From positions 4,588,001-4,652,000 of the forward strand of contig NZ_CP107939.1 in assembly GCF_036046055.1 (NCBI RefSeq): 64,000 nucleotides of DNA, given 5' to 3'. Source of the stretch: Nocardia sp. NBC_00403. GTDB lineage: Bacteria; Actinomycetota; Actinomycetes; Mycobacteriales; Mycobacteriaceae. The notes under the pieces were generated by a model. It made no database searches. It was not told the origin of the DNA and saw only the letters and a list, made by a program, of their open reading frames with translations. Positions 1 to 64,000 of this stretch are shown here, one piece after another. The stretch's first letter is position 1, and the number at the start of each line of letters is the position of its first letter. A program made the translations under genes and the position numbers.

Positions 1-95
1 CCGAGCCAGTAATCGTAGACGCGCGCCTCGTGTGCGACGCTCGTGTCGATCTTGGTCGGCAATCCGGTAATGGTCTGATCCTGACTGTCCGGCAT
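1..95 (-). CDS. SAM-dependent methyltransferase, DUF574/SAV2177 type (partial)
   Basis: The first 31 codons of a minus-strand gene that runs off the left edge. It starts at ATG 95-93, with a GGAGGG ribosome binding site 8 bases upstream. The visible protein has an acidic, polar start and then DTSVAHEARVYDYWLG. This closely matches the opening of the actinobacterial DUF574 family, where a D-T-S-x-x-H-x-A-R-x-Y-D-Y-x-L-G stretch precedes the SAM-binding Rossmann fold. Members are putative SAM-dependent methyltransferases of unknown substrate, often in many copies per Nocardia or Streptomyces genome. The catalytic region lies outside the window, so activity cannot be judged. Confidence 0.75.
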   Translation of the reverse strand, partial: MPDSQDQTITGLPTKIDTSVAHEARVYDYWL

Positions 96-509
96 AGCGA
101 TTTCCCTCCACGGAGCCGCCATCGTGCAGCGACTCCCTCCCGCGAATTTTCCCGCTCAGGATATGCCTGGCGAACGCCTGGCATGGGCAATTGCGCTGGA
201 CGGACTCCGGATCCTGGTGTCGCCGCAAGGGCGGTAAAGTGGGCACGCTGTGCGGCGAGTCACAGTACAATCGGTGTGTCGCCCCAGCCAGGTGATCTTG
301 ATGAGGTTGAATTGATCAGGTCACGGAGTTTTCTTTCAGCAAACGAGCGGAAAGTGGGACACGACATGGCATCCGACTGCCGCGTCGACGGCCACAGATA
401 GTGCCGCCGCGCCGGTGATCCGAGGCATTTCTCGGCGGCGCATCTCGTTTTCGGAGTACCTCCTCTTCCTTCTGCAGCATCACCCCGGCATGCGATAGGA
501 GCCTGAAAA
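96..509. other. Intergenic region, 414 bp
   Basis: Separates the divergent methyltransferase (minus) from the small membrane protein (plus). It presumably holds both promoters. I see no convincing coding frame, repeat or operator. An open frame at 30-401 has no ribosome binding site and no recognisable protein features. Confidence 0.5.
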
Positions 510-794
510 GTGAGCATGATTCTCGCTGCACTGCACGACACCGTTCTCGCAGAGGTCAGCAATCCGACACCGGAGGCGCCACCGATGTCGGAGAAGCTGT
601 TGCAAATGGGTCGCTACTTCACCTGGATGATCCAACTGTCCGGCATCACCGCGATCACCTACGGCGGCGGCCGCTTCGCCTGGGAGAAGTGGAACGGCGG
701 CAACCTGCAGTCGCCGAAGATGATCGCCAGCGCCATGGCGGGCGGTGCCGTCGCGACGAGTGCGGGCACGATCATGAATTCGGTGGTCGGCTAG
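510..794 (+). CDS. Small membrane protein, conjugative-element type
   Basis: A 94-residue protein starting at GTG 510 (or ATG 516), with AGGAG upstream. Two hydrophobic stretches (about residues 36-52 and 70-92) flank a short polar loop containing FAWEKWNGG. The size and topology (short N-terminus, two helices, Gly/Ala/Ser-rich second helix) resemble small VirB2-like membrane subunits encoded in actinobacterial integrative conjugative elements. That is an inference from general features, not from a diagnostic motif. Recombinase and primase-polymerase debris nearby supports a mobile-element origin. The TAG stop lies inside the target site used by the adjacent insertion sequence, so the gene remains intact. 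Confidence 0.55.
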   Translation: MSMILAALHDTVLAEVSNPTPEAPPMSEKLLQMGRYFTWMIQLSGITAITYGGGRFAWEKWNGGNLQSPKMIASAMAGGAVATSAGTIMNSVVG

Positions 795-795
795 C

Positions 796-1885
796 TGTAC
801 TGACCATGGACGTTGGTGACGGCGTGGCGAGCTGACATGGCGAAGACCTCCGAGTGAAGTGCGAGCTGTCTAGGAACGCATTCACCTGTCGGAGGTCTTC
901 GTGTCTCACCGTAATGCCCCGCTCACGGAGTTGGGCCGGTTGCGTCTTGCTCGTTGTGTCGTCGATGAAGGTTGGCCGCTCCGCCGGGCGGCCGAACGGT
1001 TCCAGGTCTCGGCCACCACCGCGTCGAGGTGGGCGGGTCGCTATCGCCTGCAGGGCCCGGCGGGCATGGTCGATCGGTCCTCGCGACCACATCACAGCCC
1101 GCGCCGGACACCGACTCGCACCGAACGCCGCATCATCAAAGTTCGTGTGCTGCGCCGATGGGGACCGGCCCGCATCGCCTACCTACTGGGCTTGCATCCC
1201 TCGACGGTGCACCGGGTCCTGACCCGCTACCGGCTGGCACGGCTGCGCTGGCTCGACCGCGCCACCAGCCAACCGGTACGCCGCTATGAACACGATGCCC
1301 CGGGCGATCTGATCCACATCGACGTCAAGAAACTCGGCAAGATCCCCGACGGCGGTGGCTGGCGCAAGCTCGGCCGTTCCGCTGGCAACCGAAATTCCCA
1401 GGCGCACAAGCTAACCAGGGTCAACAATGTTCACGGCAACCCGATGCACGGCTACCACTACCTGCACACTGCCCTCGATGATCATTCCCGGCTGGCCTAT
1501 ACCGAACTCCTCGGTGACGAGCGCAAGGAAACCGCCGCCGCGTTCTGGGCACGCGCCAACGCCTGGTTCACCGCCAACGGCATCATCACCCGAAAGGTGT
1601 TGACCGACAACGGGTCCTGCTACCGATCCCGCACCTTCGCCGAGGCCCTAGGGCCGGTGGTCCACAAACGCACCCGTCCCTACCGGCCCCAAACCAACGG
1701 CAAGGTCGAACGCTTCCACCGCACCCTGGCCGACGAGTGGGCCTATGCGCGGCTCTACCGCAGCGATGTTGAACGATGCGCAGCCTTCACCACCTGGCTC
1801 CACACCTACAATCACCACCGCGGCCACACCGCACTCGCAGGCCACCCGCCCGCTAGCCGCGTTACTAACCTCTCAGGTCAGTACA
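796..1885 (+). mobile_element. Intact IS481-family insertion sequence (1090 bp)
   Basis: The ends are 10-bp perfect terminal inverted repeats, TGTACTGACC at 796-805 and its complement at 1876-1885, with partial similarity further in. The element starts with TGT and ends with ACA. It is flanked by a 6-bp direct duplication GCTAGC (790-795 and 1886-1891), matching the NCTAGN target preference known for IS481. It carries one transposase gene. Intact ends, duplicated target and uninterrupted transposase all point to a recent insertion. An internal hairpin covers the transposase ribosome binding site. Confidence 0.92.
841..901 (+). promoter_or_regulatory. Hairpin sequestering the IS481 transposase ribosome binding site
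   Basis: Perfect 13-bp inverted repeat, CGAAGACCTCCGA at 841-853 and its complement at 889-901, with a further GTGAA/TTCAC pairing inside. The right arm contains the GGAGG ribosome binding site (891-895) and the G of the GTG start. Transcripts entering from outside would fold this hairpin and hide the start. That is a known strategy for limiting transposase made by read-through, described for other insertion sequences. A transcript starting inside the left arm would escape it. Confidence 0.7.
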
Positions 1886-1890
1886 GCTAG
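901..1890 (+). CDS. IS481-family transposase
   Basis: A 329-residue DDE transposase starting at GTG 901, with GGAGG five bases upstream. An N-terminal helix-turn-helix region (about 1-110) precedes an RNase H-like integrase core. Visible catalytic positions are the Asp in LIHIDVKK, the Asp in VLTDNGSCY and the Glu in NGKVERFHR; the spacing fits IS481. The last IS base pairs encode the final residues, and the TAG stop (1888-1890) is supplied by the duplicated host target CTAG rather than by the element. The gene shows no frameshift and is probably functional. Confidence 0.93.
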   Translation: MSHRNAPLTELGRLRLARCVVDEGWPLRRAAERFQVSATTASRWAGRYRLQGPAGMVDRSSRPHHSPRRTPTRTERRIIKVRVLRRWGPARIAYLLGLHPSTVHRVLTRYRLARLRWLDRATSQPVRRYEHDAPGDLIHIDVKKLGKIPDGGGWRKLGRSAGNRNSQAHKLTRVNNVHGNPMHGYHYLHTALDDHSRLAYTELLGDERKETAAAFWARANAWFTANGIITRKVLTDNGSCYRSRTFAEALGPVVHKRTRPYRPQTNGKVERFHRTLADEWAYARLYRSDVERCAAFTTWLHTYNHHRGHTALAGHPPASRVTNLSGQYS

Positions 1891-1905
1891 CCGAGTGGGA
1901 CGCTG

Positions 1906-1942
1906 TCGACCACGCGCCGCGGCATTGCCGGCGCGTGGTCGA
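1906..1942 (+). terminator. Rho-independent terminator
   Basis: Perfect 14-bp stem (1906-1919 with 1929-1942), rich in G/C, a 9-base loop, then AACCTTTTC. It probably ended transcription of the small membrane gene at 510-794 before the insertion sequence separated them. Confidence 0.65.
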
Positions 1943-1944
1943 AC

Positions 1945-2195
1945 CTTTTCGCGGTGCGACAGGTCGGCAACGGCAAGAGTGGACGCTTGTTCAAATAGTG
2001 GTCGGGGTTTGTCGACTCGGGCTGCGGGGTTGTCGAGTGGGTGGATGAGCCGATCGCGTTCGGCGTGTTTGTACAAGCACCGGAATGCGGAGACGAAGCT
2101 GCTGACGGCGGCGTGCCCGTCACGGGTGTTCGACCGGACGACGGCGTGTGCTCGATGTTCGTTGACAAGTTGTTCGATCTGTGTGGCGGTGGGTG
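1945..2195 (-). pseudogene. Tyrosine recombinase fragment (core-binding region)
   Basis: Minus-strand translation gives TQIEQLVNEHRAHAV, then FVSAFRCLYKHAERD and LDNPAARVDKPRPL. These resemble the SAM-like N-terminal DNA-binding region of XerC-type actinobacterial integrases (F-x-x-A-x-R-x-L-Y-K-H-A, then D-N-P-A-A-x-V-x-K-P-R). No start codon with a ribosome binding site and no catalytic domain follow. The piece is bounded by the IS481 element on one side and IS3 debris on the other. Other integrase pieces lie at 3520-3640, 31380-31527 and possibly 63227-63520. Confidence 0.6.
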
Positions 2196-2327
2196 GTCGC
2201 GGTCGCCCGCAAGGGCGAGCTCCCGTTGACGCAGATCGCGAAGGATTTCGGGATCTCGCAGAGCTGCGTGAAGAACTGGGTCGAGCAGGCCGATGAGATC
2301 TGGGATCCGACCGAAGGAGCGTCATGA
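2196..2327 (+). pseudogene. IS3-family transposase OrfA remnant
   Basis: In frame from about 2196 the DNA encodes a helix-turn-helix segment with RKGELPLTQIAKDFGIS followed by SCVKNWVEQAD, typical of the N-terminal part of actinobacterial IS3-family OrfA. The upstream start and the rest of the element are missing. The fragment stops at TGA 2325-2327, which overlaps the ATG of the next gene (ATGA at 2324-2327). The downstream reductase may therefore now be translationally coupled to this fragment. Confidence 0.6.
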
Positions 2328-3349
2328 AGATGCGAACGATGCGGTCTGTCGTCGCCGACAAGTTGGGCGAACCGTCCGAGGTCCTGCGCCTGCAGACCCG
2401 CCCGCTTCCGGAGCCCGGTCCCGGCCCGGTCCGGATCCGAGTGAAAGCTGTACCTGTCCATGCCAGCGATCTGCATACCATCCGCGGGAGATACGGATTC
2501 ACCCCGGAGTTCCCGACCGTACCCGGAATCGAATCCGTCGGTGTGATCGACGAACTCGGTAGCGGCACAGACGGTCTGACCGTCGGGCAACGTGTCATTA
2601 CGATCGGAGTCACGGGTACGTGGCAGGAATATGTTGTCGCTGATGCCGGGCGGGTCTTGCCTGTTCCCGCCGGCATGAGTGACTCCACGGCCGCCCAGAT
2701 TCTCGCCAATCCTCTCACTGCCGTGATCTTGACCGGTGATGAGCTCGATGTTCGACAGGGTGAATGGCTCCTGCAGACCGCGGCCGGTTCAACCGTGGGC
2801 CAGTCGGTCATCCAACTCGGGGCGCACGTCGGCTTCAAGACCCTCAACGTGGTCCGCCGTCGATCCGCTGTCGAGGACATCCTCGCGCTGGGGGGCACCG
2901 CGGTGATCTGCACGGAGGATGAAGACCTGCGCGAACGGGTGGCCGACATCGCAGGCCACGACGGTGTGTCCAAGGCGATCGACTGTGTCAGCGGTCAGGT
3001 GGGTGCGGACGTGTCGCGTGCGCTGGCACCGCACGGTGAGCTGGTCGTCTACGGTGCGCTGTCCACGCACCGCCAAACCGATCCCGACAAACTCACCATC
3101 CCGATCTTCGCGCGTTCACTGATCTACGAAACAAAGACCGTTCGGGGGTTTTGGCTGTTCCGCTGGTTCACCGAGACCCCGAAGGATCGGATGGCTGCCG
3201 CGATCGACCGGACAGTTCAGCTCGCCGACAGCGGCACGTTGTGCGTGCCGGAGGGCCAGCCGATCCCCGTCGAAAAGTTCAGCGAAGCCGTCTATTTGGC
3301 CGAAGCTCCCGAACACGGGGGCAAACCGCTGCTGGCGTTCGAACCGTAG
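2324..3349 (+). CDS. Zinc-independent MDR-family oxidoreductase (MECR/quinone reductase-like)
   Basis: A 341-residue medium-chain dehydrogenase/reductase. The N-terminal GroES-like domain (1-130) contains VPGIESVGVIDELG and VGQRVITIG. The Rossmann domain follows, with the cofactor loop AAGSTVGQSVIQLG (about residue 153). The Cys-x-x-Asp pattern for catalytic zinc is absent (HASDLHTI instead), so this belongs with NADPH-dependent enoyl-thioester or quinone reductases rather than alcohol dehydrogenases. GAAGGAG precedes ATG 2324. It stands alone between mobile-element debris, so its substrate cannot be inferred. Confidence 0.85.
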   Translation: MKMRTMRSVVADKLGEPSEVLRLQTRPLPEPGPGPVRIRVKAVPVHASDLHTIRGRYGFTPEFPTVPGIESVGVIDELGSGTDGLTVGQRVITIGVTGTWQEYVVADAGRVLPVPAGMSDSTAAQILANPLTAVILTGDELDVRQGEWLLQTAAGSTVGQSVIQLGAHVGFKTLNVVRRRSAVEDILALGGTAVICTEDEDLRERVADIAGHDGVSKAIDCVSGQVGADVSRALAPHGELVVYGALSTHRQTDPDKLTIPIFARSLIYETKTVRGFWLFRWFTETPKDRMAAAIDRTVQLADSGTLCVPEGQPIPVEKFSEAVYLAEAPEHGGKPLLAFEP

Positions 3350-3519
3350 GAGGCAGATATGGCGGGTAATTGACACCGTCGATCTCCCAGCTAACACCTC
3401 CGCTCGTCCCGCCCGAATCATTCCGGCTCGATAACGATCGGCCCCTGTCGAGTGGCCCAGCATCCTGCCTCCACCGACTACGACGACGACATTGTCGCCG
3501 ACGCAAACCAGCTGTTCAG

Positions 3520-3640
3520 AGGCTCGAACAGCCAGAAGTTCAAGATAATGCAGGAGCAGGTCGGGCACGCGCATGCGGCGTCGACCGCGATCTACACCGG
3601 CGTCTCCAACGAGTTCTATCGGCTGGTGACCCAGCTGCCG
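3520..3640 (+). pseudogene. Tyrosine recombinase C-terminal fragment
   Basis: The frame encodes KIMQEQVGHAHAASTAIYTGVS, matching the box II region of tyrosine recombinases. GH with a nearby His, and the nucleophile Tyr in AIYTGVS, are typical of actinobacterial phage and ICE integrases. The remainder of the catalytic domain is absent and the reading continues into unrelated sequence. It may be the other end of the recombinase whose N-terminal part lies on the opposite strand at 1945-2195, or a separate element. Confidence 0.65.
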
Positions 3641-3890
3641 CAACGGCTCAGCAGTCGCTACGCCCCATTTCGAGCGACCTGCAAGCGCCCGTCAGCGCCT
3701 CATTTCGAGCGACGGCAAGCAGTCGCCATCGCCAGTGTTTGTCAATACCCTTTCGGCGCGCTCGGCAACGGTTCAGACTGAAGTTGCCGTCGCGTGTGTG
3801 CAGCGGCGAGTACTACCCCAACCGGTAGCTACACCGACGGTCGGATGCACGCCGAACCCAGCGCCGATTCGTCAGAACGCAGGTCTGCTT
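3641..3890. other. Region upstream of the NRPS gene
   Basis: No independent gene is visible. Two copies of CATTTCGAGCGAC lie about 34 bp apart (3666 and 3700). An in-frame open extension of the NRPS reaches back to 3735, but its composition is unlike a C-domain N-terminus, so I treat this as leader and promoter DNA. Confidence 0.4.
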
Positions 3891-6800
3891 ATGCATGAGC
3901 AATCCGCGCCATACGCTGTCACCGGTAGCACCGCGCCCGATGGCGCGTTCCCGCTCTCGGCCGCCCAGCGCGGTATCTGGTTCGCCCAGCACATCGCGGG
4001 CGACACTCCCATCTCGATCGCGCAATATGTCGAACTGATCGGCCCGCTCGATCTCGATACATTGGCCGACGCCGCCCGCCGGACCGGGCGCGAATTCGGC
4101 ACCGGCTACCTCCGTCTGCTCGACGTCGACGGTCAGCCGTTCCAGTTCGTCGACACGACGCTCGACGATGACCTGGTCACCATCGATTTCCGCGGCAAAT
4201 CCGACCCAGAGGCTGCCGCGCACGCCTGGATGCGCGCGGAGTATTCGGCGCCGCTGGATCTCTTGCGAGACCGGCTGGTCGCGGTGACCATGCTGCAACT
4301 CGCCGATGATCGCTGGTTCTGGTACTCGCGCATGCACCACATCGTGCTGGACGGCATGGGCGCGCTAGCCCTGGTGCAACGCACCGGCGAGCTCTACAAC
4401 GCGGCCGTCGAGGGTCGGGAGGCGCCCGCCGGCAAGGCCGAACCATTGCAGAAGATTGTCGACGCCGATCTGGCCTACCGCAGCTCGGACCGCTTCGAAG
4501 CCGACCGCGAATATTGGCGCGGCCATCTCGCCGGGATGGCCGACCCGGTCAATCTCGCGGGTCGCGAGGCCGATGTCGACGCGCATCCGAACCGTGTTTC
4601 GGGCGCGCTGCCCGCGGCGACGGCCGAATTGCTCGACTCGGTGGCGAAGGCGGCCGACTCGGGTGCCGCGCCGACCATAGTCGCCGCCTTCGGCGCTTAT
4701 CTCGCCGCGATGACCGGTGCTTCCGAGGTGATCCTGAGCCTGCCTGTCTCGGCGCGCACGACGGCGTCGCTACGCCGCTCCGGCGGCATGGTCGCCAATG
4801 TCGTCCCGCTCCGCCTTGCACTGGATCCGACCACCACGGTCGGTGACGTGATCCGGGCCGCACAGAGTGAACTGACTGGTGCGCTGCGGCGGCAGCGCTA
4901 CCGGCAGGAGGATATCGTCCGCGATCTCGGCTGGGCGATGGATGAGGCCGCATCGTTCGGTCCGGCCGTGAACTTGATGATGGTGGACACCAGGATTCAG
5001 CTCGGCTCGGTCACCGGCCGACTGCACGTGCTGACCTCCGGGCTGATCGATGATCTGTTCGTCAACCTGTATCCCGGCGTGGGCGGTGAGAGCACCCATA
5101 TCGATCTGCAGGGCAACGGAAACCTCTACAGCAACGCCGAATTGGCAGCGCACCACACCCGATTCCTCTTGTTCCTGCACCGTTTCCTCGCCGCCGGACC
5201 GGATGCGCCGCTCTCCACCGTGCAGGTCGTATCCGAGGACGAACGCATCCAGCTGGTACCGGCGCAGGGACCGGCGGGCGTAGTCCCACGCACACTTCCC
5301 GAAATCCTCAGCGCCGGTGCGGCAATCAACCCGGGCGCCATGGCACTGCAGTGGGGCGATACCGGCCGCACATACCGCGAGCTCGACGAATATTCGAATC
5401 GGCTCGCCAGGGTACTGATCGCCGCGGGCGCCGGACCGGAACGGACCGTGGCGATTTCGATCCCGCGCTCGGCCGAGTCCGTGCTGGCAATGCTCGCGGT
5501 GGCGAAAACAGGTGCGGCATTCGTGCCGATCGACCCGACCTATCCCGCCGACCGGATCGAGCACATGGTGGGCGACAGCGGTGTCGTCATCGGCGTGACC
5601 GTGTCCGAGGCCCGAAAGTCGTTGCCGGAGTGGGTGAACTGGCTGCTCATCGACGACGAGACGATCGGCGGGACGATAGCCGCGCAGGAGGCGGCGCCGG
5701 TCACCGATGCCGACCGGCGCTCACCCATATACCTGGACCAAATCGCGTACATCATCTACACCTCTGGGTCGACGGGTCTGCCCAAGGGTGTGCTGGTGTC
5801 GCATCGAGGACTGGCGAACCTGGTCGCGAGTTCCGGCAGCGGGTTCGGTGTCGATGCCGATTCCATTGTGGCACACGCTGTCTCGCCGAGCTTCGACATC
5901 TCCGTCGAGGAAATTCTCGTCACGCTCGCGGCGGGTGCGACGCTCGCTGTGGTGCCACCGGCGGCGTATGCGGGCGAGGAGCTGGCAGCGGTCCTGCGCG
6001 CACAGCAGGTCACCCATCTCAATGTGACGCCGATAGTCGTCGGCTCGCTCGACCCGGCAACGCTGCCGGACCTGCGCACGATCGTCGTCGGCGGTGACGC
6101 GTGCCCGCCCGAGCTGGTGGCGAAATGGTCCGATCGGACCCTGCTGAACGGCTACGGGCCCACCGAAACCACCGTCACCGTGACCTTGAGCGGTCCCATG
6201 ACCCCTGGTGGTCCGGTCACGATCGGCAGCCTCGTCCGCGGCGTCAGCGCCGTCGTGCTCGACCCCTGGCTGCGCCCGGTCGCCACGGGCGCCGTCGGTG
6301 AGCTGTACCTCGCGGGCACCGGGGTAGCGCGCGGGTATCACCAGCGCAACGGGCTGACCGCAAGTCGATTCGTCGCGAACCCGTATGCGCCTGGTGCGAG
6401 GATGTACCGCACCGGGGATCTCGTGTGCTGGACCGCGAGCAATGAGCTGGAGTACCAGGGCCGCAGCGACTTCCAGGTGAAGGTGCGCGGCTTCCGTATC
6501 GAGCTCGGCGAAATCGACGCCGCCCTGCAACGACACCTGGACGTCGACTTCGCACTCACCATCGGCGCCGAAACCGGTACCGGTGTCACTGCGCTGGTGT
6601 CGTACGTACTGCCCAAGCCGGGGGCCGAGGTGCACCCGGAGGCACTCAAGGCGGCTGCCGGGGAAACACTTCCGGCCTATATGGTGCCCGCCGTCGTCAT
6701 GATGCTGGACAGCATCCCGCTGACGCCCCTCGGCAAGGTGGATCGAAGGGCATTGCCCGCACCGGATTTCAGCGTCAGAACCATTCTGAGCAGGCTGCCG

Positions 6801-9800
6801 TCTACGCCGCGCGAAGCGGCGCTTGCCGCATTGTTCGCCGAGGTGCTCGGACTGGATGCGGTCGGCGTCGACGAGAGCTTCTTCGCGCTCGGCGGCGACA
6901 GCATCGTCTCCATCCAGTTGGTGGCCAGGGCGAAGGCCGCCGGGATTCGCATCAGCGCGCGGGATGTGTTCGAGCGCAAGACCGTTGCCGCGCTGGCGGC
7001 GGTCGCCACCGAGGTGAAGACCCACGTGGTGCACGAACTGCCGGGTGGCGGTATCGGTTCCGTAGAGTTGACGCCCGCGGCGCACGCGATATTGGACCAG
7101 GGCGATACCTGGCGTCGGCTCGGCCGTGCGGCGTTGATCGCGCTGCCCACGGGCTTCGAGCGGGCTCGGCTCGGCGCTGCTGTGCAGGCATTGATCGATC
7201 ACCACGATCTGCTGCGCTCCTCGCTGCGACGCGCGGAGCCCGGCTGGGAATGGGTTGTCGCCGAACATGGTTCGGTCAAGGCCGATACCCTGCTGCACGC
7301 GGTGTCGGCAGGTTCCGAAGATGTGGACGCGATCTGTGCACAGGAACTGCGGCGCGCCCGCGACCTGCTCGACCCGGAGAACGGTGTCGTCGCGCGCTTC
7401 GTACTGATCGAACGGGTGGACGCCGATCCACTGTGCTGGCTTGTGCTGCACCAGTTGGTGATCGATGACGCCTCCTGCCACATCCTGCTCACGGATCTGG
7501 CTACCTCGGCCGCGGGCGATCCGCTCGAACCGGTCGGAACCTCGTTCCGGCGCTGGGCGCACGGCCAGCTCGAAAACGCGGCCGAACGTGGTACTGAACT
7601 GACTGTCTGGCAACAGATCCTGTCCACACCGAACGCGCCGATCGGCTCCGGCACGCTCGATCCAGCCGAGGACATCGTGTCGACCGCCGCGAGCTTGCGG
7701 ACCGTCATCCCGCCGGACGTGGTGGCGGCCGTACTCACCACGACACCGGATCGATTCCATTGCAGCGGCCACGATGTGCTGATCGCTGGGCTCGCCATGG
7801 CGGTAAGCCGTTGGCGCGACCGGAAATCCACGATGCTGACATTGACCGGCAACGGCCGCGCGGTCGCGACCCTGCCCGGCGCTGATATCGCACGCACTGT
7901 AGGCCGGTTCGCGAGCACGTATCCGGCGGCCCTCGACCTCGACGGCATCGACCTCGACGACGCGTTCGCCGGCGGCACCGCGGCAGGCACCGCGATCAAG
8001 ACCACGAAAGAGCAGTTGCGGGCGTTGCAGGACCAGGGGGTCGGCTTCGGCATCCTGCGTTATCTGAACGCCGAGGGCATCGTCGCGCTCGCCGACGCGC
8101 CCACCCCGCAGATCACCTTTACCTATCACGACCGGACGACGTCGGTGCACGGCGAAACCTTTCCGACACAGAGCTTCTCGGCACTCATTGATGATCTCGC
8201 GCCGCTGGCCGCTGTCGTCGACATCGACGCCACCCTGACCGACACCGGCCTGGAGGTGAGCTGGGGCTATGCTTCCCGGCTGCTCGGTGCCGCCGACATC
8301 GGCGAGCTCGCCGCACTCTGGGCGGACGCATTGGGCGCAATCGCCGACCATATTCGGTCGGCGGAGGCGGGCGGCCACACGCCGTCCGACTTCGACCTCG
8401 TCCCGGTGACCCAGCCCCAGATCGACAACTGGGAGCGGACCTACCCGAACCTCACCGACGTCTGGCCGCTGTCGCCGCTGCAATACGGCATGTTCTTCCA
8501 CGCGGTGTACGACTCCGACACCGCGGACGGTTACACGGTGCAGTCACTGCTCACGCTGGCAGGTACCGTCGATGCCGCCCGATTGCGCACCGCGGCACAG
8601 ACATTGGTGGCACGGCAGGAGAACCTGCGGGTCGCGTTCGTGGAGACCGACGACGGTCCCCGCCAGCTCGTTCTCGGCGACATCGAAATCCCTTGGCAGG
8701 AAGTCGATCTGACTGGCATCGCCGACACGGAGGCACGCGGGCGCGAACTCGACCGCATGCTCGCGCTCGACGCGCGTACACGCTTCGAGCTCGCCCGTCC
8801 CCCGCTGCTGCGCTGCACGCTGATCCGGATTACGCCCGACGAATACCGTTTCGTGCTCACCAACCACCACATCGTCCTGGACGGCTGGTCCGGGCCGCTG
8901 CTGGTGCGCGAATTGCTGGCCCTGTACGTCACTTCGGGCGACGACAGCGCGCTCCCACCGGTGCACTCCTATCGCCGATTCCTGGGCTGGCTGGGTGAAC
9001 AGGATGACGCCGCGTCGATAGCGGCGTGGCGGCGATCCCTGGCCGGCATCGATACCGCGACCCGGGCGATACCGACCCTGGCCGATATCGAATCGACCGA
9101 GACCGGCACGATCTCCGTCGACCTGTCCCGCGATACGGTCACCCGATTGGAGACGGCCGCCCGCGAATCCGGCGCGACGGTCAACACCATGGTGCAGGCG
9201 GGCTGGGCGATGCTGCTGGCCATGCTCACCGGCCGCACCGATGTGGTCTTCGGCGGCACGGTCTCGGGCCGGCCGCCGGAGCTGGCCGGTGTCGAATCGA
9301 TGATCGGGCTGTTCATCAATACGCTGCCGGTGCGCGTACAACTCGATCCCACCGAGAAGGTGACCGACCTGCTCGCCCGCGTACAGTCCGAGCAGGCACG
9401 GCTGATGGACCATCAGCACGTCGGGCTGGCCGCCATCCATCAGGCCATCGGCCTCGCCGAATTGTTCGACACACTCACCGTATTCGAGTCGTTCCCGATC
9501 GACCGCGAAGCGTTGTCGCAAGCACTCGACATCGCGGGCATGCGGGTACTCGACGTCGACACCGCCGACACCACGCCATATCCGTTGAGCCTCATCGTCA
9601 TTCCGCTGCGCGGTAGTGACGGACAGGACACGCTGCGAATCACCCTGAAGTTCATGGCAGACCAGCTGGAAACTGCTGCGGCACAACTCTTCCTGAATCG
9701 CTTCGTCAGACTGCTCACGCAGCTCGCCGAGACCCCGAACGCCCAGGTTTCGCAGCTGCAGTACTGCGACGACACCGAACGCGCCGCGCTACTTCCGGTC

Positions 9801-12800
9801 CGCGGACCCGCATCGGTGCCACTGCGCACTCTGCCCGAAATCCTCGCCGCTGGTGCGGCTATCGACAGGGACGCCATCGCAGTCAGCGCGGGCGAACTCA
9901 ACATGTCCTACGGCGAACTGGACGCCTGGTCCAACCGCTTCGCCCGGGTATTACTCGGCCGCGGTGTCGGCCGTGAGATCTTCGTCATCCTGGCCCTCAC
10001 CCGGTCGCTCGAGTCCGTCGTGGCGCTGTGGGCGCTGGCCAAGACGGGTGCGGCCTTCGCGCCGCTGGATCCCAACTATCCGGTCGAACGCATCGAGCAC
10101 ATGCTCAGCGATTCGAAGGCGCCGATCGGGGTGACGGTCACCGCGACCGGTGAGACGCTGCCCGGCAGTATCGACTGGCTGCTGCTCGACGACCTGAACA
10201 CCATTCGCCGGGTCATGATGGTCTCCGATGCCCCCATTACCGATGAGGACCGCGGCGGACCGATAGATATCGACCAGACCGCCTATTTGATCTACACCTC
10301 GGGCTCCACCGGCAAGCCGAAGGCCGTACTGCTCAGCCATCGTGGTGTGGCGAATCTGGTCACCTGCCAGCAGGAGACCCTCGCGCTCGACCACACCGCA
10401 CGGACCTTGCAGGTGGCCTCGCCGAGCTTCGACGCCTCGGTGTTCGAACTACTGACGGCGCATGGGATGGGCGGCAGGCTTATCGTCTCACCGCCCGACG
10501 TCTACGGCGGCACCGAATTGGAGCGGCTGTTGCGCACGGAACGGGTCACGCACGCCGTGATCACACCGTCCGCGCTGGCCACCATGGATTCGACGGACCT
10601 CGAGCACCTGCGCGTGCTCTCGGTCGCGGGTGAGGCCGCGACACCGGAGTTGATCGAGCGTTGGTCGGCGGGGCGCCGGATGGTGAATCTCTACGGTCCG
10701 ACGGAATTCAGCATCTGGGCGACCGGGCCCGGCGAACTCGTCGCGGGCGAACCGATCACGATGGGCGGGCCGATTCGCGGCGCCGCGAATATGGTGCTCG
10801 ACAGCTGGCTGCGCGCGGTACCGGTGGGCGTGCCGGGTGAGCTGTACCTGGCGGGTCCCGCGCTCGCACGTGGCTACTTCAACCGGTTCGAGATGACCGC
10901 GGGGCGTTTCGTCGCCAACCCGCACGGCGAACCCGGTGAGCGGATGTACCGGACCGGGGACATGGTGCGCTGGGTCCTCGGGCACGACTCCGGATATGAG
11001 CTGGAGTACCTGGGCCGCAGCGACTTCCAGGTCAAGATTCGCGGACTGCGGATCGAACTCGGTGAGATCGACGCGGTGTTGTCCCGGGACGTGGAGGTCG
11101 AATACGCGGTCACGATCGGCCGCGCCGGACCGGCGGGCGCGACGGTGCTGGTGTCCTATGTCCTGCCCCCCGAGGGCGTGCGACTCGATACCGAACGGCT
11201 GCGTGCGCAGGTGGCCGCGGAGCTACCCGGGTACATGGTGCCCGGCTACCTCATCGTATTGGACTCCATCCCGCTCACCCCGGTCGGCAAGCTGGACCGC
11301 AAAGCCCTTCCGATCCCGGACTTCTCGGATACCGGGCGGCCGTATCTCGCCCCGCGCACGGCCGTCGAGCAAGCCGTCGCCGCGGTATTCGCCGAGGTGC
11401 TCGGCACTGCGCGGGTGAGTGTCGATCAATCGTTCTTCGAACTCGGGGGCAATTCGCTCAGCGCCACAAAGGTTGTCGCCCGGGTCAATTCGGCCCTGGG
11501 TTCGACCATCGCGCTGCGCGACCTGTTCGACGCGCCTACCGTCGCACAGCTGTCCGCGCGCGTCGTCCCGGCCACCGACGACAAGCCGGGACGCTTCGCG
11601 CTCGCCCGGCGGATCCGGCCGGACCGAGTTCCGTTGTCTCCCGCGCAACAACGGATGTGGGTGTTAAACCGGATGGATCCGACCTCGCCGGCGTACAACA
11701 TCGCCGTCGCGCTCCGGCTCACCGGCGACCTCGATGTCGACGCCATGCGGCTGGCGTTGGCCGATGTCATCGATCGACACGAAAGTCTGCGCACCCTCTA
11801 TCCGGTGGATGCGGAGGGGCCACGTCAGGTGGTGATCGGCACCGCGGCGGCCGCGCCGCCGATGCCGCTGATCGACACCGAAGACGGTGCGCCGCTGCGG
11901 GATCGGATCAATGAGCTGGCCGGCACGGGATTCGACCTCGCGACGGAACCGCCGCTGCGTGTCGGGCTGTTGCGGCTCGACGGTTCCGCTCCGGTTCATA
12001 TCGTGGTGCTGGTGGTGCATCACATCAGCGCCGACGGCACGTCGATGGCGCCGCTCGCCGCCGATCTGGTTGCCGCGTACTCCGAGCGCGCCACCGGCGC
12101 CGACACCACCCGTGTCCCGCTCGCCGTCCAGTACGCCGACTTCGCGCTCTGGCACCGGGAACTGCTCGGCAGCGAATCCGATCCGGAATCGATCGCCGCA
12201 CAGCAGATTCGCTTTTGGACAGACTCACTCAACGGTGCGCCGGACGTGCTGGAATTGCCGGCCGACCGGCCACGCCCGGCCGTACAGACAATGCGCAGCA
12301 CCGAGTTCGAATTCCATTTCGAAGCCGAAATGCACCGGGCCCTGATCGAATTCGCTGCCGCACACAATGTCAGCCTGTTCATGGTGGTGCACGCCGCGCT
12401 CGCGGTGCTGCTGGCCCGGCTCGCAGGCACCGACGATGTCGTCATCGGCACCCCGATCGCGGGCCGCGGCGAGGAGGCGCTCGACGAACTCGTCGGCATG
12501 TTCGTCAATACGCTCGCGCTGCGCACCCCGGTCGACCCGGGCGTTGCATTCGCCGAGTTTCTCACTGCGGTGCGGTCGGCGGATCTGGACGCGTTCGCCA
12601 ACTCCGATGTCCCCTTCGAGCGGCTGGTCCAGGTGCTGAACCCGAGCCGGTCCACCGCGCATCACCCGCTGTTCCAGGTGTCGCTGACGCTGCAGAACTT
12701 CGCCGAGCCGGTCTTGGAGCTGCCCGGATTGCGCTTCGAAATAGAGGACTTCGACCGTGACGCATCGCAATTCGATCTGATGCTGGACCTGCGTGAACGT

Positions 12801-15800
12801 TTCACCGACACCGGACCGGCCGGACTGGACGGTGTGCTGACCTACGCGAAGGACCTCTTCGACGTGGCGACGGTCGCGTCGTTTGCGACCCGGTGGCGGC
12901 GGGTACTCACGACGGTCCTGGCGCAGTCGGATGTGTGCCTGGCTGATATCGACATCCTCGACGATGCCGAGCGCGCGGCGCTGGTTCCGGTGCGCGGTCC
13001 CGAAACCACCGGCACGACAACGCTTCCGCAACTCCTCGCCGACTCTGTCGCGCGGTATCCGGAGCATCCCGCGCTGGTCGTCGATGGAAAGACCACGACC
13101 TACCGAGAACTCGATATGCACGCCAACCGACTGGCACGGCTGCTGCTCGAGGTGGGCGCCGGCGTGGAAACGGTGGTTGCGCTCGGCCTGCCCCGGTCCG
13201 CCGAACTGCTCACCGGGATGTGGGCTGCCGCGAAGATCGGGGCGGCCTTCCTGCCTGTCGACCCGAAGCATCCAGTGGACCGCATCGATCACATGCTCAC
13301 CGATTCCGGTGCCCGCGTTGGCCTCACCATCGGCGCTTATCGCCCGACACTGCCGGACAGCACGCACTGGCTGGTCCTCGACGACCTCACCTTCGTCGAA
13401 CGCTGGGGTCACGCGGGCGGTCGAGGACTGCGCGACCAGGAACTGCCGAGCCCGATCCGGCCGGACAGTCCGGCATGGATGATCTACACCTCCGGGTCGA
13501 CCGGAACGCCCAAGGGCGTCACCGTTTCCCACCGCGGCATCGCCGATCTCATAGCGGCCCAACGCGAGTTGCTCGGGATGGACGCGACGTCGCGGGTATT
13601 GCAGGTGGCCTCGCCGAGTTTCGACGCGTCGGTATTCGAGGCGCTGATGGCGTTCGGATCCGGCGGCGCCTCGGTGGTCGCACCGCCCGAGGTGTTCGGC
13701 GGCAGCGCGCTGGCCGAGTTGATCGACGCCGAACAAGTCACCCACATGGTGATCACCCCGTCGGCGCTGGCCACCATCGATCCCGCCGAGGTGTCGAGCG
13801 TGCGGGTGCTGGCGGTGGCGGGCGAGGCCGTCGGCGCCGAACTCGTCGACCGGTGGGCCGCGGATCGGACGATGATCAACCTGTACGGTCCGACCGAATT
13901 CACCATCTGGGCGACGGGTTCCACGCCACTTGTCGTCGGCGAGCCGGTCGCTATCGGCAAGCCCGTCCGCGGCGCATCCGTCCTGGTGCTCGACGATCGG
14001 TTGCGTCCGGTGCCCGTCGGCGTCGCGGGCGAACTCTACCTCGCCGGGCCCGCGCTGGCCCGCGGTTATCACGCCCGGCCGAGCTTGACCGCCGCCCGCT
14101 TCATTGCGAATCCCTTCGGCGGACCGGGCGATTCCATGTACCGCACCGGCGATCTGGTCCGCTGGACCCGAACGGCGTCGGGGCTGGAGCTGGAGTACCT
14201 CGGCCGCACCGATTTTCAGGTCAAGGTGCGCGGACAGCGCATCGAGCTCGGCGAGATCGACGCCGTGCTCGGTCGCGCCGAGGGCGTCGATTTCGCGGTG
14301 ACGCTGGGCGTACCCGGCCCCGCCGGATCGACCGCGCTGGCGGCATATCTGGTGCGCGCCCCCGGCGTCGACCTCGACCTCGCGCAAGTGCGTGCCGTCG
14401 CGGCAGACACCTTGCCCGCGTATATGGTTCCGGCCGCCTTCGTCGTCCTGGACTCGATCCCGCTCAACGCCGTCGGCAAACTCGACCGCAAGGCCCTGCC
14501 CGCGCCGGAATTCACCACCGATCGCACCGAGTACCGGGCGCCGGCGACCCCGACCGAGGAGGCATTCGCGCAGATCTTCGCCGAGCTGCTCGGTATCGAC
14601 AAGGTCGGCGCCGATGATTCGTTCTTCGCGCTCGGTGGTGACAGCATCCTGGCGATCCAGCTGGTGTCGCGGGCCAAACAGCAGGGCCTCAATTGCACGC
14701 CGCTGCAGGTTTTCGAGCACCGCACCGTTGCCGCGTTGGCCGCGGCGACCGATGCCGCGGGCACCGTGGCGACGCTCGATGAACTGCCCGGCGGTGGCAC
14801 CGGCGATATGCCGATACCGCCGATCGTGCACTACATGCTCGAGCGCGGCGGCAACTACAACCGATTCGCCCAGACCGCGGTGTTGGAACTTCCGCTGGGC
14901 ATCGACCGGGGCCGAATCGTGGCGACCCTGGCGGCCGTCCTCGACCGACACGACATTCTGCGTGCCCGGCTGACGCAAGCCGAGGACGGCGAATGGCGGC
15001 TGCTGGTAAGCGAACCGGGCTCCGTCGAGGTAGACACGCTGCTGCATCGAATCGAATTCGACGCGGCCGCTGACTCCGTCGACCTGCGTGAGTTCGCGGT
15101 GACCGTCTTGGATTCCGCGGCGAACCGGCTGGACCCGGCGAACGGAGTTGTGCTGCAGTTTATCTGGCTCGACCCGATCGGCGATGCTGGAGCCAGAGCG
15201 CGGCCGGGTCGGCTGATCGTACTCGCGCACCACCTGGTGATCGACGGCGTCTCGTGGCGCGTCCTGGTACCGGATCTGGTCGCCGCCTGGGCACAGGTGT
15301 CCGTCGGCAACAGCCCGGTGCTCGCGGAGACGGGCACCTCGATGCGACGGTGGGCGTACGCGCTCGCCGAGGAATCCCGCACGGATCGGCGGGTTTCCGA
15401 ACTCGAATACTGGCAGGGCGTGCTCGAGGGCCCGGATCCGCTGATCGGTGCCCGTGAGCTGGACCCGGCGATCGATCAGGCACACACGTTGCGCATGATC
15501 GACCGCCAGGTATCCGCGGAAGTCACCAACACACTGCTCACCACGCTCCCTGGCCTCTTCCAGGGCGGCGTCAACGACGCCTTGCTCACCACGCTGGCGC
15601 TCGCGCTGGTGCGCTGGCGGGCACGCCGGAGTATCGCCGAGGCGACCGCGCTGGTGCGGCTGGAAGGCCATGGCAGACAAGAGGAAGTTGTCCCCGGCGC
15701 CGACCTTTCCAGGACGCTGGGCTGGTTCACCAGCATCTATCCGGTGCGATTGAATCTCGATGGAATCGATGTCGACGATGCGCTCGCCGCTGGCCCGGCC

Positions 15801-17135
15801 ATGGGTACGGCGATCCGTGCGGTGAAACATCAACTGCTCGCGGTGCCGGACAAGGGCATCGGGTTCGGTCTGCTGCGCTATCTCAATCCCGATACGGCAG
15901 TGCAACTTCCGCGACGGCTGCCCGGTCGAATCAGCTTCAATTACCTCGGCCGGTACTCGGCCGGCGCCGGCCCGGCTGGGCTGGAGGGCCTCGGCTGGCT
16001 ACCGACCGACGAGTTCGGCGAACTCAACGCGGCCGAAAGCCCGGACGTGCCACTGCAGTCCGCGATCGATGTGAACGCGGTGGTCGTCGGTGACCGGCTG
16101 GAAGCAAGTTTCGGCTTCTCTGAGACACTGCTGCACCACGACGATGTGACCGAGCTGGCCGACCTCTGGGTCGAGGCGCTCGGTGCCGCCGCGGAATTCG
16201 CCCGCACTCCGGCCGCGCAGGCCGCCGCCGACGAGGAGGCCGCCACCATCGCCGCACAATTAGCTGAGGCCGAGATCGCTACCGCTCCAACGGGACTCGG
16301 ACTGGACGTGCTGTTGCCGATCCGGCTCGGCGGCACCGAACCCGCGTTGTTCTGCATCCACCCGTCGTCCGGAATCTCCTGGACCTACCTGGGATTCGCG
16401 GACGCGCTGCAGCCGGGACGACCGATCTACGGACTGCAAGCACCGGATCTCGGTGGCCACGAACCACCGATGCGTTCGATCGAGGAGTTCGCCGACCGGT
16501 ACATCCGCGAGATGCGCGCGGTACAGCCGACCGGGCCGTACCACCTGCTCGGTTGGTCGTTCGGTGGGCTCATCGCACACGCGATCGCGACCAAACTGCA
16601 GCAGGCCGGTGACACCGTCGGTGTCGTCGCACTACTCGACGCCGATACCACCGATATCGATGGCGACAGTATCGAGCGGCTCACCGCGGGCGGCTTCGTC
16701 AACGCCTTCGGCTCGGTCTTCGGTATCGACGACGTGCCGGCTGAGGCCACCGCTGAAGCCGCCGCTGAGCTGATTCGCGAACGGCTGGGTGGTGTTTCGC
16801 TCATCGACGCAGACACAATCGAGCGGATGGCCGGATCGTTCAACGCATCGGCGCAGACCAGAACCGGCTACCAGCGCCCGGTATTCGACGGCGACATCGT
16901 GTATTTCAGCGCAACCGTCGATGCCTCCGACATCTTCGGCCCCGGTGGCTGGCGGCCCTATGTGACCGGCGATATCACCAACCACGACATCGAGGTCACG
17001 CACCTCGAGCTGACCGGACCACGTGCGCTGCCCATCATCGCGCGCGTGCTCGACGCGGAATATCTGGGAGGAAAACGAGGGGTTCCGAAGAAGGAGTCCT
17101 CGTCGAAGGAATCGAGAAGTCGTTCGGCGCCGTAA
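3891..17135 (+). CDS. Trimodular nonribosomal peptide synthetase, C-A-T-E-C-A-T-C-A-T-E-TE
   Basis: About 4414 residues if started at ATG 3891, where C-domain similarity begins; an in-frame start at 3735 is less likely. Landmarks by residue: C1 HHIVLDG 149; A1 YTSGSTG 623; T1 serine 1004; E1 about 1047-1500; C2 HHIVLDG 1659; A2 core 2135; T2 serine 2522; C3 HHISADG 2710; A3 core 3199; T3 serine 3585; E2 HHLVIDG 3780; thioesterase GWSFGG with serine 4223. The first module starts with a C domain, so a fatty or aryl acyl starter is probable. Hand-aligned nine-residue specificity codes are DIENVGGVT (A1), DAFVSALIW (A2) and DAFVAALIW (A3). A1 shares D, E, N and G with ornithine-type codes; A2 and A3 look hydrophobic and nearly alike. 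The inferred product is an N-acyl tripeptide released by the thioesterase. E1 looks inactive. No MbtH, tailoring or phosphopantetheinyl transferase gene is nearby. Confidence 0.93.
7029..8388 (+). other. Degenerate epimerization domain E1 inside the NRPS
   Basis: E domains need the second His of HHxxxDG as acid/base. Here the motif reads HQLVIDD (residues 1187-1193), so that His is Gln and the Gly is Asp. Other E motifs are also eroded compared with E2 of the same protein: GNGRA replaces [14 protein letters not shown] replaces GWFTSIYPV, and FTYHDR replaces FNYLGR. Length and fold are retained. The carrier domain before it (GGDSI) and the following C2 (SPLQYGMFF) still look like those around a working E domain. 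The simplest reading is that epimerization at residue 1 has been lost. Confidence 0.85.
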
Positions 17136-17216
17136 AGGCCTTGCGGGGGGCGTCGATTCGCGGCAGCACCGGGCGAGGTGCTCAGCATCCTCGGCCCGAA
17201 CGGGGCGGGCAAGTGC
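17093..17216 (+). pseudogene. DrrA-like ABC exporter ATPase, 5' remnant
   Basis: Directly at the NRPS 3' end, one frame encodes [16 protein letters not shown]. After a one-base frameshift near 17162 the next frame encodes APGEVLSILGPNGAGK. Together these are the start of a daunorubicin-resistance-type ABC ATPase up to Walker A. Thr after GAGK is replaced by Cys, and the rest (signature motif, Walker B) is missing. The NRPS stop lies inside this sequence. Such exporters commonly follow NRPS genes, so this was probably the product exporter and is now dead. Confidence 0.75.
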
Positions 17217-17453
17217 GTGCTGATTCTCGGGTGCTGGTGCGGTTGTTTCCTGGTATCGCTGTGCGAGGCTTTGCTAGCACAGCCGATGATCGCTGCCGAG
17301 CTACGCCTGGCCATTCTGGGATTCTCCGACGAGGTGCACGTTTGGCTTCCTATCGCCGATATGCGGGTTCAGACACAACTACCGCAAGTTGTCGGTGTGC
17401 TGGATCGCTCGTAGTTTCTTCCACCACCGTCGGTCACGAAACCGTTTGGCGGA

Positions 17454-20400
17454 ATGCCGTTTTCGCGAGATCATGGGGTTGTGTCGAGTGCTGTGGGCGC
17501 GACCTCCGGGCGCCGTGGGAGTCCTTCGCCGCGGCGGGTGTTCGCCGAGAGATTGGCAGCACTGTTCGATGCCGCAGGAAAACCGACCTTGCGTTCGGTG
17601 GCGAACGCGGCGTCCGCGCGGGTGGCGGCGGCCGGCGGGAACCCGGTCACGTTACAGCGAATCAGCGACTGGCGCAGCGGAAAAGCGATTCCGGCCGAGT
17701 TCGATTCGCTGGTGCCTGTGCTGCTGACGCTGATCGAGAAGGCCGCCCGGACTGGGCACACGCCAGCGCCCGAGCTGGTCAAACTGACCGCATGGCGCGC
17801 GATCTGGCGGGCCGCGCAGGCCTGGGACCCCCAGTCCGAGGCCATCTGCCCCTTTCCGGGTCTGGCCGCCTACGGACCCGAGGATCGCGAACGGTTCTTC
17901 GGAAGGGTCGAGGCTACCGCGGAATTGGTGGATCGGGTGGTCGGCCCGGCCGCAGGCATGATTGTCGTGCTGGGCGCCTCCGGGTCCGGAAAATCCTCTC
18001 TGCTGCACGCCGGTGTCATCCCCACACTCTGCGCGGACCGGGAATGGACGGTTGTCACCATGACTCCCGGTACGAGACCAGCGAAGACGCTGGCCGAACT
18101 GCTCAGCCCATCCGACGCGAACGCGGCGGAGCGCCCGGATCTCGTGGTGGTCGATCAATTCGAGGAGACCTTCACCGTCTGCCTCGATGAATCTGAGCGG
18201 GAGGACTTCTCGAGCCGTCTCGCGAAACTCGCCGCGGCACACGAAACCACCCGCACCGTGGTCATTCTCGCGGTGCGGGCCGACTTCGTCCCGCACTGCC
18301 TCACCTATCCGGTGCTGGCGGACGCGCTCAACACCCGCTGCTACGCACTCGGGCCCATGCGGGTGGAGGAACTCACCGAGGCCATCACGGGACCGGCACG
18401 CGCGGCCAGCCTGAATCTCGAGCCCGGCCTGGCCGAACTGGTCGTGACCGAGTTGTGCGGGCTGGCTGGCGGCCACCACCGGCGCAGCTACGATCCGGGC
18501 GGTCTTCCGCTGTTCTCCCATGTCATGGCCGCCACCTGGAGGCACCGGGCGGGTGCCCGGCTCACCGTGGCCGGTTACCGGAAGGCAGGCGGCGTGGCCG
18601 GATCGGTAACGGCCACCGCCGAGGAGGCGTGGCGTGGCCTGACCGCCGCCGAGCAGACCGCGGCCAAGGAACTGCTCATGGGGTTGGTCACCGTCGGCTC
18701 GGACGGCCGCGACACCAGGCGGCGCGTCCCGCGCACGGAATTGCTCACGCGGACGGTCGATCCCAACGCCGCACAGACCGCCTTGACCCGCCTGATCGAC
18801 GCGCGACTCATCACTGCGGATTCCGTCGGCGCCGCAGATGGCGAGAGCGGAGCAGCCCAAGAGATCGTCTGCTTCACGCACGAGATCGTGCTGGACGCCT
18901 GGCCTCGCCTGCGCGCCTGGATAGACGAGGGCCGCGTCGACCTCCTGGTGCGGCAGCGGGTCGAGTTGGACGCCGCTGAATGGGTTGCGGCCCAGCGAGA
19001 TCCCACACTGCTGTATCAGCCGGCGCGGCTTGCCGCCGCGGAGAAGGCGGCCGGAACGCCTACGGGCGCTGTCGGTGAGTTCCTGACGGCCGCGCAGGCG
19101 GCTCGCAGGCGCGGTCGGCGGCTGGCCGTCGCGACGCGCGTCGGGCTGGCCCTGGTGGGCGTTGTCGTGCTGGTGCTCGGCATCGCCGCCTATACCCAGA
19201 CCAGACTTTCGGAACAGGAGCACGAGAACGCCGACCTGGTTGCGATATTGGCGGAGGCAGACAGTGTGCGGAGCACGGATCCGTCTCTGTCCGCCCAGCT
19301 GGAACTGGTCGCCGACCGGATGCGTCCGGGTGACCCGGATATTCGGTCTCGCCTGCTGCGCATACAGAACCTGCCGCTGGCCGCACCCCTGCGCGGGCAT
19401 ACCGGAGCGGTGCACCAGGTGGCGTACCGGCCGGACGGACACATGCTGGCCTCGGCGGGTGAAGATGGCGCGGTGCGGCTGTGGAATGTCGCCGATATCG
19501 CCCACCCGGTGTCCTCAGGAGCGCCGCTGGACTGTGGAAAGCCAGCGACTGCAACGGCTTTCAGTCCGGACGGCACGCTACTCGGGGCGGCCTGCGGTAC
19601 CGGGATCCGGCTGTGGAACGTATCGGATCCAGCGCATCCGGATCCGCGGCCGTCGCAGGCCGCCGGAAAGGTCACCGACTTCGTGTTCGGCCCAGACGGG
19701 CGGACCCTGGCTGCGACCGACGGCACGAGCGTGACGTTGTGGAACCTCGGCAATCCCGCAGCGCCGGTACAATCCGGCCGTCCGTTGACGACCACCGATC
19801 CGGTCGCCTCGATGGCGTTCGCGCCGTCGGGCCGGCTGGCTGTCGCAGGCTCCCACACCGTGCAGATCTGGTCACTGGGGCCAGCTCCCGGGCCGCTGGG
19901 GGCGCCGATCACGGTGCCGGGCCCGGGGATTCAGGCCATGGCCCTCAGCCGGGACGGCACGACGCTCGCGGTCGGCGGCGGTGACAACGCGTTGATGGCC
20001 ACCGGTACCGCCGATGCCACTGTGACGATGTGGGACATAGCCGTTCCGGACAGGCCTGCGCAGTTCGGCAGCCCGCTCGTGGTGGACACCAAATCCGAGT
20101 TGCGCTCGCTCGCGTTCGATCCGGAGGGAAACATCCTCGCCGTGGGGGGGCGCGACAATGTCACCCTCTGGACTGTGGTCGACCGGGCCCACCCGACCCG
20201 ATTGGGGGAACCTCTGGCCGCACCGTCGCCGCCGTGCCAGGAGGCCAACGTGTTTCAGCCCTGTCGCGACAGCCCGAACACGTTGGCTTTCGCCGCTGAC
20301 GGGCACACCGTCGCCGTCGGCGCGCAGGGCGGCCTGCGGCTGTGGTCGCTGCCGCCCGCGGTGATCGGGGGCCGGATCGGCTGGTTCGCCAATAGGGCGG

Positions 20401-21425
20401 CGATCAGTGCGGTCGGCACCATGGTGACGAGCGTGGTGAACGGCCGGCTCGAACTGTGGGACATCCGCGACCGGAGATCGGTCCGCCCGCTCGCCGATCT
20501 CGGCCCCGGGCCGAGCGCTGATGGCTTCATCCCGACTCCCGCACTCAGCCTCGACGGCCGTCTGACGGTCGCTACCGCGGGCCCGAACGCCGGGCTACAA
20601 CTGTTGGATATCAGCGACCCCGTGCACATCCGGCCGCTGTACCAGTTCCCCGACGCCATCGGCGTCGGGTTCAATGGCCGGATCCTGGTGGAAGTCCTGC
20701 CGGCGTTACACGTGCGGCTGTGGGATCTGTCGGATCCGGCTCATCCGGTCGTGACCATCCCGCCCACCAAGTTCGGTACAGACCCAATCAGTGGGTCGCC
20801 GTGCTATGTGAATATTGCCGGGCACCTACTGGTGACGCTCGCGCCCGACGAGAACGCGAAGGGGGAACTGGAGTACATGATCAAGTTCTGGGATCTGACC
20901 CGCAACGGCGAAGCCCGTGAGATCCAGCGGATTCCGAGCGATCCCGCCCGGCCGTTCTACGCGTCGGTCCTCACACCCGATGGGCGCACCATGGTCACGC
21001 TGGCCGCGAATACGCTGCGCGTCTGGGATATCAGTTCCCCGGGACTGGCACGGCCGCTCGGCGATCCGATCATCGCGCACGCCTTCAATATTCAATCCGT
21101 CGATTTCAACGCAGACGCCACGCTGATGGCGACATCCAGCGCGGATTCCACGGTGCGGCTGTGGGATTTCCGTGACCGCGCCCACCCGCAGCCCATCGGG
21201 CGGAGCATCACCATGCCGAGCCGCACCACCTGGAATCTCAACCTCGATGTGGCGGCCGATCGGCTGATCGGCGTCGGCAGCGGTGTCATGAGTATCTGGG
21301 ACCTGGACGAAAACGAAACGCGGCAACGGATCTGCGATATCACCCGCGATGTGCTCACCCGCGAGGTGTGGGCGGCGCATCTGCCCCGGCTGCCTTACCA
21401 TCCACCCTGTCCGGAGGCGAGATGA
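17454..21425 (+). CDS. STAND NTPase (nSTAND1-like) with HTH, one membrane helix and WD40 repeats
   Basis: 1323 residues from ATG 17454; GTG 17481 is an alternative. Residues about 20-110 form an HTH-like region (LRSVANAASARV, LQRISDWRSGKA). The STAND ATPase follows: Walker A GASGSGKSS at about 172 and Walker B LVVVDQFEE at about 229, then a winged-helix-like region. RRRGRRLA precedes a single transmembrane helix at about 562-584. By the positive-inside rule this puts the NTPase in the cytoplasm and the remaining ~740 residues outside. That outer part is a run of WD40 repeats (SAGEDGAVRLWNV is one unit). STAND proteins are signal-dependent switches in regulation, immunity or cell death. The stop overlaps the start of a secreted protease gene. 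HTH, NTPase, membrane helix and outer propeller suggest transmembrane signalling; the signal is unknown. Confidence 0.9.
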   Translation: MPFSRDHGVVSSAVGATSGRRGSPSPRRVFAERLAALFDAAGKPTLRSVANAASARVAAAGGNPVTLQRISDWRSGKAIPAEFDSLVPVLLTLIEKAARTGHTPAPELVKLTAWRAIWRAAQAWDPQSEAICPFPGLAAYGPEDRERFFGRVEATAELVDRVVGPAAGMIVVLGASGSGKSSLLHAGVIPTLCADREWTVVTMTPGTRPAKTLAELLSPSDANAAERPDLVVVDQFEETFTVCLDESEREDFSSRLAKLAAAHETTRTVVILAVRADFVPHCLTYPVLADALNTRCYALGPMRVEELTEAITGPARAASLNLEPGLAELVVTELCGLAGGHHRRSYDPGGLPLFSHVMAATWRHRAGARLTVAGYRKAGGVAGSVTATAEEAWRGLTAAEQTAAKELLMGLVTVGSDGRDTRRRVPRTELLTRTVDPNAAQTALTRLIDARLITADSVGAADGESGAAQEIVCFTHEIVLDAWPRLRAWIDEGRVDLLVRQRVELDAAEWVAAQRDPTLLYQPARLAAAEKAAGTPTGAVGEFLTAAQAARRRGRRLAVATRVGLALVGVVVLVLGIAAYTQTRLSEQEHENADLVAILAEADSVRSTDPSLSAQLELVADRMRPGDPDIRSRLLRIQNLPLAAPLRGHTGAVHQVAYRPDGHMLASAGEDGAVRLWNVADIAHPVSSGAPLDCGKPATATAFSPDGTLLGAACGTGIRLWNVSDPAHPDPRPSQAAGKVTDFVFGPDGRTLAATDGTSVTLWNLGNPAAPVQSGRPLTTTDPVASMAFAPSGRLAVAGSHTVQIWSLGPAPGPLGAPITVPGPGIQAMALSRDGTTLAVGGGDNALMATGTADATVTMWDIAVPDRPAQFGSPLVVDTKSELRSLAFDPEGNILAVGGRDNVTLWTVVDRAHPTRLGEPLAAPSPPCQEANVFQPCRDSPNTLAFAADGHTVAVGAQGGLRLWSLPPAVIGGRIGWFANRAAISAVGTMVTSVVNGRLELWDIRDRRSVRPLADLGPGPSADGFIPTPALSLDGRLTVATAGPNAGLQLLDISDPVHIRPLYQFPDAIGVGFNGRILVEVLPALHVRLWDLSDPAHPVVTIPPTKFGTDPISGSPCYVNIAGHLLVTLAPDENAKGELEYMIKFWDLTRNGEAREIQRIPSDPARPFYASVLTPDGRTMVTLAANTLRVWDISSPGLARPLGDPIIAHAFNIQSVDFNADATLMATSSADSTVRLWDFRDRAHPQPIGRSITMPSRTTWNLNLDVAADRLIGVGSGVMSIWDLDENETRQRICDITRDVLTREVWAAHLPRLPYHPPCPEAR

Positions 21426-22156
21426 GCCGAAACAGTCTGATGGCCGTACTTGTCGCCCTCCTGCTCACCCTCATCGATACGACAGTCGCGGCAGCGGACA
21501 GTGACATGCCGCGAGGCCGGATGCCGGTAGGCGGCGGCACTGGCTTGGCCTTCCTGCGCGGCGGGCCGCTGACCGACCACGCGTTGGTCTATATCTGCAC
21601 GCTCACAACGATCGGCTACGACGCGGCGGGCAATCTGGTTGGCCTGACCAACGCACATTGCGTGTACGACGGCGACAAGCAGTGGCCCGGCGACCGGGTG
21701 CTGCTCGAGTCGGCGGTGTTCACGCCCGGAGCGGCGATCGACGTGCTCGGGATGGTCGAGTACATCAGCGGCGGCAACCCGATCGTGCCCGGCCCCAACG
21801 GACCAGGACTCGACTACGCGGTCATCGTCTTCGACAAGTCGATCGTCGAACCGGTGGCGACCGTCGGGAAGACCACCATCCGAGGAGTCGGATCACCGCC
21901 CCCCGCGGGGACATCGGTGTGCAAGCAGGGTGCGGCGAGCGACCGGTCCTGTGGCACCACCCTGACCACCACCGGCCCTTACCTGGTGAACACGATTTCG
22001 GAGATACCCGGTGATTCCGGAGCGCCCATGGTGGCCGGCGACACCCTGGTCGGCAACCAGTGGATGTGGGGCGCCGGCACCGCTATCACCGACATCCTCG
22101 CCGACCTGGACCGGCGCGGCGGAATCGGCGCCGGCTTCCGCCCGGTCTCGCCGTAG
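21422..22156 (+). CDS. Secreted trypsin-like serine protease (S1)
   Basis: A 244-residue protein with a signal peptide (hydrophobic stretch 6-20, Ala-rich cleavage region around 23-25). The catalytic triad is visible: His79 in TNAHC, Asp131 in LDYAVIVF and Ser199 in PGDSGAP. Four cysteines (59, 80, 167, 177) could form disulfides. GGAGG lies just before ATG 21422, and its ATGA overlaps the STAND gene stop, so the two are translationally coupled. The exported protease and the outward WD40 domain of its partner would meet outside the membrane. Proteolytic targets are unknown. Confidence 0.9.
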   Translation: MSRNSLMAVLVALLLTLIDTTVAAADSDMPRGRMPVGGGTGLAFLRGGPLTDHALVYICTLTTIGYDAAGNLVGLTNAHCVYDGDKQWPGDRVLLESAVFTPGAAIDVLGMVEYISGGNPIVPGPNGPGLDYAVIVFDKSIVEPVATVGKTTIRGVGSPPPAGTSVCKQGAASDRSCGTTLTTTGPYLVNTISEIPGDSGAPMVAGDTLVGNQWMWGAGTAITDILADLDRRGGIGAGFRPVSP

Positions 22157-22339
22157 TCGGTGTCACGGAGCGATGCGGTGGCCTTCCGTGCCGCGACACG
22201 ACTGAGACAGTCGGCAGGCAAGAATGCGCTCGTCCGAAGCCGTAGCTTCCGTGGCAGCCGAACTCATTGCGGCCCGGCGATCACCGGCGCAGCCAGATCG
22301 GTGGAGAGCGTCCTGATGCCGCACTCGGTGTGGTGCCGG

Positions 22340-22759
22340 ATAATTTCCGGCGAAGTCCGCGAGCATTGCCGCGAAAGGGACGACGCGGTCATCGCGCGGG
22401 GAATGGCGAAGGACCCGAACGACCGTTATCGCACGGCCGGGGACCTGGCCACGGCGGCGCGAGCCGCGCTCGACGCCACACCCACAGCGACACCCGCGCC
22501 GTCCGGGCCGGCCACCAGTCGAATCAATCCCGCCTCGCAACCACGAACCCGCGACCGGCCCGGATCGACCTGGATCGTCGTCCTCCTCGTCGTGGCCGCA
22601 ATCGCCTGGTGGGTGATCAGCGATCGTACGCACCACGACTCACGCCCCACGAGCCCGACGTCGGTCACCTGCGTCACCGCGGCACCGCCATCGGCGAGTA
22701 CCCCGGGCGTCCCTACCGCACCTGCGCTGGGCTCGCCGTCCGGTTCGTGTACGCGCTGA
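22340..22759 (+). pseudogene. Ser/Thr protein kinase (PknB type) C-terminal remnant
   Basis: The frame encodes AVIARGMAKDPNDRYRTAGDLA, the conserved last helices of actinobacterial Hanks-type kinase domains. A Pro-rich juxtamembrane linker, one transmembrane helix (WIVVLLVVAAIAWWVI) and a short Thr/Pro-rich outer tail follow. The catalytic lobes are missing. An in-frame open extension upstream to 22160 does not resemble a kinase and I see no start for this piece. Probably a deletion remnant, unrelated in function to the STAND-protease pair. Confidence 0.7.
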
Positions 22760-23129
22760 GCTTCCGCTGCCGGTAAGGCAGGCTCCCGCGGCATTCACGA
22801 GAGGTTCGGGCGCCGGTTCATCACCATCACCGCGGCGGCCGACTCCGAAGGGGCGGTCGCCACCGGCGGCAGCGTTTGATCGTCGGCGATCGGCGAAGCC
22901 ACCACAGTGGGGCTTCCTTCAGTTCGATCTGCGGATGCGGATGATGTGCAGGTGTTTGCCGACTTCGCCGGGGTAGCGGTGCGAGGTGATTACCGCCGAC
23001 GACGTGAGACATCCTCTAATACTCCAGCTGAGTTGGCCGTACACCTCGAATCGACATGTCATCGTTTCCCGCGTCTCCGTGCTCGGCACCGCGCCGGTCG
23101 ACGATTACCACCTGACCTGCCATCTCAAC
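22760..23129. other. Intergenic region without a clear gene
   Basis: Nothing convincingly coding. A 47-codon minus-strand frame beginning near 23060 has no ribosome binding site that I can recognise. The sequence looks like eroded accessory DNA. Confidence 0.4.
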
Positions 23130-23402
23130 CTGCTCGGCATCCAGTCGAGCAGATCCGCGCGGATCGCGTTCTCCAGGAAGCCCTGTCGGTCGACGGCGAC
23201 CCGCTCCACGTGGCGCACGTGTTCGGGCTCAGCTCCCGAACCGCAGTCGACTACTCGATGATCGCCCGCACGCTCACCGAGCGGCCCATCGAAGTCGCTA
23301 CCCGCCTGTCCCGTCGACTGACCGGATGCGCTCCCGAGCCTCGTCGAAGTCTGCAATTCGGCGGAACCCGACGGGTTTCGCCGCGCCACAGCGCGAACTC
23401 GA
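23130..23402 (+). pseudogene. Probable recombinase/integrase-associated remnant
   Basis: The frame encodes IRADRVLQEALSVDGDPLHVAHVFGLSSRTAVDYSMIA in pieces. The pattern D-R-x-L-x-E-A-L, then D-P-L-H-x-x-x-V-F-G-L-S-x-x-T-A, is common at the C-terminus of actinobacterial site-specific integrase-like proteins. No start or catalytic residues are present. The 3' half is repeated at 24203-24341. Confidence 0.45.
23252..23402 (+). repeat. Direct repeat copy 1 (about 150 bp)
   Basis: Begins TACTCGATGATCGCCCGC and ends CACAGCGCGAACTCGA. It aligns with 24203-24341 in the same orientation; copy 1 has about 12 extra bases near 23290 and there are scattered substitutions. The two copies enclose the I36-type inhibitor gene. 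Confidence 0.85.
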
Positions 23403-23477
23403 CAGTTCAAGTTGCTGTTGTGACGGTGGGTGGTCGAGAGGTTCGACGCCACCGTCACAACAGCGCAGTGGATTCGA

Positions 23478-23834
23478 TCAGACCATGCTGTAACTGCCCG
23501 ATCTGAACGGCAGCTCCACAAGGTGGGCGTTGTTGCCATGCACGACGAAACCGTTGCCGGTGCACTGCGTCGTTGGGTAGAACTTCACCGGGTAGTAGTT
23601 CCTGTTCTGCACGAACGCGGCCCAAGGCCCGCGTTCACCGAACTTCTGGCACTGGCCGTGCGGCAGCACTGGGGTTCCCGACCATATGTCGCCGCCGTAT
23701 GTCTCCATCCAGCAGACATAGGAGTCGGGGCACGAACCCGCTGCCGACGCCTGCGGTGTGACCGCCAACGCGGGGATCGCCGCAACCGCCAGAGCCAACA
23801 CGGTCCGCGCTACATTCACGCCCATCATCTTCAA
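23478..23834 (-). CDS. Secreted peptidase inhibitor family I36-like protein
   Basis: About 118 residues. Start TTG 23834 has AGAGGA five bases upstream; an ATG lies six bases further in. A signal peptide (hydrophobic 9-24, ending ASAA) precedes a compact Cys-rich domain of about 85 residues. CPDSYVCWMETYGG and a later QNRNYYPV are typical of the I36/SMPI-like beta-gamma-crystallin fold seen in Streptomyces metalloproteinase inhibitors. It is predicted to be exported and may inhibit proteases or simply be a stable secreted domain. It is isolated, surrounded by the direct repeats, and could be part of a small mobile or duplicated cassette. Confidence 0.75.
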   Translation of the reverse strand: MKMMGVNVARTVLALAVAAIPALAVTPQASAAGSCPDSYVCWMETYGGDIWSGTPVLPHGQCQKFGERGPWAAFVQNRNYYPVKFYPTTQCTGNGFVVHGNNAHLVELPFRSGSYSMV

Positions 23835-24202
23835 GGAATTCCTCTCATCGAATCGCCCGCGACACAGCGAGGGCGGGTCTCCCCGCGCGCAGTATCCCTA
23901 AGCCTGAATCCACCGATGCGCCTGCGGCGCGTCGGTGTGTTGTGAACGGGAAAGTGCCCCCGGCACATCTCACATCGGTCTCCCAGTTCGTGTGCGCCTC
24001 GGTGTGTGACCCCCGCCGCTTACGGTGATCGATCACTATGGTGGGCAAACCCGATTTATCAGTCACGTGGTAATTGGCGCGAAAGCGCACGTAGAAGATA
24101 AGTTCTGGGGCTTCCGGTCCGGAGGGATTCTGCTACCCACCAGGCCGTTAAAGGATCGTGTCAGGGCGGCAGACGAGCCCTCACGGCACCTGGGTGATCT
24201 GC
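23835..24202. other. Region between the inhibitor gene and repeat copy 2
   Basis: Contains the presumed promoter of the minus-strand inhibitor gene. I see no further gene, terminator or clear operator. Confidence 0.4.
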
Positions 24203-24341
24203 TACTCGATGATTGCTCGCACGCTCACCGAGCGGCCCTACCGCCTGTCCCATCGACTGACCGGATGCGGTCCCGAGCCTCGTCGAAGTCTGTAGTTCGA
24301 CGGAACCCGACTGGTCTCATCGCGCCACAGCGCGAACTCGA
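24203..24341 (+). repeat. Direct repeat copy 2 (about 139 bp)
   Basis: Same orientation as copy 1 at 23252-23402, roughly 950 bp downstream. It shares CGCACGCTCACCGAGCGGCC, CCTCGTCGAAGTCTG and CGCGCCACAGCGCGAACTCG but lacks a ~12-bp piece. Its recombinase-like frame is interrupted, so it is a decayed duplicate. Confidence 0.85.
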
Positions 24342-24431
24342 TTCGGTTCCCGCTGAAGAAGCTTCACTCTCCGTGAACTCGCACGCTTTGCCCGAGCAAG
24401 ATATATGGATAGGTGCCCTAACTGGCAAGTG

Positions 24432-24745
24432 CAGAAGACCTCGGCGGCGAGCTGGGCCAGCGCGTCGCGGCCATCGCGGGCGTGGTCCCACGGCGGCGGG
24501 GGTGGTTGGTCGTGACTGGTGTCGAGGTCGAGCACATGCAGCCCTGACGGCCCGCAGGCCACAGCGATGTTGTCGGCGGGCCACCGACGCCACCACCGCT
24601 GGATCCGGTCCAGGTCGCGGGTGGCGGCGTCTTCCCAGTGTTTGATCGCGGGCACTTTGCTGCCCGGATGCAGAGGGAAGATGTGGAACCCGCGGCCTGC
24701 GTGGTCGAGGGCGGCGGTAGTCGCCGGCCTGCCCAGCTTTCCGGC
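24432..24745 (-). pseudogene. Bifunctional primase-polymerase (Prim-Pol) N-terminal fragment
   Basis: Minus-strand translation gives AGRGFHIFPLHPGSKVPAI, then WEDAATRDLDRIQRWW and NIAVACGPSGLHVLDLDT. These are the first conserved blocks of the Prim-Pol domain (Pfam D5_N/primpol type) used by actinobacterial plasmids and integrative elements for replication. D-L-D is part of the metal site. The sequence lacks a start codon and breaks off after about 100 residues. It is a remnant of an integrated element. Confidence 0.75.
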
Positions 24746-24898
24746 TCGGCTCGGTCCTCTATTGCGCGGTGAACCGGCCGATGCCCGCCGGAGGCGATCG
24801 AATTGCGGGGGGTCGGCGTGTGCCTGCGGTACTCGGAAATGGAAGTGGTAATGGTGACACCGAGTCGATATCCTGTGCATATTGTGGGGAGGCTGACC

Positions 24899-25483
24899 AT
24901 GGACTACCCGCTGCCAATACCGCATCTGAGAGCCACCGCAGACTTGGAACTCCGCCCGTGGTCGTTGTCTGCAGCAGACCTTGAGCTTGTTCAGAAAGCC
25001 TCTGCCGACGACCTGATTCCTATTACCACGGTGTCGGCGACCTTCTCGCGCGAGGACGCAACGCGGTTCGTCGAGTGCCAGTGGCAACGAGCGACCGATC
25101 GAACCGGATACCCGATGGTGATCGTCCGGCGACGAGACAACACCCCGCTGGGAAGTATCGGCCTGTGGTTGAAGGACATCGACGAAGGCCGCGCATCGCT
25201 CGGCTACTGGGTGGTCCGCTCTGCCCGCGGCCATGGCGTCGCCGCGCATGCTCTGGCGGCAATGGCTACCTGGGCGCTGGAAGAGCTGCATATCCCACGG
25301 CTCCAGCTCTATGTGGAACCTTGGAACCGCGCTTCGATCCGCACTGCGGAGAGAGCCGGTTTCGAATGCGAAGGGCTCCTCAGATCGTGGCAGAAGGTCG
25401 GCAATCGACGCCGCGACATGTTCATGTACGCGCGCCTGGCAACGGGAACCCTCGCCGAGGCGGATCGGGTTTGCGCCGGTTAG
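24899..25483 (+). CDS. GNAT N-acetyltransferase, RimJ/RimL type
   Basis: 194 residues. I place the start at ATG 24899 because GGGGAGG lies 6 bases upstream; longer in-frame starts (24803, 24854) have no such site. The fold is recognisable: N-terminal LELRPWS, central GSIGLWL and LGYWVVRSARGHGVAAHAL (acetyl-CoA pyrophosphate loop, R-x-x-G-x-G/A), then LYVEPWNRASIRTAERAGFECEG. RimJ/RimL-like enzymes acetylate N-termini or small amines. The gene is 273 bp from the P450/peptide pair on the same strand; a role in modifying that peptide is possible but unsupported beyond proximity. Confidence 0.85.
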   Translation: MDYPLPIPHLRATADLELRPWSLSAADLELVQKASADDLIPITTVSATFSREDATRFVECQWQRATDRTGYPMVIVRRRDNTPLGSIGLWLKDIDEGRASLGYWVVRSARGHGVAAHALAAMATWALEELHIPRLQLYVEPWNRASIRTAERAGFECEGLLRSWQKVGNRRRDMFMYARLATGTLAEADRVCAG

Positions 25484-25756
25484 ACCTTATGGTTGTTCGG
25501 AGTTCATGCGTGTGTCACGGCGCATCAGGACCGGTTGCCGGCGGTCGCGGGTGATCGTGAACCGATATCACTGCTGGCACAGTGTTCGATAGGCCCCGGC
25601 GGTGCCGGGGTACTCGCCTCGTGGTCGACCTCCACGGCCTCGCTCGTAAAATATTCGAGACTATGCTTGATCTGCGTTTGTGCGCACAGCCAGTGGATAG
25701 ATCCGGCTCGAAAACATCTGATGAATCGCTCACCCTCTCCATGAGAGGACCGTCCG

Positions 25757-26935
25757 ATGGGTTTTGCAGAGATGCGCCGGTTCCGGCGTGATCCGTACGG
25801 TTTCCTCGAGAATCTGCGCCGGACCAGCCCGGTAGAGGTGTTCGGGCTGCCGTGGGGCGGGTGGTGTGTCGGCGATACGGGTCTGGCGCTGACGGTGTTG
25901 AATGACCGCGCTTTCAATGCGGGGATGTCCGGGTTCTTCGGTTCTATGCTGCCCTCACGGCCTGCCCAGATCGACTTCGGCCGCGCTGCGCGCGCGATTC
26001 TGCGGACACATACGCCCGAGTATCGCGAGTCTCTGGCCGCGGCGGTGACCGAAATGCCCTCCGTCACCCGCTGGCCTTCGGCTGGGGTCGAGCTGGTGTA
26101 TCGGTGCACCGCGGACGTGTTGTTGCACCCCGATGGTTCTCCCGAGTTGCGGCAATTACTGGAGCGAAATGCACGCGTGGGTGCACTTCGCCCGGCCCTA
26201 ATGGGGCAGCGGGCGTGGGCGCAGCTGCTGCGCACCAAGTTATCCACCACGCTGACCGAGCAGATCCGGGACCGGCGCAGCGATATCGGCCACACTGCAG
26301 AAGCCGAACCGCGGGATCTGCTCGATGCCGTGATCGGTGCCTGTCCCGACGAGGTCGCCGATACAACGGTTGCGCAGCTGTATGTGCTGATGTTCCGGTC
26401 CATTGTGGGACCGCTCGGCTACTCGCTCGCGTGGTCGGTGCTCCTGGGCAGTCTCCACTCCCCGGGCTCACCATGGCCTTGGCCAGTCGACTGGGTCGTG
26501 CGTGAGGCATCGCGGCACCGGCCGGTCTCCTGGATGGTCAGCCGGCCCGTCCCCCATCCCATCGAGTTCGGGGGGATCGCCTTCCGGACTGGCGACCTGC
26601 TGTCCGTAAGCCCCTACCTGCTCCATCATGATGAACAGCACTGGACCAGGCCAGGGGCATTTCAACCTGACCGCTGGACTCGACCGAGCGCACACGGCCC
26701 ATACGTGCCCTTCAGTTCCGGCCCCTTCACCTGCGCCGGCGCCGCGGTCGCCCACGATCTGATCACCGATGCCGCCACCACCCTCATCGAGAACACCTGT
26801 CTGCGCGTGATCGGCGGCGGTGATACACGCCCGATCGTGACCAACGCCGCGATCCCCAGGCCTTTCACCCTTCGCCACACCCCTACAAACCCTGCCCATG
26901 CTCGACAGAGCCCCAGAAAGGAGGTGACACCATGA
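25757..26935 (+). CDS. Cytochrome P450, putative RiPP-crosslinking enzyme
   Basis: 392 residues; AGAGGA sits 8 bases before ATG 25757. The P450 hallmarks are ExxR as EASR (in WVVREASRHRP) and the heme loop FSSGPFTCAG with axial Cys326. The I-helix (SIVGPLGYSLAW) lacks the usual A-G-x-x-T acid-alcohol pair for oxygen activation. That pair is sometimes altered in P450s acting on carrier- or peptide-bound substrates. No ferredoxin or reductase gene is adjacent. Its last codons contain the ribosome binding site for a 23-codon gene, and its TGA overlaps that gene's ATG. This coupling and the aromatic residues in the peptide suggest the P450 modifies it, as P450s do in biarylitide, cittilin and tryptorubin pathways. 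This is inference; the enzyme could act on something else. Confidence 0.85.
   Translation: MGFAEMRRFRRDPYGFLENLRRTSPVEVFGLPWGGWCVGDTGLALTVLNDRAFNAGMSGFFGSMLPSRPAQIDFGRAARAILRTHTPEYRESLAAAVTEMPSVTRWPSAGVELVYRCTADVLLHPDGSPELRQLLERNARVGALRPALMGQRAWAQLLRTKLSTTLTEQIRDRRSDIGHTAEAEPRDLLDAVIGACPDEVADTTVAQLYVLMFRSIVGPLGYSLAWSVLLGSLHSPGSPWPWPVDWVVREASRHRPVSWMVSRPVPHPIEFGGIAFRTGDLLSVSPYLLHHDEQHWTRPGAFQPDRWTRPSAHGPYVPFSSGPFTCAGAAVAHDLITDAATTLIENTCLRVIGGGDTRPIVTNAAIPRPFTLRHTPTNPAHARQSPRKEVTP
26917..26927 (+). promoter_or_regulatory. Near-consensus ribosome binding site for the 23-codon gene
   Basis: AAAGGAGGTGA is an almost complete anti-16S match, 7 bases (from the GGAGG core) ahead of ATG 26932. It lies within the last codons of the P450 gene and is the strongest such site I noticed in the window. 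It argues that the tiny gene is translated. Confidence 0.85.
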
Positions 26936-27003
26936 TCAAGGCATTGCTGTTCATCATCACCAACAAGCCGACCCGCTCCTGGAACCCCGCTGAATACGGA
27001 TGA
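26932..27003 (+). CDS. 23-residue peptide, candidate P450-modified RiPP precursor
   Basis: An open frame of 23 codons plus TGA. It begins MIKALLFIITNKPTR (a short amphipathic, basic leader-like part) and ends SWNPAEYG. The only aromatics in the last eight residues are Trp17 and Tyr22, spaced W-N-P-A-E-Y, a suitable pair for a P450 biaryl or C-N crosslink closing a small ring. The start overlaps the P450 stop (ATGA, 26932-26935) under an excellent ribosome binding site, and a hairpin follows closely. Tiny precursors next to a single P450 are known in the biarylitide, cittilin and atropopeptide families. I do not recognise this core as one of theirs, and precursor-after-P450 order is less usual. 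It could alternatively be a regulatory leader or a stability peptide. Confidence 0.7.
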   Translation: MIKALLFIITNKPTRSWNPAEYG

Positions 27004-27013
27004 TCCTGCTACC

Positions 27014-27062
27014 GGCTGGATGGCTCGAACACCGCGCACAAAGGTGTACGAGCCACCCAGCC
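27014..27062 (+). terminator. Strong hairpin after the P450/peptide operon
   Basis: The arms are 27014-27027 and 27049-27062 (13 of 14 pairs), extended inwards by ACACC/GGTGT (27029-27033 and 27043-27047). It begins 10 bp after the peptide stop. There is no U-tract, as often in high-GC actinobacteria, so it may be a terminator or a 3' stabilising structure for the short transcript. Confidence 0.65.
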
Positions 27063-27063
27063 G

Positions 27064-27900
27064 CCGCGATCTATCGGTAGCAGCAGTCCGAGGGTCGACT
27101 CACGGTGATTCTTGGGCCGGTCTACGGCAGGCGCAGAACCGAACAGTGCATCAGCGTGGGGTTATGGGTCGATCCTCCTACCGTATCGGCCGAGTCCGAG
27201 GGCCAGGTCAGGAACCGGGTTCGTCTCTCCGCCATCTTGCCGAGAGCTTGCCGAGACAGGCACGTACGGGCTGGACGGTGCGGTGCGACGAGGACGGGGT
27301 ACGACTCTGACCTGGACTGGATGGACGGGAGCCCACCCGCTGGAAAGTCCTTGCGACACTGTCAGTGTGGGGGTCAGGGCTGGCAGATATGCCGAGCCTG
27401 ACCTGCTTACATGGCCATCAACATGTTTCGACACGTTTTGAATCACATGTGTCAACTCCGGTCCGAACGTGACCCGTATCTTCCGGGTCAATCGGGACCC
27501 GGCCGCCTACGTGGACGTTCGGAAATGCCGAGTTGAGCGCGGTGTGACGCTCACTCATGGCGCGGCCGCTACATCGATAGTTGATCCAGCCACTGCTGGT
27601 TCAACGGATTCTTGAAAACGAGATCGACTGCCCCGGTCAGGGGGGCTCAGGCAGATGACCACTTCCGGCAGTTCCCAGGCGGTCTCGATTACGGGATCGG
27701 TTGTCTGCCGCGTCGGCGAGCCGAGTTCAGCAGTGAGGCTGTCGCACAATGTTGAAACGGCATGGTTCATCGGGTCCGGGTCCGGGGCCGACGTCGCTCG
27801 ACGCTCGGGGCGGTTGGTTTGCCCGTACTCCCACGGTCTCGCTCAGTGGTGTGTTCCGTGGTCGGCACGGATGTGACCGTGCCGGCCCGTGTCTAGCGTT
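27064..27900. other. Non-coding stretch, about 840 bp
   Basis: No gene I can support. Short open frames here have neither ribosome binding sites nor recognisable motifs. A 71-codon minus-strand frame at 27555-27770 is the most protein-like, but it has no start signal. Confidence 0.4.
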
Positions 27901-28536
27901 ATGAGCATGGAAATCAACGCGAACATCAGCGCCGGCATCAACATTCGCCTCGAGGTGGCCGATCCCCAGGCCGCTGCCGTGATCTATGACGCCGCGTTCG
28001 GACTGGGTGACCGGCTCGGGTTCCGGGCTTCGGCGGCGCCGGCGACCGGTTTCCGTGGATTCATCTTGTCGCTGGTGGTGTCGCAGCCCTCCACCGTCGA
28101 CAGCCTCGTCGGCACCGCGGTCGACGCCGGGTTCACCGTCCTCGAGCCCGCGAAGAAGAGCCTGTGGGGTTACAGCGCGGTGGTGCAGGCGCCGGAGGGG
28201 ACGATCTGGAAGGTCGCCACCTCGAAGAAGAAGGATGTGGGCCCGTTCACCCGCGAGATCGACGACCTGGTGTTGCTGATGGGCGTGACGGATGTGAAGG
28301 CCAGCAAGCAGTTCTATGTCGATCGCGGCTTGACGGCATCGAAGAGCTTCGGCGGCAAGTACGCCGAGTTCGCGGACTCGGGCTCGCCGGTCACCCTGGC
28401 GTTGTACCCGCGCAAGGCTGCGGCCAAGGAGGCTGGGGTCTCGCAGGAAGGCAGCGGATCGCACCGCATCGTCATGGACAGCGGCATCGGTTCGTTCACC
28501 GACCCGGACGGGTACGTGTGGGAGGCAACGGCCTGA
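27901..28536 (+). CDS. VOC-superfamily (glyoxalase-like) protein, two domains
   Basis: About 211 residues from ATG 27901; ATG 27907 and GTG 27889 are alternatives, and no strong ribosome binding site distinguishes them. Two tandem beta-alpha-beta-beta-beta VOC modules are visible. The first ends around GTIWKVATSKK. The second runs from DDLVLLMGVTDVKASKQFYVD to FTDPDGYVWEAT, the usual VOC C-terminal signature. Metal ligands are not obvious, so it may bind a small molecule rather than catalyse. Members include glyoxalases, dioxygenases and antibiotic-binding proteins; the substrate is unknown. A second VOC gene follows 115 bp downstream. Confidence 0.85.
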   Translation: MSMEINANISAGINIRLEVADPQAAAVIYDAAFGLGDRLGFRASAAPATGFRGFILSLVVSQPSTVDSLVGTAVDAGFTVLEPAKKSLWGYSAVVQAPEGTIWKVATSKKKDVGPFTREIDDLVLLMGVTDVKASKQFYVDRGLTASKSFGGKYAEFADSGSPVTLALYPRKAAAKEAGVSQEGSGSHRIVMDSGIGSFTDPDGYVWEATA

Positions 28537-28602
28537 GCTGGTCGAACCGTTCGCTCAGCCAGTCCTGCTCAACCACCGGTTACCTTCCTCATCCGGTCCT
28601 GT

Positions 28603-28622
28603 CATACCGATTGACCGGTATG
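28603..28622. promoter_or_regulatory. Palindromic operator upstream of the second VOC gene
   Basis: CATACCG and its complement CGGTATG separated by six bases, 29 bp before the ATG at 28651 and next to an AT-rich TATACATCCATA that could be a -10 region. This is typical of a TetR- or MarR-type binding site. The regulator is not encoded next to it. Confidence 0.6.
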
Positions 28623-28650
28623 TATACATCCATAATGCAAGGAGTAAGAC

Positions 28651-29064
28651 ATGAAGGCGCACGTCAGCTCGATCCTCCTCGGTGTCCGGGACATGGACCG
28701 GGCCAAGCAGTTCTACACCGAGGGACTCGGCTGGAAGATCAAGAACGACTACGGCATCTCGGTATTCTTCGACTCGGACGGCGCCTCACCGGTCGGCTTC
28801 TACAGTCGCGAGGGTCTGGCCGGCCAGGTGGGCACGGACCCGGAAGGCAGCGGCTTCAGCGGGCTGGTTCTGACCTACGTCGTCCGCAGCGAGGCGCGGG
28901 TCGAGGAGATCATGGCGGAGGCCGAGAAGGCCGGCGCCACCATCCTCAAGCCCGCCGGTGCGCTGCCGTGGGGCGGGTACGGCGGCACCTTCGCCGACCC
29001 GGACGGCTATGTCTGGAGTCTCGGCTACAGCACCCAGGGAACCGACCAGCCCTACGCCGAGTAA
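28651..29064 (+). CDS. VOC-family protein, single domain
   Basis: 137 residues, with AAGGAG upstream of ATG 28651. It starts HVSSILLGVRDMDRAKQFYTEGLGW, the standard VOC opening helix, and ends TFADPDGYVWSLGYS. A single gene encodes two half-modules that would pair into a domain, probably as a dimer. Similar proteins are annotated as glyoxalase/bleomycin-resistance-like; the true ligand is unknown. The palindrome upstream suggests small-molecule-controlled expression. Confidence 0.87.
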   Translation: MKAHVSSILLGVRDMDRAKQFYTEGLGWKIKNDYGISVFFDSDGASPVGFYSREGLAGQVGTDPEGSGFSGLVLTYVVRSEARVEEIMAEAEKAGATILKPAGALPWGGYGGTFADPDGYVWSLGYSTQGTDQPYAE

Positions 29065-29219
29065 CCGCGTTCTCTTGCCTAATGGCCCCCCAGGACGGCG
29101 CGGCGCATGCCGCAGCCGTCCCGGACACGGCGATGGTCCCGGTGTAGGAAGTGGGAGCGGCTCTCGGAGCCGGACGGGCCGGATCCGCGGTGAGCCGGTA
29201 CAACAACAGGAGAAAGATC

Positions 29220-29654
29220 ATGAAGTTTCGGACCCACGTCGAGCCACCCGAGCCCATGCGGGGCCTGGAAGTTCCTCGCGAGGTGGTAGCAGCGCTCGGC
29301 GAGGGCGCGCGGCCGCCAGTGACGATCACGATCAACGGGCATTCCTGGAAGAGCCGGGTCGCCCTCATGCGCGGCCGCTACCTGCTCGGCCTCAGCAACG
29401 CCAACCGGCAGGCCGCCGGTGTCGCGATCGGCGACGAGGTCGAGGTCGAGGTCGAGGTCGACACCCAGCCGCGCGTCGTCGTCGAGCCCCCGGACTTCGC
29501 CCGCGCCCTGGACGACGACCCCGTCGCCCGCGCCGCCTACGACAACCTTGCCTATAGCCGCAAGCGCGAGCACGTGCACGCCATCGAGAGTGCGAAGAAG
29601 CCCGACACGCGCCGACGGCGCATCGAGAAGGCTATCGCCACCCTGCGGGGCTGA
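29220..29654 (+). CDS. YdeI/OmpD-associated (OmdA) protein with DUF1905-like domain
   Basis: 144 residues from ATG 29220, with AGGAGA 5 bases upstream. The N-terminal barrel-like part (FRTHVEPPEPMRGLEVP, then GLSNANRQAAG) fits DUF1905. The C-terminal helical part (PVARAAYDNLAYSRKREHVHAIESAKK, ending RRRRIEKAIATLR) is the OmdA-type domain. In enterobacteria, YdeI/OmdA relatives protect against cationic peptides or bacteriocins, but the function in actinobacteria is not established. The coding sequence contains a fourfold GAGGTC tandem (29438-29463) encoding EVEVEVEV. Confidence 0.8.
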   Translation: MKFRTHVEPPEPMRGLEVPREVVAALGEGARPPVTITINGHSWKSRVALMRGRYLLGLSNANRQAAGVAIGDEVEVEVEVDTQPRVVVEPPDFARALDDDPVARAAYDNLAYSRKREHVHAIESAKKPDTRRRRIEKAIATLRG

Positions 29655-29793
29655 AACCCGAGAAGCGAGACTCCGCCGGCTATGAAATCGCCGCGCAGAG
29701 TCATGACCCGGCGACACGATATTCAGCGCGGCGTAGTGCTGTCTCGAAGCCACTGGACAAGTGTGCCGCGCGCGAGCTCGCCGACGCCTGCCG

Positions 29794-30361
29794 TCAACCT
29801 CGAACCACGAGACACAAACGCACTGTCATGCCGCCTATCGCGCGTTTAGTCAGTCGTTGGTCTCGGGGCTCTTCCTGCAGTTTTCCGGCCTGATGTGACT
29901 CGGCCAGACGGGCGACCCATTCGGCGGCGGTCGCGAATGCCACGCGGTGCCCCGCTTGGCAAGCGCGGATGCTGAGCCCTATCGACAGGTCTGTCTTGCC
30001 GGTTCCGGGTGGGCCGAGGAAGACGACATTGTCGCGGGCGGTGATGAAGTCCAGGGTCCCGAGGTGGGTGATGGCGTTACGTTTGAGTGAGCGTTGGTGG
30101 TCGAAGTCGAACTCCTCGAGGGACTTCCGTGACGGGAAGCGGGCGGCGCGGATGCGGCCCTCACTGCCGTGGGCTTCGCGGGCAGCTACCTCGCTGCAGG
30201 CACGCGGCGAGGAACTCCTCGTGAGTCCAGCCTTCCGAGCGAGCACGCTCGGCGAGCCGGTCGACCGCGCCGGCAAGGGTGGGTGCTTTGAGAGCTCTTG
30301 CCAGATAGGCGATTTCAGAACTTACATTACGGGCACCGTTAGCGGAGGACTTGGTGGTCAT
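29794..30361 (-). pseudogene. IS21-family IstB ATPase, broken
   Basis: Starts MTTKSSANGAR at ATG 30361, overlapping the IstA stop as in intact IS21 elements. The frame is lost around 30200 and resumes in another frame with FDFDHQRSLKRN, NVVFLGPPGTGKT (Walker A) and AFATAAEWVARLAE. It then breaks off after KLQEE without the Walker B and C-terminal parts. At least one frameshift and a 3' truncation make it non-functional. Confidence 0.85.
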
Positions 30362-31325
30362 CTGGCGATCCCTTCGCTGTCGAGGTCGAACATCCGGTCG
30401 TAATCGGTGAGATCGCGGTGCTCGCCCGACGTGTCGACCACCTGGACGGCCGCCAGATGGCGAGACCGCCGCATCTGGGCAGCCGCGGCGACGTGGACGG
30501 GATCGCTGATGGTCTGATGCCGGGCCCAGCACCGTTCGTGACGACCGACTTCGGCGCCACCGCAGCTGAACACCACCCGATGAAGGTCGGCGCGCACATC
30601 GACGGTGCGGCCGATCACCGACGGATGCACCGGATAATCGTTGGAGTCCAAACGCACGTAATGGTCGCGAGGCAGCCGCGTCGATATCCGCCACCCAACG
30701 ACCGGGTCGACCGGCGGCAGTTCGAGCATCGCGGCTCGATCGTCAGACCAACGATCGACAGGTCGACAGCCCAACCGCCGATGCTGGCGCTGGTTGACCC
30801 GGTCAAGCCGCTCGGCGAGCTGGGTATTGAATCATCAGGGCCAGTGAAGCTTCGACCGGGAAGGAACGAGGTCTCGAGGTAGCCGTTCGCGGGTTCGACG
30901 AGCCCTTTGGCTTCAGGATCGCCGGGACGGCATTGGATTATCTGATGCCGAGGGTTCCTCTGAAGGCGTTCATCTCGTCGGTCAGCTGGGGTCTACGGCC
31001 GCGTCATTGTCGGACTGCGGATTCGTTGTCCCACACCGGCGCTCGCGGCACTCGATCCCATTGCCAGATCAACGCCCAATGCGCAGCCAGCAGATCCGGG
31101 CTTTGCCGAGTCGGGAGCATCACCGCGGCGACTACCCGCGAATACCCACTCACCATGACCAGCACCGGTGGTCGGCCGACATGACCGAACCCCAGCGGGA
31201 TATCAGCTCGCGGGAACCACAAGTCGCACTGAGCGAGCTCACCAGCCTGATACTCGGTGCGCGAGGCCGGGTCCGGTGGCTTGAACAACGGCCGCAGCTG
31301 CTGCACCCGTTCGAAGAACTGATAG
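30358..31325 (-). pseudogene. IS21-family IstA transposase, broken
   Basis: Pieces in different minus-strand frames assemble into an IstA. The first piece has FFERVQQLRPLFKPP, AQCDLWFPRADIPL (first catalytic Asp) and APVWDNESAV (second Asp). After stops and frameshifts around 30800-31000 the C-terminal piece has RLPRDHYVRLDSNDYPVHPS and RCWARHQTISDP. The N-terminal HTH part is missing. IstA and IstB are in the right order and overlap, so this was a complete IS21 element before decay. Confidence 0.85.
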
Positions 31326-31379
31326 GCCTGCCGTTCTTGGCGTACGGGTTGGTCTTGTCGCGCAGGGGAATTCGCGACG

Positions 31380-31527
31380 TTGCATGCGATTGCAGCGCCT
31401 GTATCAGGGTCGGTGACACAGGCTGCCACCGTGTGCTGCAGCCCTTTTCCCGCAGCAGGATCAGGCACTGGGCAGGATCGAGATCGGTGACCCGCAGGGC
31501 GAGAAGCCCGCCACGGCGGCAGGCCAA
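31380..31527 (-). pseudogene. Tyrosine recombinase catalytic-domain fragment
   Basis: Encodes CRRGGLLALRVTDLDPAQC, then LREKGCSTRWQPVSPTLIQAL. This is the box I region of actinobacterial tyrosine recombinases, with the first catalytic Arg in RRGG, and the K-beta loop (R-E-K-G). It is fused by rearrangement to the IS21 remains and has no start or active-site Tyr. Confidence 0.65.
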
Positions 31528-31531
31528 TACT

Positions 31532-31708
31532 TCGGCGCGCCTGCGCGGGCACCCGAACGGCGCCGCCCGGGGCGACTTTCAGCCGCGTCCCGCCGACCGG
31601 GCCGATCACCACCATGCCCGCACGGATCCGCCACGTGAGCTCGGTTTCGGGCACCCAACCCAAACGCGACAACAGGTCCGTGACGAACACCCGGCCGTTG
31701 ACATCCAT
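31532..31708 (-). pseudogene. AbrB/SpoVT-type DNA-binding protein fragment
   Basis: From ATG 31708 the minus strand reads MDVNGRVFVTDLLSRLGW, then TRLKVAPGGAVRVPAQARR. This has the two-part layout of actinobacterial AbrB-like proteins that usually sit beside integrase genes (D-x-x-G-R, then V-R-V-P-A-x-x-R). The frame runs into the recombinase fragment instead of finishing its swapped-hairpin barrel. Confidence 0.45.
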
Positions 31709-31923
31709 GCGCCGGATGCCGCACAGCCACTTGGGCTCCCGGCGGGGGCCGCCCGGAACAGTTCGGTGATCGGACGCTCGTCTGCGAGACCGGACAACGG
31801 ACGGCCCGGAGTCGGGACGGCGACCGGTAGAACAGGTGTCGGAAAAACAGGTGTCATCGCATCCGTCCACTTCCCGTGCCGTCACGCCGTAACAGCACAT
31901 CTACAGAGGCGAATTCGCTGCTA

Positions 31924-31935
31924 TAGAGTGCTCTA
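31924..31935. promoter_or_regulatory. Palindrome abutting the OhrR start
   Basis: TAGAGTGCTCTA (arms TAGAG/CTCTA) ends one base before ATG 31936. It overlaps the probable -10 or start region (CTATAG) and is well placed for autorepression. The transcript may be nearly leaderless. Confidence 0.6.
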
Positions 31936-32439
31936 ATGCCCGATGAAGCGCATCCCACGCCCGTGGTGCGTGTCGAAGCGGCCGAAGACCACGACCTGCT
32001 CTCGCTCGCTGCACAGCTGTGCTTTGCCCTGTACTCCACGTCCCGATCGATGACGGCGGCCTATCGGCCTTTCCTCGACGCGATGGGGGTGACCTACCCG
32101 CAGTACCTCGCGCTGCTCGCACTGTGGGAGCGACCTGCCATCACGATGAAGGAATTGGGCGAGCAACTACGCCTGGACTACGGCACCGTCTCGCCGCTCA
32201 TCCAGCGGCTACAGGCGCACGGCCTGGTCGAGAGCATTCGCAGCGCGCACGATCGCCGAGCGGTGGAACTGCGCGCGACCGACGCGGGGCAGGCCCTACG
32301 GCATCAGGCCACCGAGATGATCGAGTCGGTGCTCGCCGCCGTCGACTATCCGCTGGACACCGTCATTGCATTGCGCGACCAGGTCAACGCCCTCGGCGAG
32401 CGACTCGACTGCATCGTGGCCGCGCGTTCGGCGCGGTAG
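31936..32439 (+). CDS. OhrR-type MarR family regulator
   Basis: 167 residues. LCFALYSTSRSMTAAYRPFL followed by VTYPQYLALLALWE is characteristic of the OhrR branch of MarR. Cys29 sits at the position of the peroxide-sensing cysteine of OhrR. The winged helix follows (MKELGEQLRLDYGTVSPLIQRL, with wing HDRRAVEL). OhrR proteins repress peroxide-detoxifying ohr and are inactivated when the cysteine is oxidised by organic hydroperoxides. No ohr gene is in the neighbourhood; the next gene is convergent. Its own promoter palindrome suggests autoregulation. Confidence 0.87.
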   Translation: MPDEAHPTPVVRVEAAEDHDLLSLAAQLCFALYSTSRSMTAAYRPFLDAMGVTYPQYLALLALWERPAITMKELGEQLRLDYGTVSPLIQRLQAHGLVESIRSAHDRRAVELRATDAGQALRHQATEMIESVLAAVDYPLDTVIALRDQVNALGERLDCIVAARSAR

Positions 32440-32455
32440 TCGAACGCTGTCCGCC

Positions 32456-32950
32456 TCAGGCGTCGAGGACCTGTGCCCGACGGTGGACCACCGGAGGTTC
32501 GGTGGACCACGGGAAATTGATCCAGCGGTCGGTGCGCCGCCAGACATACTCGCAGTCGACCTCCGAGTGTGGCTTCTGGTAGATCACCGCGCAGCGGACC
32601 TCGGCCACGTGGTCGACACAGAAGTCGCGCACCAGCTTCAGGGTGGCGCCGGTGTCGGCGACATCATCGGCGACCAGGACCGTCGCACCCGCGAGGTCGA
32701 CGGCCTGTGGGACCGGCGGCAGCATGACCGGCAGGTCCAGACGTTGGTCGATGCCGGTATAGAACTCGACGTTCATTACGTGCAGGTTCTTCACGTCGAG
32801 TGCGTAGCCCAGTGCGCCTGCGACGAACAGGCCGCCACGGGCGATGGAGAGGATCAGGTCGGGCTCGAATCCGTCCTCGGCGATCTCGGTCGCCAGTTCC
32901 CGACTCGCAGACCCGAACAATTCCCAGGTCAGGACTTCCCGATCCGCCAT
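32456..32950 (-). CDS. Phosphoribosyltransferase (xanthine/hypoxanthine type)
   Basis: 164 residues from ATG 32950, with GGAGG five bases upstream; longer frames to 33106 lack a signal. The PRPP-binding motif is VLVADDVADTGATL (about residues 92-105). The N-terminal SIARGGLFVAGALGYAL is the typical beta-strand and loop of type I PRTases, and FPWSTEPP near the end resembles xanthine-guanine PRTases. Likely role: purine salvage, converting a base plus PRPP to a nucleotide. It is convergent with OhrR and divergent from the SDR gene at 33072. Confidence 0.87.
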   Translation of the reverse strand: MADREVLTWELFGSASRELATEIAEDGFEPDLILSIARGGLFVAGALGYALDVKNLHVMNVEFYTGIDQRLDLPVMLPPVPQAVDLAGATVLVADDVADTGATLKLVRDFCVDHVAEVRCAVIYQKPHSEVDCEYVWRRTDRWINFPWSTEPPVVHRRAQVLDA

Positions 32951-33071
32951 TGGATCCTCCATCTCGATCGACTCCGCTGTGCAACGAGCATACGAGCGGC
33001 TAATCGAGCCTGCGCCACCACGCCCGGGCGCAGGTCGTCGAAGCCTCGACCGAGATGGATAGGGTGACCGT

Positions 33072-33650
33072 GTGCGGATCTTTCTGGCCGGCGCGACCGG
33101 TGTCATCGGAGTACGGCTGCTGCCCTTGCTGATCGCGGCAGGTCACGAGGTGGCGGGCATGACCCGTTCGCCATCCAAGGCCGGACAGGTGCGCGCGGCG
33201 GGTGCGCGGCCGGTGGTCTGCGATGTCTACGATCTGGCCGCGCTGACCGCCGCGGTTGTCGAATTCCGGCCCGACCTCGTCATGCATCAGCTCACCGACC
33301 TGCCCGACGACGCCGCGCTGCTGCCGGAGCTGGCCGGCGCGAATGCGCGGATCCGGACCGAGGGGACGCGGAACCTGCTCGCTGCGGCGCGCGCCGCCGG
33401 CGCTGAACGGTTTCTTGCGCAGAGCATTGCCTGGGAGCCGCCCGCCGGGCGCGGTGAGGTGATCCGCGATCACGAGGCGGCCGTGCTCGCTGCGGGCGGT
33501 GTGGTGGTCGAATACGGCCAATTCTATGGACCCGGAACGTATTACGAGACCGAACCGCCTGCCGAACCTCGGGTGCACATCGATACCGCGGCCGCGCGCA
33601 CGGTGGAACTGCTCGAAGCGGACAGCGGACTGGTGATCGTCGCCGACTGA
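33072..33650 (+). CDS. Short NAD(P)-binding epimerase-like protein
   Basis: 192 residues, GTG start at 33072. The N-terminus IFLAGATGVIGVRLLPLL is the GxxGxxG dinucleotide-binding motif of extended or atypical SDRs. VVCDVYDLAAL and FRPDLVMHQLTDLP follow. The usual Y-x-x-x-K is not evident: AQSIAWEP lies near the expected Ser, and YGQFYGPGTYY stands where many NAD-epimerase relatives bind substrate. It is shorter than normal (about 300), so it may be a reduced NmrA/epimerase-like binding protein. Confidence 0.75.
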   Translation: MRIFLAGATGVIGVRLLPLLIAAGHEVAGMTRSPSKAGQVRAAGARPVVCDVYDLAALTAAVVEFRPDLVMHQLTDLPDDAALLPELAGANARIRTEGTRNLLAAARAAGAERFLAQSIAWEPPAGRGEVIRDHEAAVLAAGGVVVEYGQFYGPGTYYETEPPAEPRVHIDTAAARTVELLEADSGLVIVAD

Positions 33651-33661
33651 TCACCACAGAT

Positions 33662-34468
33662 CTATTGCGTGGTAACCAATTTTGCGGCGAACTCGTAGTC
33701 GCGCCGCCAGTCCGGGCCGGTCGGGGCGAGGGTCAGTCGTCGCACTCCCGCGTCGACATAGGCGGCCACCTGCTCGGCGGCGTGCCCTGGATCGGCCGAC
33801 AACGCTGGTGCGACAACGGTAACCGCCGGGGTCGGTCGCCCATGCTGTGCGGCGAGTTCCTGTAGCTCGGCGATTTCCGCGCTTATCCGATGGGGTTCGG
33901 TCTGAAGCGTGATCCACCCGTCGCCGTAGGCGGCGGCGCGGCGTCGTGCCCGATTCCCATTGCCCGCCACCAGGACCGGCGGCATCGCTGAACCGGGCGA
34001 CAGCGTCACCTCCAGCCCGTCGGGCAATATCGTCGGCTGTCCGGTGACGAGTCCGGGCAGCGCCTGCAATGCTGCATCGGTCCGACGTCCGCGATCCTCG
34101 AACGACAGACCGGCGGCCCGCCACCCGACATCGCCGTGCGCAGGATTGCCGGTGCCGACGCCGAGCAGGAGCCGATTGCCCGACACATACTGCAATGAGC
34201 TGATCTGCTTGGCTGCCCAGGCGGTCGGCCGCAACGCCAGTAGCAAGACGTTGTAGCCGATCCGAATACGATCGGTCACTGCCGCCGCGGTCGCCAGGGT
34301 CACAGTGCTGTCCAACATCGGCGCGCTCGCGATGAGATGGTCTGTGGACCACACCGACTCGATTCCGAGCTCTTCGGCGAACCGCGCACTCGCCCGGACA
34401 TCGCCCAGTATCGGTTGCTGCGGATCCGGTGTGGATGTAGGCAGGATTACGCCGATCTGCATGGTCAT
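33662..34468 (-). CDS. LLM-class (luciferase-like) oxidoreductase, probably F420-dependent
   Basis: About 268 residues from ATG 34468 (or 34462). MQIGVILPTSTPD at the start, FAEELGIESVWSTDHL, LLGVGTGNP and RRRAAAYGDGWIT are standard luciferase-like TIM-barrel blocks. The Ser/Thr-rich, short form with AYVDAGVRRLTLAP near the end is typical of the many actinobacterial F420-dependent or FMN-dependent oxidoreductases. Substrate unknown. Transcribed alone. Confidence 0.85.
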   Translation of the reverse strand: MTMQIGVILPTSTPDPQQPILGDVRASARFAEELGIESVWSTDHLIASAPMLDSTVTLATAAAVTDRIRIGYNVLLLALRPTAWAAKQISSLQYVSGNRLLLGVGTGNPAHGDVGWRAAGLSFEDRGRRTDAALQALPGLVTGQPTILPDGLEVTLSPGSAMPPVLVAGNGNRARRRAAAYGDGWITLQTEPHRISAEIAELQELAAQHGRPTPAVTVVAPALSADPGHAAEQVAAYVDAGVRRLTLAPTGPDWRRDYEFAAKLVTTQ

Positions 34469-34702
34469 TACTCGTCCCGTCCGTTGTCGTTCGTCTGTTG
34501 CCAACGCTAGGGACTGTGGGTGAGTGTTCCAATGGCTGGAATGCTCAGCGTTATGCCCGGGGCGCTCATGGGGCGCCTGTTTGTGCGACACCGGCGGGCC
34601 GAACATCGGGACACATTCGAGGGCGCGGCTGCCCCGGATTGCGTTGACCAGCGCCTATATTGGCGCAGGGGCGACAGGCGTCCTCATCGAGGGTAGGAGT
34701 CC

Positions 34703-35074
34703 ATGGTGCGCAGGACAGTGTTCGTCGGGTCTGTAGTCGGGGTTGCGGTACTGGCAGCGGTGTCGGGTGGCGCGGTGTCGGGCGCGCGGGTGCCGGCGGA
34801 AGGTGCCGTGAAGGTGCAGGCGGTCACCGGATTGGACCGGCTACCGGTGACCGGAGTGGAGGTCGGGCTCACGCCGTGCCCTACGGGTGCGCTGTCGGCG
34901 ACAGTGACGACCGGCGGCGACGGGACTGTGACACGGAACCTTCCCGAAGGGTGCTACCGAGCAGAGGTCACGATGGTGCCCTCCGGCTGCCAGCTGGCCG
35001 ACCCCACCTACGTTCAGGTGGTCGTCGTTCCCGGTGTCACACCGGTGGCCGAATTCCGTTTCCGCTGTGCGTGA
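34703..35074 (+). CDS. Secreted protein of unknown function
   Basis: 123 residues with TAGGAG just before ATG 34703. An N-terminal signal peptide (hydrophobic 7-26, SGGAVSGA) precedes an ~95-residue beta-rich domain. It carries three cysteines in the C-terminal half and one at the very end (CPTG, GCYRAEV, SGCQL, FRCA). The pattern of a Gly-rich turn, G-T-V-T-R-N-L-P-E-G-C-Y, resembles carboxypeptidase-regulatory/prealbumin-like domains. I do not recognise a defined family. Probably exported with two disulfides. Confidence 0.7.
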   Translation: MVRRTVFVGSVVGVAVLAAVSGGAVSGARVPAEGAVKVQAVTGLDRLPVTGVEVGLTPCPTGALSATVTTGGDGTVTRNLPEGCYRAEVTMVPSGCQLADPTYVQVVVVPGVTPVAEFRFRCA

Positions 35075-35080
35075 CCGAGA

Positions 35081-36436
35081 TCAACGTCGCTGCAGCCGGA
35101 CCCGCAGGCCATCTTTCGGGCGCGGGAGAGATGTTCTGTCCCAATGTAATTCGTAGTCGGGCTCGACAGACCACTCGAACTTCCGCAGCAGTTGATGCAT
35201 GAACGCCTTGACCTGCATGCCGCCGAAATATTGGCCGATGCATTTGTGCGCGCCTGCCCCGAAGGGCACCCAGGCGTGCTTGTGGATCTTGTCCTCGCGG
35301 CGTTCCTCGGAGAATCGGCCGGGGTCGAAACGTTCCGGTTCGGGCCAGTATTCGTGCATGTGATGGGTGAACTGGGGCATCACCGTGACAAAGGTGCCCG
35401 CCGGAATGAAATGGCCGAGCACCTCGGTGTCGGCCACTGCGGCGCGCGGGATGCTCGGCAGGGGTGCGAGTAGGCGTAGCGATTCCTTCATGACGAGGTC
35501 GAGTGAGGTCAGCTGTTCCTGGCTGCTGTAGTCGAGCACATCGGTGCCGAGCGCCGCACTTTCGGCGCGGCAACGTTGCTGCCACTCCGGATGTTTGGCC
35601 AGGTAATACATCATTGTGGACATGGTGATGGTCGTCGTGTCGTGCGCGGCCATCAGCAGGAAGATCATGTGGTTGACGACATCGTCGTCGGTGAAGCTCT
35701 GCCCATCGTCGGACCGCGCGTGACACAGTGCGCTGAACAGATCGTCGCCGCTGCCGGTGCGCTTGGCGGGCAGCTGCTTTCGCAACATCTGCTCGAGCAC
35801 CTTGCGGCCGTGCAGGCCGCGTGACCAACGCAGCCCGGGTATCGGGAAGCGCAGATAGGCGGTGCCGCCGCGTACACAGTCGATGAAAGCCTGGTTCACC
35901 CTGTCGGATTCGTCGCCGAGGGCGGCGCCCATGAAGGTTCTTGTCGCGATGTCGAGGGTGACCTGTTTGATCGCCGGGTAGCCACGGAAGGAGTCCGCCG
36001 CCGTCCAGTCCGCCAAGCCACGCTCGATGATCGGGTTCATGGCGTCGAGATAGCCTGTCAAGCGGGAACGGGTGAAGGCCTGCATCATGATCCGTTTGTG
36101 ATGCAGATGCTCTTCGAAATCGAGCAGCATGATGCCACGCCGGAAGAATGGCCCGATCAGGTAGTCCCAGGCCGGACCGCTGCCGAATGCCTTGTCCCGG
36201 TTGGCCATCGGAATATCCCAGGCGTCGGGGCCGAGCAGGACCACGACCTGTCGGCCGAAGCCCGTCGTCCATGACACCGGCCCGTACCGGGTGTAGCGTT
36301 CGCGTGCCCATGCTTCCGGGTGATGCAGCATCGCGTAGCTTTCCCCGATGATCGGCATGCCGCGCGATCCGGCGATGGATTTCAGGCCGCTGCTCTTCGG
36401 TGGCGCGGTCGGCGGGCTGATCAGGAAGGTCGACAT
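35081..36436 (-). CDS. Cytochrome P450
   Basis: 451 residues. Complete P450 signature: I-helix AAHDTTT, ExxR as ESLR, PERF region (PEPERFDPGRF) and heme loop FGAGAHKCIG. Length and the RRGIMLLDFEEHLHHKR helix-C region fit the membrane-loose, class-I bacterial/CYP51-CYP120-like group rather than short CYP105 enzymes. It is divergent from a TetR regulator, with a palindrome between them, so it is probably induced by the TetR ligand and may hydroxylate a lipid or xenobiotic. No ferredoxin gene is adjacent. Confidence 0.92.
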   Translation of the reverse strand: MSTFLISPPTAPPKSSGLKSIAGSRGMPIIGESYAMLHHPEAWARERYTRYGPVSWTTGFGRQVVVLLGPDAWDIPMANRDKAFGSGPAWDYLIGPFFRRGIMLLDFEEHLHHKRIMMQAFTRSRLTGYLDAMNPIIERGLADWTAADSFRGYPAIKQVTLDIATRTFMGAALGDESDRVNQAFIDCVRGGTAYLRFPIPGLRWSRGLHGRKVLEQMLRKQLPAKRTGSGDDLFSALCHARSDDGQSFTDDDVVNHMIFLLMAAHDTTTITMSTMMYYLAKHPEWQQRCRAESAALGTDVLDYSSQEQLTSLDLVMKESLRLLAPLPSIPRAAVADTEVLGHFIPAGTFVTVMPQFTHHMHEYWPEPERFDPGRFSEERREDKIHKHAWVPFGAGAHKCIGQYFGGMQVKAFMHQLLRKFEWSVEPDYELHWDRTSLPRPKDGLRVRLQRR

Positions 36437-36498
36437 CGTTCCTCCACGGCGAGGGGGAAGCTGACTGTGATCTATGTCAACTGTGCATAAAGTCTGAA

Positions 36499-36520
36499 CT
36501 TGACACGGCCGTGTGTCAAG
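36499..36520. promoter_or_regulatory. TetR operator between P450 and TetR genes
   Basis: Arms CTTGACAC and GTGTCAAG with a six-base spacer. It lies 8 bp before the TetR ATG (36529) and about 60 bp from the P450 start. The left arm contains TTGACA, a consensus -35 box, so a bound repressor would block the promoter. Confidence 0.75.
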
Positions 36521-36528
36521 ATTACGTC

Positions 36529-37170
36529 ATGTCTTCGGTGGTCCGTCCCTTCCGTGGGGTCAGTGCTGAGGATCGGCTCGCGCAGCGTCGTGCCGACCTG
36601 ATCGAGGCCGGCTTCGATGAGGTGGGCGCGAACGGCGTCGTTAAGCTGACGATGACATCGGTGTGTGAGCGGGCCGGGCTGACCCAGCGCTATTTCTACG
36701 AGCAGTTCAGCAGTAGGGAAGATCTGCTCGTCGCGTTGTTCGACACCATGTTCGAGGAGTTCTTCGCTCTGGCGCGCACGGCGGTCGAGGCGCAGCCGGA
36801 GGACCTGTTCCTGCGCGCTCGTGCCGCGATGGAGGTTTTCATCGACTACTTCACCGGTGACCCGCGCAGGGCGCGATTGTTCACCGAAGCGATCGGCAAC
36901 GAGGTCGCCGCGCCGCGCAAGGCCGACTCGGTCCGCCGGTTCGCCGAGTACACCGCCGAACAGGCGGAGCTTGTGCACGGCCCCTTCATCGGCCGCAGGC
37001 GCACGCGGTTGCTGCTTGCCGCCCACATCATCATCGGCGGTCAGGCGGACGCGGCGGCGCAATGGCTCAGCGGCGCGATAGATCTACCGCGTGCGGAGTA
37101 CATCGAGGAATTGGCGCACCTGTTCGTGGCCGCGGTCGACGCCGCACGCAACGACGCCGGCCGCGGCTAG
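36529..37170 (+). CDS. TetR-family regulator
   Basis: About 213 residues from ATG 36529; an upstream in-frame start at 36511 would place the operator inside the gene. The N-terminal HTH is clear: RRADLIEAGFDEVGANGVVKLTMTSVC, then RAGLTQRYFYEQFSSREDLL. The helical ligand domain follows. It is divergent from the P450 with a palindrome between, which argues for local control of that gene and itself. Confidence 0.9.
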   Translation: MSSVVRPFRGVSAEDRLAQRRADLIEAGFDEVGANGVVKLTMTSVCERAGLTQRYFYEQFSSREDLLVALFDTMFEEFFALARTAVEAQPEDLFLRARAAMEVFIDYFTGDPRRARLFTEAIGNEVAAPRKADSVRRFAEYTAEQAELVHGPFIGRRRTRLLLAAHIIIGGQADAAAQWLSGAIDLPRAEYIEELAHLFVAAVDAARNDAGRG

Positions 37171-37180
37171 AACTGCCGCG

Positions 37181-37654
37181 CTATCGCGCCGACGCCAGTC
37201 GCCACTCCGCGTAGGCGCGGCCTTTCTCTGGATCGCCTGTCACGAAGCCGGCGATGTCGGCCAGTGTGAATATCCGGCCGCCGCCGCCCCATGTGCCATC
37301 GGGAATCTCATTGGGGAACACCCAGACTCGCAGCGGGTTGCGCGGATAGGCGCCGTCCTCGGCATCGAGCACCGCGTCGGTGACGGCCGCGACGATCGCA
37401 CGCCGTCGCTCGTCGTCGAACTGTCCCTGTGGCACCGAGGGAATGAAGCGATATCGGGGAGCGTCTGCGGGCTCGCCCGCGACGTACACGGCGGCGGGGC
37501 GGTGCAGGAACACCCACGCGATCGAACGGGCTGCCGGATTCTGTGGGTCGGCGCCCTCGTGCAGCAACAGGATGTCGGTCAGCTTGGCGATCAATTGCCG
37601 CTCGGCGTCCTCGGAAAGGGCGCCCTCGGGGATGAATGCGTCGAGCATGGGCAT
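37181..37654 (-). CDS. Tautomerase-family protein (4-oxalocrotonate tautomerase-like)
   Basis: 157 residues. I choose ATG 37654, not 37660, because it gives MPMLDAFIPEG. Removal of Met would expose the catalytic N-terminal Pro that this superfamily needs, and GAGG is then 8 bases upstream instead of 2. The chain contains two beta-alpha-beta tautomerase-like halves (the second around RRRAIVAAVTDAVLDAEDG). Pro-1 acts as a base in isomerase, dehalogenase or decarboxylase reactions on enol/keto acids. It is divergent from the HxlR regulator. Confidence 0.8.
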   Translation of the reverse strand: MPMLDAFIPEGALSEDAERQLIAKLTDILLLHEGADPQNPAARSIAWVFLHRPAAVYVAGEPADAPRYRFIPSVPQGQFDDERRRAIVAAVTDAVLDAEDGAYPRNPLRVWVFPNEIPDGTWGGGGRIFTLADIAGFVTGDPEKGRAYAEWRLASAR

Positions 37655-37677
37655 GGCCATAACCTCGGTTCAGCTAG

Positions 37678-37738
37678 GTTGAATTTTGCAACTCAGATGC
37701 ACCGTACGACCCTGAGTATTGGATAGTCAACTCAGATG
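37678..37738. promoter_or_regulatory. HxlR-type operator repeats
   Basis: CAACTCAGATG occurs twice in the same direction (37689-37699 and 37728-37738, 39 bp apart). CTGAGT between them is the inverted half-site of ACTCAG, and GTTG...CAAC frames the left copy. The sites sit between the divergent tautomerase and HxlR genes, covering both promoters. Confidence 0.65.
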
Positions 37739-37750
37739 TAGACTCGTGCC

Positions 37751-38251
37751 ATGACCGACCGAGCCGAATACAGCGCGGAGAACTGCTCTGTCGCGAGGAC
37801 GCTTGCCGTGGTCGGCGAGCGGTGGACGTTGCTGGTGCTGCGCGAGGCCTACTACGGCGTGCGGCGATTCAGCGACTTCCAGGCCAACCTGGGCATCGCG
37901 CGCAACCTGCTCGCCACCCGATTGGGCACCCTGGTCGAACAGGGCATCCTGGCCCGAGAGACCTACCAGGAGCCAGGATCTCGGGCCCGTCAAGAATACC
38001 GGCTCACCGTGAAGGGCCGAGATCTGTTCCCCGCCCTGGTCGCTCTCATGCAGTGGGGCGATACCTATCTCGCCGACCCGAAGGGGCCTGCCGTGGAGAT
38101 CCGGCACGACGCCTGCGATGAGCCGGTGCGCGCCGTGCTGCACTGCGCACACGGGCACGGCCCGCTGACAGCCCGCGAGACCCACCCGGTCCCCGGTCCC
38201 GGCGCGATCCGCGTGCATCGAGATCCCGCGAGCACGGTGCGCACGCGCTGA
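37751..38251 (+). CDS. HxlR-family transcriptional regulator
   Basis: 166 residues. Cys12 in ENCSVARTLAVVGERWTLLVLREAYYG is the conserved HxlR opening. FSDFQANLGIARNLLATRL is the recognition helix region, and YRLTVKGRDLFP is the wing and C-terminal boundary. HxlR proteins are dimeric winged helices that often sense electrophiles or aldehydes through that Cys. Likely controls the divergent tautomerase and itself. An alkene-reductase remnant lies 0.2 kb downstream. Confidence 0.88.
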   Translation: MTDRAEYSAENCSVARTLAVVGERWTLLVLREAYYGVRRFSDFQANLGIARNLLATRLGTLVEQGILARETYQEPGSRARQEYRLTVKGRDLFPALVALMQWGDTYLADPKGPAVEIRHDACDEPVRAVLHCAHGHGPLTARETHPVPGPGAIRVHRDPASTVRTR

Positions 38252-38454
38252 TCGGGCGTCGAGGTCCGCGGCCGAGCGCACGCCGATGTCGTGGATGTCG
38301 GTATCTCGGTGGTCGCCAATTCGAAGTCCGACAGCAGTGGCATCCCGTTCGGGCGGGCGGCCGAGCGGAATTCACAGTTGCCGGGCGAGGGTGCATGCTT
38401 TCGCGCGGCAGGGACCCGGACCGCCGAATGCGGTCCGGTCCGGAGTGGAGAGGG

Positions 38455-38640
38455 TCAGGCGTTCAGCGTCGGATAATCGGTGTAACCGAGGTGATCACCG
38501 CTGTAAAAGGTGGCCTTGTCGGCCACGTTTCACGGGCCGCCAGCGCGAATGCGTTCGGGCAGATCAGGATTGGCCAGCCACGGTTCTGCCGTGGCGATAG
38601 CATCGGCGACGCCGCTGTCGAGCGCTTCGGCGCGTCAAGG
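38455..38640 (-). pseudogene. Old-yellow-enzyme (NADH:flavin oxidoreductase) 3' remnant
   Basis: Minus-strand translation gives WLANPDLPERIRAGGP, an in-frame stop, then ATFYSGDHLGYTDYPTLNA. These are the conserved last ~60 residues of NemA/XenB-like ene-reductases, which end in Y-x-G-x-x-x-G-Y-T-D-Y-P. The rest of the barrel and the flavin site are gone. HxlR regulators often control such enzymes, so this could be the decayed former target of the HxlR gene upstream. Confidence 0.75.
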
Positions 38641-38735
38641 AAGCGTTAGCCGCGCTAATGGATGGAGTGCGGGCGGAGGCTGGTACCCGCCTCGACCCGA
38701 CGCGTTCTCACGCACAAACCACGCCTTCGTGCCGC

Positions 38736-41441
38736 CTACCCTGTGATGGCGCGCCGGGCGTAGGCGCGGACATCGGCGTCGGTGTCGTCGACGGCCTGTT
38801 TCAGCGCATCGTGCGCGGATCCGTCGTCGGACCATGTGCTCAGCGCGAGCACGGCGGCCTTGCGGACGTCGAGGTGCGGGTCGAGCAGGGCTTCGGTGAG
38901 CGTGGGCACCGCGGTGGCCGGGGCGGCTCCGGCCAGTCCGCGGGCGGCCCCCACTCGGACCTGCCATGCGGATTGCTGGAGTGCGTTCGCGAGGATCGGG
39001 ATGTCGCCGGGGGTGACGCCGAGACTCGCGAACGCGGCCAGTGCTGCGGCGCGCACCAGGGGATCGGGGTCCGCCGCGAGCGAGCGCACGGTGTCGACAC
39101 CTTCGTGCGCGATGGCCGCGATACCGTGGGCGACGGCGATGCGGACTTCGCGATTCTCGTCGCCGGCGGCCGCGGCGACGCCGCGCCAGTCGTCGAGCGA
39201 CACCAGTCCCCGGACCGCCTCGATGCGCACGCGGTGATCCGAATCCGTCAGTGCCGCAGTGAATTGTGGTGCGGAGCCGGAGCGCAGCGCCCGCAGCAGG
39301 TCGATGACGGTCGCGCGCACGACGGGGTCGGGCGAATCGAGCCGATCCGACAAACCAGCAGCCGCGGGCAGCACCTCGACGAGTTCACGCAGGCTGGCGG
39401 TGGCCGCACGGCGCACCGAGGCGGCGGAATCGTCGAGCGCGTCGATCAGGATCGCGGCGAAACCGTCCGGGGTGTTCTCGGTCAGCACTGCAAGCGCCGC
39501 CACCCGCACACCCGCGTCCTCGTCGGTGAGATAGGTCGAGAGTTCTTGCACGGTAGGCGAATCCAAGCCCAATAGGGTCACGAGCCGGGGTGAGGGCGGT
39601 TCGACCGAATCACGGACGGTGCGGCGGGCCGCTGCGGGCGCTCGACCACCGACCAGCTCCGGCTGCTGGACCGGGACAACGGTGGAGTCCGCCGAAGGGA
39701 GATCGTCGAGACCGGGCACGGGAACCAGATACGGCGCGACCGGGCGCTTGTGGAACTCCATGCTGCCGTCGGCGTTCTTGCGCAGGTTGAGGTGGTAGCG
39801 CCACTCGGTGTCGTCGCGGTCGGGCAGGTCGGCCCGTTCGTGGTAGAGCCCCCAGCGTGATTCGGTCCGGGTGAGTGAACTGCGTGCCGCCATTTCGGCG
39901 CAGTCGCGGATGAACGACACCTCGACCGCGCGCATGAGCTCGTGCGGCGAGCGAGCGCCGATTTCGGCGATCTCGCCGCGCATGCGCTCGAAGGTCTCGA
40001 CCGCGATGGAGAGCTTCGCGGCCGTCTTCGGTGGGGCCACATAGTCGTTCACGAAACGGCGCAATTTGTACTCGACCTGCGGCTGCGGTGGGCCGTCCGG
40101 TTGGCGCAGCGGCCGGTAGATAAGCTCGTGGGCTTCGGCCAGCTGGTCTTCGGGGAGTGCTGCGGGCGCCTCGAGCTCGGGCAGGGTGGCGGCGGCGTGC
40201 GCACCTGCCAGATCGCCGAAGACGAAAGCACCGATCATGTAGTTGTGCGGCACGCAGGCCAGATCGCCCGCCGCGTACAAGCCGGGGACCGTGGTTCTCG
40301 CGTGCTCGTCGACCCAGACGCCTGAAGCGGAATGCCCACCGCACAAACCGATTTCGGAGATGTGCATCTCGATGTCGTGGGTGCGATAGTCGTGGCCGCG
40401 GTTGGCGTGGAAAGTACCGCGGGTGGGGCGTTCGGTGGTGTGCAGGATTCCTTCGAGCGTGGAAAGCGTCTCGTCGGGCAGATGCGAGACCTTGAGATAG
40501 ATGGGCCCGCGCGCGGATTCGATCTCGCGCTTCACCTCGGACATCATCTGCCCCGACCAATAGTCGGAGTCGACGAACCGCTCGCCTGCGGCGTTGACCT
40601 GATAGCCGCCGAACGGGTTGGCGACGTAGGCGCAGGCGGGACCGTTGTAGTCCTTGATCAGCGGGTTGATCTGGAAGCATTCGATGCCGCTGAGCTCGGC
40701 GCCCGCGTGGTAGGCCATCGAATAGCCGTCGCCCGCGTTCGTCGGATTCTCGTAGGTGCCGTAGAGGTAGCCGGAGGCAGGCAGACCGAGCCGGCCCGAC
40801 GGACCGGTCGCAAGAATTACCGCTTTGGCGCCCACCGCGACGAATTCGCCGGTGCGCGTGTGCAATGCGGCCGCGCCGACCGCACGGCCCTCGGCGGTGA
40901 GCACCCGGACCGGCATCAGCCGATTCTCGATCCGGATCCTTTCGCGCATCTTGCGCTGGCGCAGCACGCGATACAGCGCCTTCTTGACGTCCTTGCCCTC
41001 GGGCATCGGCAGCACGTACGAGCCGGACCGGTGCACGCGACGCACCGCGTATTCGCCGTATTCGTCCTTCTCGAACTTGACCCCGTAGCGCTCGAGCCGC
41101 TGCACCATCGCGAAACCGCGGGTGGCGGTCTGATAGATGGTGCGCTGGTTGACGATTCCGTCGTTGGCTCTGGTGATTTCGGCGACGTAGTCCTCCGGTT
41201 CGGCCTTGCCCGGGATGACTGCGTTGTTGACCCCGTCCATGCCCATCGCGAGCGCGCCGGAATGCCGCACATGCGCCTTCTCGAGCAGCAGCACATTCGC
41301 GCCCTGCTCTGCCGCAGTGAGCGCGGCCATGGTGCCCGCGGTGCCGCCACCGATGACCAGTACGTCGCAGTCCAGTCGGACCCGATCGGACAGGTCCGGA
41401 ATCTGTAGTGTCCCTGCGGGGTTCGTGGTGTCGCCTGTCAC
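38736..41441 (-). CDS. AprA/SdhA-like FAD flavoprotein fused to C-terminal HEAT repeats
   Basis: 901 residues, GTG start whose G-T-G-A overlaps the ATPase stop. Residues 1-560 are a fumarate reductase/APS reductase-type flavoprotein. FAD is bound by DVLVIGGGTAGTMAALTAAEQG; RHSGALAMGMDG contains the flavin-proximal His; GVWVDEHARTTVPGLYAAGD closes the FAD domain. The helical tail (SRWGLYHERADLPDRDD) resembles AprA. From about residue 620 to the end come eight or so HEAT/PBS-lyase-like repeats (VRVAALAVL, VRRAATASL, VRIEAVRGL, VRVGAARGL, VRKAAVLAL), which is unusual. The electron partner is probably the two-cluster ferredoxin encoded in the same operon, in the manner of AprA-AprB. The substrate is unknown; an organosulfur compound is an inference from the transporter. 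Confidence 0.87.
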   Translation of the reverse strand: MTGDTTNPAGTLQIPDLSDRVRLDCDVLVIGGGTAGTMAALTAAEQGANVLLLEKAHVRHSGALAMGMDGVNNAVIPGKAEPEDYVAEITRANDGIVNQRTIYQTATRGFAMVQRLERYGVKFEKDEYGEYAVRRVHRSGSYVLPMPEGKDVKKALYRVLRQRKMRERIRIENRLMPVRVLTAEGRAVGAAALHTRTGEFVAVGAKAVILATGPSGRLGLPASGYLYGTYENPTNAGDGYSMAYHAGAELSGIECFQINPLIKDYNGPACAYVANPFGGYQVNAAGERFVDSDYWSGQMMSEVKREIESARGPIYLKVSHLPDETLSTLEGILHTTERPTRGTFHANRGHDYRTHDIEMHISEIGLCGGHSASGVWVDEHARTTVPGLYAAGDLACVPHNYMIGAFVFGDLAGAHAAATLPELEAPAALPEDQLAEAHELIYRPLRQPDGPPQPQVEYKLRRFVNDYVAPPKTAAKLSIAVETFERMRGEIAEIGARSPHELMRAVEVSFIRDCAEMAARSSLTRTESRWGLYHERADLPDRDDTEWRYHLNLRKNADGSMEFHKRPVAPYLVPVPGLDDLPSADSTVVPVQQPELVGGRAPAAARRTVRDSVEPPSPRLVTLLGLDSPTVQELSTYLTDEDAGVRVAALAVLTENTPDGFAAILIDALDDSAASVRRAATASLRELVEVLPAAAGLSDRLDSPDPVVRATVIDLLRALRSGSAPQFTAALTDSDHRVRIEAVRGLVSLDDWRGVAAAAGDENREVRIAVAHGIAAIAHEGVDTVRSLAADPDPLVRAAALAAFASLGVTPGDIPILANALQQSAWQVRVGAARGLAGAAPATAVPTLTEALLDPHLDVRKAAVLALSTWSDDGSAHDALKQAVDDTDADVRAYARRAITG

Positions 41442-42196
41442 AATGTCTCCAAGATTTCGGCCTTCACGGACGCGCGGTCCACGGCCTCGCGCGGATTCGG
41501 CACCTCGACGACAGCGCGCAGCGCACCGCTGCCCAGGACCGCGATGCGGTCGCCGAGCAGCAGCGCCTCGTCGAGGTCGTGGGTGACGAACACAATCGTG
41601 GTCGGATGGGCACGCCAGGTGTCGATCAGCAAGCGCTGCATGGTGGTTCGGGTCTGGGTATCCAGTGCGCCGAAGGGTTCATCCATCAGCACCGAGCGTG
41701 GTTCGCCCGCGAGGCTGCGCGCCAGTTGCACTCGCTGCCGCATGCCGCCCGAGAGGTCGCGGGGAAGGTAGTCGGCGTAGCCGGTGAGACCGATCTCCTG
41801 AACCCAGCGTTGTGCCGTGGTTTTGCGTTCGGCGCGGGGAACCCGGCGCAGCTGCAGCGCCAGTTCGATGTTCTGTCGCGCGGTGCGCCATGGCAGTAGT
41901 GCGTCGTCCTGGAATACCAGGGCTCGGTCCGCGGAGGGGGCGGTGACTGTTGTGCCGTCGGCCAGGATGCTCCCGGCTTCTGGTGTGCGCAGTCCGGCAA
42001 TGGCGCGCAGCAGCGTCGACTTGCCGCACCCGGATTTACCGACAACGACGAGGATTTCGCCCGGCGCGATAGCGAGATCGAGGTGCTCGATCACGGTTTT
42101 GCTGCCATAGGCGATCCGAATACCGTCCAATGCCAACCGCATTCCTGCCACTGTGGGTGTCGAGGCCGTGGTGGACGGTGTTGTGGTGGTCGTCAT
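41438..42196 (-). CDS. ABC transporter ATPase, nitrate/sulfonate/taurine family
   Basis: 252 residues from ATG 42196, overlapping the permease stop (ATGA). Walker A VVGKSGCGKST, Q-loop LVFQDDALLPW, signature LSGGMRQR, Walker B VLMDEPFGALD and the switch His in FVTHD are all present. FQDxALLPW and the short length fit SsuB/TauB-type ATPases. It works with the adjacent permease and lipoprotein. Confidence 0.93.
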   Translation of the reverse strand: MTTTTTPSTTASTPTVAGMRLALDGIRIAYGSKTVIEHLDLAIAPGEILVVVGKSGCGKSTLLRAIAGLRTPEAGSILADGTTVTAPSADRALVFQDDALLPWRTARQNIELALQLRRVPRAERKTTAQRWVQEIGLTGYADYLPRDLSGGMRQRVQLARSLAGEPRSVLMDEPFGALDTQTRTTMQRLLIDTWRAHPTTIVFVTHDLDEALLLGDRIAVLGSGALRAVVEVPNPREAVDRASVKAEILETL

Positions 42197-43035
42197 TGCG
42201 ATGCCTCCCGTGGCAGCCAGCGGGTGATCCGGCGCCCGGCCAGTTCGACGAGCCCGGAGGTGCCGAAGCCGAGGATGCCGATGGTGATCATTCCGACGAA
42301 CACCGCCGGATAATCGACGATCGTGTAGGCCTGCCAGGTTCGGTAGCCGATGCCGAGCCTGCCGGAAATCATCTCCGCCGAGATGAGGCAGATCCATGCC
42401 ACACCCATGCCGACCGACAAACCACTGAAGACACCGGGCAGGATGCCGGGAAAGACCACGCGCACAAGGACATCGGTACGCGAGGCACCCAGGGTGCGCA
42501 GCGCGTCCTCCCAGATGGTCGGCAGTGCGCGCACCGCGTGCCTCGTGCTGACCAGCACGGGGAACAGTGAGGCGGTGAAGGTGATGAAGACGATCCCCGA
42601 CTCGTCGCTGGGGAACAGTAGGATCGCGACCGGCACCAGCGCGATCGCCGGGATCGGGCGCGCCAGTTCGGTGAGCGGGCCGAAGACGGCGGCCAGCAGC
42701 CCGGAACGGCCGAGCCCGATGCCCGCGAGGACGCCGATCACCGCCGCGAGACCGAACCCGGTGAGAATTCTGATCAGCGACTGCGCGATGTCCACGTAGT
42801 ACTGGTTCTTCTGAAACTGCTGACCGAACTCGGCGATGATGTCGGCGACCGTGGGCAGTGTGTCGAAACGCAGCCAGAATCGCACGTTGTTGGCGGTGAG
42901 TAGCTGCCACAAGCCGATCACGGCCGCCACCGACGCAACCTGGATCAGGCGGATGCGCCACACGGAGGTCCTCGGCGTCTTGGCGGCTGAACCGCCCGGG
43001 GCCACGATAGGGCCGACCAGGGCCGCGGTGCTCAT
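42193..43035 (-). CDS. ABC transporter permease, nitrate/sulfonate/taurine family
   Basis: 280 residues from ATG 43035; the long in-frame extension upstream is antisense-like and overlaps the binding protein. About six membrane helices. The EAA loop reads EDALRTLGASRTDVLVRVVFPGILPGVF. IPAIALVPVAILLFPSDESGIV is typical of SsuC/TauC. Its start overlaps the stop of a 23-codon micro-ORF, and its stop overlaps the ATPase start. There is no strong ribosome binding site of its own, so it probably depends on coupling. Confidence 0.92.
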   Translation of the reverse strand: MSTAALVGPIVAPGGSAAKTPRTSVWRIRLIQVASVAAVIGLWQLLTANNVRFWLRFDTLPTVADIIAEFGQQFQKNQYYVDIAQSLIRILTGFGLAAVIGVLAGIGLGRSGLLAAVFGPLTELARPIPAIALVPVAILLFPSDESGIVFITFTASLFPVLVSTRHAVRALPTIWEDALRTLGASRTDVLVRVVFPGILPGVFSGLSVGMGVAWICLISAEMISGRLGIGYRTWQAYTIVDYPAVFVGMITIGILGFGTSGLVELAGRRITRWLPREASQ

Positions 43036-43103
43036 CTGCGCGCCTGGCGCACGCTCGGCAACATCGGATGCGACGCGCGACGGCGCATGACACGCTCGCT
43101 CAT
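43032..43103 (-). CDS. 23-codon micro-ORF bridging binding-protein and permease genes
   Basis: ATG 43103 overlaps the TGA of the binding-protein gene, and its TGA (43034-43032) overlaps the ATG of the permease, both as ATGA. GGAGG lies about 8 bases before its ATG, whereas the permease has no good site. The 23-residue product is very basic (MSERVMRRRASHP...RQARR) and has no membrane segment. The arrangement suggests a coupling cistron that hands ribosomes from one gene to the next. The peptide itself may have no function. Alternatively the permease once began here and a frameshift split it. Confidence 0.55.
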   Translation of the reverse strand: MSERVMRRRASHPMLPSVRQARR

Positions 43104-44527
43104 CCCCTGACCTCCGTGACAGCCTGGTCGTAGGCGACCGGCACCGCGGTGGCGTGCGTCTGACGGTAGCGCTGCGCGGCCGCCGGCGTGGTGAACGGCA
43201 AGAAGCTGTCGCCCTCGCGCAACCAGATCGACTTGTCGGCAAACCATCTCGTGCCCAGCTCGGCATCGGGGACATACGCCGCGCGGATCACCTTGCCCTG
43301 TGCCTTCGCCGCCTGGATCGCCCGCAGCAGGCAGGTGGGGTCGGCGGCGGGCTGGGGACGGTCGGCGCCTTCGAGCCACAGTTCACCGGCCTGCGGCGAA
43401 TTTTCCACGGCGCGAGCGCAGATCGGATCCGTGCCGGTGACCCGGCTCGGGTTCGCGGTAGCGGCAACCGCCTTGTCGTAGTCGCCCTGTCCGGTCTCGG
43501 CGAATGCCTTGCGCAGTGGTGCGGGATCGACGAAACGGTCGATGTCGAGTTCGGCCAAGTCACCGATCGATTTCAGGTACTGCACATCGCCTTTCAGCGC
43601 ATCGACCAGGCTCGGCTTGATCGTGGTATCGAAAGACGTGCCGCCGGGGCCGTTGTAGAGATACACGACCTCCCGCGGTAGTCCGGAGCCGTCGGCGACG
43701 ATCTCGGCGGCCTCGAAAGGCTGCTCCCGCAGGAACGTGGTCGCGTCGAGCTGTGCCGCGAGGAACGCGTGCAGCACCTCCGGATGGTCGGCGGTGTACG
43801 AGCGACGGGCTACCACGCCGTGGAAGGTCGGCACGCCGAGTTCGGCACCGTCGTAGAGCAATCTGGCCTTGTTCTGGAACACCAGCAACCCGGGCCACGC
43901 CACGAACTGGGCGAGCGCCCCCACCTGGTGCGATTCCAGAGCGGTTGCGCCGATCTGGGGCTGCTGGTTCAGCACCTCCACACCCCTGGCCGGGTCGACA
44001 CTCGCGCGCGACAGGGCTTGCACCAGGGTGCCGTGCCCGGCGGAACCGACGCTTGCCGAAATCTTCTGCCCGGCCAGCTCGCGGACGCTCGTGACCGTGG
44101 AATCCTGCGGCACCACAACCATATTGAGTGCGCCACGCGGGTGATACCCGGTGACCGACACCAACGCCGTTGTGGCTCGCTCGTTGGCCTGCGTCCGAGA
44201 TCCGTTGATCAGCAACGGATAGTCGCCCATCGATCCGATATCGATCTTTTCGGCGAGCATCTGCGCGGTGATCGGCGCGCCGGTGTCGTAGTCCTGCCAC
44301 TCCACCTGGTACTTGGCGCCGCCATTGTCGGTGATCTGTCGTAGCCGCTGCTCCAAGTAGCCCTTGGCCTTCAACAACGTGCCAGCGGTGACGGTATTGA
44401 TGGTCTTGGACTGGTAGCCGATGACGACCTTGACGGTACCGGTCGGGGTGTTGTCGGAGCTCTGCAGCGAGCAGCCCGCGGCGGCGAGTGCGAGTGCGAG
44501 GACAAGGGGTGCGAGGCGTTTCTTCAT
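43100..44527 (-). CDS. ABC transporter substrate-binding lipoprotein (SsuA/TauA-like)
   Basis: 475 residues from ATG 44527. Signal with lipobox LAAAGC (Cys about 19) for membrane anchoring. VKVVIGYQSKTINTVTAGTLLKAKGYLEQRL is the first lobe of an NMT1/SsuA-like fold. EKIDIGSMGDYPLL and STVTSVRELAGQKISASVGSAGHGTLVQAL are family motifs. It is longer than the usual 320-350: an extra ~120 residues after about 350 (around TDPICARAVENSPQAGE) include Cys residues and may be an added lobe. Presumably captures the operon's substrate outside the membrane. Confidence 0.88.
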   Translation of the reverse strand: MKKRLAPLVLALALAAAGCSLQSSDNTPTGTVKVVIGYQSKTINTVTAGTLLKAKGYLEQRLRQITDNGGAKYQVEWQDYDTGAPITAQMLAEKIDIGSMGDYPLLINGSRTQANERATTALVSVTGYHPRGALNMVVVPQDSTVTSVRELAGQKISASVGSAGHGTLVQALSRASVDPARGVEVLNQQPQIGATALESHQVGALAQFVAWPGLLVFQNKARLLYDGAELGVPTFHGVVARRSYTADHPEVLHAFLAAQLDATTFLREQPFEAAEIVADGSGLPREVVYLYNGPGGTSFDTTIKPSLVDALKGDVQYLKSIGDLAELDIDRFVDPAPLRKAFAETGQGDYDKAVAATANPSRVTGTDPICARAVENSPQAGELWLEGADRPQPAADPTCLLRAIQAAKAQGKVIRAAYVPDAELGTRWFADKSIWLREGDSFLPFTTPAAAQRYRQTHATAVPVAYDQAVTEVRG

Positions 44528-44552
44528 GGTGACTTCCGGATTCGGCGCAGGT

Positions 44553-44780
44553 TCAGCGGAGCAAATAGGGCATATTGACGGTGACGGCACCGGTGGGGCA
44601 GCGCGCCGCGCACGGGCCGCAATACCAGCATTCGTCGACGTGCATGAAGGCCTTGCCGTTCTCCGGATTGATCGCCAGCGAATCGAGCGGGCAGATCTCC
44701 ACGCACAGCGTGCAGCCCTGGATGCACAGCGACTCGTCGATGGTGACCGGGATATCGGCGCGCTGATTCGCCAGTGCCAT
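44553..44780 (-). CDS. 2x[4Fe-4S] ferredoxin (AprB-like)
   Basis: 75 residues from ATG 44780, which overlaps the GntR stop. Two full cluster motifs are present: CIQGCTLCVEICP and CWYCGPCAARCP. FMHVDECWYC and the aromatic residues around the second cluster resemble the short AprB/ferredoxin partners of APS-reductase-like flavoproteins. In this operon the likely partner is the flavoprotein at 38736-41441. Confidence 0.92.
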   Translation of the reverse strand: MALANQRADIPVTIDESLCIQGCTLCVEICPLDSLAINPENGKAFMHVDECWYCGPCAARCPTGAVTVNMPYLLR

Positions 44781-45565
44781 CAGATGACCTTCCATTCGGG
44801 TGTGCTGCGGATCAGACTGCCGCGCATGGTGATTCGGTCCCCGCGCATCCGGATGTACTCCAGATCGACAGGTCGCCCGTCGTCAAGGCGGGTCAACCGT
44901 TCGAGCATCAGCAGTGCCGCGCCCGCAGGGGCGTCGAGCGTCGCTGCGGTGTGCGCATCGGCGGTGATCGCCTCGAGAGCGAGATCGGCCGAACCGAGCG
45001 GGCCCCCGCTGATCTGCTCGATGAGCACGAAAATATCGTTGGTCTCCAGGTCGTGACCCAGGATCTCGGTCCCGATATCCGGTGCGAGGTAGGTCAGGTC
45101 CAGGCTCAGCGGCAGATCCGCCAAATAACGCAGCCGCTCGATGTAGACGACGCGCTCGCCGGGGTCCAGGCGCAGCTTCCGTGCGACCGCGGCCGGCGCG
45201 GTGATATGCATGGCCGCGCGCACCTCGTTGCGCACCGTGCCGTGCCCCTTCAGCGTCTCCTGCAGCCCCAGCAGCGCGTCGAGCCCGTGATCGAACTTGC
45301 GGGTGGCCACTCGGGTCCCGACCTTCGGCACCCGATCGATCAGCCCCTCGTCCTTGAGCAGCGCCAATGCCTCACGCACGGTATTGCGCGAAGCATCGAA
45401 CTCCGAAACCAGCTGTTGCTCACTGGGCAGCAGGTCATCGAACGCACCAGCATGGATCTGATGACGCAACACGTCGGCCACCCGGCGCGCTTGGTCGGCC
45501 CGCAACCGTCGCACGGGTATGGGTTCGGCTCCCACCTCCGCCACCTTCCTATCGCTGACCTGCAT
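44780..45565 (-). CDS. GntR-family regulator, HutC/UTRA type
   Basis: 261 residues from ATG 45565; a longer frame to 45778 has no start signal. Winged HTH: LPSEQQLVSEFDASRNTVREALALLKDEGLIDRVPKVGT. A UTRA ligand-binding domain follows (RVVYIERLRYLADLPLSLDLTYLAPD, LLMLERLTRLDDGRPVDLEYIRMRGD). It is the first gene of the operon it presumably controls, with the ferredoxin start overlapping its stop. UTRA domains bind small metabolites, so the transported compound or a product is the probable inducer. Confidence 0.9.
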   Translation of the reverse strand: MQVSDRKVAEVGAEPIPVRRLRADQARRVADVLRHQIHAGAFDDLLPSEQQLVSEFDASRNTVREALALLKDEGLIDRVPKVGTRVATRKFDHGLDALLGLQETLKGHGTVRNEVRAAMHITAPAAVARKLRLDPGERVVYIERLRYLADLPLSLDLTYLAPDIGTEILGHDLETNDIFVLIEQISGGPLGSADLALEAITADAHTAATLDAPAGAALLMLERLTRLDDGRPVDLEYIRMRGDRITMRGSLIRSTPEWKVI

Positions 45566-45926
45566 GGACAGGGACGATAGTTGGCCTGCGACGGCTCGGA
45601 TCCCGCCGTAAATCCGCCGCAATTCAGGAGATGTTATTGCGCCGCCCGGCACTTGCGCTGACCTGGGGAAATAACTCGCAGAGGCGGCATTGCGCCAGTC
45701 TGCCGCCGGAAGGTGGATTCGGATCACACAGATTCGAATAGCCGGCGTCGGATCCGCCGGGCACCAGCTTCGAAGCACCGCGTCCCGAATAGGCTTGTGA
45801 CCTCAGTCGCCGGAGTCGAGATTCCGGCGGAGAGTGCCGATCGTCAGGATCCCCTCGCGAACCTGCGGTGAGCGGGTGGAATCCCTGCCACGAATGCGGC
45901 GGGCGACCCGCATAGACACCCGACGC
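45566..45926. other. Intergenic region upstream of the GntR operon
   Basis: About 360 bp holding the operon promoter. I found no clear palindrome for the GntR protein, and no gene. Confidence 0.4.
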
Positions 45927-45948
45927 CGCATCGGCTGGTGCCGATGCG
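45927..45948 (-). terminator. Hairpin after the acyl-CoA dehydrogenase gene
   Basis: CGCATCGGC and GCCGATGCG with a four-base loop, 12 bp beyond the minus-strand stop at 45960. No U-run; likely a terminator. Confidence 0.55.
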
Positions 45949-45959
45949 CGTTCGATGGG

Positions 45960-47756
45960 TCAGAACCAGGCGTCCTGCATGTCGAGGGTCGTTCGGTCCA
46001 TCAGCTCGAGCAGATCCAATTGGGGTCCGGTTCTCGGGAGTTCGTAGCGGAAGAAGTACCGCGCCGCCGCGCGTTTGCCCTCGTAGAAGTCGCCGGCACG
46101 GCCGTGCGCGGCGAGGGCCTGCTCGAGCCAGATCCAGGCGACCACGATGTGGCCGAAGGCCTCGAGGTACACGCTGGAATTGGCCATGGCTGCGGCGATG
46201 TCGCCGGAGCCGAACATCCACCCGGTGACGGTGAGCAGGCGTTGCCAGGCGGCGTCGAGCTGGCCGCCGAACTCGGTCCATTCGCCACCGGCTTCGGCAG
46301 CCGCCATCACGGTCTGCTCGATCCGCCCCGCCAGTAGCCGCAGACCGGCGCCATCGTGCTGGATTACTTTGCGGCCCAACAGATCGAGGCCCTGGATGCC
46401 GTGGGTGCCCTCGTGGATGGGATTGAGCCGGTTGTCGCGGTAGTGCTGTTCGACGTCGTACTCGCGGGTGTAGCCATAGCCGCCGTGTACCTGGATGGCG
46501 AGGTTGTTCGCCTCCAGACACCACTGCGCGGGCCAACTCTTGGCGACACCGGTCAGGATCTCCAACAGGAGTGTGTTGTCGTGTTGCGTCTGCGGATCGG
46601 TGGCGGTACGTCGCAGGTCGACGAGCCGGTTGCAATACAGCAGCAGGGCGAGTGCGCCCTCGACGTAAGCCTTCTGTGCCAACAGCATTCGCCGCACATC
46701 GGCATGTTCGATGATCGGAACCTGCGGCGCGGCCGGGTCCTTGGCGGTGACCGGACGGCCCTGTCGGCGCTCGCGGGCGTAGTCGAGGGATTTCAGGTAT
46801 CCGGTGTAGCCGAGCGCCGTCGCACCGAGACCGACGCCGAGGCGGGCCTCGTTCATCATGTGGAACATGTAGGACAGGCCACGATGGGGCTCGCCGATGA
46901 GGTAGCCCACCGCACCGGGCGCGCCATCCGGTGCGTGCTTGCCTTCACCGAAATTCAGCACTGTATTGGTGGTCCCGCGGTAGCCCATCTTGTGGTTCAG
47001 GCCGGCCAGCGCCACGTCATTGCGTTGGCCGAGCGATCCGTCGTCCTCGACGAGGAATTTGGGCACGATGAACAGCGAAATGCCCTTGGTGCCCGCAGGG
47101 CCGCCGGGGATCTTGGCGAGCACCAGGTGCACGATATTGTCGGTCAGCTCGTGATCGCCGCCGGAGATCCACATCTTCGAGCCGAAAAGTCGGTACGTGC
47201 CGTCGGATCGGGGTTCGGCGCGAGTCACGATGTCGGCAAGCGAGGAACCGGCCTGCGGCTCGGACAGGCACATGGTGCCGGTGAACCTGCCCTCGACCAT
47301 CGGCTTGACGAAACGGTCGATCTGGTCCGGGGTGCCGTGCGCGGCAAGGAGATTGGCATTGCCGACGGTGAGGAACAGGTAGCCGGTGGTGCCCACGTTT
47401 GCCGCCTGGAACCAACTGAATCCGGCCGCCTCGACGGTGGCGGGCAGCTGCAATCCGCCGATCTCCTCGTCCATTGCGGCGCCGATCAGATTCGCCTTGG
47501 TGAAGGCCTCCACCGCGGCTTTCACCTCGGGGATGATGGTGACCCGCTCGCCGTCGAACGTCGGCTCGTTGGCGTCGCCCCGCTTGTTGTGCGGTGCGAA
47601 ATGTCGGGTCGCCAGGTCCTCGCATAGGTCGAGGAAGCCGTCGAAGGTGTCCTTGGAATGCTCGGTGAATCGCGGTAATGCGGTGAGCTCCTCGACCCGC
47701 AGCCATTCGTAGAGCAGGAAATCCAGGTCCCTGCGGGAGATCAATGTCGAGCGCAC
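45960..47756 (-). CDS. Acyl-CoA dehydrogenase, DmdC/long C-terminal type
   Basis: About 598 residues from GTG 47756, with GAGAGG 8 bases upstream. Extended N-terminal part, then the flavin-binding blocks MCLSEPQAGSSLADI and LFGSKMWISGGDHELTDN. RGTTNTVLNFGEG and MMNEARLGVGLGATALGYTGY are typical of the 3-methylmercaptopropionyl-CoA dehydrogenase-like family. QVHGGYGYTREYDVEQHYRDNRLNPIHEGTHGIQGLDLLGRK is the C-terminal FAD/CoA site. Family members oxidise various acyl-CoAs; the actual substrate cannot be read. It is divergent from a TetR regulator. Confidence 0.92.
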   Translation of the reverse strand: MRSTLISRRDLDFLLYEWLRVEELTALPRFTEHSKDTFDGFLDLCEDLATRHFAPHNKRGDANEPTFDGERVTIIPEVKAAVEAFTKANLIGAAMDEEIGGLQLPATVEAAGFSWFQAANVGTTGYLFLTVGNANLLAAHGTPDQIDRFVKPMVEGRFTGTMCLSEPQAGSSLADIVTRAEPRSDGTYRLFGSKMWISGGDHELTDNIVHLVLAKIPGGPAGTKGISLFIVPKFLVEDDGSLGQRNDVALAGLNHKMGYRGTTNTVLNFGEGKHAPDGAPGAVGYLIGEPHRGLSYMFHMMNEARLGVGLGATALGYTGYLKSLDYARERRQGRPVTAKDPAAPQVPIIEHADVRRMLLAQKAYVEGALALLLYCNRLVDLRRTATDPQTQHDNTLLLEILTGVAKSWPAQWCLEANNLAIQVHGGYGYTREYDVEQHYRDNRLNPIHEGTHGIQGLDLLGRKVIQHDGAGLRLLAGRIEQTVMAAAEAGGEWTEFGGQLDAAWQRLLTVTGWMFGSGDIAAAMANSSVYLEAFGHIVVAWIWLEQALAAHGRAGDFYEGKRAAARYFFRYELPRTGPQLDLLELMDRTTLDMQDAWF

Positions 47757-47920
47757 GACCACATCCTCTCGCTTCGGCACAGCCGACCGTCTACCTGCGA
47801 ACAGTGCCGGCAGGCCATTCCGGGTGACCCGCAGGCACCCGCTCCGGGCGGACACGAAGCGCACCCGGGTCGATTTGGTACGTTACTACGCATGTGTCGC
47901 GAATTTGTGTGGGGGTTGCG

Positions 47921-48523
47921 ATGACCGCCACATCTGGAGCCGCCCGGCCGGTGGGTCGGCCCGCGGCCGCGACTCAACAGCAGGTGCTCGCCGCCGCCAG
48001 CGCCCAGTTCCTGGCCTCCGAGCGCGTCGATGTGCAGGCCATCGCCGCCGAGCTCGGGTTGTCGCGGGCGACCATCTACCGCTGGTTCGGATCGCGGGAC
48101 GGACTGCTCGGCGCGGTGATGGTGTCCGAGTTCAACCGTCTGGTCGAGGCCGCCCGTAGCCGCAGCGTCGGAACCGGTGCGCGCCGAGTGCTGTGGATGC
48201 TGGATCGGGTGGCGCGATGGCTCGCGCGCAACGAACCCTATCGATACTTCATCGCCACCGAACAGGCCACCGCGGGCCGGATCATCACCACCAGCGATGG
48301 GCCGGTGCAACCGAAGGTCGTCGCCACCGTTGCGGATCTGATCGATGCCGCCGTCGCCGAAGGCTACGAGAATCGGGTGGACACACCCACATTCGCGTAT
48401 GCGCTGGTGCGCCTCATCGAGGCATTTCTGTATCAGGACGCGGTGACGGGTATCCGAGGCGATGTCGACCGGTTGCGTGACGTGCTGATGGTCATCCTGG
48501 GACTGGACCCGGAGCCGCGCTGA
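47921..48523 (+). CDS. TetR-family regulator (QsdR-like)
   Basis: 200 residues from ATG 47921, after GGGGG at 5 bases. N-terminal HTH: TQQQVLAAASAQFLASERVDVQAIAAELGLSRATIYRWFGSRDGLLGAV. The C-terminal domain with WLARNEPYRYFIATEQATAGRIITT is the QsdR type. QsdR regulates lactone hydrolysis in Rhodococcus; here the divergent partner is the acyl-CoA dehydrogenase gene, which is the more likely target. Confidence 0.88.
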   Translation: MTATSGAARPVGRPAAATQQQVLAAASAQFLASERVDVQAIAAELGLSRATIYRWFGSRDGLLGAVMVSEFNRLVEAARSRSVGTGARRVLWMLDRVARWLARNEPYRYFIATEQATAGRIITTSDGPVQPKVVATVADLIDAAVAEGYENRVDTPTFAYALVRLIEAFLYQDAVTGIRGDVDRLRDVLMVILGLDPEPR

Positions 48524-48526
48524 GGG

Positions 48527-49525
48527 TCACCGGTGCCGTGGTCCGTAGGTGTCGAGGAACACGACCGGCCCGTCGCCCAGCTCGCCGCGGGCGTCGAGAT
48601 CGATGAGTGCTGCCAAAGCCTTCGCGGTGTAGACGGTTTCCAGCTCGAGACCAGCCGTGGAACCGAGCTTTTGTGCCGCGACCGCGGCCGGGGTCTCGTG
48701 GCCGTAGCCGGGGCCGATCCAGTCGCGGACGATGGTCACATCCTCGGGGTGAAGTCCGAGCGGCGCGAATTGTGCACCGCGCGTGCGGAGTACGCCCTCG
48801 GTCCTTTTCGCCAGCCCGATGATGTGTTCCGCGTCCAAGGGGAGGGTGTCGTTGACGACGACGCCGAGGACTCGGGTTCGCAATCCGGCCAGGCGGAGGC
48901 CGAGGGTGAGACCGGCTGCCGTGCCGCCGGATCCGACAGCGGTCACCAGATACGTCGGCTCGGGGAGCATGCCCGTCCTGACCTGCGCGGCAAGCTCCAG
49001 CGCGCCCTCGACGTAGCCGAGCGTTCCGATCGGCGACGACCCACCTGCGGGCAGCAGATACGGAAGGGTGCGGCCGCGCATGTGCCGAACCATCAACCAC
49101 GGTGCGCAGAGCACGGTGCGCAGCTTGCTGTGCGTGAAATGCAAAGTGGCGCCGGAGGACTTCAAGCGCTGTAGTTGTTCGCGCACATGATCGTCCTCCG
49201 GTTGGTCGACCAACGCGAGCGCGGTCTCGATGCCGTGCTCGCGCGCGTACAGCGCCGTGGCAAGACCCCAATTGGTTCCCGTGCCGCCGACGGTGAGGAT
49301 GGTGCGAGCGCCACGCCGCTGCGCCTCCGGCAGCAACCACTCGAGTTTGCGAATCTTGTTCCCGCCCCAGCCGCCGGAACCGTAACCGCTCTCGTCCTTG
49401 CACCACACCGGCACTCGGGTGCCGAGATCCAATTCCCTGACCGGGGTGGGCGAGTCGCCGAGTCGCAGAAACGGCAGTGTGTCCGCCAGCTCGGGGAACC
49501 GGCCGTGCAGCAACGAATCCGTCAT
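48527..49525 (-). CDS. D-cysteine desulfhydrase / ACC deaminase-like PLP enzyme
   Basis: 332 residues. Fold type II PLP family: Lys57 in GGNKIRKLEWLL should form the Schiff base; LTVGGTGTNWGLATALYAREHG follows. SPIGTLGYVEGALEL and TAVGSGGTAAGL (phosphate-binding loop) are typical of D-cysteine desulfhydrase and 1-aminocyclopropane-1-carboxylate deaminase. W in place of the usual H/Q in the S-N-H-x-R loop (here GTNWGL) prevents a confident choice between the two. Convergent with the TetR gene and followed upstream by the LAL regulator. Confidence 0.85.
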   Translation of the reverse strand: MTDSLLHGRFPELADTLPFLRLGDSPTPVRELDLGTRVPVWCKDESGYGSGGWGGNKIRKLEWLLPEAQRRGARTILTVGGTGTNWGLATALYAREHGIETALALVDQPEDDHVREQLQRLKSSGATLHFTHSKLRTVLCAPWLMVRHMRGRTLPYLLPAGGSSPIGTLGYVEGALELAAQVRTGMLPEPTYLVTAVGSGGTAAGLTLGLRLAGLRTRVLGVVVNDTLPLDAEHIIGLAKRTEGVLRTRGAQFAPLGLHPEDVTIVRDWIGPGYGHETPAAVAAQKLGSTAGLELETVYTAKALAALIDLDARGELGDGPVVFLDTYGPRHR

Positions 49526-49564
49526 AGTGACCCATTATCGGTACGTCGGCGCGGAGCCGCTTGG

Positions 49565-52423
49565 TCAGTGTTCGTCGGTGCCGAAGAGGCGGTGCTGCAG
49601 GGCTGCCGCTGCGGCTTCGGTGCGGGTGGCGGCGCCCAGCTTGGTCAGGATGCGGGAGACGTGTACGCCTGCTGTGTTACCGCTGATGAAGAGTTCTGCG
49701 CCGATCTGTCTGTTGCTCAGTCCCTTGGCGACGAGGCGTAGGACGTCGAGTTCGCGAGGAGTGAGGCCGAAGGTGCTCGGCCGGGCGGCAGCTGCCGTGA
49801 CCGTTCGGCTCGGGCCGTCGACGGCGAGCCCGGCGCGGTCGGCCAACTGACGCGCGGCGTCGGCGAGCGTCGGTGCCTCGAGCTGTCCGGCGAGGTCGGC
49901 GGCCTCCCGCAATGCGTTGTGGGCGGTGGCGCGATTGCCTGCCGCGAGTTCGGCTCCGGCGGATCCGAGCAGGCTGCGCGCGAGTTCGTAGGGCTGGTGC
50001 AGCGCTCGCCAGGATGAGACTGCCGCGTCCCAGGCGGGTGGGCTTTCGCTGATGGCGGCGGTGACGACCGCGCGATAGGCGGCGTCGACCGCTGTCGTCG
50101 TCGACAGCGCGGCAGCGAACGAATCGACATCGATGGCGATGTCGTCGATTCGGGCCGTGAGTGCCATCAGTGGCCACACTTCGTGGTGGTGCGCAGTGAT
50201 GTCGTCGGCGTGGAGCGTGGCAGTGAGGATGTCGGCTGCGCGGCGCGGTTGACCGGTGGTGATCGCAATATCGGCCTGGATGGTGCGCAATCGGAGCTGG
50301 TACTGGCGCGCCCACGGGCCGTCGCTCAGCAGGCTCGCCGCAGTGTCCGCGCTGTTCGCCGCCGCAGCCGAATCACCCTGTGCCAGTGCAATTCCGGCGT
50401 GGCACAGGAGCAGTGCGGCCTTGCTCAGCGGGGGCAGTTGGTCGGTGAGTGATTCGTCGATGAGATCGAGAGCCTCGTGCCACCGGCCGAGCGCGGTGAG
50501 AGCCTGAGTCCACTTGACCAGCAGAATGGGCCCGGCCTCCCGGAAGCGGAACGTTGCGTGCGCGGCACGGATGCCCTGCTGGATCGCGTCGATCGCCGCG
50601 GTGTGCTCGCCCGCCGCGACCAGTGTCGCCGACTCCCACAACACCACGGTGAGCAGCGTCTGAGGGTCGGCCGCGGCGGTGGCGGCGGCATGGGCCTTTT
50701 CGAAATGGGCGACGGCTGTGTCGGATCGAGCGGCGGTGGCCAGTCCGAGGTAGGCGTAGCCGCGGGCAGCCAGCGCCTGCGCGCCGAGCTGTTCGGCCAC
50801 CTCGATGGCTGCCCGCGCGTCGCGTTCGGCTCCGCTCGCGTCGCCGCCGAAGACGCGCGTTGCGGCGAGCTCCGCGAGCAGTTCGCCGCGCAGGACCGTT
50901 GGCGGGTGTGCGGGTAACAGGGCAAGGGCCTCGGTCAGATCGTCGTCACAGCCGCTGCTGCTCTGATTCTTCAAACCGGCCCGGTGGTAGTAGAGCTGGG
51001 CGGCGCGCAACGGAGAATGATCGGGGTCGACAATGCCGAGTGCCTCGTCGGCGGCTTCGATGCCGCGGTCGATGATGCCGCCGACGTAACAGGCCTCGAC
51101 CACCTGTTCCAACACGGTGAGTCGATCGGCAGCGACCAGGACCGCCGCGTCCGGCACCCGATCCCAGAATTCGAGCACCCGATCCAGGTGGCGCAGCCGG
51201 TCGCTGTGCGCGCCCATGCTCGCCGCGGTCGCTGCGGCGCCCCACGACGCTTCGATCGCCCTCGGCAGATCGCCTGCCGCGGAGGCGTGGTGGGCCAGTT
51301 GCCCGATCGGCCAGTCTTCGTCCTGCGCATCGCGACGAGCGTGCAGTGCCCGGGCCAGCCGCGTGTGCAGCCGCTTTCGCTCGATCGGCAGCAGATGATC
51401 GTAGACGGCGTCGCGAATCAGAACGTGACGGAATTCGTATCCGGTCTCGGTGGCCAGCAGCAGTTGCCTGTCGATCAATTCGCGTACAGCGCGCTCGAGG
51501 GCCGCCTCGTCGAGTTCGGTCGCCGATTCCAGCAACGCATGCAGGACGGGTGAACCTGCTACGGCAGCCAATCGCAACAGCGTCTCGGCATCCGGGTGCA
51601 GACTCGCCCGATAGTCGAGCAGCAGATCGGACAGCTCGGCGGGGGTGTCGTCGCTCGAGCGGCTGAGCGCCTCGACGAACAGCGGAATGCCCTTGCTGCG
51701 CTCGAAGATTCGCGTCACCGCCCCGGGCTCCGGCTCGCGGCCGAGCAGTGCGGCGAGCTGTCTGCCCACCTCGTGTCTGGTCAGCGGTGCCGGATCGAGC
51801 AGGCGGACACCAGGATTGCGGCGCAGCCCGCCGACGAGCCTGCGCATCGGTTCGGAATCGGCGGGTCGATAGGTGCCGACGAGCAGGAGGTCACGCTGCG
51901 CGAGATTGTCCAGCAGGAACGACAACAGCTCCCGACTCGAATTGTCGGACCAGTGCAGATCTTCCAGTACCACGACCACCGGCCTGGTCAGCGCCAGTTG
52001 TTCGAGCACTGTCATGATCTCGCCGAACAGCCGGATCCGATCCGGCTCGGCGTCGGCGGATCCGGCCTGTGCGGCCAGTTCGGGCAGCCAGCGTGACAGT
52101 GCGGGCCTGGCCACCGGCAACAGCTCGGCCAACCGGGTCGCGCCGAGCTCGCGCACGAGGCCACGCAGCACCGAGAGGAACGGTGCGTACGGCACACCAT
52201 CTCTGGAGAACTCGGGGCATCGGCCGACCAGCACGACCGCATCCGCGCCGAGCCGGGTGGTGAACTCGCTGACCAGGCGTGATTTTCCGAGCCCCGCCTC
52301 ACCGGCGATCAGCACGGTGTGGATGGAGGTGTCCGCATAGGCGCTCTGCAACGCTGATACTTCGGCGGCCCGCCCGACAAAGGCACCGTAGACGGGAACG
52401 CTCACCACTCCGCGATCATGCAC
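49565..52423 (-). CDS. LuxR-family regulator of the LAL (AAA+) type
   Basis: 952 residues. N-terminal AAA ATPase: FVGRAAEVSALQSAY, Walker A IAGEAGLGKSR and Walker B VVVVLEDLHWSD. A long helical TPR-like middle part (about 400-850) follows. The C-terminal LuxR HTH reads TPRELDVLRLVAKGLSNRQIGAELFISGNTAGVHVSRILTKLG. LAL proteins are often activators of secondary-metabolism or catabolic genes and need ATP or ligand binding. It is encoded on its own; the target genes cannot be inferred. Confidence 0.9.
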   Translation of the reverse strand: MHDRGVVSVPVYGAFVGRAAEVSALQSAYADTSIHTVLIAGEAGLGKSRLVSEFTTRLGADAVVLVGRCPEFSRDGVPYAPFLSVLRGLVRELGATRLAELLPVARPALSRWLPELAAQAGSADAEPDRIRLFGEIMTVLEQLALTRPVVVVLEDLHWSDNSSRELLSFLLDNLAQRDLLLVGTYRPADSEPMRRLVGGLRRNPGVRLLDPAPLTRHEVGRQLAALLGREPEPGAVTRIFERSKGIPLFVEALSRSSDDTPAELSDLLLDYRASLHPDAETLLRLAAVAGSPVLHALLESATELDEAALERAVRELIDRQLLLATETGYEFRHVLIRDAVYDHLLPIERKRLHTRLARALHARRDAQDEDWPIGQLAHHASAAGDLPRAIEASWGAAATAASMGAHSDRLRHLDRVLEFWDRVPDAAVLVAADRLTVLEQVVEACYVGGIIDRGIEAADEALGIVDPDHSPLRAAQLYYHRAGLKNQSSSGCDDDLTEALALLPAHPPTVLRGELLAELAATRVFGGDASGAERDARAAIEVAEQLGAQALAARGYAYLGLATAARSDTAVAHFEKAHAAATAAADPQTLLTVVLWESATLVAAGEHTAAIDAIQQGIRAAHATFRFREAGPILLVKWTQALTALGRWHEALDLIDESLTDQLPPLSKAALLLCHAGIALAQGDSAAAANSADTAASLLSDGPWARQYQLRLRTIQADIAITTGQPRRAADILTATLHADDITAHHHEVWPLMALTARIDDIAIDVDSFAAALSTTTAVDAAYRAVVTAAISESPPAWDAAVSSWRALHQPYELARSLLGSAGAELAAGNRATAHNALREAADLAGQLEAPTLADAARQLADRAGLAVDGPSRTVTAAAARPSTFGLTPRELDVLRLVAKGLSNRQIGAELFISGNTAGVHVSRILTKLGAATRTEAAAAALQHRLFGTDEH

Positions 52424-52672
52424 GGGCCGCGCAACCGTGGCAACTTCGCAGCCACGGATGTGCGGCGGTTTCGCCGTCGACGTAAAGAACGCACGTGTGA
52501 CGGCAGGTATTAGCTGTCACCAGCTGTGGCCGCCGACCACGGCATTCGGTCAGTGTCGCACGCGGCAGTTGTCACTGGTGACAGGTTGCTCCTGTCACCG
52601 AGACGGGACGAAGCCCGCTGCCGCCGTCACCTCGAACGTCCGCTCATACCGATGTGAGAGTCGTCCCGGAAA
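52424..52672. other. Intergenic region between LAL regulator and terminator
   Basis: About 250 bp with no gene. CAGCTGTGGC, GTCACCAGCTG and repeated GTCAC elements (TTAGCTGTCACCAGC, TTGTCACTGGTGACAGG, CTGTCACC) form a loose cluster of inverted half-sites between 52505 and 52600. They could be regulator sites for the LAL promoter. Confidence 0.4.
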
Positions 52673-52709
52673 GAAACGGGCGGGCACCTCGAAGGTGTCC
52701 GCCCGTTTC
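52673..52709 (-). terminator. Strong rho-independent terminator
   Basis: 17-bp stem (52673-52689 with 52693-52709, one G-T wobble), three-base loop CGA. GAAACGGG...CCCGTTTC ends with a T-run on both strands, so it can act both ways. It closes the SDR-MFS-His-rich operon, 12 bp after its last stop. Confidence 0.9.
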
Positions 52710-52720
52710 GGTGATCGCGT

Positions 52721-53512
52721 TCAGTCGTGGTGGTGAATGGCGGTCGGCAGGGTGAAGGCTGCGGTGCGGACTGTGCCACCGTGCTTGAAATCCAGGAAGA
52801 GCCGGTAGGTACCGGGGCCGGGTACCGCGGTGTGGAAGGTGATACCGGGGCCGGGGGCGGTCACACCGTCTCCGGGTTCGCCATGGGGGTGGACGTGGAC
52901 GTAGGCCAGGTCGCCTGCACGCAGCACCACCAGGTGCCCGTAGGCGGCGAGGTAGGGCTGCAGATCGGTGACCGGGTCGCCGTCCCTGCGCACGGTCAGC
53001 GTGAGGTCGCGGCCTTCGCCGGGGACCAGGTCGCCGTCCAATGCCACCTCGTAGCCGTCCACGTCGAATGTGCGTGTCGAGGCCGGAATCGGTTGTGGGG
53101 CGTAGTCACCTGCGACGGCTAGATCGGCGCCGAGGGTGATGGCCCGGCCGAGCGCGCGGGGAGCGATATCGGTGAACACGCGGTAGGTGCCCGCCTGCTG
53201 CAGATTCAGGCGTACCGACCAGGTGCCGTCGGCCGCACGCACCGGGTGCACGTGCTGGAATCCGGTCAGCTCCCGCCGCACGACGATCAGGTGCAGCTCA
53301 CGGTCGTGCAGAGCGGTGTAGTCGGTGACGGCCCGCCCATCCGGGCCGAGGATCCGGAAACGGAAGTCGATGTCGCCCGGTCGGACCACGGTGTTCTCGA
53401 GATCGAGGGTGTAGCCGACCTGGGTGATCTGCAGTCCGCCGGGCGCACCGGCGGCATGCGCCGCGTGATCGCCGTGACCGGTGTGATGTGCAGCGTGTGT
53501 CTGGGTGTTCAT
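52721..53512 (-). CDS. His-rich cupredoxin/YtkA-like protein of unknown function
   Basis: 263 residues from ATG 53512. The N-terminus is a His-rich tail (HHTGHGDHAAHAA), followed by two beta-sandwich-like repeats: LDLENTVVRPGDIDFRFRILG, then HLIVVRRELTGFQHVHPV, and again YGHLVVLRAGDLAYVHVHPHG. It ends in HHHD. H-x-H-P in both repeats, and the tail, suggest Cu, Zn or Ni binding. No signal peptide is evident, so it would be cytoplasmic unless exported another way. It is third in an operon after SDR and MFS genes. Confidence 0.75.
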   Translation of the reverse strand: MNTQTHAAHHTGHGDHAAHAAGAPGGLQITQVGYTLDLENTVVRPGDIDFRFRILGPDGRAVTDYTALHDRELHLIVVRRELTGFQHVHPVRAADGTWSVRLNLQQAGTYRVFTDIAPRALGRAITLGADLAVAGDYAPQPIPASTRTFDVDGYEVALDGDLVPGEGRDLTLTVRRDGDPVTDLQPYLAAYGHLVVLRAGDLAYVHVHPHGEPGDGVTAPGPGITFHTAVPGPGTYRLFLDFKHGGTVRTAAFTLPTAIHHHD

Positions 53513-53553
53513 AGTTCGGTCCTGTCCGATCTGGTGTTTCGTTCTGCTGGAGA

Positions 53554-54747
53554 TCAGGGGCGGGTGGCGGGGGTGCGCCACACTGCCAGGGCCGCAAGGG
53601 TGCTGAGGGCTGCGCCGAACCACAGCACCGCGGTGAGCGCCACGTTGTCGGCGATGAGGCCGCCGAACAATGCGCCGAGCGCGATGGCCAGGTTGAACAT
53701 GGCGGTGTTCAATGCGGTGGCGGCTTCGGTGGAATCCGGTGCGGCGCGCAGGATCCAGGTCTGCACACCGACCGGAATGCCGCCGAAGGCCGCGCCCCAG
53801 GCGAGCAGAAGGGCGACGCCGGTGATCGGAGTGCCGCCCACGAGTGCGACCAGTGCCAGCACCATAGCGAGCAGGGTGCTGATGGTGATGAGGGTGGCGC
53901 GGATATCGCGACTGCCGGCCGCGCCGGTGACGAAGTTGCCGATGATGCCCGCGACGCCGAAGGCCAATAGCGCCGCGCCGATCATCTGCTTGTCGATGCC
54001 GCTGTGGGACTGCAGGATCGGGCTCACGAACGTGAATGCGGCGAAGTGCCCGCTCACTAGCAGGAACGTGACCAGGACACCGGCCCGTACGACCGGATTG
54101 CCGAACTGTTCGCCCAGGGTGCGTAGTCGTACCGGTTCGGTGGCGGGCATGTTCGGCAACAGCAGCAGCAGCACAACGACCACCAGCAGGCCCAGGCCGC
54201 CGAGAACTCCGAAAGCGACACGCCAATCGGCGAGTTCGCCGATGAGTGTTCCGGCCGGAATGCCGAGCACGTTCGCGGCGGTGGCTCCGCCGAAGGCGAT
54301 GGCGGTGGCTTGCGGGACATACTTTTCGGGCACCATGCGCACCGCGATCCCGGCGGCGAGCGCCCAGAATCCGCCGATGGCGATCCCGACCAGGAAGCGT
54401 GCGGCGAGCAGGATCGCGAAGCTGGGAGCGAAAGCGGACAACAGATTTGCCACGACCATCAAGGTGATGAGGCCGAGCAGCACGATGCGACGATCCAGCC
54501 GCCCGATCGCCACCGGCAGCAGCGGTGCGGTGGCGGAAGCGACTAGGCCGGGCACGGTCACCATCAGGCCGGCCACGCCATCGGAGACGTGCAGCGCATC
54601 GCCGACCGAGGACAGCACGCCGACGGGCAGCTGTTCGGATGTCACCACAGCGAAGGTGCCCATCGCGACAGCCGCGACGGCGAACCAGCGGCGCAGCGGT
54701 ACTCGCTCCGGGGCGGAATCGACAGCTGCGGAGACGGCATGAGACAT
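53554..54747 (-). CDS. MFS transporter (DHA1/arabinose-efflux type)
   Basis: 397 residues with about 12 hydrophobic segments. N-terminal motif A reads LPVAIGRLDRRIVLL. RFLVGIAIGGFWALAAGIAVRMVPEKYVPQATAIAFGGATAANVLGIPAGTLIGE is the DHA1 motif C region. Such proteins export drugs or sugars by proton antiport. It is the second gene of the SDR-MFS-His-rich operon, 49 bp from the SDR stop. Confidence 0.9.
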   Translation of the reverse strand: MSHAVSAAVDSAPERVPLRRWFAVAAVAMGTFAVVTSEQLPVGVLSSVGDALHVSDGVAGLMVTVPGLVASATAPLLPVAIGRLDRRIVLLGLITLMVVANLLSAFAPSFAILLAARFLVGIAIGGFWALAAGIAVRMVPEKYVPQATAIAFGGATAANVLGIPAGTLIGELADWRVAFGVLGGLGLLVVVVLLLLLPNMPATEPVRLRTLGEQFGNPVVRAGVLVTFLLVSGHFAAFTFVSPILQSHSGIDKQMIGAALLAFGVAGIIGNFVTGAAGSRDIRATLITISTLLAMVLALVALVGGTPITGVALLLAWGAAFGGIPVGVQTWILRAAPDSTEAATALNTAMFNLAIALGALFGGLIADNVALTAVLWFGAALSTLAALAVWRTPATRP

Positions 54748-54796
54748 TCGATTACTCCTTGATGTGAATCTTTACGTTGATAGATGAGCGTTGAGA

Positions 54797-55543
54797 TCAG
54801 TGCTGGCCGCCGTCGACGCGGATGATCTGCCCGGACACCCAGTCGGCGGCTGAGCTGGTGAGCCACATGACCACTCGCGCGGTGTACTCCGGCTGGCCCA
54901 GGCGTCCCCGTCGATGACCGGGTGTCAGGGTCGCGGGATCCGCACCGGGGCAGAAGGAATCGGTCACCAGGCCGGGCGCGACCGCATTGACGGTGATATC
55001 CCGTGCCGCCAGCTCGTGCGCGCCCGCAAGCACCAGCCGCTCGACGGCGGCCTTCGCCGCCGAATACAACCCGAGCCCCTCGGGCACGCCGGCGGCGAGC
55101 GCACTGGTCAGCGCCACATAGTGACCGTGATCGGCGAGATGACGCGCGGCGGCGCGCAGCGTGTTGAACGCACTGCGGGTATTGCGGTCGATCAGTAGGT
55201 CGAAATCCGCATCGGTGGTGTCCGCCAGCGGTCTTCCCAGCGCCGCGCCTACGGTGTGGACCACGATGTCGAGTCGGCCGTGACGGGCGACCACACCCGC
55301 GAACAGGGTATTCACATCGGTGGATCGGGTGGCGTCCGAGCGAATGCCTTCCGCGGTCACGCCGTGCCGATCCAGTGCGGTCAAGGTCCTGGCCGCGGCA
55401 TGCTCGCCGTGGGAGTAACTGATGACCGTGGTCGCGCCACGCGCCGCGAACAGTTCGGCGCAGGCCGCGCCCTGGTTGCGGCTGCCACCGATCACCATCG
55501 CGACCTTGCCCTCGAGATCGCGTGTCGAGAGTGTGGAAGTCAT
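54797..55543 (-). CDS. SDR-family oxidoreductase
   Basis: 248 residues. Cofactor motif VAMVIGGSRNQGAACAELF (a GxxxGxG variant), NAG-like HTVGAAL, catalytic Ser in LTSALAAGV, YSAAK for Tyr/Lys and ITVNAVAPGLVTDSF at the end of the core. Classical NAD(P)H-dependent fold. First gene of the operon opposite the LysR regulator, 142 bp apart. Confidence 0.93.
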   Translation of the reverse strand: MTSTLSTRDLEGKVAMVIGGSRNQGAACAELFAARGATTVISYSHGEHAAARTLTALDRHGVTAEGIRSDATRSTDVNTLFAGVVARHGRLDIVVHTVGAALGRPLADTTDADFDLLIDRNTRSAFNTLRAAARHLADHGHYVALTSALAAGVPEGLGLYSAAKAAVERLVLAGAHELAARDITVNAVAPGLVTDSFCPGADPATLTPGHRRGRLGQPEYTARVVMWLTSSAADWVSGQIIRVDGGQH

Positions 55544-55684
55544 CGGGGAGCGTCCCTTTCCGGAGGCGGTGGTGTACCTCCAGCCTGCTGTGCCTGCTGC
55601 GCGAGCGGAAACAGAAGATTCCAGTGCCTGCCACCGGCGTTCTCGGTTGCCACCGACAACCGCCTGTCGGCTACGGTGATTCGC

Positions 55685-56596
55685 GTGATCGACCTGGATA
55701 TTCGCCAGCTACAGTCGTTCCTGGTGGTGGCCCAGGAACTGAACATCACCCGTGCATCGGCCCGGCTGCACATCAGCCAGCAGACGCTGTCGACCCAAAT
55801 CCAGCAGCTCGAACGCGCGATGGGCGTGACGCTGCTGGTCCGGACCTCACGCGGGGTGTTGCTCACCCCCGCCGGTGACGAACTGGAACGCGGCGGCAGT
55901 GCGGTGGTCTCCGACATCGGTGAGCTCACCGAACAGGTGCGTGCCGCCGACAGGGGGCGTCTGGGCACCCTGCGAATTGCCTGCTGCCCTTACGCCACTG
56001 CCCTGTTCGCCACCGAGGTCGCCGACGCGATGGAAGCCGCGGTGCCCGGGCTCGAAGTCGAATTGACCACGGTGCGAACCCCACCCGAGGAGCGGGCGCT
56101 GTTGCTGTCGGGCGAGGTCGACGCCGCCTTCATGTGGCTCCCGCTCGGCGACAACCGTTTCCACCACGCCGCCGTGCGCAGCGACCGGCGCGCGGTGGCC
56201 CTGCCTGCGGGGCACCGGCTGGCCGAGCAGGACGCGGTGACACTCGCCGATTTGGCCGACGAGCCGGTCATTCGCCCGGATATATTTCTGTCCGAAGAGA
56301 ATCTGTGCCACTGGATCGCTGATCCCAGGCCCGACGGCACGGCCGCCTTACGCGGTCCAGTTCTGGCAACGGTCGAGGACTGCCTGATGGCAGTCGCCCG
56401 CGGCAAGGGCGTCTGGCTGGCCCCGGAGCCCCTGAGCCGCTGGATCCCGGCTTCGGCTATCCAGTGGCGGCCCGTCAAGGACGCGGCAGCTTCCGAACTC
56501 GCGCTCGTCTGGACCGACCGGACTCGGCAGCCACTGGTCGCCAGAATGATCGCCGAGGTCCGGAAGGTCACCGGCTGGGCCGATCCCACCGACTGA
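55685..56596 (+). CDS. LysR-family regulator
   Basis: 303 residues from GTG 55685, where the family N-terminus (DLDIRQLQSFLVVAQELNITRASARLHISQQTLSTQIQQLERAMG) begins. In-frame upstream starts have no such similarity. The effector domain follows (LGTLRIACCPYATALFATEVADAM). It is divergent from the SDR-MFS-His-rich operon and is probably its regulator. Confidence 0.93.
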   Translation: MIDLDIRQLQSFLVVAQELNITRASARLHISQQTLSTQIQQLERAMGVTLLVRTSRGVLLTPAGDELERGGSAVVSDIGELTEQVRAADRGRLGTLRIACCPYATALFATEVADAMEAAVPGLEVELTTVRTPPEERALLLSGEVDAAFMWLPLGDNRFHHAAVRSDRRAVALPAGHRLAEQDAVTLADLADEPVIRPDIFLSEENLCHWIADPRPDGTAALRGPVLATVEDCLMAVARGKGVWLAPEPLSRWIPASAIQWRPVKDAAASELALVWTDRTRQPLVARMIAEVRKVTGWADPTD

Positions 56597-57013
56597 GGGC
56601 GACGGCTGGATGTCGTGTCGGTCGGCCACGTGCTCGAGACCTGGTTGTCGGTCCAGCGCGGGCTCATGGTCCACGTTCGTGGTGATCAAGGCGCCTTTGG
56701 CGTGCCGCTTGGCGACACGCCGAAAGCGAATCGACTCGAACAATCTGCCATTCGATGAATTGTCGGCCGTGCGGCGGCGAGCACGGTCCCATATCTGAAA
56801 ATGTGGCGTGGGTGATCGATGATCGGTGAGGTGTGGACCGGCTTTGATCGACTGTCGGGTCGCGGACACATTCCCATGCCGCTGGGCGCGGGTTCTGCCC
56901 GGTGACAGATACAACTGCATGTGACGACTACGACCTGTCGTCACAGCACGGCGCCCAAAGATAACGAATTCTCGTGATTCGGGGGCACCCTCGTTACCCG
57001 GAGAGTTATCGGC
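56597..57013. other. Non-coding stretch, about 420 bp
   Basis: Holds the epoxide hydrolase promoter and otherwise apparently eroded DNA. A minus-strand frame with basic residues (RRVAKRHAKGALITTN) might be a transposase remnant, but I cannot support it. Confidence 0.4.
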
Positions 57014-58174
57014 ATGACGAACAACGACATCCGCCCCTTCCGCATCGAGATCCCGCAGGCCGCCATCGACGATCTGCACGACCGGCTGCTCCGCACCCGT
57101 TGGATCGACGACCTGCCCGGCACCGGCTGGGAGCGCGGCGTGCCCGCCTCCTACCTGAAGGAGCTGGCCGGCTACTGGGTGGAGAAGTTCGATTGGCGGG
57201 CGCAGGAGGCGGCGCTCAACGTCTACCCGCAGTTCACCACCACCATTGATGGGCAGAACGTGCACTTCCTGCACATCCGCTCGGTGGACGAGAACGCCAC
57301 GCCGCTGCTGCTGATTCACGGTTGGCCCAGCTCGATGGTGGACTTCCTCGACCTGATCGGTCCGCTGACCGATCCGAAGACGGACGGGAACCATGATGCG
57401 CCCGCTTTCCACCTGGTCATCCCCTCACTGCCGGGCCACGGTTTCTCGGGGCCGATCACTGAGGCCGGCTGGAACGACGGCCGGATCGCTGCCGCGCTTG
57501 CCGAACTGATGGCCAGGCTCGGCTACGACCGATATGGCGTGCAGGGCGGCGACCACGGCGCCTTCATCGGCCCGCAGCTCGGCCGTGTCGACGCCGAACA
57601 CGTGCTCGGCGTGCACGCCAATGCGCTGGTCACCTTCCCGACCGGTGATCCCGCCGATATGGCGGCGCTCACCGAGGCGGAGAAGCGGCGGCTCGGTGCG
57701 ATGAAGAAGTTCCAGGACGACGGCTCGGCCTACATGAACCTGAAGGGCTCGCGCCCGAACACCATCGCGCAGTTGCTAGCCGATTCCCCGGCAGGTCAGC
57801 TCGGGTGGATCGTCGAGAAGTTCAAGGAGTGGATCGACCAGTCGCACGAGCTGCCCGAGCAGGCCATCGATCGCGACCGACTGCTGACCGAGGTGACCAT
57901 CTACTGGTTCACCGACACCGCCCGCAGCGTCGCCAACCTGTACTACGAGCGCTTCCACGACGCGACGATGTTCGCGCCCAAGCCGAAAGGCACGGTGCCG
58001 ACCGGGGTCGCGGTCTTCAAGGACAGTGACTACGCTATCCGCCGCTTCGCCGAGAAGGCACACACCATCACCCACTGGTCGGAGTTCTACTCGGGCGGCC
58101 ATTTCCCGGCCCTCGAAGTCCCCGAACTGCTGATCGGCGACATCCGCGAGTTCTTTGCGAGTCTGACGCGCTGA
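57014..58174 (+). CDS. Epoxide hydrolase (EHN domain plus alpha/beta-hydrolase)
   Basis: 386 residues. The N-terminal EHN domain has [22 protein letters not shown] and [24 protein letters not shown]. The hydrolase core has the oxyanion motif LLIHGWPSS, nucleophile Asp about 180 in VQGGDHGAF, and the C-terminal His in [11 protein letters not shown]. It opens epoxides to diols, as in microsomal-type bacterial enzymes. Stands alone with a terminator hairpin behind it; the MerR gene follows on the same strand. Confidence 0.93.
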
Positions 58175-58185
58175 CTCTGCGCACG

Positions 58186-58221
58186 GCCGAGGCCTGCGGC
58201 ATTCGTGCTGCGGGCCTCGGC
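58186..58221 (+). terminator. Terminator after the epoxide hydrolase
   Basis: GCCGAGGCCTGC pairs with GCGGGCCTCGGC (one wobble) around a 12-base loop, 12 bp after the stop codon. No strong U-run. Confidence 0.65.
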
Positions 58222-58384
58222 GTTCTCGTCGCAGATCCGGTCGCAAGACCCGGCCGCGCAGTGCGAGGAAGAACATGCCGCCGACCGTGGCGCGCACCGC
58301 GAGAAGCGCGGCCGCTTCGGCGGCAAGCTGGGCCCGACGTGCAGAATTCAGCGGAAAGCGGCCGCGCCGATCAGGCAGATTTGC

Positions 58385-58403
58385 GTCTCCCTCTGGGGGA
58401 GAC
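58385..58403. promoter_or_regulatory. MerR-type promoter palindrome
   Basis: GTCTCCC and GGGAGAC separated by five bases, 15 bp before ATG 58418. CTCCC-N-GGGAG dyads close to the start are common in promoters of drug-sensing actinobacterial MerR genes, where the regulator bends its own promoter. Confidence 0.7.
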
Positions 58404-58417
58404 GGGAGGGTGAGGGC

Positions 58418-59353
58418 ATGGACGGCGACACGCTTTACTCGATAGGGGAGACGGCCGAACGGACCGGGCTCTCCGTCAAGACGATCAGGTTCTACTCCGA
58501 CAGCGGTGTCGTGCCGCCGACCACATACAGCCCCGCCGGTTATCGGCTCTACGGTACCGATGCGCTGGCTCGGTTGCGGCTGGTGCGAACGCTCCGTGAC
58601 CTCGGTGTCGATCTTGGTTCCGTCCGGCTGGTGCTGGATCGGACGCGGTCGCTGCCGGAGGTCGCCGCCTCGCATGCCGACGCGATCGCACTGCAGATGC
58701 GCACGCTTCGGTTGCAGCGCACCGTGTTACGCGCGATTGCCGAGCGGGGCTCGACCACCGAGGAGATGGAACTCATGCACAAACTCGCCAAGCTCTCCGA
58801 TACCGAGCGCCGCCGAATGATCAGCGATTTCGTCGAGGACACCTTCGGCGCCGTCGACGCGAATCCGGCGTTCGTCGACATGATTCGTGCGGCGATGCCG
58901 GAACTGCCGGATGATCCGGAACCCGCTCAGATCGAAGCCTGGGTGGAGCTCGCGGAGCTCACCAGCGACACGGATTTCCGTGCTGCGGTGCGTCGAATGG
59001 CCGAGTATCAGGCAGCCCAGCGCGCCGAGGGCGACACCACCGGCCTGCATCACGAACTGACCGAGGTGGTCCGCGACCGGGTCGAGCACGCCCTCGCCTC
59101 GGGCATCGCCCCCGATTCCGCCGAAGCGAAGCCGATTGTCGACGAGCTCGCGGCACAATATGCCGCAACATTCGGCCGCCCCGACGACGCCGCACTGCGA
59201 CAGTGGCTGCGAACACGCCTCGACGTCGCGGGAGATGCTCGGACCGAACGTTATTGGCAGTTGCTCGCCGCGATCAACGGTTGGCCGACTCCGTCGAGTT
59301 TGGCACCGGTGTTCGCTTGGTTCGGTGCGGCACTGGAGGCACCCGGCGCCTAG
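58418..59353 (+). CDS. MerR-family regulator with long C-terminal helical domain
   Basis: 311 residues from ATG 58418, after GGGAGGGTGAGGGC; an in-frame extension upstream overlaps the promoter dyad. The HTH reads YSIGETAERTGLSVKTIRFYSDSGVVPPTTYSPAGYRLYGTDALARLRLVRTLRDLGVDL. The ~230-residue C-terminal part is helical (RRMISDFVEDTFGAV, LRQWLRTRLDVAGD) and probably binds drug or ligand. The TAG stop overlaps the first base of an inverted insertion-sequence end, so the true C-terminus may have been altered by that insertion. The neighbouring MFS pump remnant is a plausible former target. Confidence 0.88.
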   Translation: MDGDTLYSIGETAERTGLSVKTIRFYSDSGVVPPTTYSPAGYRLYGTDALARLRLVRTLRDLGVDLGSVRLVLDRTRSLPEVAASHADAIALQMRTLRLQRTVLRAIAERGSTTEEMELMHKLAKLSDTERRRMISDFVEDTFGAVDANPAFVDMIRAAMPELPDDPEPAQIEAWVELAELTSDTDFRAAVRRMAEYQAAQRAEGDTTGLHHELTEVVRDRVEHALASGIAPDSAEAKPIVDELAAQYAATFGRPDDAALRQWLRTRLDVAGDARTERYWQLLAAINGWPTPSSLAPVFAWFGAALEAPGA

Positions 59354-59454
59354 GGAGTGTTTTGAAGTGAAGTGATGGGGTGGCACCGCTGTGTGGTGCC
59401 GCCCCATCAGTGTGGTTGGTGAAAGTTGTTGCCCGCGTTGGTATATGGGCGAGG
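59353..59454 (+). repeat. Inverted 102-bp insertion-sequence end, copy A
   Basis: Begins GGGAGTGTTTTGAAGTGAAG and ends GGTATATGGGCGAGG. It is 102 bp with 6 mismatches and no indels against the complement of 61545-61646. An internal hairpin (GATGGGGTGGCACC with GGTGCCGCCCCATC) is kept. Its outer end touches the MerR stop and its inner end joins the truncated MFS gene. Confidence 0.9.
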
Positions 59455-59724
59455 GCCACCATATACATCGCCATCATCGACCACCTTGCGAAATTCGTCC
59501 GACGGCGACGGCCGCCAGCGCGGAGCCTGCGGTGCCGAGCGCGCTGGCAGACCGGCAAGGCTGGTTGAGCTGAGCATGTCCTGCGCGAGCAGTGCACCGA
59601 CGGTCACGCCCGCCGCCGGCCCCGCGCCGCTCAGCGCCTGAGCGGCGACCGGGACGAACAGGGTGCGGAGCTGCGCCTGGGAGCCGGGGAGATCATCGAT
59701 CCGGGCAGATACCGAAGGCGTCAC
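59455..59724 (-). pseudogene. MFS efflux transporter, 5' remnant with frameshift
   Basis: From GTG 59724 the minus strand encodes RTLFVPVAAQALSGAGPAAGVTVGALLAQDMLSSTSLAGLP, the first membrane segments of an MFS pump. After a one-base frameshift near 59545, ALGTAGSALAAVAVGRISQ continues it. The gene then ends at the insertion-sequence copy A. Both the frameshift and the truncation inactivate it. It may have been the efflux target of the adjacent MerR regulator. Confidence 0.75.
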
Positions 59725-59731
59725 GACAGAG

Positions 59732-60649
59732 TCAGCCCGGCTCGCCTAGGTCAAGGCGGTCGCGGAGTCCGGCAGCAGTAAAAGCCGCGACCAATTCGGC
59801 ACGGCCCTCGGTGAAGTGGGCCCAACCCTCGTAATGAACGGGAACCACCCGACGGGCGCCGAGGAGCTCGGCGGCCTCGGCGGTGTGGGCACTGTCGAGG
59901 ACGATCGGCGCACCGTCGAAGAGAACGGAGAAGCGGGGCGCTCCGGCGAAGAGGATGGCGGTGTCCACCGGTCCGAAACGCTCGGCGATCTCCTTGACCG
60001 CAGTGAGCGAGGCGTTGTCGCCGCTGACATAGACAGTGGGCAGGCCTTCCCCGGTCAGTACGAATCCGACAACCTGGCCGGTGATCGGTTCGACCTCCTC
60101 GCGTGCGCCCGGCCCGTGGATCGCGGGCACCCCCGTCACGGTGATCGTGCCGCCGCCGGGTCGATTCAGCTCGACCGACTCCCAGTCGACCAGGCCTTTG
60201 GCCCCTTTCCCGAGGCGTTGCCCGCCACCCGGCGTGGTGAGGGTGAGCGGCACGTCGGCGAGCAGGGCGCGGCCGGAGTCGTCGAGGTTGTCGGGGTGCT
60301 CATCGTGCGAGAGCAGAACCACGTCGACGCGGCCGAGGTCGGCCGGTGCGGCGGCGGCTGGCGCGGTCTTGATCAGCAGGCCGCCGGGCTGCTGGTAGTC
60401 GTGGGGCGCGTCGAAGGTCGGGTCGGTGAGGAACCTCAACCCGCCGTATTCGAAGAGGGCGGTCGGGCCGCCGAAGACGCGGACGCGGACCTGCTGATCG
60501 GTTGTGCTCGCACAAGCCACTAGCAAGCTGAGCAGAGCGATGATGCTGAGAACAAGTGCGGTGATCGCCGGGCCCTTGCCCTTCGGCGACTCCTGCCAGT
60601 AGGTCTGCTGCGGCCCCGGATACCGACCGGGCGGCGGGTGCTGTGTCAT
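59732..60649 (-). CDS. Membrane-anchored MBL-fold (UlaG-like) hydrolase
   Basis: 305 residues from ATG 60649, with AGAGGA upstream. Residues 1-28 are a Pro/Gln-rich cytoplasmic head and 29-48 a membrane helix ending in CAS; a lipobox-like VACA is also possible. The metallo-beta-lactamase-fold domain follows, with LSHDEHPDNLD (metal ligand region; the H-x-H-x-D-H spacing is altered as in the actinobacterial H-D-x-H-x-D-N group), IHGPGA, VSGDN and VPVHYEGW. Probably faces outside the membrane. Divergent from a CGNR regulator with a large palindrome between. Confidence 0.8.
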   Translation of the reverse strand: MTQHPPPGRYPGPQQTYWQESPKGKGPAITALVLSIIALLSLLVACASTTDQQVRVRVFGGPTALFEYGGLRFLTDPTFDAPHDYQQPGGLLIKTAPAAAAPADLGRVDVVLLSHDEHPDNLDDSGRALLADVPLTLTTPGGGQRLGKGAKGLVDWESVELNRPGGGTITVTGVPAIHGPGAREEVEPITGQVVGFVLTGEGLPTVYVSGDNASLTAVKEIAERFGPVDTAILFAGAPRFSVLFDGAPIVLDSAHTAEAAELLGARRVVPVHYEGWAHFTEGRAELVAAFTAAGLRDRLDLGEPG

Positions 60650-60736
60650 GGCTGTCCTCTCGGTCGGTGCCGCGCGAGGTACTCGATCTACGAGATCCCC
60701 CTGCGGACGCGCTCGCTACTCCTCATGGATGAAACA

Positions 60737-60777
60737 CCGTATATCCGTGAGATACGGTAGGCCGTTCTCACGGATAA
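60737..60777. promoter_or_regulatory. Nested palindromic operator of the CGNR regulator
   Basis: Perfect 11-bp arms TATCCGTGAGA (60743-60753) and TCTCACGGATA (60767-60777). Overlapping it, ACCGTAT and ATACGGT form a second dyad at 60738-60759. The two dyads share bases and lie between the divergent MBL and CGNR genes, so dimer occupancy could alternate. Confidence 0.8.
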
Positions 60778-60791
60778 AAGCAAGTCGTAAC

Positions 60792-61400
60792 ATGAGAGTT
60801 GTGAGAGTCGCGCGAGAGACCTTGACCGCCACGTTGCCGCCCGCACCGGGGGCCGAGCAGTACCTCGCTCTCGACTTCGCCGACAGCGCCTATGTGCTGC
60901 CCGGTGGACACTTCATCGATCTGCTCGGTACCCCCGAATCAACGAATCGTTGGCTCGCCGAACGCGGCCTCGCGCCTGCCGATGCCGGAGTGCAGGAGAT
61001 GTGCGCGACGCGGCTGCGCGTGCTGCGCGAACACGTCAGGGCATTGTTCGCCGCCCACGTCGCGCGGCAGCCGGTATTGCCTGCAGCGCTGTCCGCCGTC
61101 AACGACGCACTGAGCAGGACCCCAACGGCCGCCCTGCTGCAATGGGATGAGACGAACGGCCCCTACCGCGCTGCGCTGTGTCCACCCAACGAGATCCTCG
61201 ACCGCGCGCTCGCGACGCTCGCCGCAGATACGGCCGACCTGCTCACCGGCTCCGACGCCGATTTCCTGACCACTTGCGACTCCGTCCCGTGCAATCGGTA
61301 CCTGATCCGCCACGGCCGCCGTCACTGGTGTTCAACGCGGTGCGGTGACCGCGCTCGCGCGGCTCGCGCCTACGCCCGCGCCAAGTCGAAGGTGGACTGA
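60792..61400 (+). CDS. CGNR zinc-finger regulator (ABATE domain)
   Basis: 202 residues from ATG 60792. The N-terminal ABATE-type domain has LALDFADSAYVLPGGHFIDLLGTPESTNRWL. The C-terminal zinc finger is CDSVPCNRYLIRHGRRHWCSTRCGDRARAARAYAR; four Cys bind zinc and the CNRYLI-type strand replaces CGNRY. Members are DNA-binding repressors that sense small molecules. Likely regulates the divergent MBL gene via the nested palindrome. Confidence 0.88.
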   Translation: MRVVRVARETLTATLPPAPGAEQYLALDFADSAYVLPGGHFIDLLGTPESTNRWLAERGLAPADAGVQEMCATRLRVLREHVRALFAAHVARQPVLPAALSAVNDALSRTPTAALLQWDETNGPYRAALCPPNEILDRALATLAADTADLLTGSDADFLTTCDSVPCNRYLIRHGRRHWCSTRCGDRARAARAYARAKSKVD

Positions 61401-61401
61401 C

Positions 61402-61555
61402 CATCTTCTCGCGAGGCAGCAACGGCTCCAACCGCGCCCACTGGGCATCGGTCAATTCCGCCCGCCCCGCCACCCCTACGCTGATCAGCGAGGTCTCCGG
61501 TAGGTGCTCCGGTTCTTCTTGGTCGTTAAACCACCTACCGGAGACCTCGCCCATA
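61402..61555 (-). pseudogene. IS5-family transposase N-terminal remnant
   Basis: Minus-strand frame ending RAELTDAQWARLEPLLPRE, the start of the DUF4096 region of IS5-like transposases. It breaks off where the CGNR gene ends. Copy B of the inverted IS end lies upstream of it, so the element is reduced to its left end. Confidence 0.8.
61490..61548. repeat. 17-bp perfect inverted repeat in the IS5 remnant
   Basis: GAGGTCTCCGGTAGGTG at 61490-61506 and its exact complement at 61532-61548 around a 25-base loop. It lies in the transposase leader region. As in the IS481 element above, such a hairpin may limit translation from incoming transcripts. Confidence 0.8.
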
Positions 61556-61646
61556 TACCAATGCGGGCAACAACTTTCACCAACCACACTGATGGTGCGG
61601 CATCACGCAGCGGTGCCACACCATCACTTCACCTCAAAACACTCCC
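61545..61646 (-). repeat. Inverted 102-bp insertion-sequence end, copy B
   Basis: Mirror copy of 59353-59454. Its outer end stops 25 bp before the thioesterase start, so it now forms that gene's upstream region. Compared with copy A, a G-C pair in the hairpin stem is T-A here, keeping the pairing. Confidence 0.9.
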
Positions 61647-61671
61647 TTGCCCAAGTAGGCTCGAGACCACC

Positions 61672-62484
61672 ATGGATGCCTTCTATCTGCCCGATCCAGC
61701 GGATCCGAATCGGTTCCATTCCACCGAGCTCACTCGCGGGCCGTGGTCGCCCGACTCTCAGCACGCGGGGCCGCCCTCGGCGCTGCTCGGTCATGTCATC
61801 GAGAGATGCGAGCCACGCGAGGGGTTTCGGGTCGGGCGGGTGGCGGTGGAGATCCTCGGCCCGGTGCCGATCGCGCCGCTGACAGCCTCGGCTCGGGTCA
61901 TCCGAGCCGAGGCGCGGGTTTCCCGCCCTGGCCGCAGCGTCGAATTGATCGAGGCCACACTGAGTTCCGAGCATGGGCTGGTGATGAAGGCGAGCGCTTG
62001 GCGGCTGCAGCACGCCGAGCCGGAGCTGGAACTGCCGGTCGATGCACTACCTACTGGGGCGCGCCCGGGCCCGGACACCGCACCCGAGGGAACGGAGTTC
62101 CCGTCGACGCAGCCGGTCGGGTTCCATACGGCCATCGAATATCGCTTCGTCTCCGGCGGTTTCGTTGAATCCGGCCCTGCCGTGTGCTGGATTCGCCTGC
62201 GCTACCCGGTCGTTGCCGGCACCGTCCCCAGCCCGCTGGAACGCACGCTTGCCGCGGCCGACTGCGGCAATGGCGTCAGCTCGGTATTGGATTGGGGCAG
62301 TTACTACTTCATCAATACCGATTTCACCGTGACGTTGCATCGCGAACCGGTCGGCGAATGGGTGTGCCTGGATGCGGTGACCTACCCCGAACGCAGCGGC
62401 GTCGGCCTGGCCGAATCGCAGCTGTTCGACGAGAAGGGGCCCATCGGCCGCGGCACCCAGACACTGTTCATCGGCCCGCGCTGA
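61672..62484 (+). CDS. Acyl-CoA thioesterase-family protein (double hotdog)
   Basis: 270 residues from ATG 61672. The first hotdog half starts WSPDSQHAGPPSALLGHVIERCE, typical of TesB-like/FadM-like families in mycolic-acid actinobacteria. RVAVEILGPVPIAPLTASARVIR and RSVELIEATLSSEHGLVMKASAWRL are the hotdog strands. The second half has GGFVESGPAVCWIRLRYPVVAG and DWGSYYFINTDFTVTLHREPVGEWVCLDAVT. It would hydrolyse acyl-CoA. Its promoter region is a remnant of IS copy B. Confidence 0.87.
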   Translation: MDAFYLPDPADPNRFHSTELTRGPWSPDSQHAGPPSALLGHVIERCEPREGFRVGRVAVEILGPVPIAPLTASARVIRAEARVSRPGRSVELIEATLSSEHGLVMKASAWRLQHAEPELELPVDALPTGARPGPDTAPEGTEFPSTQPVGFHTAIEYRFVSGGFVESGPAVCWIRLRYPVVAGTVPSPLERTLAAADCGNGVSSVLDWGSYYFINTDFTVTLHREPVGEWVCLDAVTYPERSGVGLAESQLFDEKGPIGRGTQTLFIGPR

Positions 62485-62737
62485 CACCGGCGCATCGCAG
62501 CCGACCCGCGCCTCTCAATTACCCAGGCCCGGTGGTCGGTTTGCGATCAACAGCCGTTGGGCAGTGCTGATTTCGGCGCCCGACCCACGCGGTCCAAAGC
62601 AGCCGGCGAGGCACCTCGGAAGATAAACGGGCCGCGTGGATCTGGTGCCAGCCGAACGCACTCTACTGCCGATGTGCGTGCAATCGATGGTCAGTCGGCG
62701 TGCCCGAAATGTCGGTGCTCCATGCCACCATCCTCAT

Positions 62738-63163
62738 ATGTCACTGAAGTTCTTCAATGGGTTGTCCGGGATGTTGGCGATCGAGCTGACGGAACCGACC
62801 GGGAATGTCACGGCGAACCTGTCTAATCAGCGCGCGACAGCAACCGCGGCGATCAGGGGAGTCTCGTTCACGCTGAATGTGTTCGAAAATGGGGACTTTC
62901 GTGACTTGGCCGTCGACGAGTTCGACCGCGTTGTCCTGGAATTGCCCATGCTGAACTTGCGTGGGTTCGGTGATCCCGTTGAACACCGAGCGCCCAACGG
63001 TGAGTGGTTCACAGTGCGTGACCTTGCCGCCGCCATCGCCGAGACGGAAAGGAGCACTCGCCAGCAGTCGCAGTGGTTCGGCGGTGTCGACGTGCATCAC
63101 ATCTTCTTCGAAGGCATCCACGAGAGGGACGATGGAGTTTGGGAGAGCTACTGGGGGTCGTGA
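62738..63163 (+). CDS. Small protein of unknown function
   Basis: About 141 residues from ATG 62738; other starts upstream to 62636 lack signals. No recognised family. It is acidic, with EFDRVVLELPMLNLRGFGDP and DVHHIFFEGIHERDDGVWESYWGS near the end. The mix of a compact beta-rich core and an aromatic end is reminiscent of immunity-like or SMI1-like proteins, but that is a weak impression. No toxin or partner gene is adjacent. Confidence 0.5.
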   Translation: MSLKFFNGLSGMLAIELTEPTGNVTANLSNQRATATAAIRGVSFTLNVFENGDFRDLAVDEFDRVVLELPMLNLRGFGDPVEHRAPNGEWFTVRDLAAAIAETERSTRQQSQWFGGVDVHHIFFEGIHERDDGVWESYWGS

Positions 63164-63226
63164 ACATCCTGTATTGCACCGCATACCGCGCTGACCCGAC
63201 CGGCCAGTGAACGAGTTGCGCAGTGG

Positions 63227-63520
63227 TCAATGATTGAGGGCAGTGCGGCGTTCAGCGAGGTAGGTGTGCCAGTCGCGTTTGGCGATGCGGACCCACCGAA
63301 CAGCGGTGCCCGGATGCAGGCCGAGCAAATCGGCTAGGACCGCGGCTGGCAGTTCGGTTGCCAGAGTCAACAGGGCGGTGTTTCGGCTGGCGTGGGGTGT
63401 GATGCCGTGCTGGTTGAGGCGGGTCCCGAAGGTGCCGCGGAAGCCTGGAAACAACAGCAGCGCGGACTCCTCCAGGGTGGCCGGCAGCACCGCTGGCGGC
63501 GCCTGGGTTGTAGCGAGTGT
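63227..63520 (-). pseudogene. Recombinase-associated C-terminal remnant
   Basis: Minus-strand translation gives GITPHASRNTALLTLATELPAAVLADLLGLHPGTAVRWVRIAKRDWHTYLAERR. This ending, with A-D-L-L-G-L-H-x-x-T-A-x-R-W, is common at the C-terminus of actinobacterial integrase-associated proteins. No start with a ribosome binding site can be found for the piece. Confidence 0.5.
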
Positions 63521-64000
63521 TGCGGCGTCGTGCTCGGCGGCGAGCGCGGTGCAGCCCGGTCCGGCCGGGGGCCACGCACGGGATCCGCCCGGCGAGCGCT
63601 CGACGGCGCCCGAGCACGTGGCCGGTTGGGCATCCACGGGTGCAGGCTCGACCCATCCAGCCGCGGTGCGCACCGGACAATCGGGCGGTACAACTCTGCC
63701 GTCGACCGTGTAGAGCGGGCAGGCGGCTATCCATAAAGAATACCGCGCGGTTCGAACTTGTGTTCGATGGATGCCTCGTCTGGCAGGTCAAACTTTCTGG
63801 CAGGTTGCTGGGTTTGCGCTCCGAGCCCACGAGCCAGGAACCGATCGGTGGCGAGGCCCTCCGCGGATGCTGGGTCCGTTCGCAGGCCTTTGCTCGGCGA
63901 GCGATTGTTCAGCGCACGATGTGGACTGGCTGCGGACCGGTGGATGCAATGACGTCCGTGCCTTGGGCGAGTGTGACTGTGACCGTGCCACCAGATTCGT
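63521..64000. other. Right edge of the window, no supported gene
   Basis: The reading frame of the recombinase-associated remnant continues upstream without recognisable domains. No other gene, repeat or RNA is evident before the window ends. Confidence 0.4.

Follow-up and report, generated by a model that had tools for sequence, protein, structure and literature searches.

The closest described counterparts of the gene pair considered here are the Trp-x-Trp P450 RiPPs of Amycolatopsis xylanica, Streptoalloteichus hindustanus and Streptomyces spectabilis, which are treated in PMC11002830 with citation of Hu 2023 and Liu 2024. According to the accessible part of that paper, the P450s of A. xylanica (WP_218134608.1) and S. 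hindustanus (SHF91911.1) join C3 of Trp(i) to N1 of Trp(i+2), and the same P450s close Trp C2 onto a backbone nitrogen. The present analysis concerns a stretch of 64,000 nucleotides from Nocardia sp. NBC_00403 (positions 4,588,001 to 4,652,000 of NZ_CP107939.1, a single 8.7-Mb contig), which is referred to as the window. It harbors a P450 gene that overlaps a 23-codon gene. As a kind, such a P450/peptide pair is already published; the part for which no description was found in the literature searched is a long W-x4-Y core, with a different and larger proposed ring. Sequence comparison indicates, with a probability of roughly 85%, that the overlapping genes constitute a minimal ribosomal-peptide pathway.

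The P450, the proposed peptide crosslinking enzyme, is encoded by an ORF with an ATG start at 25757..26935 (+ strand) and has 392 residues. Its Pfam p450 match (E 1.7e-19) covers only the C-terminal part, residues 245-362, indicating that the N-terminal half is divergent. The first-pass annotation, made from the letters alone, had pointed to the heme motif FSSGPFTCAG and to an unusual I-helix. Both are correct. The heme loop is canonical, C326 as well as E250 and R253 of the ExxR motif show no variation in 72 aligned P450 relatives, and the presumed I-helix stretch, LYVLMFRSIVGPLGYSLAWS, lacks A-G-x-x-T. In the PDB, the best sequence relative, and the only one of full length, is 9ulw_A, a P450 of 376 residues (E 1.4e-40 for a search with the family profile, 2.5e-26 for one with the single sequence); no paper naming this PDB code was found in the literature searched. 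The genomes of 198 relatives contain same-genus orthologues at 84-91% identity (12), 62% (1) and ~58% (3), and one relative from another genus, at 51%. The same-genus orthologues occur in 16 of 117 genomes, the window's own not counted. When 85,000 species genomes were scanned, the nearest named relatives proved to be Nocardia species.

The 23-codon gene (26932..27003, + strand) encodes MIKALLFIITNKPTRSWNPAEYG. Its Shine-Dalgarno region, AAAGGAGGTGA, is embedded in the P450 gene near its 3' end (26917..26927, + strand), with GGAGG at 26920-26924 within the P450 frame and 7 bases ahead of the precursor ATG, which overlaps the P450 TGA as ATGA. This arrangement had been read from the sequence at first pass, as had the observation that Trp17 and Tyr22 are the sole aromatic residues of the peptide tail, and both readings are borne out. 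The span then assigned to the pair, 25757..27062, rightly takes in both genes, but its end lies past the ORF, which stops at 27003, in a hairpin-forming stretch. Residues ~1-15 would form the leader and residues ~16-23 the core of the precursor; if the core is SWNPAEYG, Trp is its second residue.

The short ORF is a real gene, as seen from its conservation beside homologous P450s. The scan of 85,000 species genomes yielded 78 loci, which were divided by match identity and length, before ORF inspection, into the window's family (43 loci, L031-L073) and other P450 loci (L074-L108). These 35 others, together with two further sets of 12, make up 59 loci used for comparison. The same rule was applied to all: a ribosome site at the P450 end, a start 9-18 bases later and an ORF of 12-45 codons. 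A Shine-Dalgarno sequence at the P450 end followed by such an ORF was found in 43 of 43 named family loci, and in 42 of these the product contains P-x-x-x-W. By comparison, only one of the 59 other loci has a Shine-Dalgarno sequence with a short ORF, and none has PxxxW. L104, one of the 35 others, contains a full-length distant relative of the P450 (31%) and lacks such an ORF. Relative to the P450 stop, the start of the ORF falls in the range from -73 to +44 bases in 42 of the 43 loci, the other being L055 (+163), in which the P450 frame is broken; exact ATGA or GTGA overlap occurs in 10 named family loci. In a separate survey, 12 of 392 Streptomyces genomes proved to contain the family, and all 11 further Streptomyces loci that were read (L140-L149, L156) contain an ORF with PxxxW. 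NCBIfam gave no match to any of the 25 precursors, of 34 aligned, that were long enough for the scan.

Substitution patterns among close relatives also point to a functional peptide. Aligned over 69 bases, the 15 close Nocardia copies, which represent 12 distinct DNA sequences, show zero indels and have a pN/pS of 0.31 over the 23 codons, indicating purifying selection. Third codon positions are variable at 10 of 23 sites, compared to 8 of 46 first and second positions, a difference that is weak by itself (Fisher p 0.04). Trp17, Pro19, Ala20, Tyr22 and Gly23 are fixed in these copies, and residues 16, 18 and 21 vary. The first-pass annotation had proposed a P450-modified ribosomal peptide; the conserved downstream gene and the selection on its codons strongly support that proposal.

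Of the 44 family precursors, 34 were aligned, omitting the near-duplicates L033, L034, L036, L037, L040, L062, L063, L064 and L066, plus L070. Only Pro13 and Trp17 are invariant. The consensus is MxAALRRIFTNKPAR-x-W, with a leader motif of R/F-I-x-T-N-K-P-x-R. A Trp or Tyr follows Trp17 in all 42 named precursors with PxxxW, and its position defines two core types. Short cores have W at +2 (WYWY, WNW, WDW, WKW, WFWV, WIWH), and long cores have W or Y at +5, +6 or +7 (WNPAEYG, WEPDVWL, WDPPVWL, WNPKEHW, WNINHTW, WSSSGSDWE, WFGTGLNWYYGG). The window precursor belongs to the long-core branch with W-x4-Y, and its branch relatives range from W-x4 to W-x6-W. Two precursors depart from these patterns and weigh against the proposed pathway. 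L149 (MISTLRRIFRSSPSNSWFRAS) keeps the Trp without a later W or Y. In L070 (Nocardia transvalensis, 7160-7267; 61% identity) the P450, ribosome site and start are kept and the Trp motif is lost from the peptide, which indicates either decay in progress or a different product.

The short-core branch is almost surely the published Trp-x-Trp family. In S. hindustanus, the sole convincing W-x-W peptide at a P450, among 30 of 31 P450 matches, is MTAMLRRIFSTKPSRRWDW; in A. xylanica, where the loci covered 30 of 68 matches and the profile hits, the corresponding peptide is MLRRIFGTKPALRWNW. Both belong to the window's family, and it is on this basis that the branch is equated with the published one; the two loci, L060 and L065, are tied to it by species and core pattern rather than by accession. 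Two other ORFs were set aside as unlikely: a 9-codon ORF, MSLTEKWRW, at L203, which is located at the locus edge and has a weak ribosome site, and an ORF ending in RRWCW at L223/L133, which is on the opposite strand. The P450s of L060 and L065 are 52% and 49% identical to that of the window. The leader motif is shared, taking the form xRRIFxxKPxxRW in L060 and L065, and in each case the precursor follows the P450 with a ribosome site at the P450 end. The cores differ, however, being W-D-W and W-N-W with the partner at i+2, whereas the window has W-N-P-A-E-Y with Tyr at i+5, and P450 positions 218, 222, 298, 320 and 363 set the branches apart. No described product of the long-core branch was found in the literature searched, the mining tables of the primary papers being outside its scope. 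The suspicion raised at first pass, that the pair is an undescribed subtype, therefore holds only in part: the W-x4-Y core has no description that was found, but the precursor-after-P450 order is not distinctive, since all short-core members seen here have it.

That order is widespread among P450s in this region of the tree, as shown by a sister P450 family (L112 from Amycolatopsis xylanica and L150-L155 from Streptomyces). All 7 sister loci that were inspected have the precursor directly after the P450, preceded by a ribosome site of the same kind. The precursor itself is of another type, e.g., MRALYLKTKSVLNVRRTYGQFWYLYHHI, and the L112 P450 is only ~30% identical to that of the window. Six of the seven sister precursors end in a stretch that contains W or Y and at least three aromatics (e.g., FWYLYHHI, RWYYYHHI), and L150 ends in QAWRIW. 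The L112 locus continues with a second P450 gene (405 aa). A phylum-level search of 396 genomes with the L112 P450 returned only the window's own P450 and two C-terminal matches. In L157, tandem short ORFs with aromatic tails, MSWLTSSLRALSGEMRARWHGYFVGYGQQD and MSWIIKSLRGLSGEARTRRHGYGDRYGHNA, are located ~240-380 bases before a distant P450 match, and L166 is similar; these are perhaps another P450/peptide system.

The core type co-segregates with the P450 clade. Of the 43 rows of the P450 tree, 41 are named loci and the other two are the window and L112; L055, with its broken P450 frame, and L072, which matches over 150 residues, were omitted. Over the 41 scored rows, only two changes between short and long core are needed. 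One defines a short-core clade of 15 rows (support 90/98). The other is L068, which falls inside a 12-row long-core group with support of only 88/91. Positions 218 and 222, two of the five that separate the core types, lie in the presumed I-helix, and position 320 is in the heme loop. An acidic residue is present at position 363 in 16 of 16 P450s with short cores versus 1 of 25 with long cores, and at position 298 in 11 of 16 versus none of 25. Within the precursors, Arg directly precedes Trp in 14 of 16 short cores and in none of the 25 long cores. The L068 P450 has the acidic pair and retains Tyr222 and Ser320. With no more than two independent events behind it, and a pair test that is unable to attain significance, this covariation is only suggestive of a core type that tracks the P450 clade.

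Trp17 is the sole invariant residue of the core, and in the published branch the equivalent Trp is an electrophile that takes two bonds. The simplest reading of both facts is that all members of the family activate this Trp. The branches would then differ in the partner, with short cores using Trp at i+2 and long cores a Trp or a Tyr between i+5 and i+7, although a long-core ring could involve another residue. For the window, Trp17 and Tyr22 would be joined in a ring containing a Pro turn, W-N/D-P-A-x-Y, with a net loss of two hydrogens. We consider this crosslink somewhat better than an even prospect.

It is also conceivable that the P450 modifies Trp17 alone or its immediate surroundings, by hydroxylation, by forming only a pyrroloindoline, or by a bond to Asn18 or Pro19, and that Tyr22 is a follower residue used for binding. 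The invariance of Trp17 and no other core residue is as expected from such a reaction, as is the precursor of L149. The short-core products described in the accessible part of PMC11002830 include a bond from Trp C2 to a backbone nitrogen, and the rings that such P450s usually make, among them those of biarylitides and cittilins, span three or four residues and so are smaller than W-x4-Y (PMC13192836, as far as the accessible text goes). However, a later W or Y accompanies Trp17 in every named PxxxW precursor, and Tyr22 is fixed in the window clade while residues 16, 18 and 21 are free to change. Modification restricted to Trp17 is therefore regarded as unlikely, and the crosslink to Tyr22 remains the preferred product.

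The gene neighborhood adds one candidate component. A GNAT acetyltransferase (Acetyltransf_3, Pfam E 6e-24) is encoded upstream at 24803..25483 (+ strand) and is a candidate third cassette gene in the close Nocardia clade. Within 128 Nocardia genomes, all nine GNAT homologues of at least 84% identity adjoin this P450, and the next-best GNATs (62-65%) are in other genomes. The 13 genomes with a close P450 contain the GNAT whole in nine and as a 57-aa remnant in one, and there is none upstream in three (L011, within 1.5 kb upstream; L039 and L040, within 6-kb flanks). The GNAT would likely serve in tailoring or self-protection. Among the genes within ~6 kb of 44 loci, it is the only neighbor common to many, and only in the close Nocardia clade, suggesting that the P450/precursor pair moves as a unit. 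The same search revealed no conserved protease or exporter gene beside the pair. Directly 3' of the precursor, a strong hairpin is predicted at 27001..27095 (+ strand; MFE -46.2 kcal/mol) that may be a transcription terminator. Its z-score is -4.6 versus dinucleotide shuffles, and 33 of the 44 loci have a hairpin with z below -2 versus plain mononucleotide shuffles. The precursor is thus probably the last gene of the operon.

A tiny ORF with a hairpin at its end and without a conserved protease or exporter gene alongside might instead be a translational regulator or some other leader that is not a P450 substrate. Yet the ORF is located after the P450, not before it, and is the last gene ahead of the hairpin. 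Its amino acids are conserved across genera even though its spacing from the P450 stop varies, and its core type follows the P450 clade. Moreover, the short-core relatives have described products (PMC11002830, accessible part). A regulatory role is therefore very improbable, and the short ORF is best regarded as the precursor of a P450-modified peptide. Elsewhere in the window are a gene whose 1323-aa product combines an nSTAND1 NTPase domain with WD40 repeats (17454-21425, + strand), a gene for a protein of the OmdA/YdeI type, to which annotation assigns bacteriocin protection (29151-29654, + strand), and remnants of an IS21-type element, comprising an IstB ATPase piece and a weak integrase-core match (29794-31900, - strand), 3-5 kb downstream of the pair.

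The pair has three features of the cyptide superfamily, of which Nam 2023 reportedly mined 19 groups: a co-conserved P450 and short gene, a heme Cys with ExxR, and conserved core aromatics. Cittilins contain Tyr-Tyr crosslinks in a Tyr-rich core, and assignment to this family was rejected because the window tail has a single Tyr and the core has no Tyr pair. In the cyptides roseovertin, rubrin and lapparbin, a P450 crosslinks Trp to an aromatic partner within a short precursor, as proposed for the window, and in rubrin Trp C7 is joined to Tyr; however, the partner is at i+3 in roseovertin and rubrin and at i+2 in lapparbin, rather than i+5 (accessible parts of PMC11002830 and PMC12299652). Biarylitides have five-residue precursors (PMC13417212, accessible part), and this assignment was rejected because the window gene has 23 codons rather than the 18 bp that encode such a precursor. 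The atropopeptides tryptorubin, scabrirubin and varsorubin share with the window a minimal two-gene layout and, given the presumed core boundary, a Trp near the start of the core, but they are defined by a KSLK leader together with the class P450 (PMC11450843, accessible part). SvaA/SvaB and ScaA/ScaB were recovered as positive controls; KSLK was found in SvaA and ScaA and is absent from the window and family precursors. With the P450s SvaB and ScaB, the family profile gives no more than partial matches (E 3.9e-7 and 3.0e-9), indicating remote similarity, and in both control loci the precursor is before the P450 gene, unlike in the window. Atropopeptide membership was rejected for the lack of KSLK and the partial P450 matches. 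That the pair is an atropopeptide, biarylitide or cittilin can hardly be right.

Taken as a minimal pathway, the locus would operate as follows. A single mRNA would yield the P450 and the precursor by coupled translation, through the ribosome site within the P450 gene and the ATGA overlap. The leader would anchor the peptide in the P450 and thereby bring the invariant Trp17 to the heme, and the P450 would remove two hydrogens and join Trp17 to Tyr22, forming the six-residue ring W-N-P-A-E-Y. By analogy with the short cores, the attacked Trp might also form a ring from C2 to a backbone nitrogen, leaving C3 to bond with the second residue; such a pyrroloindoline at Trp17 is plausible but more doubtful than not. 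A protease encoded outside the cluster would cut off the leader, and acetylation of the product by the neighboring GNAT may follow in most of the close Nocardia copies. A broader proposal, which falls just short of an even chance, is that the long-core branch forms macrocycles of six to eight residues, from Trp to Tyr or Trp at i+5, i+6 or i+7, beyond the three- and four-residue rings described in the literature searched, with size and partner set by positions 218, 222, 298, 320 and 363, and with the close Nocardia product acetylated by the GNAT.

The family extends over Nocardia, Streptomyces, Embleya, Kitasatospora, Saccharothrix, Actinosynnema and Amycolatopsis, in gene pairs that are short, mobile and missed by routine annotation. 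If long-core rings do form across four to six residues, they would widen the known range of P450 action on ribosomal peptides. One protein family would then span substrates from W-x-W to W-x6-W, providing a natural series for the determinants of ring size.
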